Shown here: positions 1 to 52,197 of the stretch, one piece after another
Position numbering within the stretch: position 1 is the stretch's first letter
Layout of the letters: each line of letters starts with the position of its first letter
DNA from: Pedosphaera parvula Ellin514
GTDB lineage: Bacteria; Verrucomicrobiota; Verrucomicrobiia; Limisphaerales; Pedosphaeraceae
Length of the DNA: 52,197 nucleotides
Reading direction: 5' to 3'
Assembly (NCBI RefSeq): GCF_000172555.1
Contig: NZ_ABOX02000053.1
Span: 1-52,197, forward strand
The notes under the pieces: generated by a model
Database searches by the model: none
The model's input: the letters and a program-made list of their open reading frames with translations, nothing else
Told to the model about the DNA's origin: nothing
Program-made: the position numbers and the translations under genes

Positions 1-112
1 TTCCACCCCATTCTCCTACTTCGATAAAAGGCAACTTTTCGATCCGCTCGGAGTTTGAACCTGCAATCCGTTTAGGGTAACACCCGAACGAACCACTACA
101 CGTTTGAGAACA

Positions 113-1810
113 ATGAACATCCGAAAACTCGTCGGAGTCCTCTGCACCTCCCTGATTTTATCGTCCGCTCCGTTTCCCGCCGCCGCGGAGGATCTCACCA
201 ATGCTCTCCACGCTCTCCTGCAACAGCGCGTCGAGGTTGAAAAACGGGATGCCGCCATCGTCGTTGGCCTTGTGGACGAACACGGCAGCCGCATTGTCAG
301 TTGCGGCAAATTGGATAACGGCACCGCTCGGCAGGTGGACGGAGACACACTGTTCGGAATAGGTTCCAGCACGAAGACGTTCACAGCGCTGTTGCTGCAG
401 GACATGATCGAGCGCGGTGAGATGAAGCTGGATGATCCGGTGGCCAGGTATTTGCCCAAGGCGGTTAAAATGCCAACCCGCAACGGCAAGGAGATTACCT
501 TGCTTCAACTGGTGCTACATACTTCCGGCCTTCCCGCCAACCCTGGCAACCTTGACCCCAAAAGCGGTTTTGCGGATTACACCGCCGACCAGTTATATGC
601 GTTTCTATCCGGCTACAAACTCAGGTATGATCCCGGTGCGCGATACCACTACTCGAACCTTGGAGCCTCCTTGTTGGGGCATGTAATCGCTTTGAAGGCA
701 GGCACGAATTACGAATCTCTCGTGGCGGATCGGATTTGTCGGCCATTAAAAATGGACAGCACGCGGATTGCGGGTGGTCGCTCCCCAGTTCTTTATGCCC
801 AGGGTGGGTTGGGTTCGACGGCCAGCGACATGCTGAAATACGTGTCGGCGCATGTTGGCCTGACCCGGACCAGTCTGGCACCGCTCATCGAAAAAACGCG
901 GGTGGTTCACGTTCAACCCGGAATTCTCCCCCAGAACCTTGGTTCGTGGTTCGTCGTCTCTGATCCGCAGGGAAGAAAATTCGTCCTGCACGATGGAGAC
1001 GCGGGTGGCTACAGCGCGTATGTCGCTTTCGACGAAACGAAGCGTCGCGGCCTGGTAGTCTTATGCTTTTCTGGTGACGCAGATGCAGTCGCCAGTCTGG
1101 GTGCCTGTTTACTCGAAAGCGAATGGGAGCAGGATAAACGGCCCAAGGAGATAAAAATCAGCAGCGCGGTTTATGACTCGTATGTCGGACAATACCGGCG
1201 GGCTGGCGTGACCGGCACAGCCTCCCAACCCGGCATCGCCATTCGCCGGGAAGGAAACCGGATCATCGCTCAGACCACAGGACCAAGATCATGGCCGATG
1301 CGCGCACTATTGCCCTCCATCGCGGGTGAATTATTGCCGGGATCGGAAACCCGCCTTTTTGGCAGGATGAGCGGCATCCCCATAACCTTTTCCCGCGACG
1401 CTCGGGATAAGGTTGTCGCCCTGAATGTGCAATTTGGCGGCGAAACGTTTTCTTATGAGAAAATTTCCGATCAACCACTCACGCTTCCCGAACCTCCCAG
1501 GCCGCCCGTCGCCATCAAGCTGGACACAAAGCTTATCGATGCCTGTGTGGGCCACTACGAATTTGCCACGAACGGAATGAAACTGACACTCCAGCGACAA
1601 GGAGACCAGTTGGTCTCGCAAGCCTGGGTCGAGGACGACACCGACGGCCTTGTCGATGTTTATCCTGAATCGAAAACGAAATTCTTCGACAAATTTGGCA
1701 ACCAATGGACCTTTATCAAAAACGACAAACACGAAGTCACCGCCCTGATTCTCCACGGCCAAAACTTTCCGGACTGGAAGGGAAAGAAATTGTCCGATCT
1801 AAATAATTAG
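113..1810 (+). CDS. Secreted serine hydrolase, class C beta-lactamase / penicillin-binding protein fold
   Basis: Likely a periplasmic or secreted serine hydrolase of the beta-lactamase/D-Ala-D-Ala carboxypeptidase superfamily. Counted from the ATG at 113, residues 1-25 form a signal peptide ending in PAAAED. The catalytic SxxK is S85-S-T-K88 in a GSSTKTF context, the second motif is Y180-S-N182, and an HDG triad at about 293-295 sits where the family has KTG/HxG. About 250 residues follow the catalytic domain and include two similar segments beginning near 'YDSYVGQYR' and 'IDACVGHYEF', typical of the DUF3471-like beta-barrel tail of such esterases. An in-frame TTG at 104 is possible, but the ATG gives the cleaner signal peptide. 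The substrate cannot be told from sequence: esterase, peptidase or lactamase are all open. The gene stands alone. Confidence 0.85.
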   Translation: MNIRKLVGVLCTSLILSSAPFPAAAEDLTNALHALLQQRVEVEKRDAAIVVGLVDEHGSRIVSCGKLDNGTARQVDGDTLFGIGSSTKTFTALLLQDMIERGEMKLDDPVARYLPKAVKMPTRNGKEITLLQLVLHTSGLPANPGNLDPKSGFADYTADQLYAFLSGYKLRYDPGARYHYSNLGASLLGHVIALKAGTNYESLVADRICRPLKMDSTRIAGGRSPVLYAQGGLGSTASDMLKYVSAHVGLTRTSLAPLIEKTRVVHVQPGILPQNLGSWFVVSDPQGRKFVLHDGDAGGYSAYVAFDETKRRGLVVLCFSGDADAVASLGACLLESEWEQDKRPKEIKISSAVYDSYVGQYRRAGVTGTASQPGIAIRREGNRIIAQTTGPRSWPMRALLPSIAGELLPGSETRLFGRMSGIPITFSRDARDKVVALNVQFGGETFSYEKISDQPLTLPEPPRPPVAIKLDTKLIDACVGHYEFATNGMKLTLQRQGDQLVSQAWVEDDTDGLVDVYPESKTKFFDKFGNQWTFIKNDKHEVTALILHGQNFPDWKGKKLSDLNN

Positions 1811-2147
1811 ATAGTTCAACCACATGGGACCGAGAACATCACAGAAACGTTGCGAGGAATAATTAAAATCACTCTCTCAGCCTTCAATCCCACAAGCGCT
1901 GAAAGCGCGCACATGTTAAAGCCCGGGGTGAAGCGTAGCAAGCCCCGGGTAAACCATCCATCTCCCCCACACTTTGCCGCACCGCGGCGCGAGCAAAGCG
2001 AGCATCCCAATTCTCCTTGACGACGTTCATTCCAACTCATATCTCTGGCCTCAGAATGAAACAAGGAAGCCTTCAAACTTTGTCGACCATTATCAACCTC
2101 GCAGGAATGCTTTCCTTATAATTAATAGTTAGGCCGCTTCACACGCC
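1811..2147. other. Intergenic region with repeat family A copy 1
   Basis: No credible gene is seen. Positions about 1890-2010 hold a copy of repeat family A, described as its own feature. The remaining sequence is A+T-richer and presumably carries the promoter of the gene at 2148. Confidence 0.5.
1890..2010. repeat. Interspersed hairpin repeat, family A copy 1
   Basis: The copy contains a small hairpin GCGCT-GAA-AGCGC near 1896-1908. A second hairpin pairs CCCGGGGT (from about 1922) with the GCCCCGGGTA arm near 1941-1951. A conserved tail then matches GCGGCGCGAGCAAAG with GCGAGCATCCC (about 1984-2008). The same order of parts recurs near 2657, 4439, 5470, 6131 and, in part, 7038. The family is noncoding and lies only between genes in this window. 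Confidence 0.8.
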
Positions 2148-2612
2148 ATGAGTTCTCAAACGATTTGCCGTATTTGCAACGCTACGATCCTTCCGGCAAC
2201 TTCCGCTCAGACCGGCGGGCTCTGCATGCCCTGCTCCAAAGGAACCCGATACCATCACGTCGCGTATCTTTCGATTGAGGACTTCTTTGCCAAGTGTTCC
2301 AGCGATTACTGCCTTGCCCCGAATCTTGAGCCCCATCCCGGCAACGCCAACTTCAAGGCTGCACTGACCAGATTGAGTGAGGAGGCAGGAGTCAGCTGTT
2401 GTGTCATTCCGGTTGGTGAGTATGAGGATGCAGATAGCGAGTTAGAGCCGTATAGTGACCGCGTTTTCGTGGCCGGGTCAGTGGATGAGGCGGTTATCGC
2501 AAATTGGGCGAGGGAACTCCGATCGGAGTTTTATCGAGAAGAGAGACCGGGGGCAGAGATGCCACGCGAGTATTCCAACGACCAGCCTGGATGGTTTTTA
2601 GTATGGGACTGA
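2148..2612 (+). CDS. Small zinc-ribbon-like hypothetical protein
   Basis: A 154-residue protein of unknown function. The N-terminus has two CxxC pairs (CRIC at about residues 7-10 and CMPC near 27-30), spaced as in a treble-clef or zinc-ribbon knuckle, so metal binding is likely. The rest is acidic and has no recognisable catalytic motif. It has no signal peptide or membrane segment and is therefore probably cytoplasmic. It is flanked on both sides by family A repeats and has no operon partner. The ATG start follows the A+T-rich region at 2100-2147. Small proteins of this build often occur as orphan immunity-like genes, but nothing here proves that. Confidence 0.6.
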   Translation: MSSQTICRICNATILPATSAQTGGLCMPCSKGTRYHHVAYLSIEDFFAKCSSDYCLAPNLEPHPGNANFKAALTRLSEEAGVSCCVIPVGEYEDADSELEPYSDRVFVAGSVDEAVIANWARELRSEFYREERPGAEMPREYSNDQPGWFLVWD

Positions 2613-2656
2613 CACATCAGCCAACCACAAACGCAACCTTCAACTCCCCCATTTCC

Positions 2657-2790
2657 GCACGCTGAAAGCGTGCAAGTAAGACAGCCCGGGGCCCAGCCCG
2701 TCCCTCGGGCGCAACCCCGGGTAAACATCCCCTCAATTCCCCCACAATCTGCCGCATCGCGGCGCGAGCAAAGCGAGCATCCCAAATCCG
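2657..2790. repeat. Interspersed hairpin repeat, family A copy 2
   Basis: This is the best-formed copy. A perfect 7-bp stem GCACGCT-GAA-AGCGTGC is followed by AGTAAGACAG-like spacer sequence. A second stem-loop pairs CCCGGGG with CCCCGGG around a GC-rich loop. The conserved tail GCGGCGCGAGCAAAG...GAGCATCCC ends near 2790. It lies immediately upstream of secreted paralog 1 and is duplicated together with it (copy 3 precedes paralog 3). Confidence 0.8.
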
Positions 2791-2905
2791 GTGCGGGTCG
2801 GAAGATTGCCCTGCTATCACGAATTTTTGAAAACTACCTTCATTACACAACTTTTACAATCTGAAGCTCGCAATCGCTCCTCTGCAGCACGATATACTGA
2901 GAGCC

Positions 2906-3739
2906 ATGGAGACAATCATAAAAAAGAAGATTCTCAAACAACCCCTGCAACTCAACCTCAAAAAGCTTCGAGTTTTTCTCATCGCTTTCCTGATCACCAC
3001 CACCGTCCGGATCGCCTCCGCGCAGACAAGCGATCAACCACACTTCCCGCCCAAAAAACTCAATGAAACCCCAACCATTGGAAAGTTGGAATTGATCCTC
3101 CCATCGGGCCCGACCACCGTGGATTCAGAGAGCATCATGTACGATGTTTTTGGAAGAAGGATGCCCACACAGATAACCATATTTCGTGACCCACAAACTA
3201 AACAGTTCTGGGTAGGTCCACATTATTATGTCTATGTCGCGACTGCCCATGGAATCATTGGGTTTAGACCCGGTGCCGGAGCCGTGTATTGGAGCAAACC
3301 CATGATGAAGATCGATCCCGGCATCAGTTCAACGAACCTCCACGACATTTGGAAATTGATTGATGAGAAAGTTGATTCAGAGATGTTATCGAATCTCAAT
3401 TCGCAGGTCCTTTTTTCGCACGCCCTTTTTCAGGGAGGTCTGGATGAAAAGTTCCCTTGGCTTCTATCAGCCAGCTGCAGCTTGGGCAGCATCAAAATTA
3501 ACAGCATCACTCTCCTCGGAAACAACGATATTCAAATCGATATTTCCAGCCCCGATCGTGAACACAGGGCAATAGGTATTTTTGACGATCAGACCCTCGA
3601 ACTCAAAAAAGCCACTCTCGATGGGAAACAAGTGTTTCCAAATAGCGAACTTATTCTGCCTTTGCCCCCGGAGCGCCTGTTTCAAATCCGGCCTTCGCCG
3701 CGGTGCGAACAGAGCCGTCCACATTCACACCTGATCTAA
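2906..3739 (+). CDS. Secreted protein of unknown function, tandem paralog 1
   Basis: First of three neighbouring paralogs. The 277-residue product has a basic N-terminus, a hydrophobic signal core (residues about 20-37) and a cleavage-like ASAQTS at about 38-43, so it should be exported. The mature part shares the blocks 'TVDSE', 'FRDPQTKQFWVG', 'LHDIWKLIDEK', 'INSITLL' and 'FDDQTLELKKATLDGKQVF' with paralogs 2 and 3. Its C-terminus differs. At 3637-3641 the sequence reads CCAAATAG where the others read CCAAAATAG, so one A is missing from the run. The ancestral stop is therefore passed, adding about 30 residues that read into degraded repeat sequence. No known domain is recognised. The high basic and Gln content gives no functional clue. 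Confidence 0.75.
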   Translation: METIIKKKILKQPLQLNLKKLRVFLIAFLITTTVRIASAQTSDQPHFPPKKLNETPTIGKLELILPSGPTTVDSESIMYDVFGRRMPTQITIFRDPQTKQFWVGPHYYVYVATAHGIIGFRPGAGAVYWSKPMMKIDPGISSTNLHDIWKLIDEKVDSEMLSNLNSQVLFSHALFQGGLDEKFPWLLSASCSLGSIKINSITLLGNNDIQIDISSPDREHRAIGIFDDQTLELKKATLDGKQVFPNSELILPLPPERLFQIRPSPRCEQSRPHSHLI

Positions 3740-3745
3740 ACCAAA

Positions 3746-4423
3746 ATGTTTCGGCTTCTTCTCCTTACTTTGCTGATCATCGGCAGCGTTCAGGCCGCTT
3801 CCGCCCAGACAAATGCCCCACGGCACTTGTTGTCTAAAAAACTCATAGGAGCTCCGAAGCCTTCCAGGGCGAAATTGATTTCGAGGTCAGGCTCAACAAC
3901 TGTAGATTCTGAGCGTGCAATTTACTCGGTGACGCTTCGTAACGGGAGGCAAACAACTGTTGGATTGGAGGTATTTCGTGACGACCAGACGAAACAACTT
4001 TGGGTGGGTAAAGAGCAGGATTTGTATGTCTCGACAGAACACGGTTTGATTGGATTGAAAGTTCTTCCCGGAGCAATTTTCGACTCCAGGGGAATGCTGA
4101 AGATTGAGGACGAATCTAGCCTTACAAATCTATCCGATATTTGGAGAATTGTTGATGAGACAATTACACCAGAAATGTTGGTGGATTTCCATCCTCCACT
4201 GGATTTTCACGGAGCACTCGACGATACCTTCTTGCTGTTGTCACCAACGAGCAGTGCTCCTGGCAGGCCACGGGTTAACAAGGTTTCCGTTCTACATAAA
4301 GGGGAAATTCAACTGGATATTTCCAGCCCAGGTGGCGATTACAACGCCATAGCTACTTTTGACGATCAAACGCTCAATCTTAAGAAGCTTATTCTGGATG
4401 GGAAGCAGGTCTTTCCAAAATAG
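3746..4423 (+). CDS. Secreted protein of unknown function, tandem paralog 2
   Basis: A 225-residue exported protein. The signal peptide is clean: M-F-R, a leucine-rich core and an AASAQ/TN cleavage site near residue 21. It shares the motifs 'HLLSKKL', 'KLISRSG', 'TVDSE', 'FRDDQTKQLWVG', 'TNLSDIW', 'ITPEML' and the C-terminal 'FDDQTLNLKKLILDGKQVF' with paralog 3, and is closer to it than to paralog 1. It starts 6 bp after the stop of paralog 1, so the two are probably cotranscribed. It ends with the ancestral stop after FPK. Function is unknown; a periplasmic or surface role is inferred only from the signal peptide. Confidence 0.75.
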   Translation: MFRLLLLTLLIIGSVQAASAQTNAPRHLLSKKLIGAPKPSRAKLISRSGSTTVDSERAIYSVTLRNGRQTTVGLEVFRDDQTKQLWVGKEQDLYVSTEHGLIGLKVLPGAIFDSRGMLKIEDESSLTNLSDIWRIVDETITPEMLVDFHPPLDFHGALDDTFLLLSPTSSAPGRPRVNKVSVLHKGEIQLDISSPGGDYNAIATFDDQTLNLKKLILDGKQVFPK

Positions 4424-4438
4424 CAGACCTTGTTCCTC

Positions 4439-4552
4439 CGCACGCTGAAAGTGTGCGAGTAAGACAGCCCGGGATCCAGCCCGTTCCTCGGGCTTGTGGC
4501 CGTGCGCAAGCACACGCACCGCGGCGCGAGCAAAGTGAGCATCTCAATTCCG
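4439..4552. repeat. Interspersed hairpin repeat, family A copy 3
   Basis: It starts with GCACGCT-GAA-AGTGTGC, where the stem is kept by a G:T pair, followed by AGTAAGACAGCCCGGGA. The second hairpin arm is replaced by a different inverted sequence (GTGGCCGTGCGC...GCACACGC). The tail CGCGGCGCGAGCAAAG is conserved. It lies 16 bp after the stop of paralog 2 and upstream of paralog 3. Confidence 0.75.
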
Positions 4553-4667
4553 GTGTGTGTCAGAAGATTGCCCTGCTATCACGACTTTTTGAAAACCGCG
4601 ATTATTACACAATTTTTACAATATCAAACTCGTAACCGCTCCATCGCAGCACGATATAATGAGAGAC

Positions 4668-5456
4668 ATGGAGACAATCACAAAAACGAGGATTCTTAAA
4701 CCGGGCCCACAAATGGCTTCACTTGCGTCAAAAGCAAAACAATACAACGGAGCACTATGTACGTGCCTGATCAGCAGCAAACAATCCCCCATTCTTCTCT
4801 TCGCATTCATAATCATCAGCATCCTTCAAGCCGTCCCCGCCCAGACAAATGCTCCACAACACTTGTTGTCTAAAAAACTCAGAGAAGTTCCGAAACCTTC
4901 AAAGGTAAAATTGATTTCCAGGTCAGGCACGAGAACTGTAAATTCTGAGCTGGCTATTTACTGGGTGACGTTTCCCAGCAAACAGCAACAGGATTTTGGA
5001 GTTGTGGTATTTCGTGACGACCAGACGAAGCAGCTTTGGGTGGGGGAAATGCATGAACTTTATGTTTCGACGAAACATGGTATTGCTGGATTTTCATTTG
5101 GCACTGGGGTAATTTTCGGGTCCAAGGAAATGCTAAAAATTGATAGTGCATCTACCCTGACAAACATGTCCGATATTTGGAAAATGGTTGATGAGAAAAT
5201 TACACCGGAGATGTTAACGGCTTTCCATCCGCTGAATTTTTATGGAGCGCTCGGTGAGGAGTTCTTTCAGCTGACACCGACGAGCAGCGGGGTTGGTGTG
5301 CCACGAGTAAATAAGGTTTCCGTTCTCGATAATGAGGAAATTCAACTGGATCTTTCCAGTCCGAGTGGCGATCACAATGCCATTGCTACTTTTGATGATC
5401 AGACGCTCGACCTTAAAAGGCTTATTCTTGATGGGAAGCAGGTCTTTCCAAAATAG
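4668..5456 (+). CDS. Secreted protein of unknown function, tandem paralog 3
   Basis: A 262-residue paralog. The ATG at 4668 (METITK) corresponds to the start of paralog 1 (METIIK); an in-frame ATG at 4659 would add three residues. A long basic N-terminal region precedes a hydrophobic core (about residues 43-57) and an AQTN cleavage-like site near 60. Compared with paralog 2 this is an unusually long n-region, apparently a leader acquired with the duplicated upstream block. The mature region matches paralog 2 over nearly its full length and ends at the same FPK stop. No catalytic motif is recognised. Confidence 0.75.
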   Translation: METITKTRILKPGPQMASLASKAKQYNGALCTCLISSKQSPILLFAFIIISILQAVPAQTNAPQHLLSKKLREVPKPSKVKLISRSGTRTVNSELAIYWVTFPSKQQQDFGVVVFRDDQTKQLWVGEMHELYVSTKHGIAGFSFGTGVIFGSKEMLKIDSASTLTNMSDIWKMVDEKITPEMLTAFHPLNFYGALGEEFFQLTPTSSGVGVPRVNKVSVLDNEEIQLDLSSPSGDHNAIATFDDQTLDLKRLILDGKQVFPK

Positions 5457-5469
5457 CAGACCTTGTTCG

Positions 5470-5662
5470 CCCACACGCCAAAAGCGTGCCAGTAAGACGG
5501 CCTTCCAATATCTGTTCATCATTAAAGGAACAGAGTTCCACTACCTCTTCGTTTCCCAGCCCCAACGGGGCGTTCCAAATCAGCCAGGGGTGAAACCCCT
5601 GGTAACTCATCCATCCTTCCCCACACTTTGCCGCAACGCGGCGCGAGCAAAGTGAGCATCCC
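5470..5662. repeat. Interspersed hairpin repeat, family A copy 4 (with insertion)
   Basis: The copy begins ACACGCCAAAAGCGTGC followed by AGTAAGACGGCC and ends with the conserved tail GCGGCGCGAGCAAAG...GAGCATCCC. Between these parts lie about 70 bp of unrelated sequence and a different hairpin (CCAGGGGTG-AAA-CCCCTGG near 5583-5600) in place of the CCCGGGG hairpin. Confidence 0.7.
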
Positions 5663-5707
5663 GTTTCCTCAGCAACCAGGATTGCTTATCATACAGAATC
5701 GATTACG

Positions 5708-6046
5708 ATGCCTCGCAAGCCGCACTCCGATTTGAACCTAGCCGACACGATGACGGTTTTCACGATTTTAGGATGTCCTGCCGCTGCTGGTTTAGCTGCG
5801 GCGTCCGAAAAGGCTGGCTGGTCCACAATGTTATTTGTAGTTCTTGGGACGGCCATTGGTTTTGCTGCTGGGTATGTGGTTCAGCGGCTGTCCTATTTAT
5901 TATTGGCAACCTCTGCTTCGCAATCGAGAACTTCGCTCGGTTGGCTGTTTTTGTTTGCTTACATTATTTTACCAATGATAGTTGCTTTTGGAGCATTACT
6001 CACCACTGCCGGGATTACCGTTTGGTTAGCCAGACAGATTTTATGA
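5708..6046 (+). CDS. Small integral membrane protein of unknown function
   Basis: A 112-residue protein with three probable membrane helices, at about residues 17-32, 42-68 and 78-107, separated by short polar turns. The N-terminus (MPRKPHSDLN) is basic and hydrophilic. It has no recognisable family signature. It sits alone between family A copies 4 and 5 with no RBS stronger than background. It is probably an inner-membrane protein. Confidence 0.55.
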   Translation: MPRKPHSDLNLADTMTVFTILGCPAAAGLAAASEKAGWSTMLFVVLGTAIGFAAGYVVQRLSYLLLATSASQSRTSLGWLFLFAYIILPMIVAFGALLTTAGITVWLARQIL

Positions 6047-6130
6047 GAGTTGTGCACATCAAACACATCACTGATGTCAATCGCCATGGCTATGGTGCAC
6101 GTCACGAATCAGCAGAGGACTCCCACATCC

Positions 6131-6230
6131 CCGCACGCTGAAAGCATGCGAGTAAGCCAGCCCGCATTCCGCGTCGAGTGCCCGCAATGCCCAACCAGGG
6201 GTTTTACCCCACTGACACTCTCGTCCCAAA
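6131..6230. repeat. Interspersed hairpin repeat, family A copy 5 (degenerate)
   Basis: It starts CCGCACGCTGAAAGCATGCG, where the stem carries one mismatch, followed by AGTAAGCCAGCCCG. The second hairpin is CCAGGGG-TTTT-ACCCCACTG-like. The GCGGCGCGAGC tail is lost. It lies 17 bp before the next gene's start region. Confidence 0.6.
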
Positions 6231-6255
6231 ATTCTAATCTCCGCACATGGGGAGA

Positions 6256-7020
6256 ATGGTATTCAACTTCGTTCGTCTGGCCATCGTGATTGTGCTTGGA
6301 GTGTTTTCAGTCGCAGCGGCCCAAGCGCAAGGGCAGATCCCGGACACCGAGGATTGGAATTTTCGCCTCGGCATCCCTATTTGGGCTGCCGGTACCCACG
6401 GCACCATTGGCGCTTTCAACCGGAAAGTACACCTCGACCAGAGCTTCATCGACACTCTCGACTCCCTGGATTTTGCCGCGGCGCTGAACCTGGAAGTCCG
6501 CAAGGACCGCTGGTTGTTCTTCTCCGACGGCCAGTACCTCAAGATTTCTGATACTGGAGAATCCAGGGAACTGTTCCGCGGAGGTTCAGCATCATTGGGC
6601 GAAAAATTCATGATTGATGATCTCGCCATCGGCTATACCGCGTTGAAAAACGAATGCGTTTCCCTGGACCTCTTCGCCGGCGCTCAACTCTCTTATGCGG
6701 CCGCCAATGTTTCGATCAACCTTCCCACCCTAGATCGAGCCGCCTCAGCCTCCGCATTCTGGGCCGATCCCATTATCGGCGCTTACTTGAACTATCAATT
6801 TTCCAAACCGGCCGGATTCTACACCAAAGCCGATGTCGGTGGATTTCACAGCTCATCCCGACTGACCTGGCAGGTCGAGGGAGGCTTTGAATTTCCCATC
6901 GCCAGCCACTTCTACACCCGCGTCGCCTATCGCTGTCTGGCCTCCGATTTCCAGCGGCGCGCACTTTCCATCGACACTGTTGTGCGCGGGCCACAGGTCG
7001 AAATCGGCGTCCGCTTCTAA
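6256..7020 (+). CDS. Outer-membrane beta-barrel-like protein
   Basis: A 254-residue exported protein, counted from the ATG at 6256; an upstream in-frame ATG at 6247 is also possible. The signal peptide ends near AAAQAQG. The mature part alternates hydrophobic and polar residues in short strands and has many aromatic girdle residues. It ends in a strand closing with Phe (VEIGVRF), the classic C-terminal signal for BAM-dependent outer-membrane insertion. It resembles 8- to 10-strand OmpA-like or OMP_b-brl barrels by general build only. The ligand is unknown. It has no operon partner. Confidence 0.7.
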   Translation: MVFNFVRLAIVIVLGVFSVAAAQAQGQIPDTEDWNFRLGIPIWAAGTHGTIGAFNRKVHLDQSFIDTLDSLDFAAALNLEVRKDRWLFFSDGQYLKISDTGESRELFRGGSASLGEKFMIDDLAIGYTALKNECVSLDLFAGAQLSYAAANVSINLPTLDRAASASAFWADPIIGAYLNYQFSKPAGFYTKADVGGFHSSSRLTWQVEGGFEFPIASHFYTRVAYRCLASDFQRRALSIDTVVRGPQVEIGVRF

Positions 7021-7031
7021 TTTCTGCTTCC

Positions 7032-7085
7032 CCTTTCCGCCCCCGGGCGCAACCCCGGGTAAGCAAACCAAGCACTCCACGCGGC
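7032..7085. repeat. Partial family A repeat (second hairpin only)
   Basis: CGCCCCCGGGCGCAACCCCGGGTAAGCAAACC matches the second hairpin and following TAA stretch of family A copy 2 (GGGCGCAACCCCGGGTAAAC). It is followed by an ACGCGG remnant of the tail. Confidence 0.55.
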
Positions 7086-7181
7086 AAGCCTCACGGATCT
7101 GAAACATTCTTCCCACCGGTCGCCGTACGCAAACACTCTCCGAGATTGCCCCCGAAACCCAAATAGTTTACTCTCTCCCCG

Positions 7182-8927
7182 ATGTCTGACGGTTCCGCCC
7201 AGTCCAGCGCAGTCCACGCTCCGCTTACCCTGCTCATTCGCGTCAACACCTTGCAAGCCTGGCGGCGCCTGAAGGCCGTGCGAAGCCAATCGCGATTGCT
7301 AACCGGCTTGATCCTTTGCTTCATCCTGGGCTATCTCGGCCTTTCGTTTTGGTTGTTCTACAAGGGACTCAACTTTGTGGCCTCTTTTCCCGGGCTCGGA
7401 GTCGTTTTGACCGAGCGACTTTTATATCTGCTTTTTGCCTTTTTGTTCGTGCTGCTGCTGTTGAGCAATTTGATTATCAGCTACACGAACCTCTTCCGGA
7501 ATCGTGAGGCCAGCTTCCTGATGACGCTGCCCGTTCCCGCCCAAACGATCTTTCGCTGGAAGTTCCTGGAATCCAGCCTGCTGGCGTCGTGGGCGTTCGT
7601 GTTTTTGATCGCTCCCCTGTTGGCCGCCTTTGGCTTGACCCGGCATGTCCCGTGGCATTTCTATCCCGTCACGCTGGTCTTGATCGCCCTCTTCATCGTG
7701 CTTCCCAGCGTTGCCGGGTCATTCCTGGCCGTGAATCTGGCTCGCTTCCTTGACCGGCGCACCTTCCAGGTGGCGCTGGTAATATTCGCCTTGTTGCTGC
7801 TCGGCCTGGCTGGCTATTGGTGGAAAACCCAACCCACACCCGACGAGATGCTCGAAACCCGAGTGCTGGCCGTGCTGGACCAACTGTTGCAAAAGACCAG
7901 GTTTTCCCTCTTCCCCTTTCTGCCCAGCTACTGGTTGACCAGCAGCGTGCTGCAATGGGCGGAAGGCGTTCTCTCCCTGGCTGGTTTTTTCATGCTGGTG
8001 CTCTTGAGCAACGTGATGTTCTTCGGTTTCCTCGGTTTCACCCGTCTGGGAAAAATGTATTACAATGCCGCCTCCGAGGTCCAAAGCCGCGCGAGCGTCT
8101 GGTCGCAATGGGAGTGGTTCAAGGCGGCCAGCGAACGGAAAAAAGACCTCGCTTACACGCACGGACCGATCGAAAAAATCTTCAACCAATTACACTGGCT
8201 GCAATCCGACACCCGCGCTCTGCTGGCCAAGGACGCCCGGATGTTCTGGCGCGACACCTCGCAATGGGGCCAATCCGTCCTGCTGTTCGGACTGCTCGGC
8301 GTTTACATCATCAACCTGCGCCATTTCACGAGTCAATTGGCAAGTCCGTTTTGGATTCACCTCGTCTCCTATCTCAACCTCGGTGCTTGCTCACTGAATC
8401 TGGCCACGCTCACCACGCGCTTTGTGTATCCACAATTTTCACTGGAGGGGCGGCGGCTCTGGATTATTGGCATGGCGCCCATGGGTTTGGAGCGAGTGGT
8501 GAAGACCAAGTACTGGCTGGCAAGCTGTTCCTCGATCGTGGTGACTCTTACCCTGATTGTGGTGTCGAGTTACTTGCTGGATATGACCTGGGAACGAATC
8601 CTGTTTTTCGCCATGGTGATCGCGGTGATGACTTTCACTCTAAATGGGCTGGCAGCCGGCCTGGGCGTGTTGTATCCAAATTTTAAAGAGGGCAATCCAA
8701 GCAAGATTGTGAGCGGCTTCGGCGGGACGTTCTGTCTGGTATTGAGTTTTTTCTACATTCTCGGTTCCGTCTTGATGCTGGCCTTTGGCTCCAATGAAAT
8801 GCGCGATCAGGTGACCTCGCAGGACATGGCATTTCTGAGCATCGCCGGGTTTATCCTCCTTTCCTTTCTGCTCGGCTGGCTGCCGTTACGCCTCGCGCTC
8901 AGGCAGCTCAAGAAATTCGAGTTTTAA
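7182..8927 (+). CDS. ABC-2-type exporter permease-like membrane protein
   Basis: A 581-residue polytopic membrane protein with about 11-12 hydrophobic segments. They fall in two blocks (about residues 42-205 and 270-295, then 365-575), separated by a hydrophilic loop rich in charged residues (about 300-360). The motif 'REASFLMTLPVP...FRWKF' after the second helix, and its echo 'EGRRLWIIGMAPMGLERVVKTKYW' region later in the protein, match the coupling-helix region of bacterial ABC-2 permeases, where an ATPase docks. No Walker A/B protein lies next to it in this window, so its ATPase must be encoded elsewhere. The substrate is unknown. Confidence 0.7.
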   Translation: MSDGSAQSSAVHAPLTLLIRVNTLQAWRRLKAVRSQSRLLTGLILCFILGYLGLSFWLFYKGLNFVASFPGLGVVLTERLLYLLFAFLFVLLLLSNLIISYTNLFRNREASFLMTLPVPAQTIFRWKFLESSLLASWAFVFLIAPLLAAFGLTRHVPWHFYPVTLVLIALFIVLPSVAGSFLAVNLARFLDRRTFQVALVIFALLLLGLAGYWWKTQPTPDEMLETRVLAVLDQLLQKTRFSLFPFLPSYWLTSSVLQWAEGVLSLAGFFMLVLLSNVMFFGFLGFTRLGKMYYNAASEVQSRASVWSQWEWFKAASERKKDLAYTHGPIEKIFNQLHWLQSDTRALLAKDARMFWRDTSQWGQSVLLFGLLGVYIINLRHFTSQLASPFWIHLVSYLNLGACSLNLATLTTRFVYPQFSLEGRRLWIIGMAPMGLERVVKTKYWLASCSSIVVTLTLIVVSSYLLDMTWERILFFAMVIAVMTFTLNGLAAGLGVLYPNFKEGNPSKIVSGFGGTFCLVLSFFYILGSVLMLAFGSNEMRDQVTSQDMAFLSIAGFILLSFLLGWLPLRLALRQLKKFEF

Positions 8928-8991
8928 GAAACCAGGCACTTCCACTTCTCCTCCGGCCTTCGAAGTTAAACGCCCACCCACAGTTCGCGGG

Positions 8992-9642
8992 CTACCTGCC
9001 TACAAACTCTTGAAGCGCATTGAAGAGAGCAGCCTTGTCCTCAACATGCCGGCAATTGTCTTCGCCTGTGACAAGGCCGAAGCCTTCGCCATAAGCCTTG
9101 CCGTTCACCACACAGGCATTCGTGCGGCAATCACGGAGCTGTCGCTCCCCCAGTCGAATGACCTGCTCGCGACCACCTTCCACCTCATATTTCCAACCAA
9201 CAAGGCGTGCCTCTGGATACCAGTTGCGCAGTTCAGCGATAATCTTCGGCGTGGGAAGCAATTCAGCCAGCAAAGTGCCTTGTCGCGTGGAAATCTTCCC
9301 GGATTTAATCTCCGCCATCTCGCCCGTCGCAGACCGTGACCAAACTTTTCCAAAAGTAAAATCACTCACCGCCGCCGCGTGAAAAACCGCCCCGATGGAT
9401 TGCCGGGCGAAGATTTGCAAACGGTCCCGCAAATCAGCGGTGGTCGTGAACGTTTCAACTTTTTGCACTCTCTGTTCGCCGCGATAAGTGGCCTGCTGGC
9501 CGATGAGCAAGGTCACGTCGTGACCACGCGCAGAAAGAAAATTCGCCAGCTCGGAGCCAAGCCGCCCCGTGGAAAAATTCGTAAGACGCCGGACATCATC
9601 CAGATTTTCAAAAGTCGGACCGGCCGTGACAATGCACTTCAT
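8992..9642 (-). CDS. Stand-alone phosphopantothenate-cysteine ligase domain protein (CoaB-like)
   Basis: A 216-residue Rossmann-type protein matching the CoaB (DFP) half of bifunctional CoaBC. The N-terminus 'VTAGPTFENLDDVRRLTNFSTGRLG' corresponds to the family signature for the nucleotide-binding and dimer region. 'GHDVTLLIG' is the next strand-helix. A central 'FHAAAVSDF' matches the AAVADF/Y motif, and the C-terminal half carries a Lys-rich turn 'VGWKYE'. It would join 4'-phosphopantothenate to cysteine in CoA synthesis. The N-terminal flavin decarboxylase (CoaC) domain is missing, so the enzyme is either split or a paralog. It is convergent with the permease gene and has no operon partner. 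Confidence 0.8.
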   Translation of the reverse strand: MKCIVTAGPTFENLDDVRRLTNFSTGRLGSELANFLSARGHDVTLLIGQQATYRGEQRVQKVETFTTTADLRDRLQIFARQSIGAVFHAAAVSDFTFGKVWSRSATGEMAEIKSGKISTRQGTLLAELLPTPKIIAELRNWYPEARLVGWKYEVEGGREQVIRLGERQLRDCRTNACVVNGKAYGEGFGLVTGEDNCRHVEDKAALFNALQEFVGR

Positions 9643-9886
9643 GCGGTTTCAAGATACCGAAAAAATGAGTTCAGGACAGAGTAGATTCTTCGCAACTGCA
9701 TGGGAGGAAGGCACAATAAAATCCAGGACGGCAATCGCGGGACAAGGCCTGAGCAACCACGCCACGCCCGGCGGTTCCCCCTCTCCCCTTACCTGTACAG
9801 ACCGGTTACATAGTGGACGGGGGTGAGGGAAAATTCCTCCAGGCTCTCTTTTGCTCGGGAAATCCGCGACGATCTGAAACTCATCA
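9643..9886. other. Intergenic spacer with repeat-like sequence
   Basis: No gene is supported. Around 9776-9832 a CCCTCTCCCC...GGGGGTGAGGG inverted sequence surrounds TTACCTGTACAGACCGGTTACA. It resembles the dispersed 'CCTCACCCC/CCCTCTCC' intergenic elements common in large soil genomes and could act as a terminator for the TPR gene on the minus strand. Confidence 0.4.
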
Positions 9887-11215
9887 CTAGTTCCCTGGAA
9901 TATCACGAAAGGGCCGGCGCTTTTGGTAACGCTCGAGGCGTTGTTGCATCTCCTGCTGTTGCTGAGCGGAAGTGCATCGCATGGCCAGCGCCCTCGTCTG
10001 ATAATCCACCGCTTCATCAAACCGCTGAACTTCCGCGCAGGCGGCGGCGAGAGTATCAATGGAACGCCAGTCACTCCAGGCGGACAAGTCGCAGGCTTTT
10101 TGTGCGATCTCAAAAGCTTCCCTGCCATTGCGAATGGAATCCAAGGGACAGGTCGCCAGCAGCCAGGCCAGCGAATTGTGAGTCTTGACGGATATGGGAT
10201 CCAACCAGACCGATTCCAATGAATCATCCAGCGCCTTCTTGAACTCCCCTTTTCTGGCATGGACTGCCGCCCGCGCCATGTAGCCCATGGCATTTTTCGG
10301 ATCGAGCTTGATGAGTTGGTGGTAATCCTCCAGCGCCTGGTCCAACATGCCGAGTTTCAGACAGATTGCACCCCGACCGCCGTAAAGCTGCGCCTGTGTC
10401 GCATTCAACCTGATGGCAACATCGAAGTTCATCAAGGCTTTATCCAATTGTCCCAGGGATGAAAAAATCAACGCCCGGCCGTGATAGCTTTTGTAATGGT
10501 TCGCATCAATACGGATGGCCTCATCGTAATCACTTAACGCCTGATCAAATCTGCCCGTCTTGTAACAGGCAAACCCGCGCGCACCCAGGTACAATGCCTC
10601 TCTTGAATTGAGCCTGACTGCTTCGCTGTAATCATTGATGGCCTGCTCCCAATCAGCCTTGGCTGAACGGGCTTCGCCGCGTTCGTAGAAGGAGCGGGCG
10701 TTTCCAGGCTCAAACTGGACGGCATTTGTGTAATCGCTGATGGCCTCGTTGAACTTGCGTTGAAGAAAATACGCATTTGCACGATCGAAAAAAGCCTCAG
10801 CGTATTTCGGATTGAGTTCCAGCGCTCGGTTGTAATCCTGCATGGCCTGCTCGAGGTTTCCCTTGGCAGCATAAGCACGACCACGGAATCGGTAGGCCTT
10901 GGCGAGCTTGGGCTCAAGCCTGACAACCTCCTTCCAGTCGTCCAATGCCTTGTCGAACTCACCTTTTTTATCGTAAATCAGACCGCGAGTACTATACGCG
11001 CGGGAATCACCAAGACTGATGGCTGTGTCGAGATCCTCCAGCGCCTGGTTCAATTCAAGCTTGGCGGCATAAGCCATGCCGCGGTAGGTGTAGGCTTCGG
11101 CATAGTGCGGATTTAATTGCAGGGCGGCATTCCAGCGGGAAATCGAGAGGTCATAATTCCCGTCAACCTCCGCCTTGATGGCCTGCTTCTTTAAATCACC
11201 TATGTCTTCATTCAT
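9887..11215 (-). CDS. Tetratricopeptide-repeat protein
   Basis: A 442-residue cytoplasmic protein built almost wholly of 34-residue TPR units. The pattern 'A...G..Y...G.....A..D...A..L.P..A..Y..RG' repeats about 11 times from residue 8 to about 380. It has no signal peptide and no attached enzymatic domain, so it should be a protein-binding scaffold. The ATG at 11215 is preceded by an A+T-rich region shared with the divergent DUF3857 gene. The partner is unknown; the divergent neighbour is a candidate only by position. Confidence 0.85.
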   Translation of the reverse strand: MNEDIGDLKKQAIKAEVDGNYDLSISRWNAALQLNPHYAEAYTYRGMAYAAKLELNQALEDLDTAISLGDSRAYSTRGLIYDKKGEFDKALDDWKEVVRLEPKLAKAYRFRGRAYAAKGNLEQAMQDYNRALELNPKYAEAFFDRANAYFLQRKFNEAISDYTNAVQFEPGNARSFYERGEARSAKADWEQAINDYSEAVRLNSREALYLGARGFACYKTGRFDQALSDYDEAIRIDANHYKSYHGRALIFSSLGQLDKALMNFDVAIRLNATQAQLYGGRGAICLKLGMLDQALEDYHQLIKLDPKNAMGYMARAAVHARKGEFKKALDDSLESVWLDPISVKTHNSLAWLLATCPLDSIRNGREAFEIAQKACDLSAWSDWRSIDTLAAACAEVQRFDEAVDYQTRALAMRCTSAQQQQEMQQRLERYQKRRPFRDIPGN

Positions 11216-11419
11216 ATGGTTCTGCTGGCGTCAACACGCCGATGCCGGCGTGCGCACGGACATTAACAAAATCGTTTCAAGTTTGTCGACACTCCTCATT
11301 TGGTCAAAAGGATTTTTGTTTAATTTTTTTCGGCGTTCGAGTAATTGCAAGCGGTGCGATTATTAACGCATTTGGATTTTAACAAGAGGTGCCAGCCTAT
11401 CCGCTACGCTTGCGAAGCG

Positions 11420-13987
11420 ATGGGAAGAGCGGGATTAGGCCATCTAATTATTGCGACATCACTGTTTTGCCTCACGCTGGCGTCCGTGGCGCAGGGCCAG
11501 AGCATCACCAATGGAGTTGCCATGGCACCGCCGCCCAAATGGGTGAAGTCGTTTGAGGAACCGTCAGCCGGAGCTTTCGAGAACAATGGCACCGAGGGAG
11601 AATCTTTTATATTGCTGGAAGAGCAACAGCATGCTGGAACGGGTGAGGTATACACGCACGTTGTTAAAAAAATCACCAGCCAAAGCGGGGTCCAGGACGG
11701 GGCAAAGGTGCATTTCAGCTTTGATCCCACCTATCAAAGGCTCGACCTGAATTTTATCGTCCTGCGGCGTGGGGATAAAATATATGATCGGTTGGAGCCC
11801 GAGAAAATCAAAGTTTTTCAGCAGGAGACTGAACTGGAGCGGCATCAGTATAATGGAACACTGTCGGCGGTGCTGTTCGTGGAAGATGTGCGGGTTGGCG
11901 ACATTCTCGAATACGGTTGGACCATCCGGGGAAGCAACCCCGTAATGGGTGGGCATTTTATCCATTCCTTCCTGGTGGATTGGTCAGTGCCGGTGCAAAA
12001 ACAGGTTTATCGCGTGTTATGGCCTGCGGAGAAGAAGCTGATAGTGAAGCAACACCAGACGGAAGTGCGGCCGGAAGTAACGCATCTGGAGGGGGTGGAC
12101 GACTATACCTGGGAAATCAAGCGGCGCACTCCTGTGGTTGTGGAAGATACAACTCCGCTGGGATACAATCCTTTTGGTTGGATTCAACTCACGGAATTCT
12201 CCAGTTGGAAAGATGTAGTTGAATGGGCGCTGCCCCTTTACGTATCAACCAAACCACTGCCGGATGAATTGCGCCAAAAGATCGCTGCCTGGCGGCTGGC
12301 CGGGGAACCGGAAGATCAGGTGCAGGCGGCACTGCGGTTTGTGCAGGACGAGGTGCGGTATCTGGGAATGGAGATCGGACCGGGCTCACATCGGCCAAGT
12401 GAGCCTGGAGTGGTTTTCGCGCGCCGATTTGGCGATTGCAAAGACAAGGTATCCCTGTTCTGCACGATGCTGCATGAAATGGGAATCGAAGCTCATCCGG
12501 TGCTGGTACATACCTCCCGGCGGCAACATCTGGATGAATGGGCTCCTTCACCATATGCGTTCAATCACGTGGTGGCCCTGGTGAAGGTGAACGGCAATAA
12601 TATTTGGGTGGACCCGACACGCTCTTTTCAACGAGGGCATTTGAAGGATCTTTATTTTCCAGATTATGCGCGCGGTTTAATCATCAAACCTGGGACAACC
12701 GACCTCTGCCTCATTCCAGCCCCGAAAGCCGGCCTGCCAAAAACAACTGTCAACGAGTCATTCAACATCAAGAGCTACAATTCACCAATCCAGTACGAGG
12801 TCACAACCACCTACGAGGGTCTCTCTGCCGACCATATGCGGGCAAGTTTTTCCAACTCCCGCCGCGAGGAATTGGAAAAAACCCTCCTCAATCAATCGGC
12901 CAAGAGATATCCGAAAATCAAGATGACCCGGCCAATGGAGTCGCAGGATGACCAACAACGCAACATTTTCATCCTCATTGAGCATTACGAAGTAAAAGAT
13001 ATCTACGAATTGTCCGATGACACCAGGAAATGGAGCACCTGGTTTTATCCGGATGAAATATTACCCTTCGTCAAGCGACCTGAAACCTCGTTTCGATCGA
13101 TGCCGCTCGGCATAGTGCATCCCTGGCATTACGTGCAAAACACGGAAATACGATTGCCGCAGGATTACAATCTGCAAAACGAGACGAAACAAGTGGAGGA
13201 AAAGGCGTTGCGATTTGAGCGGCAGGTGAATTATACGAATCGGCTGTTGAGGCTCCATTACGAACTTGAGAGTCTGGCCGATGAAGTGCCAACGAAGGAG
13301 GTGCCCGAACATCTCGAGAACCTGAAGAAGATTCGCGCGGTGGTGGGCTACGGCATCCAGCATCCCAATGTCACGCCGGACGCACCGAAACCGGCAGAGC
13401 CTTTCCAGGTGAATTGGAGCATCCTGGCCATGGCAGGAATGTACTTTGTGTTGGCGACCGTTGCGGCCGTGATTGCCCATCATTACAGGCCACAATACCA
13501 CGCCAACGAACCACCATTGATAATCCACGAATTGAAAGGAATCGGAGGTTGGTTGATTGTCCTGACCATCATCCTTTGCCTCAAACCCATTATTTATGCT
13601 GTGTTTTTACTCAAGCATGCGGGCGTTTATTTCACTCTGTCGTCATGGAGTATTCTTACTACACCCGGCAACGCACATTACGATCCGCTATGGGCGCCGC
13701 TGCTAATTTTTGAGGTGCTCGGCAATTTGACCATGCTGGTCTTCTCCGTGCTGATCCTGGTGCTATTTTTCCAAAATCGCTTCGCCTTCCCACGATTTTT
13801 CATGCTATTCCTGGTTCTCAGTGTCATCATGGTCACGCTCGATGAAGTGGGGGCTGGACTCATTCCAAAAGCCCACGGTGGTCCTGCAGTATCCGGCGTG
13901 GCACTTTTCCGCACGCTGTTCCATTCAATAGTTTGGATTCTTTATGTCGTACGTTCCCAGCGGGTAAAGTTAACCTTTGTGGAGTAG
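11420..13987 (+). CDS. DUF3857 / transglutaminase-like membrane protein with DUF2569-like tail
   Basis: An 855-residue exported, membrane-anchored protein. The ATG at 11420 gives a good signal peptide (cleavage near AQGQS, residue about 27); a TTG 75 bp upstream is less likely. A DUF3857-type beta domain (about 55-270) precedes a transglutaminase-like core. The catalytic triad can be read directly: C340 in 'FGDCKDK', H383 in 'FNHVV' and D398 in 'WVDPT'. A further beta region follows (to about 650). The C-terminus has one helix near 670-690 and then four helices beginning 'GIGGWLIVL', which resembles DUF2569. It may crosslink or cleave peptides or amides in the periplasm. It is divergent from the TPR gene. 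Confidence 0.85.
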   Translation: MGRAGLGHLIIATSLFCLTLASVAQGQSITNGVAMAPPPKWVKSFEEPSAGAFENNGTEGESFILLEEQQHAGTGEVYTHVVKKITSQSGVQDGAKVHFSFDPTYQRLDLNFIVLRRGDKIYDRLEPEKIKVFQQETELERHQYNGTLSAVLFVEDVRVGDILEYGWTIRGSNPVMGGHFIHSFLVDWSVPVQKQVYRVLWPAEKKLIVKQHQTEVRPEVTHLEGVDDYTWEIKRRTPVVVEDTTPLGYNPFGWIQLTEFSSWKDVVEWALPLYVSTKPLPDELRQKIAAWRLAGEPEDQVQAALRFVQDEVRYLGMEIGPGSHRPSEPGVVFARRFGDCKDKVSLFCTMLHEMGIEAHPVLVHTSRRQHLDEWAPSPYAFNHVVALVKVNGNNIWVDPTRSFQRGHLKDLYFPDYARGLIIKPGTTDLCLIPAPKAGLPKTTVNESFNIKSYNSPIQYEVTTTYEGLSADHMRASFSNSRREELEKTLLNQSAKRYPKIKMTRPMESQDDQQRNIFILIEHYEVKDIYELSDDTRKWSTWFYPDEILPFVKRPETSFRSMPLGIVHPWHYVQNTEIRLPQDYNLQNETKQVEEKALRFERQVNYTNRLLRLHYELESLADEVPTKEVPEHLENLKKIRAVVGYGIQHPNVTPDAPKPAEPFQVNWSILAMAGMYFVLATVAAVIAHHYRPQYHANEPPLIIHELKGIGGWLIVLTIILCLKPIIYAVFLLKHAGVYFTLSSWSILTTPGNAHYDPLWAPLLIFEVLGNLTMLVFSVLILVLFFQNRFAFPRFFMLFLVLSVIMVTLDEVGAGLIPKAHGGPAVSGVALFRTLFHSIVWILYVVRSQRVKLTFVE

Positions 13988-14058
13988 ATGCCATACAGGC
14001 GCGGGTACGCAATTCTTTGGAGCAGAGCATAAACAGACCTGGCTCATTTTTGATCATT

Positions 14059-14958
14059 ATGAACAAACGACTCGGTCTTTTCCAAATACACGGTGCCGCT
14101 GTGCTGGCGGGGTTCACGGGTCTTTTCGGCAAGTGGCTCGACGTCAGCCCCGTAATCATCACCGCGGGAAGAACTGTCTTTGGAAGCGTTGCGTTGCTCA
14201 TCACCATCAGGCTGATGGGCTCCACTGTGCGGTTGAATTCGCGCAAGGAACTGCTGGCATTGATGATCTCCGGCGGCCTACTGGCCGCGCATTGGTTGAC
14301 CTTCTTCAAATCCATCCAGGTTTCGACCGTGGCAGTCGGAGTATTGGCATTTTCCAGCTTTCCCATATTCGTAACCCTCCTTGAACCGCTCGCCTTCAAG
14401 GAGCGGTTTCAATTTGTCGACCTCATCACCGCGGCCGTGGTCGTGGCCGGACTGGCATTGGTCGTGCCCGTGCTGGATCTGCGGAATAATATCACGCAGG
14501 GAGTCCTTTGGGGCATACTTTCCGGGCTAACCTATGCGCTGCTGTCACTGTTCAGTCGTTCCTCCATCCGCACGATTCCGGCGCTGACAGTGGCGTTCTA
14601 TCAGCAATTATTTGTCGTGCTGCTCACATTGCCTTTCGCCTTCGCCTCTCACGAAAAAATCACCATCAACTCATTCTGGCTGTTGCTGCTTCTGGGACTG
14701 GTTTTCACCGCATTATTACAATCGCTCCTCGTGGCAAGCCTGAGGCACATCCGCGCGCAAACGGCAAGCATTGTCATCAGCCTGGAACCGGTTTATAGCG
14801 TCGTGCTCGCGACAGTGCTGTTGCATGAAATTCCAACCGCACGCACCCTGATCGGCGGAGTCCTCATTTGCGGTGCGGTCTTTGCCGCCATGCTGCAGCA
14901 TATGAAAGCGAAGGCGCAGGGCGCCGAATTAAAATCATGCCCGGTCAGGGTGGATTGA
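14059..14958 (+). CDS. EamA (DMT superfamily) transporter
   Basis: A 299-residue inner-membrane protein with ten predicted helices arranged as two EamA repeats (about residues 6-135 and 150-285). 'GAAVLAGFTGLFGKW' opens the first and 'GVLWGILSGLTYALLSLFSR' the second. The last helix is followed by a short basic tail. Members export amino acids, metabolites or nucleotide precursors, but the substrate cannot be deduced. I chose the ATG at 14059 because the upstream in-frame extension overlaps the preceding gene and is hydrophilic. It starts 72 bp after the stop of the DUF3857 gene on the same strand, so cotranscription is possible. Confidence 0.85.
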   Translation: MNKRLGLFQIHGAAVLAGFTGLFGKWLDVSPVIITAGRTVFGSVALLITIRLMGSTVRLNSRKELLALMISGGLLAAHWLTFFKSIQVSTVAVGVLAFSSFPIFVTLLEPLAFKERFQFVDLITAAVVVAGLALVVPVLDLRNNITQGVLWGILSGLTYALLSLFSRSSIRTIPALTVAFYQQLFVVLLTLPFAFASHEKITINSFWLLLLLGLVFTALLQSLLVASLRHIRAQTASIVISLEPVYSVVLATVLLHEIPTARTLIGGVLICGAVFAAMLQHMKAKAQGAELKSCPVRVD

Positions 14959-14981
14959 CCTGCTTTGGCCCGGAACTCGCA

Positions 14982-16505
14982 TTAATTCTCAGGATCAAAT
15001 CCGGGGCTGCTCGCTTGCTGTGCTGCAGCTTCCACCTCCTGCGCAGAAGCAGAGCGTGGCCAGACCAGATCCGTTCCCGGTTGATTGCCAACACGCGCTG
15101 AAAATCGCCGCCTTCCGGCCAAGGTCATCTGACCTTGGTTATCAACGCAGTCCAACCCAATCGAATAGAGAATAAAGTGGCTATCCGCTGTGCGGCTGTA
15201 ACGGAGAGGTTTCCCATCCATGAAATCAATTGCTGGAGTTTTGAGAAACGCAGGCATCAGTGAATCGAGTGCTTCCGGATAGGCTCCATTCCGGAGGCGG
15301 TAGCGTTCAACTGCCAGCGCTGTAATGAGCATTCGTCGTCTTGCTTCTGCAGCGGATGCCCGCCCCAGCAGGGTTAAGCCACCACCCTGAAAGCCAATGC
15401 CCATCTGTCTCAGGTTCAAAAGCGATTGTATCCTCGATCTTTTTTGCCTGGTCACGAAAGGAATGAGATTGGTCACACCGGGGAGTGGGCGCATTTCCAA
15501 CCAGGTAGCGGATTTAACAGCACGCTGCAGTTCAAGCTCACGATCACGATAGTAAAGCATCAATTGATTTTCATCCTCATAAGAACCTTTACGACGATAC
15601 TGGATTTGCTGGAAAAACCAGGTCATGCCATTCCAAGTATCTCTTGGTGAGCGAATTGTCTGTGCAACAATTTGACCCGGACCTGGATCGAGAGACTCCT
15701 CCCGCTCCAACTGGCAAAGCACAGCTGCATTCGCCCGTGACAACGCGACGGTTTCAGGGAGCCCGTTAAAATAATCAACTGACTCCCACTCCTGTTGCAA
15801 CCGGGCAAGCTGGTCGTCGCTCCAGGCATTCGTTTGCAGTGCCTGCCAGATTGTATTTTCGGCAATTGTAGCGGAGGCAATGCGCACGAGGTGTGTGATG
15901 TCCACAGGTTCGGGCTTCCAGGCAGTGGTCAGACGAGTCAGAGCCAGCAAATTCGTGTAGGCTTCCAATGGCTTTCCATCATGCAGTTCCAGGGAAGTGC
16001 GAGTCGCGAGTGTCTGGGCCAGGGTTTTGACACCCGCCAGATAAGTCAGCAGCAGGGTCCCGCCTCTATTCACCGGCTCGAATTGAAATGGACCATCGAG
16101 TGCCGCCAGACAGGCGGAATCCAGAACGGAACGCTGCTCATTGAAAGCACTTTTCAGATCAGGCCAAATGTCTTTGTCTGTTTGAGGATCAGGCAACTCT
16201 GATTCCTTCCAAAGCGCAACCGCAGCATTGGTTCCAATGGATACCATCAGTTCTGGCAGATGTCGAAGACTCCGATCCTGCCCACAAAGCCATGCGGCGT
16301 TGGTGATGGCAGCGGCCCGGGCACCAAGGTCGGGCGGAACGGCAAGCTTGAACTCCTTCAATTCCAGCTTGAAACCTTGTTCCCGCAAGGAGCGTTTGGT
16401 CTGCTCAAGAGCCTTGCGCGCGCCGCTGCCCGATCGCGCCGCCAGGAATGCGCAAAGTAAAAACAACACAACTACCACCAACGCAATTTTCCAACGTAAT
16501 TTCAT
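14982..16505 (-). CDS. Signal-anchored protein of unknown function
   Basis: A 507-residue protein starting at the ATG 16505 (MKLRWKIAL); a TTG nine bases upstream is less likely. A single N-terminal helix (about residues 6-24) serves as signal anchor. The rest is predicted helical and extracytoplasmic, with repeated 'TNLLALTRLTT'-like and 'LARLQQEWESV'-like segments. A C-terminal part, 'AVERYRLRNGAYPEALDSLMP', resembles the pilin-like tail seen in many verrucomicrobial and planctomycete secreted proteins. No catalytic motif is seen. It converges with the EamA gene. Confidence 0.7.
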   Translation of the reverse strand: MKLRWKIALVVVVLFLLCAFLAARSGSGARKALEQTKRSLREQGFKLELKEFKLAVPPDLGARAAAITNAAWLCGQDRSLRHLPELMVSIGTNAAVALWKESELPDPQTDKDIWPDLKSAFNEQRSVLDSACLAALDGPFQFEPVNRGGTLLLTYLAGVKTLAQTLATRTSLELHDGKPLEAYTNLLALTRLTTAWKPEPVDITHLVRIASATIAENTIWQALQTNAWSDDQLARLQQEWESVDYFNGLPETVALSRANAAVLCQLEREESLDPGPGQIVAQTIRSPRDTWNGMTWFFQQIQYRRKGSYEDENQLMLYYRDRELELQRAVKSATWLEMRPLPGVTNLIPFVTRQKRSRIQSLLNLRQMGIGFQGGGLTLLGRASAAEARRRMLITALAVERYRLRNGAYPEALDSLMPAFLKTPAIDFMDGKPLRYSRTADSHFILYSIGLDCVDNQGQMTLAGRRRFSARVGNQPGTDLVWPRSASAQEVEAAAQQASSPGFDPEN

Positions 16506-16692
16506 GGGTCTCAAACTCTCTTTGTTATTCTGGGAGATTACGAGGGATGAGCAAAGTTTTCAATAACAGGTTCCGTGGGATTGGTGGAAAGGGGTTGGAT
16601 ACAAATGTCGCATGGGCTCACGCTCGAACAGTGACTGACGCTGTAATGATTCACCTTTATTTACAACACTTAGTATGCGGTAATGACGCGTC

Positions 16693-17661
16693 ATGAATTC
16701 CGAGCGTAGTAATAGCAATGTCTTCAACGGGATTTTATTAGGAAGTCTGGTAGGATTTGCATTCGCATTTGGCGGCTATTTGCTGCTCCGCGGCGATCAG
16801 AGAGAGTTTGGTTGGGTGATGTTTCTCCTGGTACCTTTCGTTTCCGGATTCGCGGTCGCGGCGGTAGTGCGACGCCCAGATCGCATACTCGCCTGCTGCA
16901 TCACCGGCGGCGTCCTTACGCTATCCATACTGGTTGTCACGGGGCTGGAAGGAATTGTTTGCGCCTTCATGGCGGCACCGTTAATTGCGGCCGGCATGGC
17001 CTTGGGAGCGTTCATTGGTTATCATGTGCGCGGAAAGTTTATCGATCGCAGTGGCGGACCGGGAAGCACGACCACTGTTATTTTGCTGCTCTGCCCGTTT
17101 CTGATTGCAGCTGCGGACCGGGTGGAACGTCCTTTTCGAAGTGTGCAGCAGCGGGAAACGTTCACGTCCGAGGTCATGGTATCAGGCACCCCGGAACAAG
17201 CATGGAGCTTCCTTGAAAGAATGGATCATCTGGATGGAGCCAAACCTTTCCTGCTCTCTGTTGGATTACCACTACCGCAGAAATGTGAATTGGACAAAGC
17301 TGCCGTCGGCGGCAAGCGCGTTTGCTATTTCCACAATGGGTTGATTAATCAAGAGGTGACGGAGTGGCAGCGACCGAATCACATGGGGCTGCGCATTACA
17401 GGCAGCACGCTGCCAGGGCGTCATTGGCTCTCTTTTATTGAGGCCAGCTACGAATTGTCGAGTGTGGGAAACCAGACACGTGTAGTGCGGCACACGACCA
17501 TTGGGACGCGGCTTTATCCTCGATGGTATTGGCGTCCGTTGGAGCGCTGGGGTGTTACCTCGGAGCACGAATACGTGCTCTCCAATCTGGAAAGGTGGAC
17601 CAAGGAAGCAAGGTCAGAAATCCAAGCCCCTAATCCAGAAACGGGAAACGCGAAGTTTTAA
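16693..17661 (+). CDS. Membrane-anchored SRPBCC (START-like) domain protein
   Basis: A 322-residue protein. Four hydrophobic segments fill residues 10-125 (about 13-31, 40-57, 64-80, 85-110), and a fifth lies near 120-137. A soluble domain follows (about 150-310) opening 'FTSEVMVSGTPEQAWSFLERMDHL', which fits the first strand and helix of the SRPBCC/polyketide-cyclase fold. It closes with a long amphipathic helix 'EHEYVLSNLERWTKEA'. The soluble part should bind a hydrophobic ligand near the membrane. It has no obvious operon partner. Confidence 0.65.
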   Translation: MNSERSNSNVFNGILLGSLVGFAFAFGGYLLLRGDQREFGWVMFLLVPFVSGFAVAAVVRRPDRILACCITGGVLTLSILVVTGLEGIVCAFMAAPLIAAGMALGAFIGYHVRGKFIDRSGGPGSTTTVILLLCPFLIAAADRVERPFRSVQQRETFTSEVMVSGTPEQAWSFLERMDHLDGAKPFLLSVGLPLPQKCELDKAAVGGKRVCYFHNGLINQEVTEWQRPNHMGLRITGSTLPGRHWLSFIEASYELSSVGNQTRVVRHTTIGTRLYPRWYWRPLERWGVTSEHEYVLSNLERWTKEARSEIQAPNPETGNAKF

Positions 17662-17842
17662 CGTCCTGACCAGCCTGCACGATGCTGAACACCCACTATG
17701 GACCAAGTCGAAGACAACTTTTGTCGACTGCCAAGGGAGGACGAAGGACGGGTTTTGTTAAGCTAATGTAAAATATGGCACAAGGCGGTTAAGCAATTGT
17801 AAAAGAGCTTTTCCTGGGACCGGTTCGCGCAATGATGCGGAT

Positions 17843-19222
17843 ATGGAAACCAGAAACTCCCGCAAAATGGCCGCACTGGTGGCGGCGTTTGCGTTCGGCG
17901 TATCAGTCGCACACGGGCAATTGCCCGCCGGATCTTCAATAAACATTGCTCCAGGCACGGGTCAGACGCTCGGCAGCATCACCGTGAACGATCCGGGCAA
18001 TCACGTATGGCTGCTGCAGACGTCCACTAATCTCACCGCCTGGACGGGGGTGGATACGTGGAAGATTCATAACGGAAATTATCATCTGAGTCTGAGTCGG
18101 GTGGGGTCAGGACCGGGTCTTTTTTATCGCGCCATTTACGATGAGACGCAACAGACTATATTAAGCACCACTGCAAATGCGCTGCTGCTCCCCGGAACGA
18201 ATTTCAACTACGCCGCGCCGGTGTTGCCGCCCAACTTTCTAACGGCGCCCATCATCAACCAGGACAACACCCCGGCAACGAACGTGGTGACTGATCCAGG
18301 AGCGACATTGGGGCGGGTTTTGTTTTACGATAAACGGCTTTCGACGAACCAGACAGTGTCGTGTTCGTCGTGCCATGTGGCGAAGTATGGGTTCTCGGAC
18401 CCGAACCGCTTCAGCACCGGTTTCAATGGAAGCAAGGGGACGCGCCATGCAATGGGGTTGTCGAATGCGCGGTATTATCAACGCGGGCATTTTTTCTGGG
18501 ATGAACGGGCGGCGACGCTGGAGGACCAGGTGCTGCAACCAATTCAGAACCCGATTGAAATGGGGATGACCATTCCGGCGCTTCTCCCGCGTTTGGCGGC
18601 GGAACCGTTCTACACAAATCTGTTCACGAAAGCCTTTGGCACTCCCGATGTCACCTCTGACCGGGTTTCCCGCGCGCTGGCGCAATTTGTGCGGTCGATT
18701 ATTTCAACCAAGTCCAAGTATGACGACGGTGTCGCCAGTGGTTTCGCGAATTTCACCGCACAGGAACGGCTGGGGCGGCAGATTTTTCTGGGACAGGTTG
18801 GCAATGCCACCTGCGCGGCTTGTCATGGCACGGACAATTTTGTGCCCGGACCGGTCGCTAATAACAACGGCCTCGAGTTTCCGTACGTGGATACCGGGAT
18901 TGGAGGCGTGACGGGGCGCGCGCAGGACATGGGATTGTTCAAGGTGCCTTCGTTGCGGAATATTGAACTCACCGCGCCGTATATGCATGACGGAAGGTTT
19001 GCGACGCTTGAAGAGGTGGTGGAGTTCTATAACTCCGGCGTGGTGAACAATCCGAATCTGTCACCGCCGCTGAGGACGCCACCGGGTCAGCCACCGGGCG
19101 CATTACGCTTGAATTTAACGACGGCACAGAAGGCAGCGTTGGTGGCGTTCTTGAAGACATTGACAGACACAAGCATTACGACCGATGAGAAATTTCTAGA
19201 TCCGTTTAATTATGGGAATTAA
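17843..19222 (+). CDS. Di-heme cytochrome c peroxidase (CcpA/MauG family)
   Basis: A 459-residue periplasmic enzyme expected to reduce H2O2 to water with electrons from small cytochromes. The signal peptide ends near AHGQ (about residue 26). The N-terminal heme site is C174-S-S-C177-H178 and the C-terminal one is C324-A-A-C327-H328. M381 in 'APYMHDGR' is the likely distal ligand of the high-potential heme. Residues about 27-120 are an extra module, 'WLLQTSTNLTAWTG...LFYRAIYD', that ordinary peroxidases lack. This STNL...FYRA module is common in secreted verrucomicrobial proteins. The gene converges with the sigma-fusion gene and ends before a strong hairpin. Confidence 0.9.
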   Translation: METRNSRKMAALVAAFAFGVSVAHGQLPAGSSINIAPGTGQTLGSITVNDPGNHVWLLQTSTNLTAWTGVDTWKIHNGNYHLSLSRVGSGPGLFYRAIYDETQQTILSTTANALLLPGTNFNYAAPVLPPNFLTAPIINQDNTPATNVVTDPGATLGRVLFYDKRLSTNQTVSCSSCHVAKYGFSDPNRFSTGFNGSKGTRHAMGLSNARYYQRGHFFWDERAATLEDQVLQPIQNPIEMGMTIPALLPRLAAEPFYTNLFTKAFGTPDVTSDRVSRALAQFVRSIISTKSKYDDGVASGFANFTAQERLGRQIFLGQVGNATCAACHGTDNFVPGPVANNNGLEFPYVDTGIGGVTGRAQDMGLFKVPSLRNIELTAPYMHDGRFATLEEVVEFYNSGVVNNPNLSPPLRTPPGQPPGALRLNLTTAQKAALVAFLKTLTDTSITTDEKFLDPFNYGN

Positions 19223-19235
19223 ACGGAGGATAAGG

Positions 19236-19296
19236 GAAAAATGGTTGGTTGTTGCCATGGTAAACATTGAGGAGAGGCACGGGCAACAACCAACCA
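19236..19296 (-). terminator. Hairpin terminator between convergent genes
   Basis: A perfect 15-bp stem pairs TGGTTGGTTGTTGCC (19242-19256) with GGCAACAACCAACCA (19282-19296) around a 25-base loop. On the minus strand the stem is followed by TTTTTCCC, so it should stop transcripts of the sigma-fusion gene. It may also act on the peroxidase transcript, though no T-tract follows on the plus strand. Confidence 0.75.
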
Positions 19297-19302
19297 CGCC
19301 GC

Positions 19303-22300
19303 TCATTGAGAAGTGGAAACAGAATGCGATGACCGAACCTGCACTGAACCGGTTGTGCCCGCTGGCAGAGTGAACGTGCCAAGATCGTAATCGCCAGGAG
19401 TACCGGCAGGCTCATCAGGTATGGTGATCGCTTTTGTCAGGGAAGAATTGTCGGCCACAACCTGCAATGAATAAGTGCCAGGCGTAACTGCTTCCGCCCG
19501 GAAAGTACCATCAGCAGCGAAGACAACTCCGAAGGGTCCTGAATGCTGGTTATATTCGGCGGCGGCAGCGGACTGCCAATAGTCCACGGCCCAAAGTGCG
19601 GCAGCATCAACAGTTAGATTTGAAGGTGGCCTGGAAGGTTGAGTGGTTGGGAGCAGGTTGGCAAACTCGACTTGCTTGACCCAGTTGGTTATCTGTCCGG
19701 GTGCAGCCGCGAGCTGGCCAACCACAGTTCTGCCCTTCGCGCCGACTTCCACACTGCTGGTTTCACCGGGACGAATTGTGACCAATGTGCGATGACAGAA
19801 TGGAATCCCCAGCCCCCGATTGATGTTAACACTGAACTGGCCGGGCGGCACATTTTCGAAAGCAAAGCGACCGGAGGAATCGGGCTTCACATAGAACGCA
19901 TTCCCGAGCCGGACCGAACCTTGATAATTCATTGCCTTGTCGTCCATCAACACCACGGAGTCGATGCTGTGCGAACGGGCGCTGAAAGCAACACTTCCTT
20001 CGATGCGCCCCCACGGCTGGAGCTGAAGCGCAACCGGCTCCTTAGGACTGTGGACACGCACCTTTGCGTAACCCGCCGCCGAGACGGCGACCACGGAATG
20101 CGCGCGCGGATTGGCTGGAAAGACAAACAAGCCGGCCGCATCAGCATTGGTCAGAATGCCGTATCCCAATCCCGAATCTGACATTTTGGCGCGGTCGAGC
20201 GTCACCCCGTAATCAAGTGAAAGCAGCGCTACTTGCGCATTGGCCGCAGGTTTGCCATCCGGCAGGAAAACTGTTCCGCGCACGACGTTGTCAATGGAAA
20301 CAGGCTTGAGGGCCACCTCGAGAGTGCCGGAGAAATCCGGGTTCAATTCATCGGAAATAAATGGCAGGTAACCTTCTGCTTCGATGCGAACGCGCCAGGG
20401 TTTACGGGTTTCTTCATAGAGGACCTTTACCATGCCGTTGGCTCCCTTTCTGGTGCTCCCCCTCCACCACACGGCCTCACCCGAACCTTCTCCGTAACCA
20501 GGAACGGCATTGAACGCGGCGATGGGTTGGCCGTTGTCTGAGTCCGTGACGTGGGCGGACAGGTTCAGTTCACGTTCCACCTTAATGGTGTGTTCCTGAC
20601 CGTCCGCTATCACGTGCACAGAGCGGGTATAGCACCAGCCCTCCTTCTTGGCGTAGAGCTCCAAAGTATCCTGGGGAGGTGCGGAGTTCCATTCGATGCG
20701 GCCATTGGCATCGGTTTTACTTTTCCAATCGAGCACTTGACGATGCTCCCCCCATTGTTCGAGTCCAACTGTGGCATCAGGCACCGGGGCGCCTTGATCA
20801 TCCATCACCAGCAATTTCAAGAGTGCTCCGGGACGGAGCTGGACATTCACCGGTTCCATTCCGTGCGCCACAGTAACTTTGCGATATTCAGGCGCAAAGC
20901 CATCTGCTGTGACGGTAAAATCGAATTCGTCTGATTCCAGCCCGGGAATCGAGAACTCTCCGTTCGGGCCCGCCTTTGCAAGCAATGGTTTGGTGGTGAA
21001 GGGCTCGTGGGCGATTTGGGCTCCGTGAATGGGGCGGCCAGCTTCATCGATGACATTGCCAGTCAGGGTTACACCATTCTCCATGATGGTGGTCAGAGTC
21101 CCCTTCCATAATCGTTGTATTTTTTCCCGGTTATCACCTGGATAGCTTGCTTCAATGGAAGTAACTGCAAAATCGGGATGCCTGGCTTCCAGTTCAAAGC
21201 CCGGATTCTCAGACGGAATGATGCTGGCACTCCAGTGCCCGCCGCGGTCCGATTTCGCCACCGGAGCTTTCTGAAACACTCCGACGCGTTCGCGGGGTGT
21301 CTCCCGGAATGAAGCATCGCCATTGCCGCCGAATTGAATCCAGATTTCCGCATCAGTGACAGGTCGCCCCTCCTCGTCTCGTAACCAGCCGCCGACTGAG
21401 TTGGTCACGCGCTCCAACTTGAGGGTGTATTCATTGGGTATTGGATCCGCGTCGGTTCGCCATGTGGCGTAACGCGCGCCCCAACCGGGAGCAAGCACGC
21501 CGACGTCCAAACGTCCAAGGCCATTGGGCAGCGGTACCGGGCAGGTGCCCGTTTGGTCGGTGGAAAGATCGAAGCGACTCTCCCACTTCCCGCTGTAAAC
21601 GGAGTTGATGGCGAGTTTGGCATTGGCGATGGGTTCCCCAGTGTCTTTGGCAACCACATGGAATAGAAGTGCCTTGCCTTTTACAGTGCGATTGGTTTTT
21701 CCGCTGGAGACGACTGATCTCGCCTTGGGAACTGAACTGGTCTGGGAGTTGGCAATTGTGTTGGAATTTGTGCCAACCGCTGCGCGAACAGTTGCCAAAC
21801 TTGTGGAAGGTTTCCAAATCATCATGAGCAGAAGAGCGGCGGTGCCTGCAGCGACGATGCTGGCAGCGATCTTGAGCTTTGACCACCGCCAGGCAGCCAA
21901 CGTTTCAGCAACGAGTGCAGGCAGAGTTGCAGCCGCAGCAGTTGAGGCACCCGCAACAGCCGCGGAACTGATGGAACCGGCATGAATGGTCGACGATGCC
22001 TTGGCAGCATTGGCGACGAGCGTCGAAGCCAACAAGGCGGCAGAGAGAGTAAACCCATGACTGGTGAAGAAACCGCGGAGTTTTTCGAGAGCGCGATCCA
22101 CCCGTTTCCGCGCTGCCTCCTCAGAGAATCCGAGCGCCTCGCCGACTTCGCGATGATTTCTCTCCTGCATGAAGCGGAGTAGAACGGCATTGCGATCGGT
22201 TTCGCCGAGTTGCTCAAGAGCGTCGTCAAGCAGAGGAGCGATTCGCTTCCAGGTATCATCGGGAGTGGCGCTGTGTTGCATGGCAAAGGCTTCCTGGTCT

Positions 22301-22578
22301 CGTTGTTGACGGCGGTGTTCGGTGCGCAGGGCACGAGCGGCGACAAAGCGGGTGGTGCGAAACAGCCAACCGGGAATGGCGACGCCAGGTCGCATGGTAT
22401 GAGCTTTACGGGCCAGCAAAATGAAAACGGCCTGCGTGATTTCTTCAGCGAGGTGCGGATCGCTTACCAGGCGCAAGGCACAGGAATGCACAAGGTTAAG
22501 GTTTCGTCCGACCAGGGTATGAAACGCGGTTTCGGAACCGCTTCGCGCGTAGTCTTGAATGAGTTGCCAGTCGTCCAT
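19303..22578 (-). CDS. ECF sigma factor fused to a membrane helix and carboxypeptidase-regulatory-like repeats
   Basis: One uninterrupted 1091-residue protein. Residues about 10-90 are sigma70 region 2 ('AEEITQAVFILLARKA', 'IPGWLFRTTRFVA'). Residues about 110-170 are region 4 with a helix-turn-helix ('NHREVGEALGFSEEAARKRV'). An Ala-rich linker contains a weaker hydrophobic stretch (about 177-195), and a clear membrane helix follows at about 236-255. The remaining 830 residues hold six to eight CarboxypepD_reg/SpaA-like beta-sandwiches, each opening with a 'G.P...A.V' signature such as 'DEEGRPVTDAEI', 'DEAGRPIHGAQI', 'DDQGAPVPDATV' and 'LPDGKPAANAQV'. The plan suggests a sigma factor tethered to the membrane with a periplasmic sensing region. 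No anti-sigma factor gene is adjacent. Confidence 0.88.
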   Translation of the reverse strand: MDDWQLIQDYARSGSETAFHTLVGRNLNLVHSCALRLVSDPHLAEEITQAVFILLARKAHTMRPGVAIPGWLFRTTRFVAARALRTEHRRQQRDQEAFAMQHSATPDDTWKRIAPLLDDALEQLGETDRNAVLLRFMQERNHREVGEALGFSEEAARKRVDRALEKLRGFFTSHGFTLSAALLASTLVANAAKASSTIHAGSISSAAVAGASTAAAATLPALVAETLAAWRWSKLKIAASIVAAGTAALLLMMIWKPSTSLATVRAAVGTNSNTIANSQTSSVPKARSVVSSGKTNRTVKGKALLFHVVAKDTGEPIANAKLAINSVYSGKWESRFDLSTDQTGTCPVPLPNGLGRLDVGVLAPGWGARYATWRTDADPIPNEYTLKLERVTNSVGGWLRDEEGRPVTDAEIWIQFGGNGDASFRETPRERVGVFQKAPVAKSDRGGHWSASIIPSENPGFELEARHPDFAVTSIEASYPGDNREKIQRLWKGTLTTIMENGVTLTGNVIDEAGRPIHGAQIAHEPFTTKPLLAKAGPNGEFSIPGLESDEFDFTVTADGFAPEYRKVTVAHGMEPVNVQLRPGALLKLLVMDDQGAPVPDATVGLEQWGEHRQVLDWKSKTDANGRIEWNSAPPQDTLELYAKKEGWCYTRSVHVIADGQEHTIKVERELNLSAHVTDSDNGQPIAAFNAVPGYGEGSGEAVWWRGSTRKGANGMVKVLYEETRKPWRVRIEAEGYLPFISDELNPDFSGTLEVALKPVSIDNVVRGTVFLPDGKPAANAQVALLSLDYGVTLDRAKMSDSGLGYGILTNADAAGLFVFPANPRAHSVVAVSAAGYAKVRVHSPKEPVALQLQPWGRIEGSVAFSARSHSIDSVVLMDDKAMNYQGSVRLGNAFYVKPDSSGRFAFENVPPGQFSVNINRGLGIPFCHRTLVTIRPGETSSVEVGAKGRTVVGQLAAAPGQITNWVKQVEFANLLPTTQPSRPPSNLTVDAAALWAVDYWQSAAAAEYNQHSGPFGVVFAADGTFRAEAVTPGTYSLQVVADNSSLTKAITIPDEPAGTPGDYDLGTFTLPAGTTGSVQVRSSHSVSTSQ

Positions 22579-22773
22579 GTCAGTGATGTGTTTACTATAG
22601 ATATCTCCACCGACGGCTGGAAAGCGGACAAGCTGGAAGATTTATTTTCGAAAGATGCATTTGGCCACCTGGCACGCTTAATTTCGCCTTAAAATCAGGG
22701 GTAGCGCGTTTACGTCAATTGACTCTCCTTTGCGCCAGCCGTTTCATCAATGAAAAGAGCTAAAATAATTTGA

Positions 22774-22803
22774 AGTCCTGGAGAGCGGCGCTCGTTCGTT
22801 GTA
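22774..22803 (+). promoter_or_regulatory. Putative ECF42-type promoter, copy 1
   Basis: AGTCC (22774-22778), 14 bases, then CGTTCGTTGTA (22793-22803), ending 45 bases before the VOC start at 22849. The same bipartite element with the same 14-base spacer occurs at 24321, 25374 and 28818. This copy has A instead of T in the first position of the upstream half. Confidence 0.7.
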
Positions 22804-22848
22804 TCTTGGAAAGAACGCAAACAATCAACCATTCAATTAAAGACAAAT

Positions 22849-23238
22849 ATGAGCAAACCAAAGAAATCCAAAGCTTCAAGCATCGTCTGGTTCGAAATTC
22901 CGGCCGACAACACCGCACGCGCGAAGAAATTTTACAGCTCACTATTCGGCTGGAAAATCAAAAAATTTCCCGGAATGAAGGATTATCTGCATATAGATAC
23001 GGGTGGTGCCAATGACACACCCGATGGCGGTCTGATGAACCGCATGCACAAGGACCATACCATTACCAACTACATCAGCGTTGAGTCGGTGGACAAATCG
23101 GCGGCAAAGGTCGTAAAACTCGGGGGCAATATCTGCAAGCCCAAGACTGCGGTGCCACAGATGGGTTACTTTGTCATCTGCCAGGATACGGAGAAAAACA
23201 CTTTTGCCCTCTGGGAAGTGGACGGAAAAGCAAAGTAA
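22849..23238 (+). CDS. VOC-family (glyoxalase/bleomycin-resistance fold) protein
   Basis: A 129-residue cytoplasmic protein with the paired beta-alpha-beta-beta-beta modules of the vicinal oxygen chelate fold. It opens 'SSIVWFEIPADNTARAKKFYSSLFGWKIKKFP', the typical first strand and helix, and ends 'YFVICQDTEKNTFALWEVD', where the Glu of the metal site usually lies. Function within the family (dioxygenase, isomerase, drug binding) cannot be assigned. It is preceded by promoter copy 1 and begins the sigma-ECF42 cluster. Confidence 0.85.
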   Translation: MSKPKKSKASSIVWFEIPADNTARAKKFYSSLFGWKIKKFPGMKDYLHIDTGGANDTPDGGLMNRMHKDHTITNYISVESVDKSAAKVVKLGGNICKPKTAVPQMGYFVICQDTEKNTFALWEVDGKAK

Positions 23239-23290
23239 ACGCGCTACAGAGAGTCGGTGGCGAGAATTAAGGTCACAAAAACAAGAGCGC

Positions 23291-23333
23291 TTGACAATTT
23301 GTGGACTGCCAGTGTATTTAACCATCCGGTTAA
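23291..23333 (+). promoter_or_regulatory. Sigma70-like promoter and operator of the arsR gene
   Basis: A TTGACA box (23291-23296) lies 18 bases from TATTTA (23315-23320). Overlapping the -10 is a perfect inverted repeat TTAACC-ATCC-GGTTAA (23318-23333), 10 bases before the ATG at 23344. Its position fits autorepression by the ArsR protein. The element differs completely from the four repeated cluster promoters. Confidence 0.7.
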
Positions 23334-23343
23334 TTAATAAAAG

Positions 23344-23697
23344 ATGTCCCCAGATCACCTAAGTACAACTTTCGCTGCCCTCGCCGACCCCACTCGGCGC
23401 GCGATCCTGTCCCGCCTCGCCAATGGCGAGGTCTCGGTCAAGGAGCTGGCCAGACCCTTCGATATGAGCGCTCCCGCGATCACCAAACATCTCAAGGTGC
23501 TTGAGCGCGCCAACCTCATCTCACGCGGTCGCCACGCCCAATGGCGTCCCTGCCGACTCACGGCCAAGCCAATGAAGGAGGCCATGGACTGGCTTGAGCA
23601 TTATCGACTTTTCTGGGAAGAGAGTTTCGATCGTCTCGAAGAATATTTACGGGAATTACAAGCAGAGGAGAAAAAAAATGACCGAAAGAAAAAGTAA
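23344..23697 (+). CDS. ArsR-family transcriptional repressor
   Basis: A 117-residue winged-helix regulator. 'FAALADPTRRAILSRLANGEVSVKELARPFDMSAPAITKHLKVLERANLISRGRHAQWRPCRL' carries the canonical ArsR HTH, with the recognition helix at 'SAPAITKHLKVLE', and wing. It lacks the CxC metal site of arsenic or cadmium sensors, so it belongs to the metal-independent group usually paired with SRPBCC genes. Its stop overlaps the next start by 20 bp, showing translational coupling with the SRPBCC protein. The palindrome at 23318-23333 is its likely operator. Confidence 0.92.
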   Translation: MSPDHLSTTFAALADPTRRAILSRLANGEVSVKELARPFDMSAPAITKHLKVLERANLISRGRHAQWRPCRLTAKPMKEAMDWLEHYRLFWEESFDRLEEYLRELQAEEKKNDRKKK

Positions 23698-24175
23698 TCC
23701 GGCCACAGAAACCTCCGATCGCGTTCTCCTCATCACACGCGTCTTCGATGCGCCGCCCAGCCTTGTCTTCAAAGTATGGACGCAGCCTGAATACCTGGTT
23801 CGCTGGTGGGGACGGAAGGACTTTACGCTGCCGTCCTGCGAGATGGATTTTCGTCCGGGTGGTGCCTACCGGCTTTGCATGCGCTCGCCCGAGGGCATCG
23901 ACTATTGGCTGTCAGGCGTCTATCGCGAAATCGTGGAGCCCGAGCGGATTGTTTTCACTTGGGAGCGTGAGCCGGCCGGAGACAAACCCGGAAACAGTTC
24001 AGTGGTAACCGTAACTTTTGCCGAGCATGACGGGAAAACCAAGTTTGCATTGCGTCAGGCCAACTTCGAAACGACGGAGGAACGGAACGAGTATCAGGGT
24101 GGCTGGACCGAATGCCTCGACAGTCTCTCGAATTACGTTTCAGCCAAATCCGTGAACCAGGAAGCACCGAAATGA
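23678..24175 (+). CDS. SRPBCC / AHSA1-like protein, ArsR-coupled
   Basis: A 165-residue START-like protein. The hallmark 'ITRVFDAPPSLVFKVWTQPEYLVRWWGRKDFT' and 'EMDFRPGGAYRLCMRSPEG' match the AHSA1 (activator of Hsp90 ATPase homolog 1-like) group. It closes with 'YQGGWTECLDSLSNYV', the usual C-terminal helix. The ATG at 23678 lies inside the end of arsR; longer in-frame extensions begin at a TTG deep in arsR and are rejected. It probably binds a hydrophobic ligand. In ArsR-SRPBCC pairs the ligand and physiological role are usually unknown. Confidence 0.9.
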   Translation: MTERKSNPATETSDRVLLITRVFDAPPSLVFKVWTQPEYLVRWWGRKDFTLPSCEMDFRPGGAYRLCMRSPEGIDYWLSGVYREIVEPERIVFTWEREPAGDKPGNSSVVTVTFAEHDGKTKFALRQANFETTEERNEYQGGWTECLDSLSNYVSAKSVNQEAPK

Positions 24176-24320
24176 ACACACACGGTGGCATCGAAGCGAA
24201 CATTGCCGGTGGAGAAATCGGAAAAGAGAAGAATTTCAATCTTCTGGAATTGGATCTGACATTATTTCATAACCGGCTGGTTATACGCGAATTACAACGC
24301 AAAAAGAAATTTCTCAACCA

Positions 24321-24350
24321 TGTCCTAACCCTCCCATTTCGTTCGTTGTA
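24321..24350 (+). promoter_or_regulatory. Putative ECF42-type promoter, copy 2
   Basis: TGTCC (24321-24325), 14 bases, then CGTTCGTTGTA (24340-24350), ending 49 bases before the VOC start at 24400. TAA follows the upstream half, as in copy 4. Confidence 0.75.
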
Positions 24351-24399
24351 TAGATGAACTGAAAGTAAAATCAATTGTTAACACGAAAATAATAAAACT

Positions 24400-24840
24400 A
24401 TGACCACAACAAAACATACTCTTACCAAACTGGTTCAACCTTATTTGTTCTTTGAAGGCCGCTGTGAGGAGGCGCTCGAATTCTACAAGCAGGCACTTGG
24501 AGCCGAGGTGATGATGCTCATGCGCTTCAAGGAGAGCCCCGAACAATCCCCCGGTTGCCAGCCAGCCGATGGAAACAAGATAATGCATGTGAGTTTCCGT
24601 ATCGGTGACACGGTCGTGATGGGTTCTGACGGTCGTTGCTCCGGCAAGCCGAACTTCCAAGGATTCGCTCTCTCGCTCTCGGTTAAGACTCCAGCCGAAG
24701 CTGAAAAGTTCTTTGCCGCCCTGTCTGCCGGCGGGAAGGTAGAGATGCCGCTTACCAAAACATTCTACTCGCCAAGTTTCGGCATGGTTGCTGATCGCTT
24801 CGGCGTATTCTGGATGGTGATCGTGCCGCAGGAGCAATAA
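24400..24840 (+). CDS. VOC-family protein, PhnB-like
   Basis: A 146-residue cytoplasmic protein. 'VQPYLFFEGRCEEALEFYKQALGAEVMMLMRFKESPE' followed by 'KIMHVSFRIGDTVVMGSD' is typical of the PhnB-like glyoxalase group (also called 3-demethylubiquinone methyltransferase-like, a misleading name). The C-terminal 'FFAALSAGGKVEMPLTKTFYSPSFGMVADRFGVFWMV' completes the fold. No activity is assigned to the group with confidence. It follows promoter copy 2, and the DoxX gene lies 50 bp downstream on the same strand. Confidence 0.88.
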   Translation: MTTTKHTLTKLVQPYLFFEGRCEEALEFYKQALGAEVMMLMRFKESPEQSPGCQPADGNKIMHVSFRIGDTVVMGSDGRCSGKPNFQGFALSLSVKTPAEAEKFFAALSAGGKVEMPLTKTFYSPSFGMVADRFGVFWMVIVPQEQ

Positions 24841-24890
24841 GAGCCTCGCTGTCTCCCAGCCATTAAGAAAGTATCGAATGGAGGGCGCGG

Positions 24891-25322
24891 ATGGAAGAAA
24901 ACACGACCATTAACCAGGATAAACCAGCTCAAACCATTCCCGTCGGGCGGAAGGCGCTCTGGACCGGGCGCATCATGAGCGCCCTGATCACGCTATTCAT
25001 GCTCATGGACGGCGTTGGAAAATTGGTGAAGCCGGCGCCAGTCGTGAAGGGAACAGTCGAGCTCGGGTATCCCGAGAGCGTTATTTTCCCCCTTGGAATC
25101 GTCCTGACCATCTGCACCCTCCTTTATGCCATTCCGCGTACCTCCATTCTTGGTGCAATCCTGTTAACCGGCTATCTTGGCGGAGCCATTGCTTCGCAAG
25201 TGCGTGTGGGCAACCCGCTCTGTAGCCACATTCTATTCCCGGTTTATGTTGCCGTGCTGCTTTGGGGCGGGCTCTTCCTGCGCGATGCCCGGTTGCGCAC
25301 CCTCATTCCGCTGCGATGCTAG
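24891..25322 (+). CDS. DoxX-like membrane protein
   Basis: A 143-residue inner-membrane protein with four helices (about residues 25-45, 62-82, 88-106, 112-132). A conserved 'GVGKLVKPAPVVKGTVELGYP' segment lies between helices one and two, which is characteristic of the DoxX-like group common in SRPBCC/YCII gene clusters. The hydrophilic N-terminal 22 residues are Thr/Gln-rich. It is probably cotranscribed with the VOC gene from promoter copy 2. The role is unknown; related proteins are linked to redox or sulfur metabolism. Confidence 0.85.
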   Translation: MEENTTINQDKPAQTIPVGRKALWTGRIMSALITLFMLMDGVGKLVKPAPVVKGTVELGYPESVIFPLGIVLTICTLLYAIPRTSILGAILLTGYLGGAIASQVRVGNPLCSHILFPVYVAVLLWGGLFLRDARLRTLIPLRC

Positions 25323-25373
25323 CATGAGGCTTCGGCTTTGCGCCAAACTTCGAACCACAAATCGTAACAAAGA

Positions 25374-25403
25374 TGTCCTTAACGAACTGCTTCGTTCGTT
25401 GTA
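25374..25403 (+). promoter_or_regulatory. Putative ECF42-type promoter, copy 3
   Basis: TGTCC (25374-25378), 14 bases, then CGTTCGTTGTA (25393-25403), ending 36 bases before the SRPBCC start at 25440. It would drive the long run from 25440 to 28825. Confidence 0.75.
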
Positions 25404-25439
25404 GAAATAAAACAGAACTAAATCACAGATTCGAACATC

Positions 25440-25970
25440 ATGAACCCAGGAAAGAACAATCCAACAGAGAAGACAACCGAAAAGCCGTTCGTCCTTTCGC
25501 GCACCTTTAACGCGCCGCGTGAGCTGATGTGGAAAGCCTGGACGGAACGCGAACGCCTGATGCAATGGTTCGGACCAAAGGGCTTCACAATGCTCACTGC
25601 CAAATTGGACTTTCGGCCCGGCGGAACGTTTCACTACTGCCTGCAAGGTCCCGATGGCAACAAGCTGTGGGGCAAGTTCGTTTATCGCGAAATCGTCGCA
25701 CTGGAAAAAATTGTTTGGGTTAACTCCTTCTCTGATGAAGCCGGCGGCACCACCCGTCATCCCATGGCTGCCACCTGGCCGCTGGAAATGCTTTCGACCT
25801 GTACGCTCACTGAAAAAGATGGCAAGACCACGCTCACAATCGAGTGGCAACCGCTGAATGCGACGGAAGCTGAGCAGAAGACCTTCGACAGCGCACTCGA
25901 GGCCGGCGGCATGAATCAGGGTTGGAGCGGAACATTCGAGCAACTTGCTGCTTACGTGGAGAAACATTGA
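25440..25970 (+). CDS. SRPBCC / AHSA1-like protein
   Basis: A 176-residue START-like protein with 'LSRTFNAPRELMWKAWTERERLMQWFGPKGFT' and 'LDFRPGGTFHYCLQGPDGNKLWGKFVYREI', both diagnostic of the AHSA1 group. It ends 'GMNQGWSGTFEQLAAYVEKH'. It is a homolog of the ArsR-coupled protein at 23678, but its start region carries the ECF-type promoter rather than an ArsR operator. First gene of the long unit running to 28825. Confidence 0.9.
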   Translation: MNPGKNNPTEKTTEKPFVLSRTFNAPRELMWKAWTERERLMQWFGPKGFTMLTAKLDFRPGGTFHYCLQGPDGNKLWGKFVYREIVALEKIVWVNSFSDEAGGTTRHPMAATWPLEMLSTCTLTEKDGKTTLTIEWQPLNATEAEQKTFDSALEAGGMNQGWSGTFEQLAAYVEKH

Positions 25971-26009
25971 AAGCAGGACCTCAACACATTTGGTTGAAAG
26001 GTTAAATGA

Positions 26010-26486
26010 ATGCAAAAGATCACTCCATTTCTCTGGTTCGATAATGAGGCCGAAGAGGCTATGAAGTTTTATACTTCGATCTTCAAAAAGTCGAAGATTG
26101 TGAGCGTTACCAAATACGGCGAAGCCGGTCCTGGTCCAAAAGGGACAGTGATGTCGGCAATCTTCCAGCTAAACGGCCAGGAATTCTACGCACTCAACGG
26201 TGGACCGTCATTCAAGTTCTCGCCCGCCATCTCGTTCTTTGTGAAATGCGAGACGCAAAAGGAAATCGATTACTATTGGAAGAAGCTTTCAGCAGGTGGC
26301 GGTGAAACGCTGCAGTGCGGGTGGCTTAGAGATAAATTTGGCGTGTCCTGGCAGATCGTTCCTCCGATATTGATCGAACTGCTGGGCGACAAGGATCCCG
26401 TGAAATCGCAACGCGTGATGCAGGCCATGCTCAAAATGACAAAGCTTGACATTAAGAAGTTGAAAAAGGCATACCAGCAGAAATAA
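26010..26486 (+). CDS. VOC-family protein, PhnB-like
   Basis: A 158-residue protein with '[63 protein letters not shown]', the standard PhnB-like N-terminal module. '[30 protein letters not shown]' then follows as the C-terminal module. Proteins of this exact type are often annotated as 3-demethylubiquinone-9 3-methyltransferase, but they lack the methyltransferase fold. It lies 39 bp after the SRPBCC gene in the same transcription unit. Confidence 0.9.
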
Positions 26487-26500
26487 GCGACGTAACCTTT

Positions 26501-26908
26501 ATGCCCGCATTGAAGGCAAAGCCCACGACCATCGACGAGTATCTTTCAGCCTTGAGCGCTGACCAAAGAGGCGCGCTCGAGAAACTCCGCAAGATCATCA
26601 ACGCGGCAGCGCCTGAGGCGGAGGAGTGCATCAGCTATCAACTCCCTGCTTTTCGTCAAAACGGAATGCTCGTGGCCTTTGGCGCGACGGCGAATCATTG
26701 CGCCTTTTACCTTATGAGTTCCTCCACGGTCGCAACCTATCATGACGAACTCAAGGGCTTTGATATCAGCAAGGGCACAATCCGCTTTCAACCAGCCAAT
26801 CCGTTACCAGCCACTCTGGTGCGGAAGCTGGTAAAAGCTCGCATCGTGGAGAACGGCAGCTCGATAGAAACCACCACCATAGATAAATCAAATAGGAGAA
26901 AACCATGA
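26501..26908 (+). CDS. DUF1801 / YdhG-like protein
   Basis: A 135-residue cytoplasmic protein. '[64 protein letters not shown]' matches the DUF1801 family, which includes B. subtilis YdhG/Fra-like iron-chaperone homologs. The invariant 'ISY.LPAF' and 'H.AFY' blocks are present. Its stop overlaps the next start by 4 bases (ATGA), so the two products are translationally coupled. Iron binding is a family-level suggestion only. Confidence 0.88.
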
Positions 26909-28065
26909 GTAAAGTCCGGGTATTGGTTGGCACGAAGAAAGGCGCATTCATCCTGACAGCGGATGGCAAGCGGCAGAATTGGGAAGTTAGCGGGCCGCAT
27001 TTCGCCGGTTGGGAGATGTATCACCTCAAAGGTTCGCCGGTTGATCCGAACCGCATTTATGCGTCGCAATCCAGCGGCTGGTTCGGCCAGATTATTCAGC
27101 AATCCAACGACGGCGGAAAAACCTGGGAGACTCCCGGTGGTGGGCCGACGACAACTCCTGAGGGCATGCCCCAGGGTGAGAGCAACAAGTTTGTTTACGA
27201 AGGCGAAGTGGGCACTCACAAGTGGTACGACGGCACGCAACACCCGTGGGAATTCAAACGCATCTGGCATCTCGAACCTTCCCTGACCGATCCGGACACG
27301 GTTTATGCAGGCGCAGAAGATGCCGCGATCTTCAAAACGGTGAACGGCGGCAAAACCTGGCAGGAGCTTTCGGGACTGCGTGCGACCAAGGGAAATCTCT
27401 GGCAACCCGGCGCAGGTGGCATGGCGGTGCATACCATCATTCTGGATCAAAAGAATCCAAATCGAATGTTCATTGCCATCTCAGCCGCTGGCGCGTTTCG
27501 CACCGATGATGCCGGCAAGACATGGAAGCCCATCAACCGCGGGTTGAAATCCAAATGGGAGCTTCCTGATCCCGATGCTGAAGTGGGACACTGTGTCCAT
27601 CGTATCGCCATGCATCCATCGCGCCCGGAGATTTTGTTCATGCAGAAACATTGGGACGTCATGCGCAGTGACAATGCCGGCGACATGTGGAGTGAGGTGA
27701 GCGGGAATCTTCCGTCGGACTTCGGCTTCCCTATCGATGTTCACGCGCATGAACCGAATACGATTTACGTCGTGCCGATCAAGAGTGATTCCGAACATTA
27801 TCCGCCGGACGGCAAATTGCGCGTCTACCGCAGTCGATCGGGTGGCAACGAATGGGAAGCGCTCACGAAGGGCCTTCCGCAAAAGGATTGCTACGTCAAT
27901 GTGCTGCGCGATGCCATGGCGGTGGATTCGCTCGACAAGTGCGGCATCTATTTTGGCACGACTGGCGGGCAGGTTTACGTTTCCGCAGATAGTGGCGACT
28001 CCTGGAATCCAATCGTTCGCGATCTGCCGGCGGTTTTGTCGGTCGAAGTCCAGACATTGCCATGA
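26905..28065 (+). CDS. BNR/Asp-box beta-propeller protein (sialidase-like fold)
   Basis: A 386-residue beta-propeller. Asp-box repeats (SxDxGxTW) are seen at 'SNDGGKTWE', 'VNGGKTWQ', 'DDAGKTWK', 'DNAGDMWS', 'RSGGNEWE' and 'ADSGDSWN', giving six or seven blades. There is no signal peptide, so it is probably cytoplasmic, unlike secreted sialidases. The Arg triad and Tyr/Glu pair of true sialidases are not evident, so the annotation 'exo-alpha-sialidase' would be doubtful. It overlaps both neighbours by ATGA, tying it tightly to the MoaD/ThiS-like gene downstream. Confidence 0.85.
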
Positions 28066-28358
28066 TTCGAGTTGTGCTGCCATTTCATCTGCGCACGCTG
28101 GCGCGCGTTGACGGCGAGGTGCGGCTTGAGGTTGCGGATCCCATAACGTTGGGATCTGTCCTTGATGCGCTTGAATCACGATTTCCGGTCTTGCGCGGGA
28201 CCATTCGTGACCATGTCACATTGCAGCGCCGTCCATTCGTGCGCTTCTTCGCGTGCGAACAGGACCTCTCTCATGAACCGCCAAATGCGACGTTGCCGGA
28301 CGCCGTCATCACAGGTGCGGAGCCATTCCTGATCGTGGGCGCCATGGCGGGCGGCTAG
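28062..28358 (+). CDS. MoaD/ThiS-like ubiquitin-fold protein
   Basis: A 98-residue beta-grasp protein ending in Gly-Gly (MAGG). That is the C-terminal diglycine used by sulfur-carrier proteins MoaD and ThiS for adenylation and thiocarboxylate formation. The layout fits: an opening strand '[15 protein letters not shown]', '[16 protein letters not shown]' as the first helix, then '[13 protein letters not shown]' and '[16 protein letters not shown]'. No adenylating enzyme (MoeB/ThiF) is in the window. The ATGA overlap with the propeller gene suggests the two act together. What it modifies or donates sulfur to is unknown. Confidence 0.82.
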
Positions 28359-28438
28359 GGTCGCCCGCCAAATGCAAATAACTTTTGTCCGTGTCGGTTC
28401 ACGCAGTTGTAATTCAAATCAAAGCAGATAGGCAAAAT

Positions 28439-28825
28439 ATGAAAATCGTAGTGATTATTGTCCGCGTCCTGATGGGATTAATGTTCCTGTTTGCATCCAT
28501 AGTGTTTCTCTTGAACCTCGTTCCACAACCTGAGTTAAAGGGTGGTGTTAAGACTTTCATGGAAGGCATCATGGCCACCCATTATTTGATGACCTTGATA
28601 AAGGTGACTGAACTTGTTTGCGGAATTGCTTTCATTGCTGGACGCTTCGTTCCGCTTGCCACGGTAGTGATCTTTCCCATTACCTTGAATATTCTCCTGA
28701 CCAACGCAACTCTCACCCCGGAAGGACTGCCTATCGCGATACCACTATTCCTGGCAAATTTATTCCTCGCATATGCCTGCCGGAAGAATTACGCGACATT
28801 GTTGGCTGCAAAACCAATGTCCTAA
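28439..28825 (+). CDS. DoxX-like membrane protein
   Basis: A 128-residue protein with four probable helices (about residues 3-22, 43-62, 66-86, 93-113). The ATG at 28439 is preferred; an upstream in-frame start would add 18 hydrophilic residues. It contains 'GVKTFMEGIMATHYLMTLIKVTEL' between helices one and two, a DoxX-like pattern. Its terminal codons contain the upstream half of promoter copy 4 (TGTCCTAA includes the stop). Confidence 0.75.
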   Translation: MKIVVIIVRVLMGLMFLFASIVFLLNLVPQPELKGGVKTFMEGIMATHYLMTLIKVTELVCGIAFIAGRFVPLATVVIFPITLNILLTNATLTPEGLPIAIPLFLANLFLAYACRKNYATLLAAKPMS

Positions 28826-28847
28826 GTCCGCCTCCTCGTTCGTCGTA
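28818..28847 (+). promoter_or_regulatory. Putative ECF42-type promoter, copy 4
   Basis: TGTCC (28818-28822), 14 bases, then CGTTCGTCGTA (28837-28847), ending 46 bases before the YCII start at 28894. The upstream half overlaps the stop of the DoxX-like gene. This copy precedes the unit encoding both YCII proteins and the sigma factor, so it would give autoregulation. Confidence 0.78.
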
Positions 28848-28893
28848 CCATTGAACGGACAGTAACATCAATGACCAAACGACAGACAAACAT

Positions 28894-29301
28894 ATGAGCA
28901 TACAAAAACCGAAAGCAGATTACATGTTGTTATTCCGGGGGCCGCATTGGGACAAAGGTCTTTCGCCGGAAGAGCTTCAACAAGTGATGAACCAAGTCAT
29001 GACATGGTTTGACGGATTGAAACAAAAAGGGATGTACAAAGCCGGCCAGCCGCTGGGTGCGGAAGGCAAGACTATTTCCGGGAAGAAAGTAAGGACGGTG
29101 TCGGACGGCCCTTTCGCGGAATCGAAGGAGGCGGTGGGCGGTTATCTGCTCCTTGAGGCAAACAGTCTGGAGGAAGTGGTGGCACTGGCAAAAGGATGGC
29201 CCACTCTGGATTATGGCGTGACCATCGAAGTCCGGCCTGTGCTGGAGGAATGTCCCATCTTCCAACGGGCCAAGGAAAAATTGCTGAAGGTGGCGGCTTG
29301 A
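28894..29301 (+). CDS. YCII-family (DGPF) protein 1
   Basis: A 135-residue ferredoxin-like-fold protein. It contains the DGPF motif ('TVSDGPFAESKEAVGGYLLLEA') that names this group, after 'ADYMLLFRGPHWDKGLSPEELQQVMNQVMTWFDGLKQKG'. DGPF proteins are the genomic hallmark of ECF42 sigma factors. Their biochemical role is unknown; YCII relatives are proposed to be hydrolase- or chlorophenol-related. It is about half identical to the downstream YCII protein, a tandem duplicate. It is transcribed from promoter copy 4. Confidence 0.92.
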   Translation: MSIQKPKADYMLLFRGPHWDKGLSPEELQQVMNQVMTWFDGLKQKGMYKAGQPLGAEGKTISGKKVRTVSDGPFAESKEAVGGYLLLEANSLEEVVALAKGWPTLDYGVTIEVRPVLEECPIFQRAKEKLLKVAA

Positions 29302-29333
29302 CAATATCACTAACACACTAACAATACTTATCT

Positions 29334-29759
29334 ATGAGCGAACTAACTCCTAAATCCGATTACATGTTGTTATTCCGCGGCACTAACTGGGGTGACAAAC
29401 TTTCCCCGGAACAGATTCAACAGGTGGCATCAGATTGGATGGCCTGGTTTCAACGGTTGACGCAGGAAGGAAAGGTTTCCTCCGGTCACCCGCTGATGAA
29501 TGAAGGCAAGGTAGTTTCCGGCAAGAAGGGCCGGACGGTGGCCGACGGTCCTTTCGCAGAGGCGAAAGAAGCGGTGGGTGGTTATTTTTACCTGCACGTG
29601 GATGGCATGGATGAAGCGCTGGAAATCGCCAGGCAATGTCCCGGTCTTGACTACGGCGCGATCGTCGAAGTGCGGCCAGTTGCCGAGAAGTGCATGATGC
29701 GTGAGCGCGCTTTGGAACTTGCCTCGGGTGCGGGACAGCTTGCCGGTGCGAATGCTTGA
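29334..29759 (+). CDS. YCII-family (DGPF) protein 2
   Basis: A 141-residue paralog of the preceding protein, with 'SDYMLLFRGTNWGDKLSPEQIQQVASDWMAWFQRL' and 'TVADGPFAEAKEAVGGYFYLHVDG'. It begins 32 bp after the first copy. Its stop lies just before the sigma-factor start, and an ATG at 29752 overlaps it, so the three genes form one unit. The C-terminal tail (ALELASGAGQLAGANA) is longer and more variable than in copy 1. Confidence 0.92.
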   Translation: MSELTPKSDYMLLFRGTNWGDKLSPEQIQQVASDWMAWFQRLTQEGKVSSGHPLMNEGKVVSGKKGRTVADGPFAEAKEAVGGYFYLHVDGMDEALEIARQCPGLDYGAIVEVRPVAEKCMMRERALELASGAGQLAGANA

Positions 29760-29763
29760 GCGC

Positions 29764-31074
29764 ATGAGTCAGACTGCTGACATCACAACTCCGCCGCCAA
29801 CCGGTGACATTTCCCGGTTGGCGGATCATCTCTTCCGTCACGAGGCGGGAAAGTTGGTGTCCGTGCTCACGGGCATCTTCGGCTTCGAGCGGTTGCAGTT
29901 GGCGGAGGACGTGGTGCAGGAAGCTTTGATCCGGGCGTTACAGACCTGGCCTTATTATGGCATTCCCAGGAACCCTGCCGCATGGTTGACGCAAACGGCG
30001 AAGAATTTGGCGCTGGATGTCATCCGACGGGAAAAGCTCTTTCTCGAGAAGCAATCGCAAATCACGACGTTCATGGAGCAATGGTCGGCTGAACCTTCTG
30101 CAGGGGATGCGGCATTGCTGGACAATGAAATCAAGGATGACGGCTTGCGAATGATGTTCGTCTGCTGTCATCCGTTGGTTCCGGCAGACGATCAGGTCGC
30201 CCTTACGTTGAAAACATTGTGCGGGTTCAGCCCGTTGGAAATTGCCAAAGCGTTTCTGACGACGGAAGCGGCGATTGCCAAGCGGTTGACGCGGGCGAAG
30301 CAAAAGATTCGCGATGCCCGGATCCCTTTTGAAATACCAACAGGCGAAGAGTTGACGCGGCGGTTGGATAATGTGTTGCAATCGCTCTACTTGCTTTTTA
30401 ATGAAGGATACAAGGCCTCGAGCGGCGAAAAACTGGTGCGGGAAGAAGTTTGTTACGAGGCGATCCGGCTGACGGTTTTGCTGGCGGAACATGCGGCGGG
30501 TAATCAGCCGAAGACGCATGCATTGCTGGCGTTGATGTTGTTGAACAGTGCGCGCAATCCGACACGGCTGGATGGACAGGGCAATTTGTTGCGCTTGAAA
30601 GAGCAGGACCGGACGCGTTGGGATCAACGGATGATTGCACTCGGCATGTTTCACCTCGCGCAATCGGCTGCGGGTGAGGAGATCACCGAGTATCATCTGC
30701 AGGCCGGCATTGCGGCCTGTCACTGTGCGGCAAAGGATTATGCATCCACGGATTGGCGGCAAATCCTGGCGCTATATGATCAACTGATGGAGTTCGATCA
30801 TTCGCCGGTCATCGCTCTCAATCGCGCGGTCGTGGTGGCAAACATTCACGGGCCGGGCGCGGGTGTGGAAGCGGTTGAAGCGATTCAGAACCAGGAAAAA
30901 CTGGATTCGTATTACCTGCTCTATGCTGTGCTGGGCGAATTCGAATCACAGTTGAATGATCCGCTGGCTGCGGCCGGATATTTCCGGAAGTCGCTGCAAC
31001 TGGCGGAGACCAAGTCGGAGCAGCAGTTTCTTTCCAAGAGATTTCGCGATTGCGAGGAGCAGATTCCGGCTTGA
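29764..31074 (+). CDS. ECF42-type RNA polymerase sigma factor with C-terminal TPR-like domain
   Basis: A 436-residue sigma factor, against about 180 for ordinary ECFs. Region 2 spans about residues 18-95 ('LQLAEDVVQEALIRALQTWP', 'AWLTQTAKNLALDVIRRE') and region 4 about 125-185 ('LCGFSPLEIAKAFLTTEAAIAKRLTRAKQKIR'). The long C-terminal extension opens with 'YLLFNEGY' (residues 209-216) and contains TPR-like helices, as in the ECF42 group. No anti-sigma factor gene is adjacent, which is also usual for ECF42. Starts at 29752 or 29764 are both possible. Promoter copy 4 upstream suggests positive autoregulation. Confidence 0.93.
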   Translation: MSQTADITTPPPTGDISRLADHLFRHEAGKLVSVLTGIFGFERLQLAEDVVQEALIRALQTWPYYGIPRNPAAWLTQTAKNLALDVIRREKLFLEKQSQITTFMEQWSAEPSAGDAALLDNEIKDDGLRMMFVCCHPLVPADDQVALTLKTLCGFSPLEIAKAFLTTEAAIAKRLTRAKQKIRDARIPFEIPTGEELTRRLDNVLQSLYLLFNEGYKASSGEKLVREEVCYEAIRLTVLLAEHAAGNQPKTHALLALMLLNSARNPTRLDGQGNLLRLKEQDRTRWDQRMIALGMFHLAQSAAGEEITEYHLQAGIAACHCAAKDYASTDWRQILALYDQLMEFDHSPVIALNRAVVVANIHGPGAGVEAVEAIQNQEKLDSYYLLYAVLGEFESQLNDPLAAAGYFRKSLQLAETKSEQQFLSKRFRDCEEQIPA

Positions 31075-31537
31075 GCCGGAAAATTGCAGTTCAACCACGA
31101 ATCCACACCAATGAAGATGCGGCTTACTGATTAGCCGCTGCACGGGCATTTTCCCGGGGTTTACAGGACGAATTTATTCCTTAAGTTAGTATATGGTTCC
31201 AAAGGACGGACGACTATATCAACGTGTAAATGCGTGCGGTCCTTGGCTTATATATACCGAATGCCAAAATTAATTTCCGGAATGGGAAAAAAAACCGGGT
31301 AAAGAGAGGCGATAAGCCTGATGAAAGTGGAGATTGAAAAAGCCATGGCCTTGGGGAGGGGGAACTTCGTTAGTCATTGGGTACAGGGTGCTTTTGATTT
31401 GAGGCGGCGTTGTCGGCCTGGTCGCTATCTAGGGATAGCGCCTGCGGCCTCCGCCTTGCCTCAAACCAAAATCCCTCCTGCCATCCGGAAATTTCTTTCG
31501 GCATTCGGTATAGGTTCCTGAATTTAAGGGATGAAAT
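31075..31537. other. Intergenic region with an inverted-repeat element
   Basis: No gene is supported. It holds a large imperfect inverted repeat (31398-31465, listed separately) and an A+T-rich stretch (31150-31300) that may contain the adenylate kinase promoter. A 66-codon open frame at 31321 runs through the repeat and looks spurious. Confidence 0.45.
31398..31465. repeat. Intergenic inverted-repeat (hairpin) element
   Basis: Outer arms TTTGAGGCGGCG (31398-31409) and CGCCTTGCCTCAAA (31452-31465) pair with a 2-base bulge. A perfect inner stem CGCTATC-TAGG-GATAGCG spans 31423-31440. The whole resembles a dispersed hairpin repeat. It is the only copy in this window. Confidence 0.65.
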
Positions 31538-32233
31538 ATGAATGAGAGCAAGTGTGCAGCCGTGCTACTGGGGCCGCCTGGAGGTGGGAAAACAACGTTG
31601 GCTCGAACGCTGGCGGCACGAAATCGCATCACCGTTGTGGAAGTCGGCAATCTGCTTGCGAGTGAGGTTCGGCTCGACACGCCGCTGGGCCGACAAATCA
31701 AACCGTATCAGGCGGCAGGAGAACTGGTGCCGGTGGAAATTGTCCGGCAGGTTGTTTCCAGGAAATTGGAAAAAGTTCAGGGCGATCTGGTCTTGTTTGA
31801 TGGGTTCCCGCGCTCCGTTGCACAAATCGATATCTTGTTTCAATTGCTTAAAGATCTGCATCTGCAACTCTGCGCGGTTATCGTGTTGAAACTGGATTCG
31901 CAGACCTCAGTAAACCGGCTCAGTGGTCGACGCATCTGTTCCCAATGCGGCACGCTTCACAATGTTTATACTGAGTCGGGGCTGCAGGAGGAAAGTTGTG
32001 ACTCATGCGGAGGGAAGCTGATTCAACGGCAGGATGATCGACCGGAAATCGTGCGGGAGCGATTTGCAAGCTATGAACGCGAAACGATGCCGGTGGTTGA
32101 ATTCTTCAAAAGGGAAATGCGAGACCTAACCTGGGAGCAACAGGCAGCGTTACCTCCGGAGGAAGTGGCGGAGCGCGTCTGGCATCGGTTGGAGGAGAAT
32201 GTTCCGAGTCTTGGCAGAGAACAAGACAAGTGA
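31538..32233 (+). CDS. Adenylate kinase family nucleoside monophosphate kinase
   Basis: A 231-residue kinase. The P-loop is GPPGGGKT (residues 12-19). 'LVLFDGFPRSVAQ' (about 85-95) is the adenylate kinase family DGFPR signature. A zinc-binding LID follows, with C134, C137, C154 and C157 and 'RQDDRPEIVRERFASYE' after it, as in long-form bacterial enzymes. The N-terminal AMP-binding part is divergent: the usual 'GDMLR' is replaced by 'VGNLLASEVRLDTPLG'. It could therefore be a second, accessory enzyme rather than the housekeeping Adk. No ribosomal-protein neighbours, which usually flank adk, are present. Confidence 0.85.
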   Translation: MNESKCAAVLLGPPGGGKTTLARTLAARNRITVVEVGNLLASEVRLDTPLGRQIKPYQAAGELVPVEIVRQVVSRKLEKVQGDLVLFDGFPRSVAQIDILFQLLKDLHLQLCAVIVLKLDSQTSVNRLSGRRICSQCGTLHNVYTESGLQEESCDSCGGKLIQRQDDRPEIVRERFASYERETMPVVEFFKREMRDLTWEQQAALPPEEVAERVWHRLEENVPSLGREQDK

Positions 32234-32281
32234 TCTTTTAACCGATCAAACCATTTAGAGGCATCATGACAGTTCGCTTGA

Positions 32282-32593
32282 TCAATCTGGTATATGTCCA
32301 AGTCTCTGCGCATCTGGTTCAACTCCGATAATGACATCATTGCGAACAATCACGCGCAAGAACGCATCCTTCCCACAATGCACACACTCCATGTAACCCT
32401 CACAATTAACCGTGCCGTGTTCTGGTCTGCCGCCGTTTTGTGGTTGCTTGCCAGGTTGCCACGGGTAACGGTCTCCGATCTGCAGGTCCGCCATTTCGGC
32501 AGTGTAACCGAAATGACAATCGATCGTGGCATCGACTGCGACACCGCATCTTGGACAGATCAGTGAAGTATGGAGAATGTTGTAGGTGCTCAT
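32282..32593 (-). CDS. Small zinc-ribbon protein of unknown function
   Basis: A 103-residue protein starting at the ATG 32593 (MSTYNILHTSLICPRCG). It carries two cysteine pairs, CPRC and CVHC, about 55 residues apart, flanking a 'HFGYTAEMADLQIGDRYPW' region with conserved-looking aromatic and acidic residues. This arrangement occurs in small orphan proteins found with polymorphic-toxin immunity genes, but no named family is certain. Last gene of a minus-strand run starting near 34913. Confidence 0.65.
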   Translation of the reverse strand: MSTYNILHTSLICPRCGVAVDATIDCHFGYTAEMADLQIGDRYPWQPGKQPQNGGRPEHGTVNCEGYMECVHCGKDAFLRVIVRNDVIIGVEPDAQRLGHIPD

Positions 32594-32624
32594 GGTGCAG
32601 GAAATGTTCGCTCGACTAGTCCGG

Positions 32625-33059
32625 TCAAGCGCGCAGCGCACTGTCTGGTGGTATCTCAAGTGTCAAACAATAGTCTTTGTAGCCAATCTTTCGCCAGAAA
32701 GCGACTCCTCCTTGATTGGCGACCAACACATCCACGGTCAATCTCTTGCCCTTGGGCCAGACCTGAGAGCGGAGAATTTGCACAGCCTGAAGACCGAAGC
32801 CTTGTCGGCGACGATGGCGGACGACGAATAGTTGTCGGAGGTAAATTTGATCTGGCTGCTCGCTAAACAGAGAGTAAGCCACCACCTCTCCGCCATCCTC
32901 ATAGATTACTGCGCGGTATTCGCCTGAGAGCCAGCCTTGCATCCGTTGCTCCAGTTCGGGAACTGTCATCGGATTACGATGCCCTTCATCGCGAATCAAT
33001 TGATGATTCAGTTCTGCCAAAAGCGGACAATCTTCGGTGGTTGCGAACCGGAATTTCAT
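32625..33059 (-). CDS. GNAT-family N-acetyltransferase
   Basis: A 144-residue acetyltransferase. The acetyl-CoA pyrophosphate loop appears as 'LRQLFVVRHRRRQGFGLQAV' (R/Q-x-x-G-x-G/A). Strand 4 is 'EVVAYSLFSE', and the C-terminal 'VANQGGVAFWRKIGYKDYCLTLEI' is typical of the RimI-like group. The substrate is unknown. It sits 31 bp upstream of the zinc-ribbon gene in the same orientation. Confidence 0.9.
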   Translation of the reverse strand: MKFRFATTEDCPLLAELNHQLIRDEGHRNPMTVPELEQRMQGWLSGEYRAVIYEDGGEVVAYSLFSEQPDQIYLRQLFVVRHRRRQGFGLQAVQILRSQVWPKGKRLTVDVLVANQGGVAFWRKIGYKDYCLTLEIPPDSALRA

Positions 33060-33104
33060 GGTGATGAATTGTACATGCGCATCTGTACTGTGCGAGAATG
33101 CAAT

Positions 33105-33500
33105 TCAATGTTGTTTCTCAAGAACAACAATCGGTGATGTCAGGTTTCCCCTGCTCCATTCGGAGGCGAAGTAGCAGTAACTGTCGGGATAATTACCCAA
33201 AGCCGCTTTGGATTCTGGTGATGCCAAGTGCGGTTGCACTTCTCTTTTCCAAAAGTCGAAACATTCACTTATCGGAATCCAATGCAGAGAGGTTCCTACA
33301 TCCGCGACGACAAACTGTGCACCTCCGTTTCGCAGCAGATTTGTGATGTCTTTTGCGGAGAGCCAGCGTTCCCGGGCAGCGGCAACGAAACCGTCGTTGT
33401 TCCACAACTCCTGCAGTGGCAATTGCGTCGCGACTTTATTGGTAGCGTTCATGTAACCTACGATCTCAGTAGCTTGCTGATCAGAGGCCCGGTCGTGCAT
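33105..33500 (-). CDS. Hypothetical protein, small orphan
   Basis: A 131-residue protein from the ATG at 33500 (MHDRASDQQ). It contains 'WNNDGFVAAARERWLSAKDITNLLRNGGAQFVVADVGTSLHWIPISECFDFWKREVQPHL', an alpha/beta arrangement with several conserved-looking Trp and Asp residues. I recognise the general type from other bacterial hypothetical proteins but know no function. It has no signal peptide or membrane segment. It is separated by 23 bp from the next upstream gene in a minus-strand run. Confidence 0.6.
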   Translation of the reverse strand: MHDRASDQQATEIVGYMNATNKVATQLPLQELWNNDGFVAAARERWLSAKDITNLLRNGGAQFVVADVGTSLHWIPISECFDFWKREVQPHLASPESKAALGNYPDSYCYFASEWSRGNLTSPIVVLEKQH

Positions 33501-33523
33501 AAACAACCAAGCCAATCAATGTG

Positions 33524-33844
33524 TCAGGGGACTTTTTCAGCATTGCAAACTCGGACTCCGGCGCAATACAACTCTCTGTATCCGGCGTTCGTCTCAATAC
33601 GCACCTGTTTCCAACCGCCTTTCTCACCGACGACATGCATGTCAAGTATGGTTATCAGACCGCTCCAAGGTTGCTCAAAAACCTGATAATTGTAAGCGTC
33701 GTCAAAAACTAGAAGGCGGGGTTTCTGCTCTTCATTAAGCTCCAGTATGGGCAAATCAACCTCCATGGTCACGGTGTTAGTTTGAATGTCCTCAACTACC
33801 CGATAAAGCTGGGCGTCGTGAACGTAAATGTCAGAAATTTCCAT
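33524..33844 (-). CDS. Hypothetical protein, small orphan
   Basis: A 106-residue acidic protein, predicted mostly beta ('MEISDIYVHDAQLYRVVEDIQTNTVTMEVDLPI...LLVFDDAYNYQVFE'). It resembles small immunity-like or beta-sandwich proteins, but no family is assigned. The start at 33844 is only 7 bp from the stop of the preceding membrane-protein gene, so the two are cotranscribed. Confidence 0.55.
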   Translation of the reverse strand: MEISDIYVHDAQLYRVVEDIQTNTVTMEVDLPILELNEEQKPRLLVFDDAYNYQVFEQPWSGLITILDMHVVGEKGGWKQVRIETNAGYRELYCAGVRVCNAEKVP

Positions 33845-33851
33845 GCAGAGC

Positions 33852-34127
33852 CTATGTGGGGTTATAACCCTTCTTCTGGTGAAGTCCACCGTAAACAATA
33901 ATTCCAATCCAATTGAGAACTGCCAAACTGCAAACTACATATTGACCATGTCTGGCTTTATTTTTCTCCACTTGAACTGCCAGCTTATTCTCGGGTGTTG
34001 GATTTTGAATCCAAGTAACCACTGCTCTATCCACTGCCTTTCGTCGCCAAAACCTGGGGATATCATCAGGATCAAAAGAAAACGCCAAGGTAATAAACAT
34101 AAAAATGGGTATGAATTTGGAGCGCAT
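33852..34127 (-). CDS. Small membrane protein of unknown function
   Basis: A 91-residue protein, taking the ATG at 34127 (MRSKFIPIFMF). Two hydrophobic segments lie at about residues 4-17 and 65-80, flanking a charged region of about 45 residues with 'RFWRRKAVDR'. No family is recognised. It is part of the minus-strand run of short genes. Confidence 0.5.
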   Translation of the reverse strand: MRSKFIPIFMFITLAFSFDPDDIPRFWRRKAVDRAVVTWIQNPTPENKLAVQVEKNKARHGQYVVCSLAVLNWIGIIVYGGLHQKKGYNPT

Positions 34128-34180
34128 TGGACAGTGGTTAAAGCAAGGAATTATAATAAGCGTCATCTGGAGCGCACTGT

Positions 34181-34714
34181 TTAGACGGTGTTTTCATGTG
34201 AGCCACGCAATGGCGCGGACATTTCGCGCGCAAAAATGGCAAGACAAGATTGATCGGTCACGAAGTGAAATTCAGAGCGCAGTCTGCCTGCGGTCATGGT
34301 AATAAAGACCTCTGGATTCAATTTGGAACTCGACCCCGACTCTGGCTCGAAACGGAAGCGCAAGCTCTGGTCTGGAAGTCGTGCCAACTCAAACTCTCCC
34401 TTTAAATCTTCAGGATTCAATCGATCCAGCGGCTGATTGATGTAGTTAACAATGTAATCACGAAGCGCCATAAGATCCTCAGCCATGAGCCAAAGACCGT
34501 TGATAGCAGTTTGGAACGGATGAGTGTGGTCGCCGTCCCAATGTATTCCGTTTAAGCGGATGGATGACTCAAACCCCGGTTGGCATGTGTATTTGGCGGG
34601 TGTAATAAATTCAATCACGAGTTCCGCTTCACCGGTGTTTGATTTAAGAGTCGCAGAATGCACCATCTGTGTCGGCTTTGGCGATATTTTAAACGCCATG
34701 TTTTCCATCGTCAT
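34181..34714 (-). CDS. Hypothetical protein
   Basis: A 177-residue protein. The ATG at 34714 follows GAGAGGTG (minus strand), the best Shine-Dalgarno seen in this run, which sits inside the end of the upstream gene; the two overlap by 26 bp. The product is predicted beta-rich in its first half ('AELVIEFITPAKYTCQPGFESSIRLNGI'), with a helical 'LWLMAEDLMALRDYIVNYI' in the middle. No domain is recognised. Confidence 0.6.
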   Translation of the reverse strand: MTMENMAFKISPKPTQMVHSATLKSNTGEAELVIEFITPAKYTCQPGFESSIRLNGIHWDGDHTHPFQTAINGLWLMAEDLMALRDYIVNYINQPLDRLNPEDLKGEFELARLPDQSLRFRFEPESGSSSKLNPEVFITMTAGRLRSEFHFVTDQSCLAIFAREMSAPLRGSHENTV

Positions 34715-34913
34715 TAGCACCTCTCAACCCCGCTCTGAATGGCTGAATAAAAAACTTCCAAAGGTACCACACGCCAAATCCGAGAAGGAAGCAGAAGGTG
34801 AAAACTCTATAAGGCAACGGCCAGTGCTCCTCTGCGTAAATCAGGATGGCAAAGACTCCGACCGTCCAAATGCACCGATCAATTACAGTAGCCAATGTAT
34901 TGAGTGCTTTCAT
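34689..34913 (-). CDS. Small two-helix membrane protein
   Basis: A 74-residue protein with two membrane helices (about residues 12-28 and 36-54) and a basic C-terminal tail. It is the first gene of the minus-strand run. Overlap with the next gene indicates coupling. No family is recognised. Confidence 0.5.
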   Translation of the reverse strand: MKALNTLATVIDRCIWTVGVFAILIYAEEHWPLPYRVFTFCFLLGFGVWYLWKFFIQPFRAGLRGANDDGKHGV

Positions 34914-35306
34914 CCTGGAATGTCACCTGACGATAAAGGATTGAGCCACCTTGGGAGAATGGTGTCAATTGGGAAAGGCGGAAGGAATTGAGTTATGATG
35001 GCGGAGGTGTGCGGTTGGATCGCAGGCCGCGTTCACGGATTAGCTCGATGGAACGAACAGAGTCACCGACGGTGCTTCAATTCGGGCGAAGCCTCATTCC
35101 ACCATTGATTGATTGCTGGCGCGGTATTGCGATCGTGGATCGCGTGCGCGGTGGAAGTGGAGAGTTGGATTAGAATTCAGGGCCGTGTTAGTGCGGCGCG
35201 CACGGAGTGACGCGGCCCTACCCACGTGCCTGGCGGCCGGATTGGGTCACTGGCCGCTTGCGCGGTTGGCGTAATGGATTGTGGGCAGGTTGCGGGGTAA
35301 AAGGCT
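34914..35306. other. Intergenic region with repeat B copy 1
   Basis: Positions 34963-35122 are repeat family B copy 1. Further on, a GTGCGGCGCGCACGGAGTG segment (about 35191-35210) and GTGCCTGGCGG recur in altered form near 36106-36165. No gene is seen. Confidence 0.5.
34963..35122. repeat. Long direct repeat, family B copy 1
   Basis: A 160-bp sequence from TGTCAATTGGGAAAGG to GATTGCTGGCGC. It matches 35741-35900 with only four mismatches and no gaps. It is noncoding. Confidence 0.9.
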
Positions 35307-35693
35307 TCACTCATCGAGACCTAGAGGGATGGCTGGAATCAGGCTGAAATGGGGGTGCAACCAGAAGAATATTCCCGCCCCAATAAAGAGGGTGGCCAGG
35401 ACTACGTAGTAAAATATCCAGGTGTAAAATTCGAATGGGTCGCTGCTGCGATAAATTATCGTTCTCCCTCTCACTGAAATTTCGCCGCGCCAAAGGCTTA
35501 GCAGCATCCAGAGGGTAAAAAATAATCCCATGCAGCCGAACACAAGGGGTTTCTGTGTGACACTTTCGTGTGCGTGGCCGAGAGCCAGGATAAGCCCGCC
35601 GCCGATGCTGGTCAGCAATGTGAGCGTGGATCCCAAGGCAATCAGTGCCAGGAGATTTCGCCGCGTGTTGGGAGTTTCCTTGATTGTGTTCAT
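35307..35693 (-). CDS. Membrane protein of unknown function
   Basis: A 128-residue protein with about three helices (residues 15-37, 48-66, 90-112) and a basic N-terminus (MNTIKETPNTRRN). It sits exactly between the two family B direct repeats. No family is recognised. A TAG-adjacent hairpin is not evident. Confidence 0.6.
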   Translation of the reverse strand: MNTIKETPNTRRNLLALIALGSTLTLLTSIGGGLILALGHAHESVTQKPLVFGCMGLFFTLWMLLSLWRGEISVRGRTIIYRSSDPFEFYTWIFYYVVLATLFIGAGIFFWLHPHFSLIPAIPLGLDE

Positions 35694-35740
35694 ACATCAA
35701 ATCCGACTACAGGCCAAGACTGAGCAATGCGGGAGCGGGA

Positions 35741-35900
35741 TGTCAATTAGGAAAGGCGGAAGGAATTGAGGGATGATGGCGGAGGTGTGCGGTTGGATCG
35801 CAGGCCGCGTTCACGGATTAGCTCGATGGGACGAACAGAGTCACCGACGGTGCTTCAATTCGGGCGAAGCCTCATTCCACCATTGATTGATTGCTGGCGC
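35741..35900. repeat. Long direct repeat, family B copy 2
   Basis: Matches 34963-35122 in 156 of 160 positions by my reading. The matching stops at GGCGC, where repeat C sequence begins. It flanks the membrane-protein gene on the side opposite copy 1. Confidence 0.9.
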
Positions 35901-35920
35901 GACATTTGAAGATTGGTGGT

Positions 35921-36032
35921 TCGCCTACGCGATTAGCCCGAAGAATTGGATTGAGTCGCGGGAGAGGTCACGGAAGCGGCGCAAGTCTTTCCAGACGGGC
36001 ACCATTCCCTACCCGATAATTGGTTGCTGGCG
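35921..36032. repeat. Direct repeat, family C copy 1
   Basis: TCGCCTACGCGATT...GAGTCGCGGGAGAGGTCACGG-AAGCGGCGCAAGTCTTTCC-AGACGGGCACCATTCCCTAC-CCGATAATT matches about 36841-36952. Both copies end in GTTGCTGGCG/GATTGCTGGCG, the same end sequence as family B. Confidence 0.8.
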
Positions 36033-36295
36033 CGAGGTTTTGGGAGTGTGGACTGCGCACGCGGATGGAGGCAGTTGAAATGATAGGATCCCAGGCGATT
36101 TCAGTGCGGCGCGCACGGAGGTCCTTCCGGACGGGCACCAGCGCCCTACCCACGATGCTGGCGCGAGGTTTTAAATCGCTGGTTGGGTGGCGAATTGAGT
36201 TTTCGGTTGAGGGTGGAATTTAAAGGAATAGAGTTGCGGTTGTGAGTGGCTGTTGATGGCTTAGCTTTGAATGGTTGGGCAACTCATCAGGTCTT

Positions 36296-36811
36296 ATGAG
36301 AAAATTTTTACAAATGTTGGCGATTGTGGCGTTGTTGGGGGCCGGTTGCAGTGGGCACAAGGATTCGAGTGAGGTGGCAAGTGCGCCGGTTCGTTATGAG
36401 AATGCGGAGTATGGTTTGACTTTTTTGCTGCCGGAGAGTTGGCGGGGGTATTCGGTATTGGTGGAGCAATGGAATGGGGATAAGTATTCGGCGGCGGCGG
36501 ATAAATTGGTTGTTGTGGGGCATGGGCCGATCATTACTTTGCGGCATCCGCAGTGGCAGGCCAATGCGCCTCGGCAGGATATTCCGATTTTGGTTTTTAC
36601 ACGGGCGCAATGGGATGAGTTGCATCGGGGGAATCTTTGGCCTTCGCTTTACGCTGGCGGGGTGATGAATGAGTTGTGGCACAGCCAGAAATATGTCTTT
36701 GCCATGTGGAGTCGCTACGATTTGCGTGAGTTGAATGGGAGGCAGGAAGTGGCGGAGATTGTGGAGAAGAATCGTGCGGTGAATAAGATGGAGAGGTTGT
36801 ATGAGGAGTAG
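36296..36811 (+). CDS. Putative lipoprotein
   Basis: A 171-residue protein from the ATG at 36296 (MRKFLQMLAIVALLGAGCSGHKDSSE). The lipobox is LGAGC with the lipidated cysteine at residue 18; the next residue is Ser, favouring outer-membrane sorting. The mature domain ('PVRYENAEYGLTFLLPESWRGY') resembles the PsbP-like or DUF-type fold of small bacterial lipoproteins with a Gly-Leu-Ser/Thr-Phe pattern. Function is unknown. It lies between repeat C copies. Confidence 0.75.
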   Translation: MRKFLQMLAIVALLGAGCSGHKDSSEVASAPVRYENAEYGLTFLLPESWRGYSVLVEQWNGDKYSAAADKLVVVGHGPIITLRHPQWQANAPRQDIPILVFTRAQWDELHRGNLWPSLYAGGVMNELWHSQKYVFAMWSRYDLRELNGRQEVAEIVEKNRAVNKMERLYEE

Positions 36812-36840
36812 GCGCTGGCGCGAGGTGAGGGGACGTTGGT

Positions 36841-36952
36841 CGCCTACGCGATTGGCACGATGAATTTGATTACGTCGCGAGAGATGTCACGGAAGCGGCG
36901 CAGGTCTTTCCAGACGGGCACCATTCCCTACCCGATAATTGATTGCTGGCGA
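36841..36952. repeat. Direct repeat, family C copy 2
   Basis: Second copy of family C, about 85-90% identical to 35921-36032 by eye. It starts 30 bp after the lipoprotein stop. Confidence 0.8.
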
Positions 36953-37006
36953 GATTCGGAGTCGTGGGTCGTGGGCGCGAATGTGCGTCAGGGATGCGGG
37001 GCGGAG

Positions 37007-37046
37007 GCCGATTGCAAATCGGCGGTACAGCAGGCTGAAAGCCTGC
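37007..37046. repeat. Double-hairpin intergenic repeat (family D)
   Basis: Two perfect 7-bp stems with 3-base loops in a row: GCCGATT-GCA-AATCGGC (37007-37023) and GCAGGCT-GAA-AGCCTGC (37030-37046), followed by GCTACG. This is the widespread 'AATCGGC...CAGGCTGAAAGCCTG' type of dispersed element. The second hairpin has the same CT-GAA-AG loop closure as family A. Confidence 0.85.
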
Positions 37047-37073
37047 GCTACGATAAAACTGAAACGTCCTTGG

Positions 37074-38036
37074 CTATGGAGTGGAGGCAGCGGTGGGTTT
37101 GGCGATGAAGTCGAGGGTGAGCTTGGTGGGGATGAAGGCGGGGGCTCCAGGCGGGTGGTTCATGGGGTGGTCGTCGTAGGATTCAAAGTCGACGTGGAGT
37201 TTGTAGGCGGTTTCGCGCGGGTCAAGGCGGGTGCCGCAATCATAGATGATTTTGCCATCGCCGCTGAAGATGTCGGTCCGGTTTTGCCAGAGTTGGTTGC
37301 CGGTGGCATCGGTGATATGCACGTTCTTGATGACCCAGCCGGTGACGGGAAGAGAATTGCTGGTGACGAGAAAGATGGCTTTGACTCCGGGACCGTTCGT
37401 GCCGATGTAGGTGGTCAGGTTAGTCAGAGAAAAGGCGAGGCCGGCGGCCTGGTGACTGATGGGTAGAGGTGGAGGATTCCAGACGGGATGAGTGGTGGGA
37501 CCGGGGTTGGTGATGTGCCATTCGACGACGGGTTTCCAAACATTATTGGTGAGGTATTCTTCCAGACGCAGGGTGAATTCCTTTTCGCGTCGAGGAAAAT
37601 CGACGATTTCCCAACTGGAGAGGCTTTGTCCGACGATGGCAGTCATGAAATTGAGTTGGGTGGTTTCATGACCGGTTGAAGCGATGGTAAGCAAGCGCAT
37701 CCGAGGTACGGGCACAGGAGTGCTCATCCAAATGCCAAGAGTATCGAATCCGGTAGAGCTTTCGAATTGGAAGCCTGGATTTCCAAAGCCAACTTTCTTT
37801 TGGTAGCGGATGGGGAGCGCGCGGACAAATTGTTGAAACAAATTGGGTTTATTGAGGAAGCATTGGTGTTTCGTGCCGTAAGTTATTTTTTTCAGGCTGA
37901 TGGTGGTGCCATTGGAGAGTTGGCCGGTTTGTGTGGGGAGCGGTTGGGATGCGGACTTTGAACGCACGATAATAATGAGGATGGCCATGGCGATGGTGGC
38001 CAGCAGTAGAAATAGAACTTTGCGGGTGCGTGACAT
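37074..38036 (-). CDS. Membrane-anchored hypothetical protein
   Basis: A 320-residue protein starting at the ATG 38036 (MSRTRKVLFLLLATIAMAILIIIV). The long in-frame extension upstream overlaps the Imm42-like gene and is rejected. A signal-anchor helix spans residues 6-24. The extracytoplasmic part contains 'GTTISLKKITYGTKHQC' and 'VIKNVHITDATGNQLWQNR', beta-rich segments typical of verrucomicrobial secreted proteins. No enzyme motif is seen. It lies 24 bp downstream of the Imm42-like gene. Confidence 0.7.
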   Translation of the reverse strand: MSRTRKVLFLLLATIAMAILIIIVRSKSASQPLPTQTGQLSNGTTISLKKITYGTKHQCFLNKPNLFQQFVRALPIRYQKKVGFGNPGFQFESSTGFDTLGIWMSTPVPVPRMRLLTIASTGHETTQLNFMTAIVGQSLSSWEIVDFPRREKEFTLRLEEYLTNNVWKPVVEWHITNPGPTTHPVWNPPPLPISHQAAGLAFSLTNLTTYIGTNGPGVKAIFLVTSNSLPVTGWVIKNVHITDATGNQLWQNRTDIFSGDGKIIYDCGTRLDPRETAYKLHVDFESYDDHPMNHPPGAPAFIPTKLTLDFIAKPTAASTP

Positions 38037-38059
38037 GGAAAATTCCTGTGGAGCGGAGG

Positions 38060-38668
38060 TTAGGTCATGGGTGACACTGCTCCGTCTTCCGATGCAGATA
38101 TTTTTGATGAGGCATTCCACTCTGCTAAGAAGGAGTTCCGCCAATTTTGGAGAATGTCGTAAAACTCCTCGGCCTCAAGCCACACATCACTGAGAGTGGC
38201 TGGATCGTGGTGGTAACCTTCTCCAGAGCTGTTGAAACCGATAAGGCGTATGCGATCCTCGATATCGAAGTGGAATATGACGCTGCCATCGTCAAAGGTC
38301 TCGTCCCCCCCGTGCCAACGCAGATTTTGGTTACGAAAATCGAAAAAATCAGAGAACCCCGGGTGGGGTATGCCAAAAAATAGTTCATTCTCCTGGTCGG
38401 GGGCATAAGTAGCGTCTCCGTACGCGTCAGCGATCTTGCCGGCATCTAGCTCGGTTGAGAAGGGTGCGGTATGGCCACCACGCTGGGCAATGCGATGCTC
38501 AACTTCATCAAGAGAGCAGGCGAGCATTGAGGCATCGGGTTTGTAAACTCCGTAACGGCGGCCTCCGATATGAATCACGAAGCAGCCAAGTGCACGGAAA
38601 CTCAGTCGCTCATAGGCTTGCGTGATGACGGACTCAATGGCGAAGGTGGATTTATCACCAATTAGCAT
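38060..38668 (-). CDS. Imm42-like immunity protein
   Basis: A 202-residue acidic protein starting at the ATG 38668 (MLIGDKSTFAIES), preferred over an upstream TTG. 'IGDK..FAIE', 'GCFVIHIGGRRYGVYKPDASMLACSLDEVEHRIAQRG' and 'DIEDRIRLIGFNSSG...WLEAEEFYDILQNW' match my recollection of the Imm42 family of polymorphic-toxin immunity proteins. No toxin gene is next to it, so it would be an orphan immunity gene. It is followed closely by the anchored protein at 37074-38036. Confidence 0.65.
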   Translation of the reverse strand: MLIGDKSTFAIESVITQAYERLSFRALGCFVIHIGGRRYGVYKPDASMLACSLDEVEHRIAQRGGHTAPFSTELDAGKIADAYGDATYAPDQENELFFGIPHPGFSDFFDFRNQNLRWHGGDETFDDGSVIFHFDIEDRIRLIGFNSSGEGYHHDPATLSDVWLEAEEFYDILQNWRNSFLAEWNASSKISASEDGAVSPMT

Positions 38669-38904
38669 AGCAGGCTCGTTTTTCCTATGGCTCAGAATTT
38701 CTTCGGCTGAATTTCGTTGGGGGTGATTGTCCGGCAATTTTCAGCGGGTGAAAAGTTAGCCGAAAAAGGGCGGAAGGAACAGGAAAATGGGAGGAGGGTT
38801 GCAAAATCGAAGACGGACGAAAAGGGTGCCATTTGAGGAGATTTGTAAATGCGACCAATCACCACTAAGGATGTAATGCATTCTTCCTTTTTCTCACTTT
38901 TTAT

Positions 38905-38934
38905 TTGACAATCAACCTGATATTCGCTAATTAT
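38905..38934 (+). promoter_or_regulatory. Sigma70-like promoter with inverted repeat
   Basis: TTGACA (38905-38910), 17 bases, TAATTAT (38928-38934). Just downstream, ACAAAT-AAAT-ATTTGT forms an inverted repeat (about 38940-38955) directly before an ATG at 38957. It looks like the regulated promoter of a gene that is now lost or truncated. Confidence 0.55.
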
Positions 38935-39064
38935 CCCTTAACAAATAAATATTTGTATGACTCGCCGCAAAAACCTCCAAAAAAGTGAGACAGGTATTGA
39001 GATGGACTGCGACAATCTGGAAGTCAATCGTCCCGATGGACTCGGAAGTTTATTAGGAATTGGT

Positions 39065-39084
39065 CCCGGCACTCAAGTGCCGGG
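39065..39084. repeat. Perfect palindromic hairpin (family D-like)
   Basis: CCCGGCACT-CA-AGTGCCGGG, a 9-bp perfect stem with a 2-base loop, followed by CTATT. It is typical of dispersed intergenic hairpin elements of this lineage. Confidence 0.8.
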
Positions 39085-39136
39085 CTATTGTCATGACCTC
39101 CCAATGGGATGTCCTGCCGGAAGTGGAAGAATCCGA

Positions 39137-39186
39137 ACGTGAGTTAACGCGAGTTACCGTGAACTAACAGGAGTTAACGGGACATA
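39137..39186. repeat. 10-bp tandem array 1
   Basis: Five in-phase 10-bp units: ACGTGAGTTA, ACGCGAGTTA, CCGTGAACTA, ACAGGAGTTA and ACGGGACATA. The core GAGTTA is kept in units 1, 2 and 4. The period equals about one helical turn. Confidence 0.8.
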
Positions 39187-39330
39187 ATTTTTTATTTTTG
39201 GGTTGTGATCCTGGATATTTGAATGACAAAACGAATTACAGTTGCAGGTTGGCGGGATGGGATTTGGACCGGGGCTGGTGGTCAGCGAGATGGTGTAGGT
39301 CGCTTTGAAAATTTAATACGTGTATGGGGG

Positions 39331-39370
39331 TTCGGAAGGTATCGGAAGGCAACGGTAGGTATCGGAAGGT
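39331..39370. repeat. 10-bp tandem array 2
   Basis: Four in-phase 10-bp units: TTCGGAAGGT, ATCGGAAGGC, AACGGTAGGT and ATCGGAAGGT. A related TTTCGAAAGGC follows after a short A+T stretch. Its sequence is unrelated to array 1. Confidence 0.8.
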
Positions 39371-39499
39371 TTAAAAATTTCGAAAGGCGGAATTCGGGTG
39401 TCGAGTGGAAACAATGGCTCTAAAGAGGAATGTTAATCAGAGGTGCGAATTGCGAATATGGTTGCTGGATGGCGGGTGCGTGGCAGCATTAAGTGAGAA

Positions 39500-41413
39500 A
39501 TGAGCAAGATTGTTGGCATTGATTTGGGAACGACGAATTCACTGGTGGCCACGGTGGATACGGGGATTCCTTTGGTGATTGCGGATGCGGAGGGGCAACG
39601 GTTGACGCCATCGGTGGTGCATTTTCCGGGAGCGGATACAGAACCAATCGTGGGGCATAAGGCAAATCGGGTGCGAGTGTTGAAGCCGACGGAGACGGTG
39701 TATTCGGTGAAGCGGTTTATGGGGCGTCGCGGCAGTGACATTGCGCGCGAGGAGATGCTGGTGACGTATCCGGTGCGGGGGGAAGGCGCGGGTCCGGTGA
39801 CGATTGATATTCATGGGCGGGCGTTCACGCCGGAGGAGATTTCGGCGGAGGTGTTGAAGAAGTTGAAGCGGGACGCGGAGGCGTCGTTTGGTGAACCGGT
39901 GACGCGCGCGGTGATCACGGTGCCGGCGTATTTCAACGATGCGCAGCGCAATGCGACGAAGAAAGCGGGCGAGCTGGCGGGGTTCACGGTGGAGCGGATC
40001 ATCAATGAACCGACGGCGGCGGCGCTGGCGTATGGGTTGGACAAGCTGAAGGAGCGCGCGAAGGTGGCGGTGTATGACCTGGGTGGCGGGACGTTTGATC
40101 TTTCGATTTTGGAATTGAACAACGGAGTGTTCCAAGTGTTGGCGACGAATGGGAATACCCGTTTGGGCGGGGATGATCTGGACAAGCGGCTGATTGATTT
40201 TCTCGTCGAGAAAATCAAGGCGGCGGGTGGTCCCGATGCGAGCAACGACTTGCCGATGCTGTCGCGGATTCGCGAGGTGGCGGAGCAGACGAAGATTAAG
40301 TTGTCGACGGAGACTAAGGTGGAGATCGCCCTGCCCTTTTTGACGCCGGGATTTAGCTTTAGTTATTGGCTGACGCGGAGCGAGTTGGAACATTTGACGA
40401 AGGATATTATTTTAAAGACGCGGATGCATTGTTTGCGGGCGGTGGCGGATGCGAAAGTTGAAGCGAAGGATTTGGACCAGGTGATTTTGGTGGGCGGCCA
40501 GACGCGGATGCCGTTGGTGCGGCAGATGGTGACGGAGATTTTTGAATGCGCGGAATTTGAGGAAACGCGCGGGAGTGTTCGCTTGGGCACGGAGTATCAT
40601 CGTGCGGCGGGGCCGATGTTGAATACGTCACAGAATCCAGATGAAGCGGTGGCGTTGGGCGCGGCGATTCAGGCGGAGATTTTGTCGGGCGGATTCAGGA
40701 ACGTGTTGTTGCTGGATGTGACGCCGTTGTCGTTGGGGATCGAGACGTTTGGCGGGTTGATGAATGTGATCATTCATCGGAATTCGACAATTCCGGTTAA
40801 GGCTGGAGAGATGTTCACGACGGCGGTGGATAATCAGAAGAACATGTTAATCCACGTGCTGCAGGGTGAGCGCGAGCGGGCGAAGGATAATTGGAGTTTG
40901 GGGAAGTTTACTATCGATTTTGAATCGGCGCCGAAGGGTGTGCCGCGGATCGGGGTGCAGTTTGAGATTGATGCGGATGGGATTTTGCATGTGCTCGCGC
41001 GCGATACCAAGACCGGCAAACAAACGGTGGTGGAGATCAAGTCGGCGGTGGATGTGGAGGATACTGAAGTACAACGGATGGTGGAAGAGTCGGTGGACCA
41101 CGCGTTTGAGGACCTGGCTGCACGGCGATGGATTGAGGCATCGTTGAAGGCAAGGCAGACGATCGAAGCCACTCGCAAGGGATTAAATGAATGCGCGACT
41201 GAGTTGGATGCGGAGTATAAGGCGCAGTTGGAGGAGGCTTTGAAGAAAGTTGAGACAGCATTGGAAAGTGAGAATGCCACAACAGGCAGTGGTGACACGA
41301 AGGCCTTACAACAAGCCAATGCGGAGTTGGATGAAGTGACAAAGCCGCTGGCGGAATTGATGATGGATAAGGCAGTCGAGGCATTGCTGGTGAAACGCGG
41401 TTTAATTCAGTAG
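39500..41413 (+). CDS. Hsp70-family chaperone (DnaK-like)
   Basis: A 637-residue Hsp70, close to the 638 of E. coli DnaK. The ATPase domain shows 'GIDLGTTNSLVA' (phosphate 1, residue 5), 'VPAYFNDAQRNATKKAGELAGF', 'RIINEPTAAALAYGLD' and 'VYDLGGGTFDLSILEL' (phosphate 2). The substrate domain has 'LLLDVTPLSLGIETFGGLMNVIIHRNSTIPV'. The C-terminal lid is shorter in charged residues and ends 'LLVKRGLIQ' rather than in the DnaK EEV-type tail. The protein is thus an atypical paralog rather than the clear housekeeping DnaK. No grpE or dnaJ is nearby. The ankyrin gene follows 97 bp downstream. Confidence 0.92.
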   Translation: MSKIVGIDLGTTNSLVATVDTGIPLVIADAEGQRLTPSVVHFPGADTEPIVGHKANRVRVLKPTETVYSVKRFMGRRGSDIAREEMLVTYPVRGEGAGPVTIDIHGRAFTPEEISAEVLKKLKRDAEASFGEPVTRAVITVPAYFNDAQRNATKKAGELAGFTVERIINEPTAAALAYGLDKLKERAKVAVYDLGGGTFDLSILELNNGVFQVLATNGNTRLGGDDLDKRLIDFLVEKIKAAGGPDASNDLPMLSRIREVAEQTKIKLSTETKVEIALPFLTPGFSFSYWLTRSELEHLTKDIILKTRMHCLRAVADAKVEAKDLDQVILVGGQTRMPLVRQMVTEIFECAEFEETRGSVRLGTEYHRAAGPMLNTSQNPDEAVALGAAIQAEILSGGFRNVLLLDVTPLSLGIETFGGLMNVIIHRNSTIPVKAGEMFTTAVDNQKNMLIHVLQGERERAKDNWSLGKFTIDFESAPKGVPRIGVQFEIDADGILHVLARDTKTGKQTVVEIKSAVDVEDTEVQRMVEESVDHAFEDLAARRWIEASLKARQTIEATRKGLNECATELDAEYKAQLEEALKKVETALESENATTGSGDTKALQQANAELDEVTKPLAELMMDKAVEALLVKRGLIQ

Positions 41414-41509
41414 GCATACGTATCTTTACAATTCGTTTACAATTCAATTGAGCAATTTGTCGTAAAAAAATTGCCAAGGTGACTTTGGTTCCTAATAATT
41501 ACAGGTGAA

Positions 41510-42496
41510 TTGAGAAGCACATCGACAGAATTACACGAAGCCGTGGTAAAGCGGAATGCAGCGACGGTGCTGGCATTGCTCCAGGCCGATCGCGAACTAA
41601 TCAACTCGCGTGACGAGAAGCATCGCACGGCGCTGCAACTTGCCGCGCGGGGCGGGACTCTCGATATTGTGGAGTTGCTTCTGCAATATGGCGCAGATGT
41701 TAATACGAAAGATGAGAAGGATCACACGCCATTACAGATGGCATCGTATTATGGATTTACCGACGTGGTAAGGCTGCTCCTGAGCAAAGGGGCAAATGTC
41801 AACGCGGTGAACCGTTGGCAAATCAGTCCGTTGCATCTCGCGGCAAACTTTGGGCATTGTGAGGTTGTCAACCTTCTGCTGAAGAGTGGAGCGAACGTCC
41901 ACGCGCAGGAGAGCAAAGGTCAAACGCCGATTTATCAGGCGGCAAACTATGGTCATAAAACCGTAGTGAAGCTGCTGCTGGCGAGTGGAGCAGATGTCAA
42001 CGCCCGGGATAAGATTGGCGCCACCCCGCTTTTTGCCGCTGCAGCTTATGGCCAGAAAATAGTTGCGGAAATTCTGGTCGCGAATCGCGCCGACGTCAGC
42101 GCCTCGGATAAGGGAGGCTGGACGGCGTTACATCACGCAGCGATTTCCGGCCACCGACCCATCGCGGAATTGCTGTTGGCAAACAAGGCAAAAGTGGATT
42201 CTTTCGATAAGCACGGAGTAACGCCGCTGCACATCGCCGCCCGGGTGGGTCACCTTCACATTGTCGATCTTTTATTGCAAAATCGCGCGGATATTAATCG
42301 AAAGAATTATCCAGGTCGCACGCCCCTGCATATGGCTTCCATCTGCGGGCAATCAGCAATCGTGGAATTGCTTCTGACTCGCGGAGCAGATCCAAATCTT
42401 AAGGATTATAGTGGCAAAAGCCCGCTGGACTATGCGCAAATTAATGAGCAGAACGAGATTGTCAATCTGCTAATCCGGCACGGGGCAAAACTGTAG
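41510..42496 (+). CDS. Ankyrin-repeat protein
   Basis: A 328-residue protein consisting almost entirely of ankyrin repeats: about nine 33-residue units with 'G.T.L..A...G...IVELLL..GADVN..D' consensus, from residue 33 to the end. The start is a TTG at 41510, preceded by AGGTG five bases upstream; no in-frame ATG occurs before the first repeats, so TTG initiation seems real. There is no signal peptide. It should be a protein-interaction module. Its position after the Hsp70 gene on the same strand suggests a link, not proven. Confidence 0.88.
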   Translation: MRSTSTELHEAVVKRNAATVLALLQADRELINSRDEKHRTALQLAARGGTLDIVELLLQYGADVNTKDEKDHTPLQMASYYGFTDVVRLLLSKGANVNAVNRWQISPLHLAANFGHCEVVNLLLKSGANVHAQESKGQTPIYQAANYGHKTVVKLLLASGADVNARDKIGATPLFAAAAYGQKIVAEILVANRADVSASDKGGWTALHHAAISGHRPIAELLLANKAKVDSFDKHGVTPLHIAARVGHLHIVDLLLQNRADINRKNYPGRTPLHMASICGQSAIVELLLTRGADPNLKDYSGKSPLDYAQINEQNEIVNLLIRHGAKL

Positions 42497-42826
42497 GAGC
42501 ATTCCCTGGGGTATTTGATTCCCCAAAAGGATGAGTCATTTCAACAGGTGAAATGGGCCAGAGGCTGTTTTGCCCCACTCCGGGCAATCCTCAGCTTGCT
42601 GTACTATTTGTTAGGTTAAGCGTGTTACAAAACCGATAAGGAGAGATCACCTTTCAAAAGGCAGAAAACACAGTTTAACAAAAACAAAATGAAACTTTTA
42701 TTAACAGAGGGTGTTTCAAAAGAAGCAATGATCGAAAATACTTTTTGATCGAACGAGCATAGTATTAACGCATTCCAAGACATCAGAACTTACAACCGCG
42801 AACGAGTAAAGCTGAAAGAAAAAAAT
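42497..42826. other. Upstream region of the first prepilin gene
   Basis: About 330 bp without a gene. A small CTGGGG...CCCCAAAA hairpin near 42506-42528 could end the ankyrin transcript, though it has no clear T-tract. The rest is A-rich (AAAACAAAATGAAAC...) and probably holds the prepilin promoter and a long 5' untranslated region. Confidence 0.45.
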
Positions 42827-43222
42827 ATGAAAATAAAAGAAAACCGCGCCTCCGGTTTTACGCTGGTGGAGATCATGATTGTGGTGGCCATTATCGGGCT
42901 GCTGGCCACCATTGCCATTCCCAACTTTGTGCGCGCCCGCCTGAAGGCGCAACAAACCAGCTGCATCAGCAATCTCAAGCAGATTGATGGCGCCAAGCAA
43001 CAGTGGGCCTTGGAGAACAAGGCGGCCGGCAACGCCGTTCCGGTCCTGGCCAATGTGCAGGCCTACCTGGGGCGCGGCACCGCCAGCACGGCCCCGGTTT
43101 GCCCTTCGGACTCGGGCAACAGCTTTGCCACCAGCTACGAGCTCAACGACCTGCAGACCCCGCCGGCCTGCAAGATCCTGCCCGGCAGCCCGGGCGACGG
43201 CACCGGTCACAATATCCAATAG
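42827..43222 (+). CDS. Type IV prepilin / pseudopilin-like protein 1
   Basis: A 131-residue prepilin. The leader MKIKENRASG is cleaved before F11, and E15 is at the +5 position in G/FTLVE, as for PilD/GspO processing. The hydrophobic helix 'IMIVVAIIGLLATIAIPNFVRA' follows. The short C-terminal domain contains 'CISNLKQIDGAKQQWALENK', a block that recurs in large verrucomicrobial and planctomycete families of secreted pseudopilins. It ends in a Cys-containing Pro-rich tail. Probably assembled by a type II secretion/type IV pilus-like system encoded elsewhere. Confidence 0.9.
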   Translation: MKIKENRASGFTLVEIMIVVAIIGLLATIAIPNFVRARLKAQQTSCISNLKQIDGAKQQWALENKAAGNAVPVLANVQAYLGRGTASTAPVCPSDSGNSFATSYELNDLQTPPACKILPGSPGDGTGHNIQ

Positions 43223-43247
43223 GCTTTCCTTTCTGCGGTTTGGGTTC

Positions 43248-43283
43248 AAAGGCTTGGGAGTAAATTCCCAAGCCTTTGTTTTT
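43248..43283 (+). terminator. Intrinsic terminator of prepilin 1
   Basis: AAAGGCTTGGGA (43248-43259) pairs with TCCCAAGCCTTT (43266-43277) over a six-base loop, followed by GTTTTT. It lies 26 bp after the stop. Confidence 0.85.
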
Positions 43284-43590
43284 AAGCGTGAGATAAGAGA
43301 TACGAGGGCGCTAAGTTGCTTTGTTAGAATTGAAAATATGTCCATGTTTTAGACATTTGACCATGTTTAGAAGACATCATTTTAGCACCTTTAGTATATC
43401 GCATAAGATATTTACACAAAATACTGTGTATATAGCGTGTTCCATATAATTGTGCCTCCACAATTGAGTGGCATCGAGCCTGCTAAAAAGCGTTTGCGGT
43501 AGTAGCGAGCAATCAGTGAACGAAAATACGTAATAATCATAACACGCTCGCTACCTTGTTCACGCCGCACGCACAAAGAACATAAAAACT
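43284..43590. promoter_or_regulatory. Long A+T-rich leader region of prepilin 2
   Basis: About 300 bp without a gene, much more A+T-rich than the coding regions. It contains an imperfect direct repeat CCATGTTTTAGACAT (43342-43356) / CCATGTTTAGAAGACAT (43361-43377). Repeated TATATAGC/GTATATCGC-like elements follow near 43395-43440. Such long leaders are usual for strongly regulated pilin genes. Confidence 0.45.
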
Positions 43591-43965
43591 ATGAAACTCA
43601 ACAAGGTAACAAAAGCAGGCTTCACACTCGTCGAAATCATGATCGTGGTCGCCATCATCGGTCTCCTGGCCGCCATCGCGATTCCGAACTTCGTCCGTGC
43701 CCGTACCACGGCCCAGCAAAATGCTTGCATCAACAATCTCCGTCAGATCGATGGCGCCAAGCAGCAATGGGCTTTGGAAACCAAGGCTACCGCCACCGCC
43801 ACCCCGGTGTTGACCAACATCCAGCCCTACCTGGGCCGCGGCACCAACGGCACCCAGCCTGCCTGCCCTCTGGACTCTACTCAAACGGCAGCCGTCAGCT
43901 ATAACATCAAGGACCTGCAGAACCCTCCGACTTGCCAGATGAACTCGAACCACATATTGCTGTAA
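43591..43965 (+). CDS. Type IV prepilin / pseudopilin-like protein 2
   Basis: A 124-residue paralog of prepilin 1. The leader is MKLNKVTKAG, cleaved before FTLVE, and the helix is 'IMIVVAIIGLLAAIAIPNFVRA'. 'CINNLRQIDGAKQQWALETK' and 'PVLTNIQPYLGRGTNGTQPACPLD' align with prepilin 1 through most of the length. The tail is shorter. It has its own promoter region and terminator, so the pair is a tandem duplication with independent transcription. Confidence 0.9.
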   Translation: MKLNKVTKAGFTLVEIMIVVAIIGLLAAIAIPNFVRARTTAQQNACINNLRQIDGAKQQWALETKATATATPVLTNIQPYLGRGTNGTQPACPLDSTQTAAVSYNIKDLQNPPTCQMNSNHILL

Positions 43966-43986
43966 TCCCAGGATTAATTTAATTGC

Positions 43987-44016
43987 AAGGCTCGGACGGA
44001 AGTCCGAGCCTTTTTC
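43987..44016 (+). terminator. Intrinsic terminator of prepilin 2
   Basis: AAGGCTCGGAC (43987-43997) pairs with GTCCGAGCCTT (44002-44012) around a GGAA loop, followed by TTT and a mixed T-rich stretch. Confidence 0.85.
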
Positions 44017-44079
44017 GTTTCTAGATTTATCGAGATTTTGCATTTTCAAAACGTGCATTGACTTTAATTCTAAAGTGTA

Positions 44080-44499
44080 ATGGAGGAGAAGAAGCCTTGT
44101 GCATGCCAGACTAGGGACGATACTTGCGAAATGAAATCAGTAGCAATCATTGGGGCTTCGACAGATAGAGCCAAGTACGGCAACAAGGCAGTTCGCGCAT
44201 TCAGACAGCAAGGCTTTGTAGTTTACCCAATTAATCCCAAAGAAATGGAGATTGAAGGTATTCCCAGTTTTAAAAGCATACTCGATATCCCCGAGCGCCC
44301 TAACATGGTGAGCGTTTATCTCCCCCCGGCGCCGCTTCTTAACGTTTTATCCGATATTGCCAAAAAAGGTTGCGATGAGCTTTGGCTCAATCCAGGCACA
44401 GAATCCGAACAAGTCATGACAGAAGCCAGGCGCCTTGGTTTAAAAATCGTCCAAGCATGCAGCATTGTCGCCATAGGAGTTTCACCCAGCTCACTTTGA
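44080..44499 (+). CDS. CoA-binding (YccU-like) protein
   Basis: A 139-residue Rossmann protein. 'SVAIIGASTDRAKYGNKAVRAFRQQGFVVYPINPKEMEIEGIPSFKSILDIPERPNMVSVYLPP' matches the YccU/CoA-binding domain 2 family. It ends 'LWLNPGTESEQVMTEARRLGLKIVQACSIVAIG', with the family's terminal Cys. The ATG at 44080 adds a cysteine-rich extension (CACQTRDDTCE); starting at 44131 would give a protein without it. It binds CoA or acyl-CoA by family analogy; its physiological role is unknown. Confidence 0.85.
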   Translation: MEEKKPCACQTRDDTCEMKSVAIIGASTDRAKYGNKAVRAFRQQGFVVYPINPKEMEIEGIPSFKSILDIPERPNMVSVYLPPAPLLNVLSDIAKKGCDELWLNPGTESEQVMTEARRLGLKIVQACSIVAIGVSPSSL

Positions 44500-44729
44500 C
44501 CTCAAGCTGAGGTTTGAGGAACTACTACCCCAAATAATAACGGCGCGGTGCCACTCTGTTTTTGAATTCCAGCCACCTTGGCAAAATGAACTCGCATCTG
44601 TTTATTGCCATCAGTAACTCGGTGCTAAGGATCGTCGAGGAATAAGGCTTTAGTCCGCTTATCTCGAGAAATTCCCAGTTGCAACTCTACCAATGCAGCT
44701 TATTTTGACTTACGAGGAAAATCCGTGTT

Positions 44730-44936
44730 ATGCATAAGAAAAAAGAAACAAAGACGGCACTGGAACAGCCTGAACCCTTTACACCTGGAGTAACCAAAGG
44801 AATGGTCCGACAACATGCCTTCGAACTATACCGCGACAAGTTGTCTCATGATTCTTTAACTCTCCAAGACTGGGTTCTGGCAGAGAAAGATCTTGTTCAG
44901 ACCATGCAATCCGACAACTTGCTGAAAAGGGACTGA
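44730..44936 (+). CDS. DUF2934-like small protein
   Basis: A 68-residue protein with 'VRQHAFELYRDKLSHDSLTLQDWVLAEKDLVQ', resembling the DUF2934 motif (RAYELWE...DWLxAExEL). It is cytoplasmic with a Lys-rich N-terminus. Function is unknown. It converges with sdhB. Confidence 0.7.
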   Translation: MHKKKETKTALEQPEPFTPGVTKGMVRQHAFELYRDKLSHDSLTLQDWVLAEKDLVQTMQSDNLLKRD

Positions 44937-44976
44937 ACATTCGCCTTTTCGTGTTATAATCTGCGGCTGAGGCAGA

Positions 44977-45004
44977 TTGAATTCTCCTCGGAGAGGAGAT
45001 TCAA
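44977..45004. terminator. Bidirectional hairpin between the DUF2934-like gene and sdhB
   Basis: TTGAATTCTCCTC (44977-44989) pairs with GAGGAGATTCAA (44993-45004) with one bulged base and a three-base loop. It lies directly next to the sdhB stop, in the gap between convergent genes. It lacks a clear T-tract, so its function is likely but not certain. Confidence 0.5.
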
Positions 45005-45775
45005 CTAGTCGCTCGTATGCTTCCGATTTGAAGACCCTTTAAGCAAGGCAACGCCGTATTCTTTGTTCATTCGCGCGATGAAGTTAATACTGATCTCCTT
45101 GGGGCAAACCGCTTCACATGATCCCGTCACAGTACAGTTGCCAAATCCTTCCTTATCCATCTGCTTTACCATGTTCAGCACACGCTGATTTTTCTCGGTT
45201 TTGCCCTGTGGCAATGTGCTAAGATGAGAAACTTTCGCCGAGACGAACAACATGGCTGACGCATTTTTACAGGCTGCAACACATGCCCCACACGCGATGC
45301 AAGCAGCTGCATCCATCGCCACATCCGCATCAACTTTTGGCACAGGCAGGCAGTTCGCATCCGGTGTTCCGCCCGTGTTAACGGAAACGAAACCGCCTGA
45401 CTGGATGATCCGATCGAAGGGACTGCGATCTGTTACCAAATCCCTGACCACCGGGAAAGCCCGCGCACGCCATGGCTCCACTGTAATGGTTTGGCCATCC
45501 TGAAAGTAGCGCATATGCAATTGGCAGGCAGTGGTCCCACGTTGGCCACCGTGTGCAATTCCGTTAATGACCAGCGAACAAGTCCCGCAAATGCCTTCGC
45601 GGCAATCTGAGTCAAAAGCAATTGGCTCTTCACCTTTTGCAATGAGCCCTTCATTAACAACATCCAGCATCTCCAGAAACGACATGTCTGGACTGACATT
45701 CGTGGCTGGATAATCCACCATCTTCCCGGCGTCACTCGCATTCTTCTGACGCCAAACTCTAAGTGTAAGATTCAT
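45005..45775 (-). CDS. sdhB: Succinate dehydrogenase iron-sulfur subunit
   Basis: A 256-residue subunit passing electrons from the flavoprotein to the quinone site. The 2Fe-2S ligands are C58, C63, C66 and C84 ('[12 protein letters not shown]...TTACQ'). The clusters near the C-terminus use '[14 protein letters not shown]' and '[17 protein letters not shown]'. It follows sdhA by 15 bp on the minus strand. The spacing between C66 and C84 is long, as in the menaquinol-type enzymes of Bacteroidota and Verrucomicrobiota. Confidence 0.96.
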
Positions 45776-45790
45776 GATTCAAAATCCTGG

Positions 45791-47701
45791 TTACTTATAG
45801 CTGCGGGTGCTCATATGAACTTCCTCGTAAACCAGAGGTTCCTTGTTCAAAATGGGCGGTTTATCAGGCCCCTGATATTCCCACGCGCTCACGAAGGCGA
45901 ACTTGTCATCGTTGCGCTTGGCTTCCCCTTCTTCCTGATATTCCACCCGGAAATGTCCGCCGCAGGATTCTTCGCGCGTTAAAGCATCAAGGCAAAGTAA
46001 CTCAGCAAACTCCAGGAAGTCCGCCACTCGGCCAGCCGCCTCAAGATCCTGATTCAAACTGTTGTTCTCCCCCGTCACCTTGACGTCCTTCCAGAATTCA
46101 GCGCGCAGTTCCGGGATTTTTTTAAGCGCTTCCTTCAAGCTCTGCTCCGTGCGGGCCATGCCGCACTTTTCCCACATCAGTTTGCCCAATTCACGATGAA
46201 ATGATGTCACCGATCGTTTACCGTTGATGGAAAGCAGCCTCTTCGTCAAAGCCTGTACGTTCTCCAATGCTTTCTTGAATTCAGGATCTTCCAATTTCGG
46301 CTTGGGCTGTTTCGCTGAGGCAAAATAATTGCCAATCGTGTATGGCAAAATGAAGTAACCGTCAGCCAAGCCTTGCATCAAGGCGCTCGCACCCAGCCGG
46401 TTGGCACCGTGATCGGAGAAATTTGCTTCACCCAGCACAAAGAGCCCCGGAATGCTGCTCATCAAATTATAGTCCACCCACGTACCACCCATGGTATAGT
46501 GGACTGCGGGGTAAATCCGCATCGGAGTCTTGTAGGCATTCTCACCGGTAATCTTTTCATACATGTCGAAAAGATTACCGTAACGTTCACGCACCGTATC
46601 TTCGCCAAGACGCTTGATGGCATCAGCAAAATCAAGATAAACTCCCAACCCACCCGGGCCCACACCCCGTCCCTCATCACAAACCTCCTTGGCCGCGCGC
46701 GAGGCAATGTCACGCGGTGCCAGGTTGCCGAAGCTGGGATATTTGCGCTCCAAAAAGTAATCCCGCTCACTTTCAGGAATTTCCTGCGGTGGCCGCTTAT
46801 CGCCCTTCTTTTTCGGCACCCACACACGACCATCATTACGCAGCGATTCAGACATCAAAGTCAGCTTGGACTGATAATCTCCGCTCACCGGGATGCAGGT
46901 CGGATGGATCTGCGTATAACAAGGATTCGCAAAGGCTGCCCCCTTCTTATACGCACGCCAGGTAGCAGTCACATTGCAGCCCTTGGCATTCGTCGAAAGA
47001 TAGAAAACATTCCCATAACCTCCTGTGGCTAAAACCACTGCGTCAGCCGCATGGGTCGAGAACTCACCAGTTACCAAATCACGAATGATGACCCCCTTCG
47101 CATGCCCATCAATGACCACCAAATCCATCATTTCAGTGCGCGGATACATCTTGACCTTGCCAAGTCCGATTTGACGCGACAACGCCTGGTACGCACCTAA
47201 CAACAATTGTTGGCCTGTCTGCCCACGAGCATAAAAAGTACGCGAAACCTGGGCACCACCGAAAGAGCGATTGGTAAGCAACCCGCCATACTCACGAGCA
47301 AACGGAACCCCTTGCGCTACACATTGGTCGATAATATTTACGCTGACCTGGGCGAGCCGATAGACATTGGCTTCGCGCGCACGAAAGTCACCACCTTTGA
47401 GAGTGTCGTAAAACAGTCGGTAAATGCTGTCACCATCGTTCTGATAATTCTTGGCCGCATTTATACCTCCCTGAGCAGCAATGCTGTGCGCACGGCGAGG
47501 GCTGTCTTGAAAGCAGAAACACTTAACGTTGTAGCCCAGTTCCGCCATGGTCGCTGCGGCGGATGCCCCAGCCAAGCCACTGCCCACCACTATGACGTCG
47601 AACTTCCGCTTGTTCGCTGGATTCACCAGCTTCATGTCGAATTTGTGCTTGTCCCACTTTTGAGCCAGTGGACCGGGGGGGATCTTCGAGTCGAGTATCA
47701 T
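45791..47701 (-). CDS. sdhA: Succinate dehydrogenase flavoprotein subunit
   Basis: A 636-residue flavoprotein that oxidises succinate to fumarate. The FAD-binding G40-S-G-L-A-G45 is followed by the covalent flavin His (H72 in '[16 protein letters not shown]'). '[29 protein letters not shown]' and '[59 protein letters not shown]' carry the substrate and FAD contacts. Length and motifs fit the B. subtilis-like or Bacteroidota type. Its start overlaps the sdhC stop by 4 bases. Confidence 0.97.
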
Positions 47702-48429
47702 TTTGCCACCTCCTGCAAATAGTTATGTTCAACCAGGTAGCCATGCCCATAACCGAGCAGCACGGATATGGGGATTATAACGTAGCCAGCAAAAATGAGC
47801 CACGAAATCACCACCGCAAAACGGGAAATCATCGGAGCATATGCTGCATTCTTCCAACCGAGTGAGGAAAACATTGCCTGCATCCCGTGACTCAGATGGA
47901 GGAATAAAAGGAACATGGCAATGACATAAATCAAAACCACCACTGGCCTTTCGAATCCTAGAATGAGCATGGCAAAAACGTCGTGCTGATTTTTGGCATC
48001 ATGTAACTCCACAAAGCTCTTGTGAGTAAAGTTCACCGCCGGTACCTGAACCGTAAAATGCAGAAGATGATATATGATGAACGCCAGAATAATCAGGCCA
48101 CTCATCAGCATCGTTTGGGAGGCATAACTTGCTGCCGTTGGATTGTAATTGGCATATGCCACCGGGCGCGCCGCCTTGTTTTCAGCTGATAATTTGATTG
48201 CAGCCCAAATGTGGAGTACCACCAGGACGAGCAACCCTATCCGAGCTGGCCAGAGCAACTCCACATTTCCCTGCAGAAAGGCTCCATAACGGTTGATCGC
48301 TTCAGCTCCAAGAAACACTTGTAGATTGCCGAGCATGTGCAGCAACACAAAGAGAAATAGCGCCAGGCCAGTGATGGCCATGATGAACTTCTTACCTACT
48401 GAAGAATTGAAAACGTTCGTTATGTTCAT
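47698..48429 (-). CDS. sdhC: Succinate dehydrogenase cytochrome b subunit (di-heme type)
   Basis: A 243-residue membrane anchor with five helices. Candidate heme ligands are H31 in 'LLHMLGN', H73 in 'VVLHIWAA', the paired His of '[10 protein letters not shown]', and 'LHLSHGMQ' late in the protein. This fits a two-heme, single-subunit cytochrome b558, which uses menaquinone. First gene of sdhCAB. The promoter at 48484-48512 precedes it by 55 bases. Confidence 0.93.
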
Positions 48430-48483
48430 GGGAATGGACTAAACTTGTCTAATTCATCTCCGACGCCTAGTCCAACGTGAGAG

Positions 48484-48512
48484 AATCTAATAATGAGATC
48501 ACCGCACGTCAA
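48484..48512 (-). promoter_or_regulatory. Sigma70-like promoter of sdhCAB
   Basis: On the minus strand TTGACG (48512-48507), 17 bases, TAGATT (48489-48484). The -10 lies 55 bases upstream of the sdhC ATG at 48429. It is a good but not perfect match. Confidence 0.6.
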
Positions 48513-48576
48513 TGAATCTTAATTGATTATAAGCTGCCCTCCAAATGCATTAGCCAGTCTTATAGAAATTTAAAGC

Positions 48577-49251
48577 TCATGCAACCTCCACTTCCAATTC
48601 GTGAAGGAATTTTATTCGGGTCGAAGGCTCGGATTCGCGGTTGCGATCTATCAGTCTGGTCTGAAAACCAGCAGTGGTTGCCCCTTTTATATCATGGTCC
48701 AAGCTGTCTCCGACATGCAGTATTCGCTCCGGAGCGACTCCCAATTTCCTGGCCGCATGTTCAAAGATGATGGATGAAGGCTTGGGAAAACCAACATTAC
48801 AGGATACGACAATGGCCTCAAAATAAGTATCCAGCTTCAACCGGCGCAGCAACGGAATCAGTCGCTCATCCCAATTGGAAATGATCCCGAGCTTTACCCT
48901 ATGAGAGGCAAGGACTTCAAGCGCTGGAACCACATCCTCAAACACGTGCCAGACTTCGGGCTCGGAAAAACGATCGTAAAGCTGAGGAAAGAAAGTTTGA
49001 CTGGGCGGTTCAGTCCCGGTTCCGGCAAAGGTTTTATCCACCAGAGCGGCCCATTCTTCACGCCCGTGATTGAAACTCTCAAGCCCCTTCCAGGCCGCGC
49101 CAAACTGACGATTTAAAATCTCGGGTGAAAGGTTTTTCAAACCATTCTCTGCCGCTACTTTAGCATAAACATGGCCCACTGAAGGCCACGGCTTGATCAA
49201 GGTGCCGCCCACATCGAATGTAATCGCTTCAACTTTTTGGCGCGTAGTCAT
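48577..49251 (-). CDS. HAD-superfamily hydrolase
   Basis: A 224-residue phosphatase-type protein of HAD subfamily IA. Motif I is 'FDVGGTL', where the second Asp of DxDGT is Gly. Motif II is 'GIISNWDE', motif III lies around 'FPKPSSIIF', and motif IV is 'HVGDSLDHDIKGATTAG'. The ATG at 49251 overlaps the folC stop (ATGA), so it is cotranscribed. The substrate is unknown. Loss of the second Asp usually shifts activity away from phosphatase toward other phosphotransfer, or inactivates it. Confidence 0.88.
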   Translation of the reverse strand: MTTRQKVEAITFDVGGTLIKPWPSVGHVYAKVAAENGLKNLSPEILNRQFGAAWKGLESFNHGREEWAALVDKTFAGTGTEPPSQTFFPQLYDRFSEPEVWHVFEDVVPALEVLASHRVKLGIISNWDERLIPLLRRLKLDTYFEAIVVSCNVGFPKPSSIIFEHAARKLGVAPERILHVGDSLDHDIKGATTAGFQTRLIDRNRESEPSTRIKFLHELEVEVA

Positions 49252-50555
49252 GACTTGCTGCCCTTGGTTGACGCTGGCCGAGTGGCGCTCCATTCATTTA
49301 ATCCACGCTCACCACATCCGGCTGGGGAAAGGCCTAGAAGCTCCATTGCTTCTCCGATCAAATAAAGTGATCCCGTCACGGCCACAAACGGATCCTCCGC
49401 CGCAACGTCCAAAGCTTCTTTCAATGAACGACACTCCCGAACCTCTACGTCTGGATTGGCTCTGCGGCAAACCGGAATAAGCTCGCGAGGTAAAATTGTC
49501 CGTTGGCTATTGACGGGCACCAGCAGAATGCGCCCCGCCAAAGGAGCTATGATTTCACACATGGGATGAGCATCTTTATCGCTCAATATACCCATGACCA
49601 ACGTTGGCCTCCTGGTTGCAAAATAGGTGTTTAATGCAGTTTTCAAGGCTTCCGCACTGCCAATATTATGCGCCCCATCCAACAAAACTTTTTGTCCATT
49701 TTTACGCTCAACCAATTGCAGCCGTCCAGGCCACTTCACCCCGGAAAGGCCTTTACGAATGGTCTCGTCGCTCACAGGAATGCACGACCTCGCAGCCATT
49801 ACCGCATGAACCGCAGTCGCTGCATTCAACCGCTGATGTTCGCCCAGTAATGGAAGCGTCAACCCTTGCATCGGATGAAATTCCGTTTGCGCCCAGGTAA
49901 TGAGTGAAAAAGGCGCGGCCTTTTCTTGCGCGGTTTTAAAAAGTATTCGCAATGCTTCCGGGTCATCCACTGCTGTGATCACCGGCACGCGCGGTTTAAT
50001 GATCCCGGCTTTTTCGAAGGCAATTTTGGCCAGCGTATCCCCCAGCCATTTTTGGTGATCAAACTGGATGTTGGTGATAACGCTTACCAAGGGGGTGACG
50101 ATATTCGTCGCATCCAATCGCCCTCCCAACCCCGTCTCCCAAATAACCACGTCACACTTTTGTCTGGCGAAATAACTCAAGGCCATGATGGTCACGACCT
50201 CAAAAAAAGTAGGATGCTCATCGGCAGGAAATTCCTGCAGCAACGCTTTCATCTCCTCAACCAACCGGATGATTTCTTCCTCGCTGATGAGTTCGCGATT
50301 GATCTGAATTCGTTCTCCAAAAGCAACCAAATGCGGGGACGTAAACAGCCCCACCTTCAGACCTGCATGCCGATAAATACTCTCCAACATCGCGCAGGTG
50401 GACCCTTTCCCGTTCGTCCCGGCCACATGGATGAACCGAAGTTTCTCCTGCGGATTACCCGCCAACTTCGCAAGCCGGTATGTATTCTCCAACCCCAGCT
50501 TCGTGCCGAATACCTGGAGATTGTAGAGAAATTGAATGGCTTCTGGATAATTCAC
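49248..50555 (-). CDS. folC: Folylpolyglutamate synthase / dihydrofolate synthase
   Basis: A 435-residue Mur-ligase-fold enzyme adding glutamate to dihydropteroate and folates. The P-loop is 'HVAGTNGKGSTCAMLESIYRHAG'. 'GLFTSPHLVAFGERIQIN' is the folate-site signature, and the Mg/ATP His/Asp elements 'ETGLGGRLDATNIV' and 'KVLLDGAHNIGSA' are present. The C-terminal domain follows. It starts 33 bp downstream of pyrG on the minus strand and overlaps the HAD gene. Confidence 0.95.
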   Translation of the reverse strand: MNYPEAIQFLYNLQVFGTKLGLENTYRLAKLAGNPQEKLRFIHVAGTNGKGSTCAMLESIYRHAGLKVGLFTSPHLVAFGERIQINRELISEEEIIRLVEEMKALLQEFPADEHPTFFEVVTIMALSYFARQKCDVVIWETGLGGRLDATNIVTPLVSVITNIQFDHQKWLGDTLAKIAFEKAGIIKPRVPVITAVDDPEALRILFKTAQEKAAPFSLITWAQTEFHPMQGLTLPLLGEHQRLNAATAVHAVMAARSCIPVSDETIRKGLSGVKWPGRLQLVERKNGQKVLLDGAHNIGSAEALKTALNTYFATRRPTLVMGILSDKDAHPMCEIIAPLAGRILLVPVNSQRTILPRELIPVCRRANPDVEVRECRSLKEALDVAAEDPFVAVTGSLYLIGEAMELLGLSPAGCGERGLNEWSATRPASTKGSKS

Positions 50556-50588
50556 AACCAGCAGGAGCTTCGCTCCGCGCTTTACGCT

Positions 50589-52197
<1,609 letters not shown>

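Follow-up and report, generated by a model that had tools for sequence, protein, structure and literature searches.

The 52,197-nucleotide stretch of Pedosphaera parvula Ellin514 analysed here (the window) contains a gene for an ECF sigma factor that continues, on one chain, into a membrane anchor and a large ectodomain. We read its product as an ECF sigma factor tethered to the membrane, which drives its own gene and is freed after an event at the ectodomain, with a probability of roughly 0.6. The architecture, the family, the promoter-like site, the covariation between sigma4 and the -35 element and the extracytoplasmic relatives of the ectodomain were computed; autoregulation, sensing, release and the participation of a protease are our interpretation. 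The protein is a large variant of the ECF sigma factors with C-terminal extensions, and we did not find it described in the literature searched. Among the matches listed, no title or abstract opening announces a paper on this sigma-TM-ectodomain family, which is a statement about those titles and openings and not a claim of absence from print.

The initial annotation had placed the gene at 19303-22578 without giving a strand. The coordinates are correct. The frame lies on the minus strand, from an ATG start at 22578 to 19303 with no internal stop, and the plus strand has many stops. The sigma regions 2 and 4, linker, helix and repeats that had been described in a single open frame are all present in this intact frame (Table 1). 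No structured RNA reaches Rfam gathering scores between 18500 and 23500, and plasmid relatives of the gene were looked for with no match.

Table 1. Features of the tethered-sigma gene and of its predicted promoter (window coordinates).
Feature	Residues	Position	Strand	Basis or size
Whole gene: ECF sigma, Ala-rich linker, TM helix, stalk, beta-sandwich ectodomain		19303..22578	-	1091 aa
Sigma region 2	22-89	22312..22515	-	Pfam Sigma70_r2, 40.7 bits
Sigma region 4	120-168	22075..22221	-	Pfam Sigma70_r4, 40.2 bits
R157 and K158 codons, recognition-helix residues covarying with the -35 element	157-158	22105..22110	-	
Position of the conserved linker motif after sigma4	174-199	21982..22059	-	family alignment
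Transmembrane helix	237-255	21814..21870	-	hydropathy and AlphaFold2
Predicted disordered stalk	256-300	21679..21813	-	pLDDT under 50
Ectodomain, carboxypeptidase-regulatory-like beta-sandwiches	301-1070	19369..21678	-	Pfam, AlphaFold2, Foldseek
-35 element of the gene's own predicted promoter, TGTCCGCTTT		22621..22630	-	
-10-like element of the predicted promoter, GTCGGTGGAGAT		22603..22614	-	

Both sigma regions exceed their Pfam cut-offs with only a short stretch between them, and a separate region 3 domain is absent. The sigma70-ECF model TIGR02937 matches with 70.5 bits (cut-off 42.9), and the solved ECF SigE structure 9m9d matches the sigma part with 46.2 bits. After sigma4, the family shares the linker consensus RGVT...AL...L..N.VQAAP.GLA (G175 in 47, A195 in 44 and P196 in 46 of 50 members), from which this protein deviates with S at both 195 and 196. 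Most members have the form '...VQA/AP' here, which is similar to a signal-peptidase site or to a ClpXP-type XAA tail; more tentatively, this segment may have a role in release.

The ectodomain matches CarboxypepD_reg (PF13620) with 133.6 bits (cut-off 32.3), and five stretches are individually significant. An earlier count of six to eight repeats fits, with five by HMM, more by strand count and exact borders not delimited. The AlphaFold2 model, built from 16 sequences (mean pLDDT 78.1, pTM 0.45), follows a structure prediction proposed with the initial annotation. It has sigma helices at 3-173, a helix at 221-254, a stalk with pLDDT under 50 at 255-300 and strands from 303 to 1070. Against the PDB, the best 50 Foldseek rows for the whole model (TMq 0.05-0.12) are beta-sandwich proteins of a general kind, such as pilins, adhesins and alpha-2-macroglobulin-like proteins, and a function was therefore not assigned from them.

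The genome contains 33 close paralogues, this gene included. Sigma part, linker and anchor are common to all of them, and the region behind the anchor differs, with C-terminal domains that include SecDF_P1_head, POTRA and DUF3738. The closest relatives of the same plan, L061-L063, are 46-48% identical to this protein.

Sigma4 residues 157 and 158 vary together with two -35 bases. This covariation is seen within the present genome, across 13 further genomes and in all 14 fusion orthologues tested. Residue 158 is paired with the fourth base of TGTNNN, which is C for K158 and either T or G for M158. Residue 157 is paired with the sixth base, which is G for R157 and Q157, C for K157 and A for H157. 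Both rules are fitted by 31/33 genes of this genome, 63/66 genes of other genomes and 14/14 fusion orthologues (shuffled means 12.4, 25.5 and 4.1, respectively); the assignments of M to T or G, of H to A and of V to T were added to complete the rules once the second set had been seen. On a tree computed with the HTH left out, residue 158 switches class at least 17 times. On well-supported branches only, five pairs go in the same direction, none in the opposite and one is without difference (p 0.0625), which is too few pairs for significance. In the alignment with the ECF SigE chain 9m9d_F, R157 and K158 stand opposite R and S, and the two positions appear from it to correspond to base-contacting residues of sigma-E. 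Because sigma4 covaries with the -35 element, we take the sigma part to read DNA.

The ECF-type promoter predicted upstream of the gene fits the gene's own recognition helix and has a leave-one-out score of 17.5. Promoter-like sites of this type, starting 39-75 bp before the start codon, occur in 31 of the 33 paralogues. Of the paralogues, 31/33 exceed the 95th percentile and 20/33 the 99th percentile of 244 control regions, which were scored with the full matrix and lie upstream of other frames of at least 200 aa in the same loci, some of them shadow frames. In seven of the 80 genes scanned, no site exceeds the control 95th percentile. Among the fusion orthologues, 11/14 pass it; L061-L063 score 1.9, 7.6 and 8.7 with the own-genome matrix, under the percentile value of 10.2, and each has TGTCCC at the aligned place. 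These sites and the covarying sigma4 residues are new here and, like the set of 33 paralogues, were not visible to the reader who made the initial annotation.

When the 7.41 Mb genome is searched with a pattern modelled on this gene's promoter, that promoter is the single site; as the pattern derives from that very site, only the absence of others is informative. A strict pattern gives three genome sites and its reverse also three, so the count is no enrichment and only the positions at which the sites lie carry information. A looser pattern gives 21 rows with repeats, mostly within other open frames. In the window, two sites pass a score of 15.4, against 2.15 in shuffles, and the higher-scoring of the two (20.1) is the promoter of this gene. 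By genome pattern search, the only target found for this sigma factor is its own gene. Most likely, each sigma of the family drives its own gene.

Six neighbouring frames (14982-24175) were scanned with Pfam. The convergent neighbour is a CCP_MauG cytochrome c peroxidase gene and the divergent neighbour a glyoxalase-like gene; the others are ArsR-type, AHSA1 and Polyketide_cyc2 genes and one frame without a Pfam match. None of the six resembles an anti-sigma factor, in keeping with the earlier remark that such a partner is missing, and none is a protease gene. A conserved operon partner was rejected, as no shared neighbour adjoins the orthologues in flanks of 6 kb at most, often ended by a contig end. 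Apart from overlapping shadow frames, relatives in the window exist for single neighbours of L064, L069 and L074, and all of them lie over 9 kb away from the gene; one neighbour is common to L069 and L074.

In the reading that we prefer, the sigma part would be cytoplasmic, the single helix would anchor it and the disordered stalk would bear the ectodomain, a long series of beta-sandwiches, beyond the inner membrane. Sigma4 would recognise a private -35 element in front of the gene that encodes it, and active sigma would therefore make more of the same protein in a one-gene positive loop. An event at the ectodomain would lead to activation, most likely with the sigma part freed. Probably the stalk would be cut first, and an M50 (RseP-type) protease would then cut within the membrane; release by intramembrane proteolysis is plausible. 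The genome encodes an RseP-like M50 protein (L103); M50 proteins are also present in 14/14 control genomes.

Two alternatives concern what the ectodomain does. It may be the product and not a sensor, a surface or periplasmic protein whose own sigma factor sets its amount. The sole recognisable promoter for this sigma, its own, agrees with this, as do apparently secreted relatives of the ectodomain that exist without a sigma factor. We consider it unlikely, though the best of the competing explanations, since the same ectodomain occurs on BlaR1-type M56 proteins and the outer part of BlaR1 senses. At least one paralogue (L035) also has a promoter type in common with neighbouring genes for other proteins. 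Slightly less probable again is a sigma factor that works while membrane-bound, its activity altered by the ectodomain without any cut. ToxR/CadC-type regulators act in this position, and the gene itself, the only target found, is one that a tethered factor could reach. The scanned neighbourhood has no protease gene, and no neighbour is shared beside the orthologues. A tether would, however, hinder the association with core RNA polymerase that a sigma factor requires, and the 45-residue disordered stalk suits a protease.

The membrane topology bears on a third alternative. Hydropathy gives one confident membrane segment (Kyte-Doolittle 2.15 over 19 residues) where a helix had been proposed at about residues 236-255. 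Across 50 family members, the sequence just upstream of the helix has 2.56 K/R and 0.16 D/E per sequence; after the helix K/R are equally frequent (2.56) and are balanced by 2.3 D/E. The segment reaches a hydropathy of 1.6 in 38/50 members, so the call is weak in 12/50. The uncharged Ala-rich stretches 176-193 and 200-222 reach this value in 7/50 and 4/50 members and could be further membrane segments. Relatives of the ectodomain sit on BlaR1-type M56 proteins (6/6 scanned) or, as judged by eye, behind signal-peptide-like starts (L045, L046, L047 and L056), and for this reason the ectodomain is placed outside the cytoplasm. The proposal of a DNA-binding sigma factor and a large periplasmic region on one chain is thus supported by an intact sigma part, an anchor and a probably extracytoplasmic ectodomain. 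An entirely cytoplasmic protein, with repeats for protein contacts as proposed for the WD40-bearing ECF57 (PMC8999054), is improbable. The Triton- and SDS-soluble fractions in which Tuwongella ECF sigmas are found (PMC8567305) would suit it, but the clear helix, the charges favouring an inside N-terminus and the signal-peptide and M56 relatives speak against it.

An assembly error or frameshift fusing a sigma gene to a secreted-protein gene, the possibility named with the initial annotation, has no point in its favour and can be dismissed, because the same sigma-TM-ectodomain plan, which that annotation had proposed to search for among relatives, recurs as one open frame in other, independent assemblies.

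Several known systems share parts of this plan. In SigI/RsgI of cellulolytic clostridia, the sigma factor and the membrane anti-sigma factor are two proteins (PMC6056542, PMC12203970). The likenesses are that a genome has many paralogous signalling units, that a single membrane helix carries a divergent outer domain, that the sigma genes are autoregulated (predicted here) and that specificity lies in the -35 element; unlike there, the sigma factor is here fused directly to the anchor and no anti-sigma domain was found. IutY (ECF243) and ECF48, ECF52 and ECF53 have a sigma factor fused to membrane anti-sigma parts, and cleavage of IutY by Prc and RseP is reported (PMC8999054). They share with this protein a single chain with an N-terminal sigma factor and a membrane part behind it. 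The present protein differs in that no Pfam match, zinc-finger or FecR-like anti-sigma domains included, lies between sigma4 and the helix, and no Cys occurs in residues 176-236. ECF57 is likewise an ECF sigma factor with a large C-terminal extension (PMC8999054), with WD40-like repeats there and carboxypeptidase-regulatory-like sandwiches here, where no WD40 family is among the 19 Pfam families listed. The BlaR1-type M56 proteins with carboxypeptidase-regulatory-like repeats carry a homologous outer module on a membrane protein, whereas their inner part is an M56 protease in place of a sigma factor.

More widely, it is rather likely that this order holds up to dozens of insulated one-gene circuits, each made of promoter, sigma factor, anchor and changeable ectodomain, with a two-residue code assigning the -35 types. 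If so, the family would have expanded as recognition helix and promoter drifted together, and each protein's targets would be readable from sequence. One genome would then offer about 33 naturally occurring sigma/promoter pairs whose specificity follows a simple code. This would allow target prediction in uncultured Verrucomicrobiota and would supply sigma factors whose promoters are separate from one another. Transmembrane signalling would proceed without an anti-sigma factor, the sigma factor itself being the tethered part, and the signals met by the outer domains would become testable gene by gene.

In the window gene, sigma regions 2 and 4, one membrane helix and a carboxypeptidase-regulatory-like part lie in a single frame, and Pfam and hydropathy bear out this plan as the initial annotation had read it. 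The predictions of topology and structure that it proposed give one strong membrane segment by hydropathy and, in the AlphaFold2 model (16 sequences, mean pLDDT 78.1, pTM 0.45), a helical sigma part, a helix at residues 221-254 and an ectodomain of beta strands from 303 to 1070. Residues 255 to 300 have low model confidence. The Foldseek matches of the model are general extracellular beta-sandwich proteins, with no specific structural match among them.

The same plan occurs in six other genomes of the relatives search, all six aligned, over about 915-1070 residues and with 30-33% identity to the window protein. Named genome contigs, scanned with the alignment of these relatives, yield 32 loci, and in 17 of them the sigma domain and the ectodomain are joined, 16 in a single frame and one (L084) split across two frames. 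The closest relatives (L061-L063) are 46-48% identical to the window protein. The taxa named for the fusion loci are Limisphaerales, Pedosphaera and Verrucomicrobiales, with Planctomycetales for L078. L066, L071 and L073, among the 17, have lengths and sequence starts that coincide with those of L039, L042 and L040 of the relatives search and are apparently the same three genes; the six-genome and 17-locus counts overlap accordingly. An artefactual fusion, such as a frameshift joining two genes, is rejected because the plan recurs in other genomes and is in one frame at 16 named loci. Among the 40 genomes of the relatives search (own included), the best match has an E-value of 1e-40 or better in 27, four of which (G010, G016, G024 and G037) match best by the ectodomain alone; the remaining 13 have best E-values from about 1e-22 to 3e-4. 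Residues 1-253 find a match at an E-value of 1e-15 or better in 15 of 145 genomes (own included) sampled evenly across the phylum. Elsewhere in the phylum, family-related sigma domains (G051:C120:11774-12532 and G157:C13:12176-12931) lie within open frames of 2319 and 2294 aa.

Residues 1-163, searched against the own genome, have 40 matches; E-values are 1.9e-33 or better for 33 of them, the window protein included. The other 32 paralogues are 40-57% identical to the query. The 33 frames are 367 to 1112 aa long, and one has a stop within the frame of the matched stretch. Across 50 members (33 own-genome, 17 named-genome), the part after sigma4 is conserved at G175 (47/50), A195 (44/50) and P196 (46/50); the window protein departs from this consensus with serine at 195 and 196. 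In most of the family this segment (window 21982-22059) resembles the end of a signal peptide, with a charged start, an uncharged core and VQA|AP. The membrane segment reaches a hydropathy of 1.6 in 38 of the 50 members, and the two uncharged stretches preceding it do so in seven and four. A Pfam scan of all 32 paralogues finds several domains behind the anchor (see table) and nothing convincing in the others. One family member of 239 aa (L149:292-1008) ends where the membrane region begins and has no ectodomain. A frame adjoining another member (L036:5674-6486) is similar to that member's membrane and coiled-coil part and lacks the sigma domain.

Features of the window gene and of its paralogues
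Feature	Location	Strand	Basis
Window gene frame	22578 to 19303	minus	1091 aa from ATG
Sigma70_r2	window protein, residues 22-89		Pfam
Sigma70_r4	window protein, residues 120-168		Pfam
Membrane segment, one strong	window protein, residues 237-255		hydropathy
CarboxypepD_reg	window protein		Pfam, 133.6 bits, 5 significant stretches
DUF3738 behind anchor	L017, L023, L026, L032		Pfam, over cut-off
POTRA behind anchor	L024		Pfam, over cut-off
SecDF_P1_head behind anchor	L021		Pfam, over cut-off
GspD N0 behind anchor	L030		Pfam, weak, under cut-off
HEAT behind anchor	L031		Pfam, weak, under cut-off
DUF4878 behind anchor	L011, L037		Pfam, weak, under cut-off
Paralogue-adjacent pseudopilin-like genes	L017:7476-8306, L018:7442-8500, L026:7613-8365, L027:7702-8394, L028:4343-6625, L035:6502-7428	same as sigma	N_methyl

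Directly before the helix, residues 223-237 carry 2.56 K/R versus 0.16 D/E per sequence in the 50 members; after it, the charges balance (2.56 versus 2.3). Sigma-less homologues of residues 299-1042 (L045, L046, L047 and L056) have N-terminal sequences that by eye resemble signal peptides. In six loci of the named-contig scan the ectodomain lies behind an M56 (BlaR1) peptidase domain, which Pfam confirms in all six. Shared between M56 membrane proteins and the window sigma factor, the module is most simply read, from sequence, as extracytoplasmic.

A two-block site is visible on reading the 33 upstream regions. Under a leave-one-out weight matrix, with 244 upstream regions of other frames at the same loci as the control, 31 of 33 paralogue upstream regions score above the control 95th percentile and 20 above the 99th. 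The predicted sites start 39 to 75 bases ahead of the start codon, and that of the window gene scores 17.5 (control maximum 18.0). In pairwise comparison the -35 elements have a mean identity of 0.68, against 0.29 for the 28 bases preceding them, so the conservation belongs to the element and is not explained by recent copying of the regions. Applied to 80 sigma genes of 13 other genomes, chosen among those of the relatives search, the own-genome matrix places a site beyond the control 95th percentile in 73 and beyond the 99th in 64.

By Mantel test, resemblance between -35 elements tracks residues 150-166, the helix-turn-helix (r 0.41, p 0.0005), and does not track sigma2 (r -0.09, p 0.89). 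Two residues, 157 and 158 in the motif AA-157-158-RV, account for the covariation. Of the 80 other-genome genes, 66 have a helix readable by the search expression and a score above threshold; the 14 dropped comprise eight with an unread helix (one also low-scoring) and six with low scores. In these 66 genes, the fourth base of TGTNNN is C in all 43 with K158 and T or G in all 21 with M158. At the sixth base, K157 occurs with C (9/9), H with A (3/3), R with G (23/24) and Q with G (28/30). Applied blind, the own-genome majority rule predicts the fourth base in 59/65 (commonest base alone, 44/66) and the sixth in 63/66 (51/66). The final rules, completed after the 66-gene set had been viewed, fit 31/33 own-genome, 63/66 other-genome and 14/14 fusion-orthologue genes; shuffled pairings of these sets give means of 12.4, 25.5 and 4.1 and maxima of 21, 38 and 10. 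The 14 orthologues are all those in the closest-relative alignment with upstream DNA, which L073 lacks; L061-L064 were viewed before the rule was formed and the other ten were not. The matrix score exceeds the control 95th percentile in 11 of the 14, with L061-L063 below it (1.9, 7.6 and 8.7). The nearest orthologues pair KK with TGTCCC, and the window gene pairs RK with TGTCCG. A tree built without the helix requires 17 or more changes in the class of residue 158. Among well-supported branches alone, five pairs agree, none disagree and one is without difference (p 0.0625).

In the alignment to the solved ECF SigE (9m9d_F), R157 and K158 of the window protein are matched with R and S of its TVRSRIHR motif. 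The E. coli SigE motif, probably TVRSRIFR, is the basis for equating its R171 and S172 with residues 157 and 158. For that protein the SigW paper PMC6713349 reports contact of R171 with the template-strand base at -31 and of S172 with the one at -34. With the G of TGT counted as -35, residue 157 would have its partner in the sixth base, at -31, while the fourth would be -33, adjoining the reported contact of residue 158. As far as can be told, the structure is consistent with the two-residue code.

Searched across the genome, a pattern modelled on the window promoter hits that promoter and no other site (control 0). For a pattern centred on the -35 element there are three sites, each ahead of an RK-type sigma gene (the window gene, L012 and L033), and its reversed control also has three. 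These promoter-pattern searches of the genome found no target of the window gene other than itself. The promoter type of paralogue L035, TGTCGGATT...GGGTGCTAT, has four sites in total (control 0), its own and three further places, so at least one family member seems to have additional targets. Of the further sites, one is on contig 16 and two lie upstream of same-contig frames whose starts, by eye, resemble signal peptides.

Pseudopilin-like (N_methyl) genes are directly downstream of six of the 33 sigma paralogues on the same strand. The genome has 112 N_methyl matches, and the chance of at least six of 33 is about 2e-5 gene-wise, with the gene number of 6300 guessed. At L035:5651-8725, one strand carries the sigma gene, the pseudopilin-like gene and then a small M50 (site-2 protease-like) frame, the one paralogue where a nearby M50 match was noticed. 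About 460 bases downstream of another family member, a different ECF sigma is fused to a long part that looks multi-membrane-spanning by eye (L024:8317-10587).

The plan of an inside sigma part, one helix, a disordered stalk and an outer domain suggests, by analogy, that RseP-type proteolysis may release the sigma part. Parallels in passages on IutY, a sigma factor fused to a membrane anti-sigma part (PMC8999054), and on RsgI, the separate membrane anti-sigma of SigI/RsgI arrays (PMC6056542, PMC12203970), point the same way, as does the RseP-like M50 protein L103 of the same genome. Possibly the sigma part is instead active while in the membrane, and the ectodomain is possibly a product and not a sensor. 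The best reading is that the window protein is a tethered sigma factor that, once freed or activated, would amplify transcription of its own gene.
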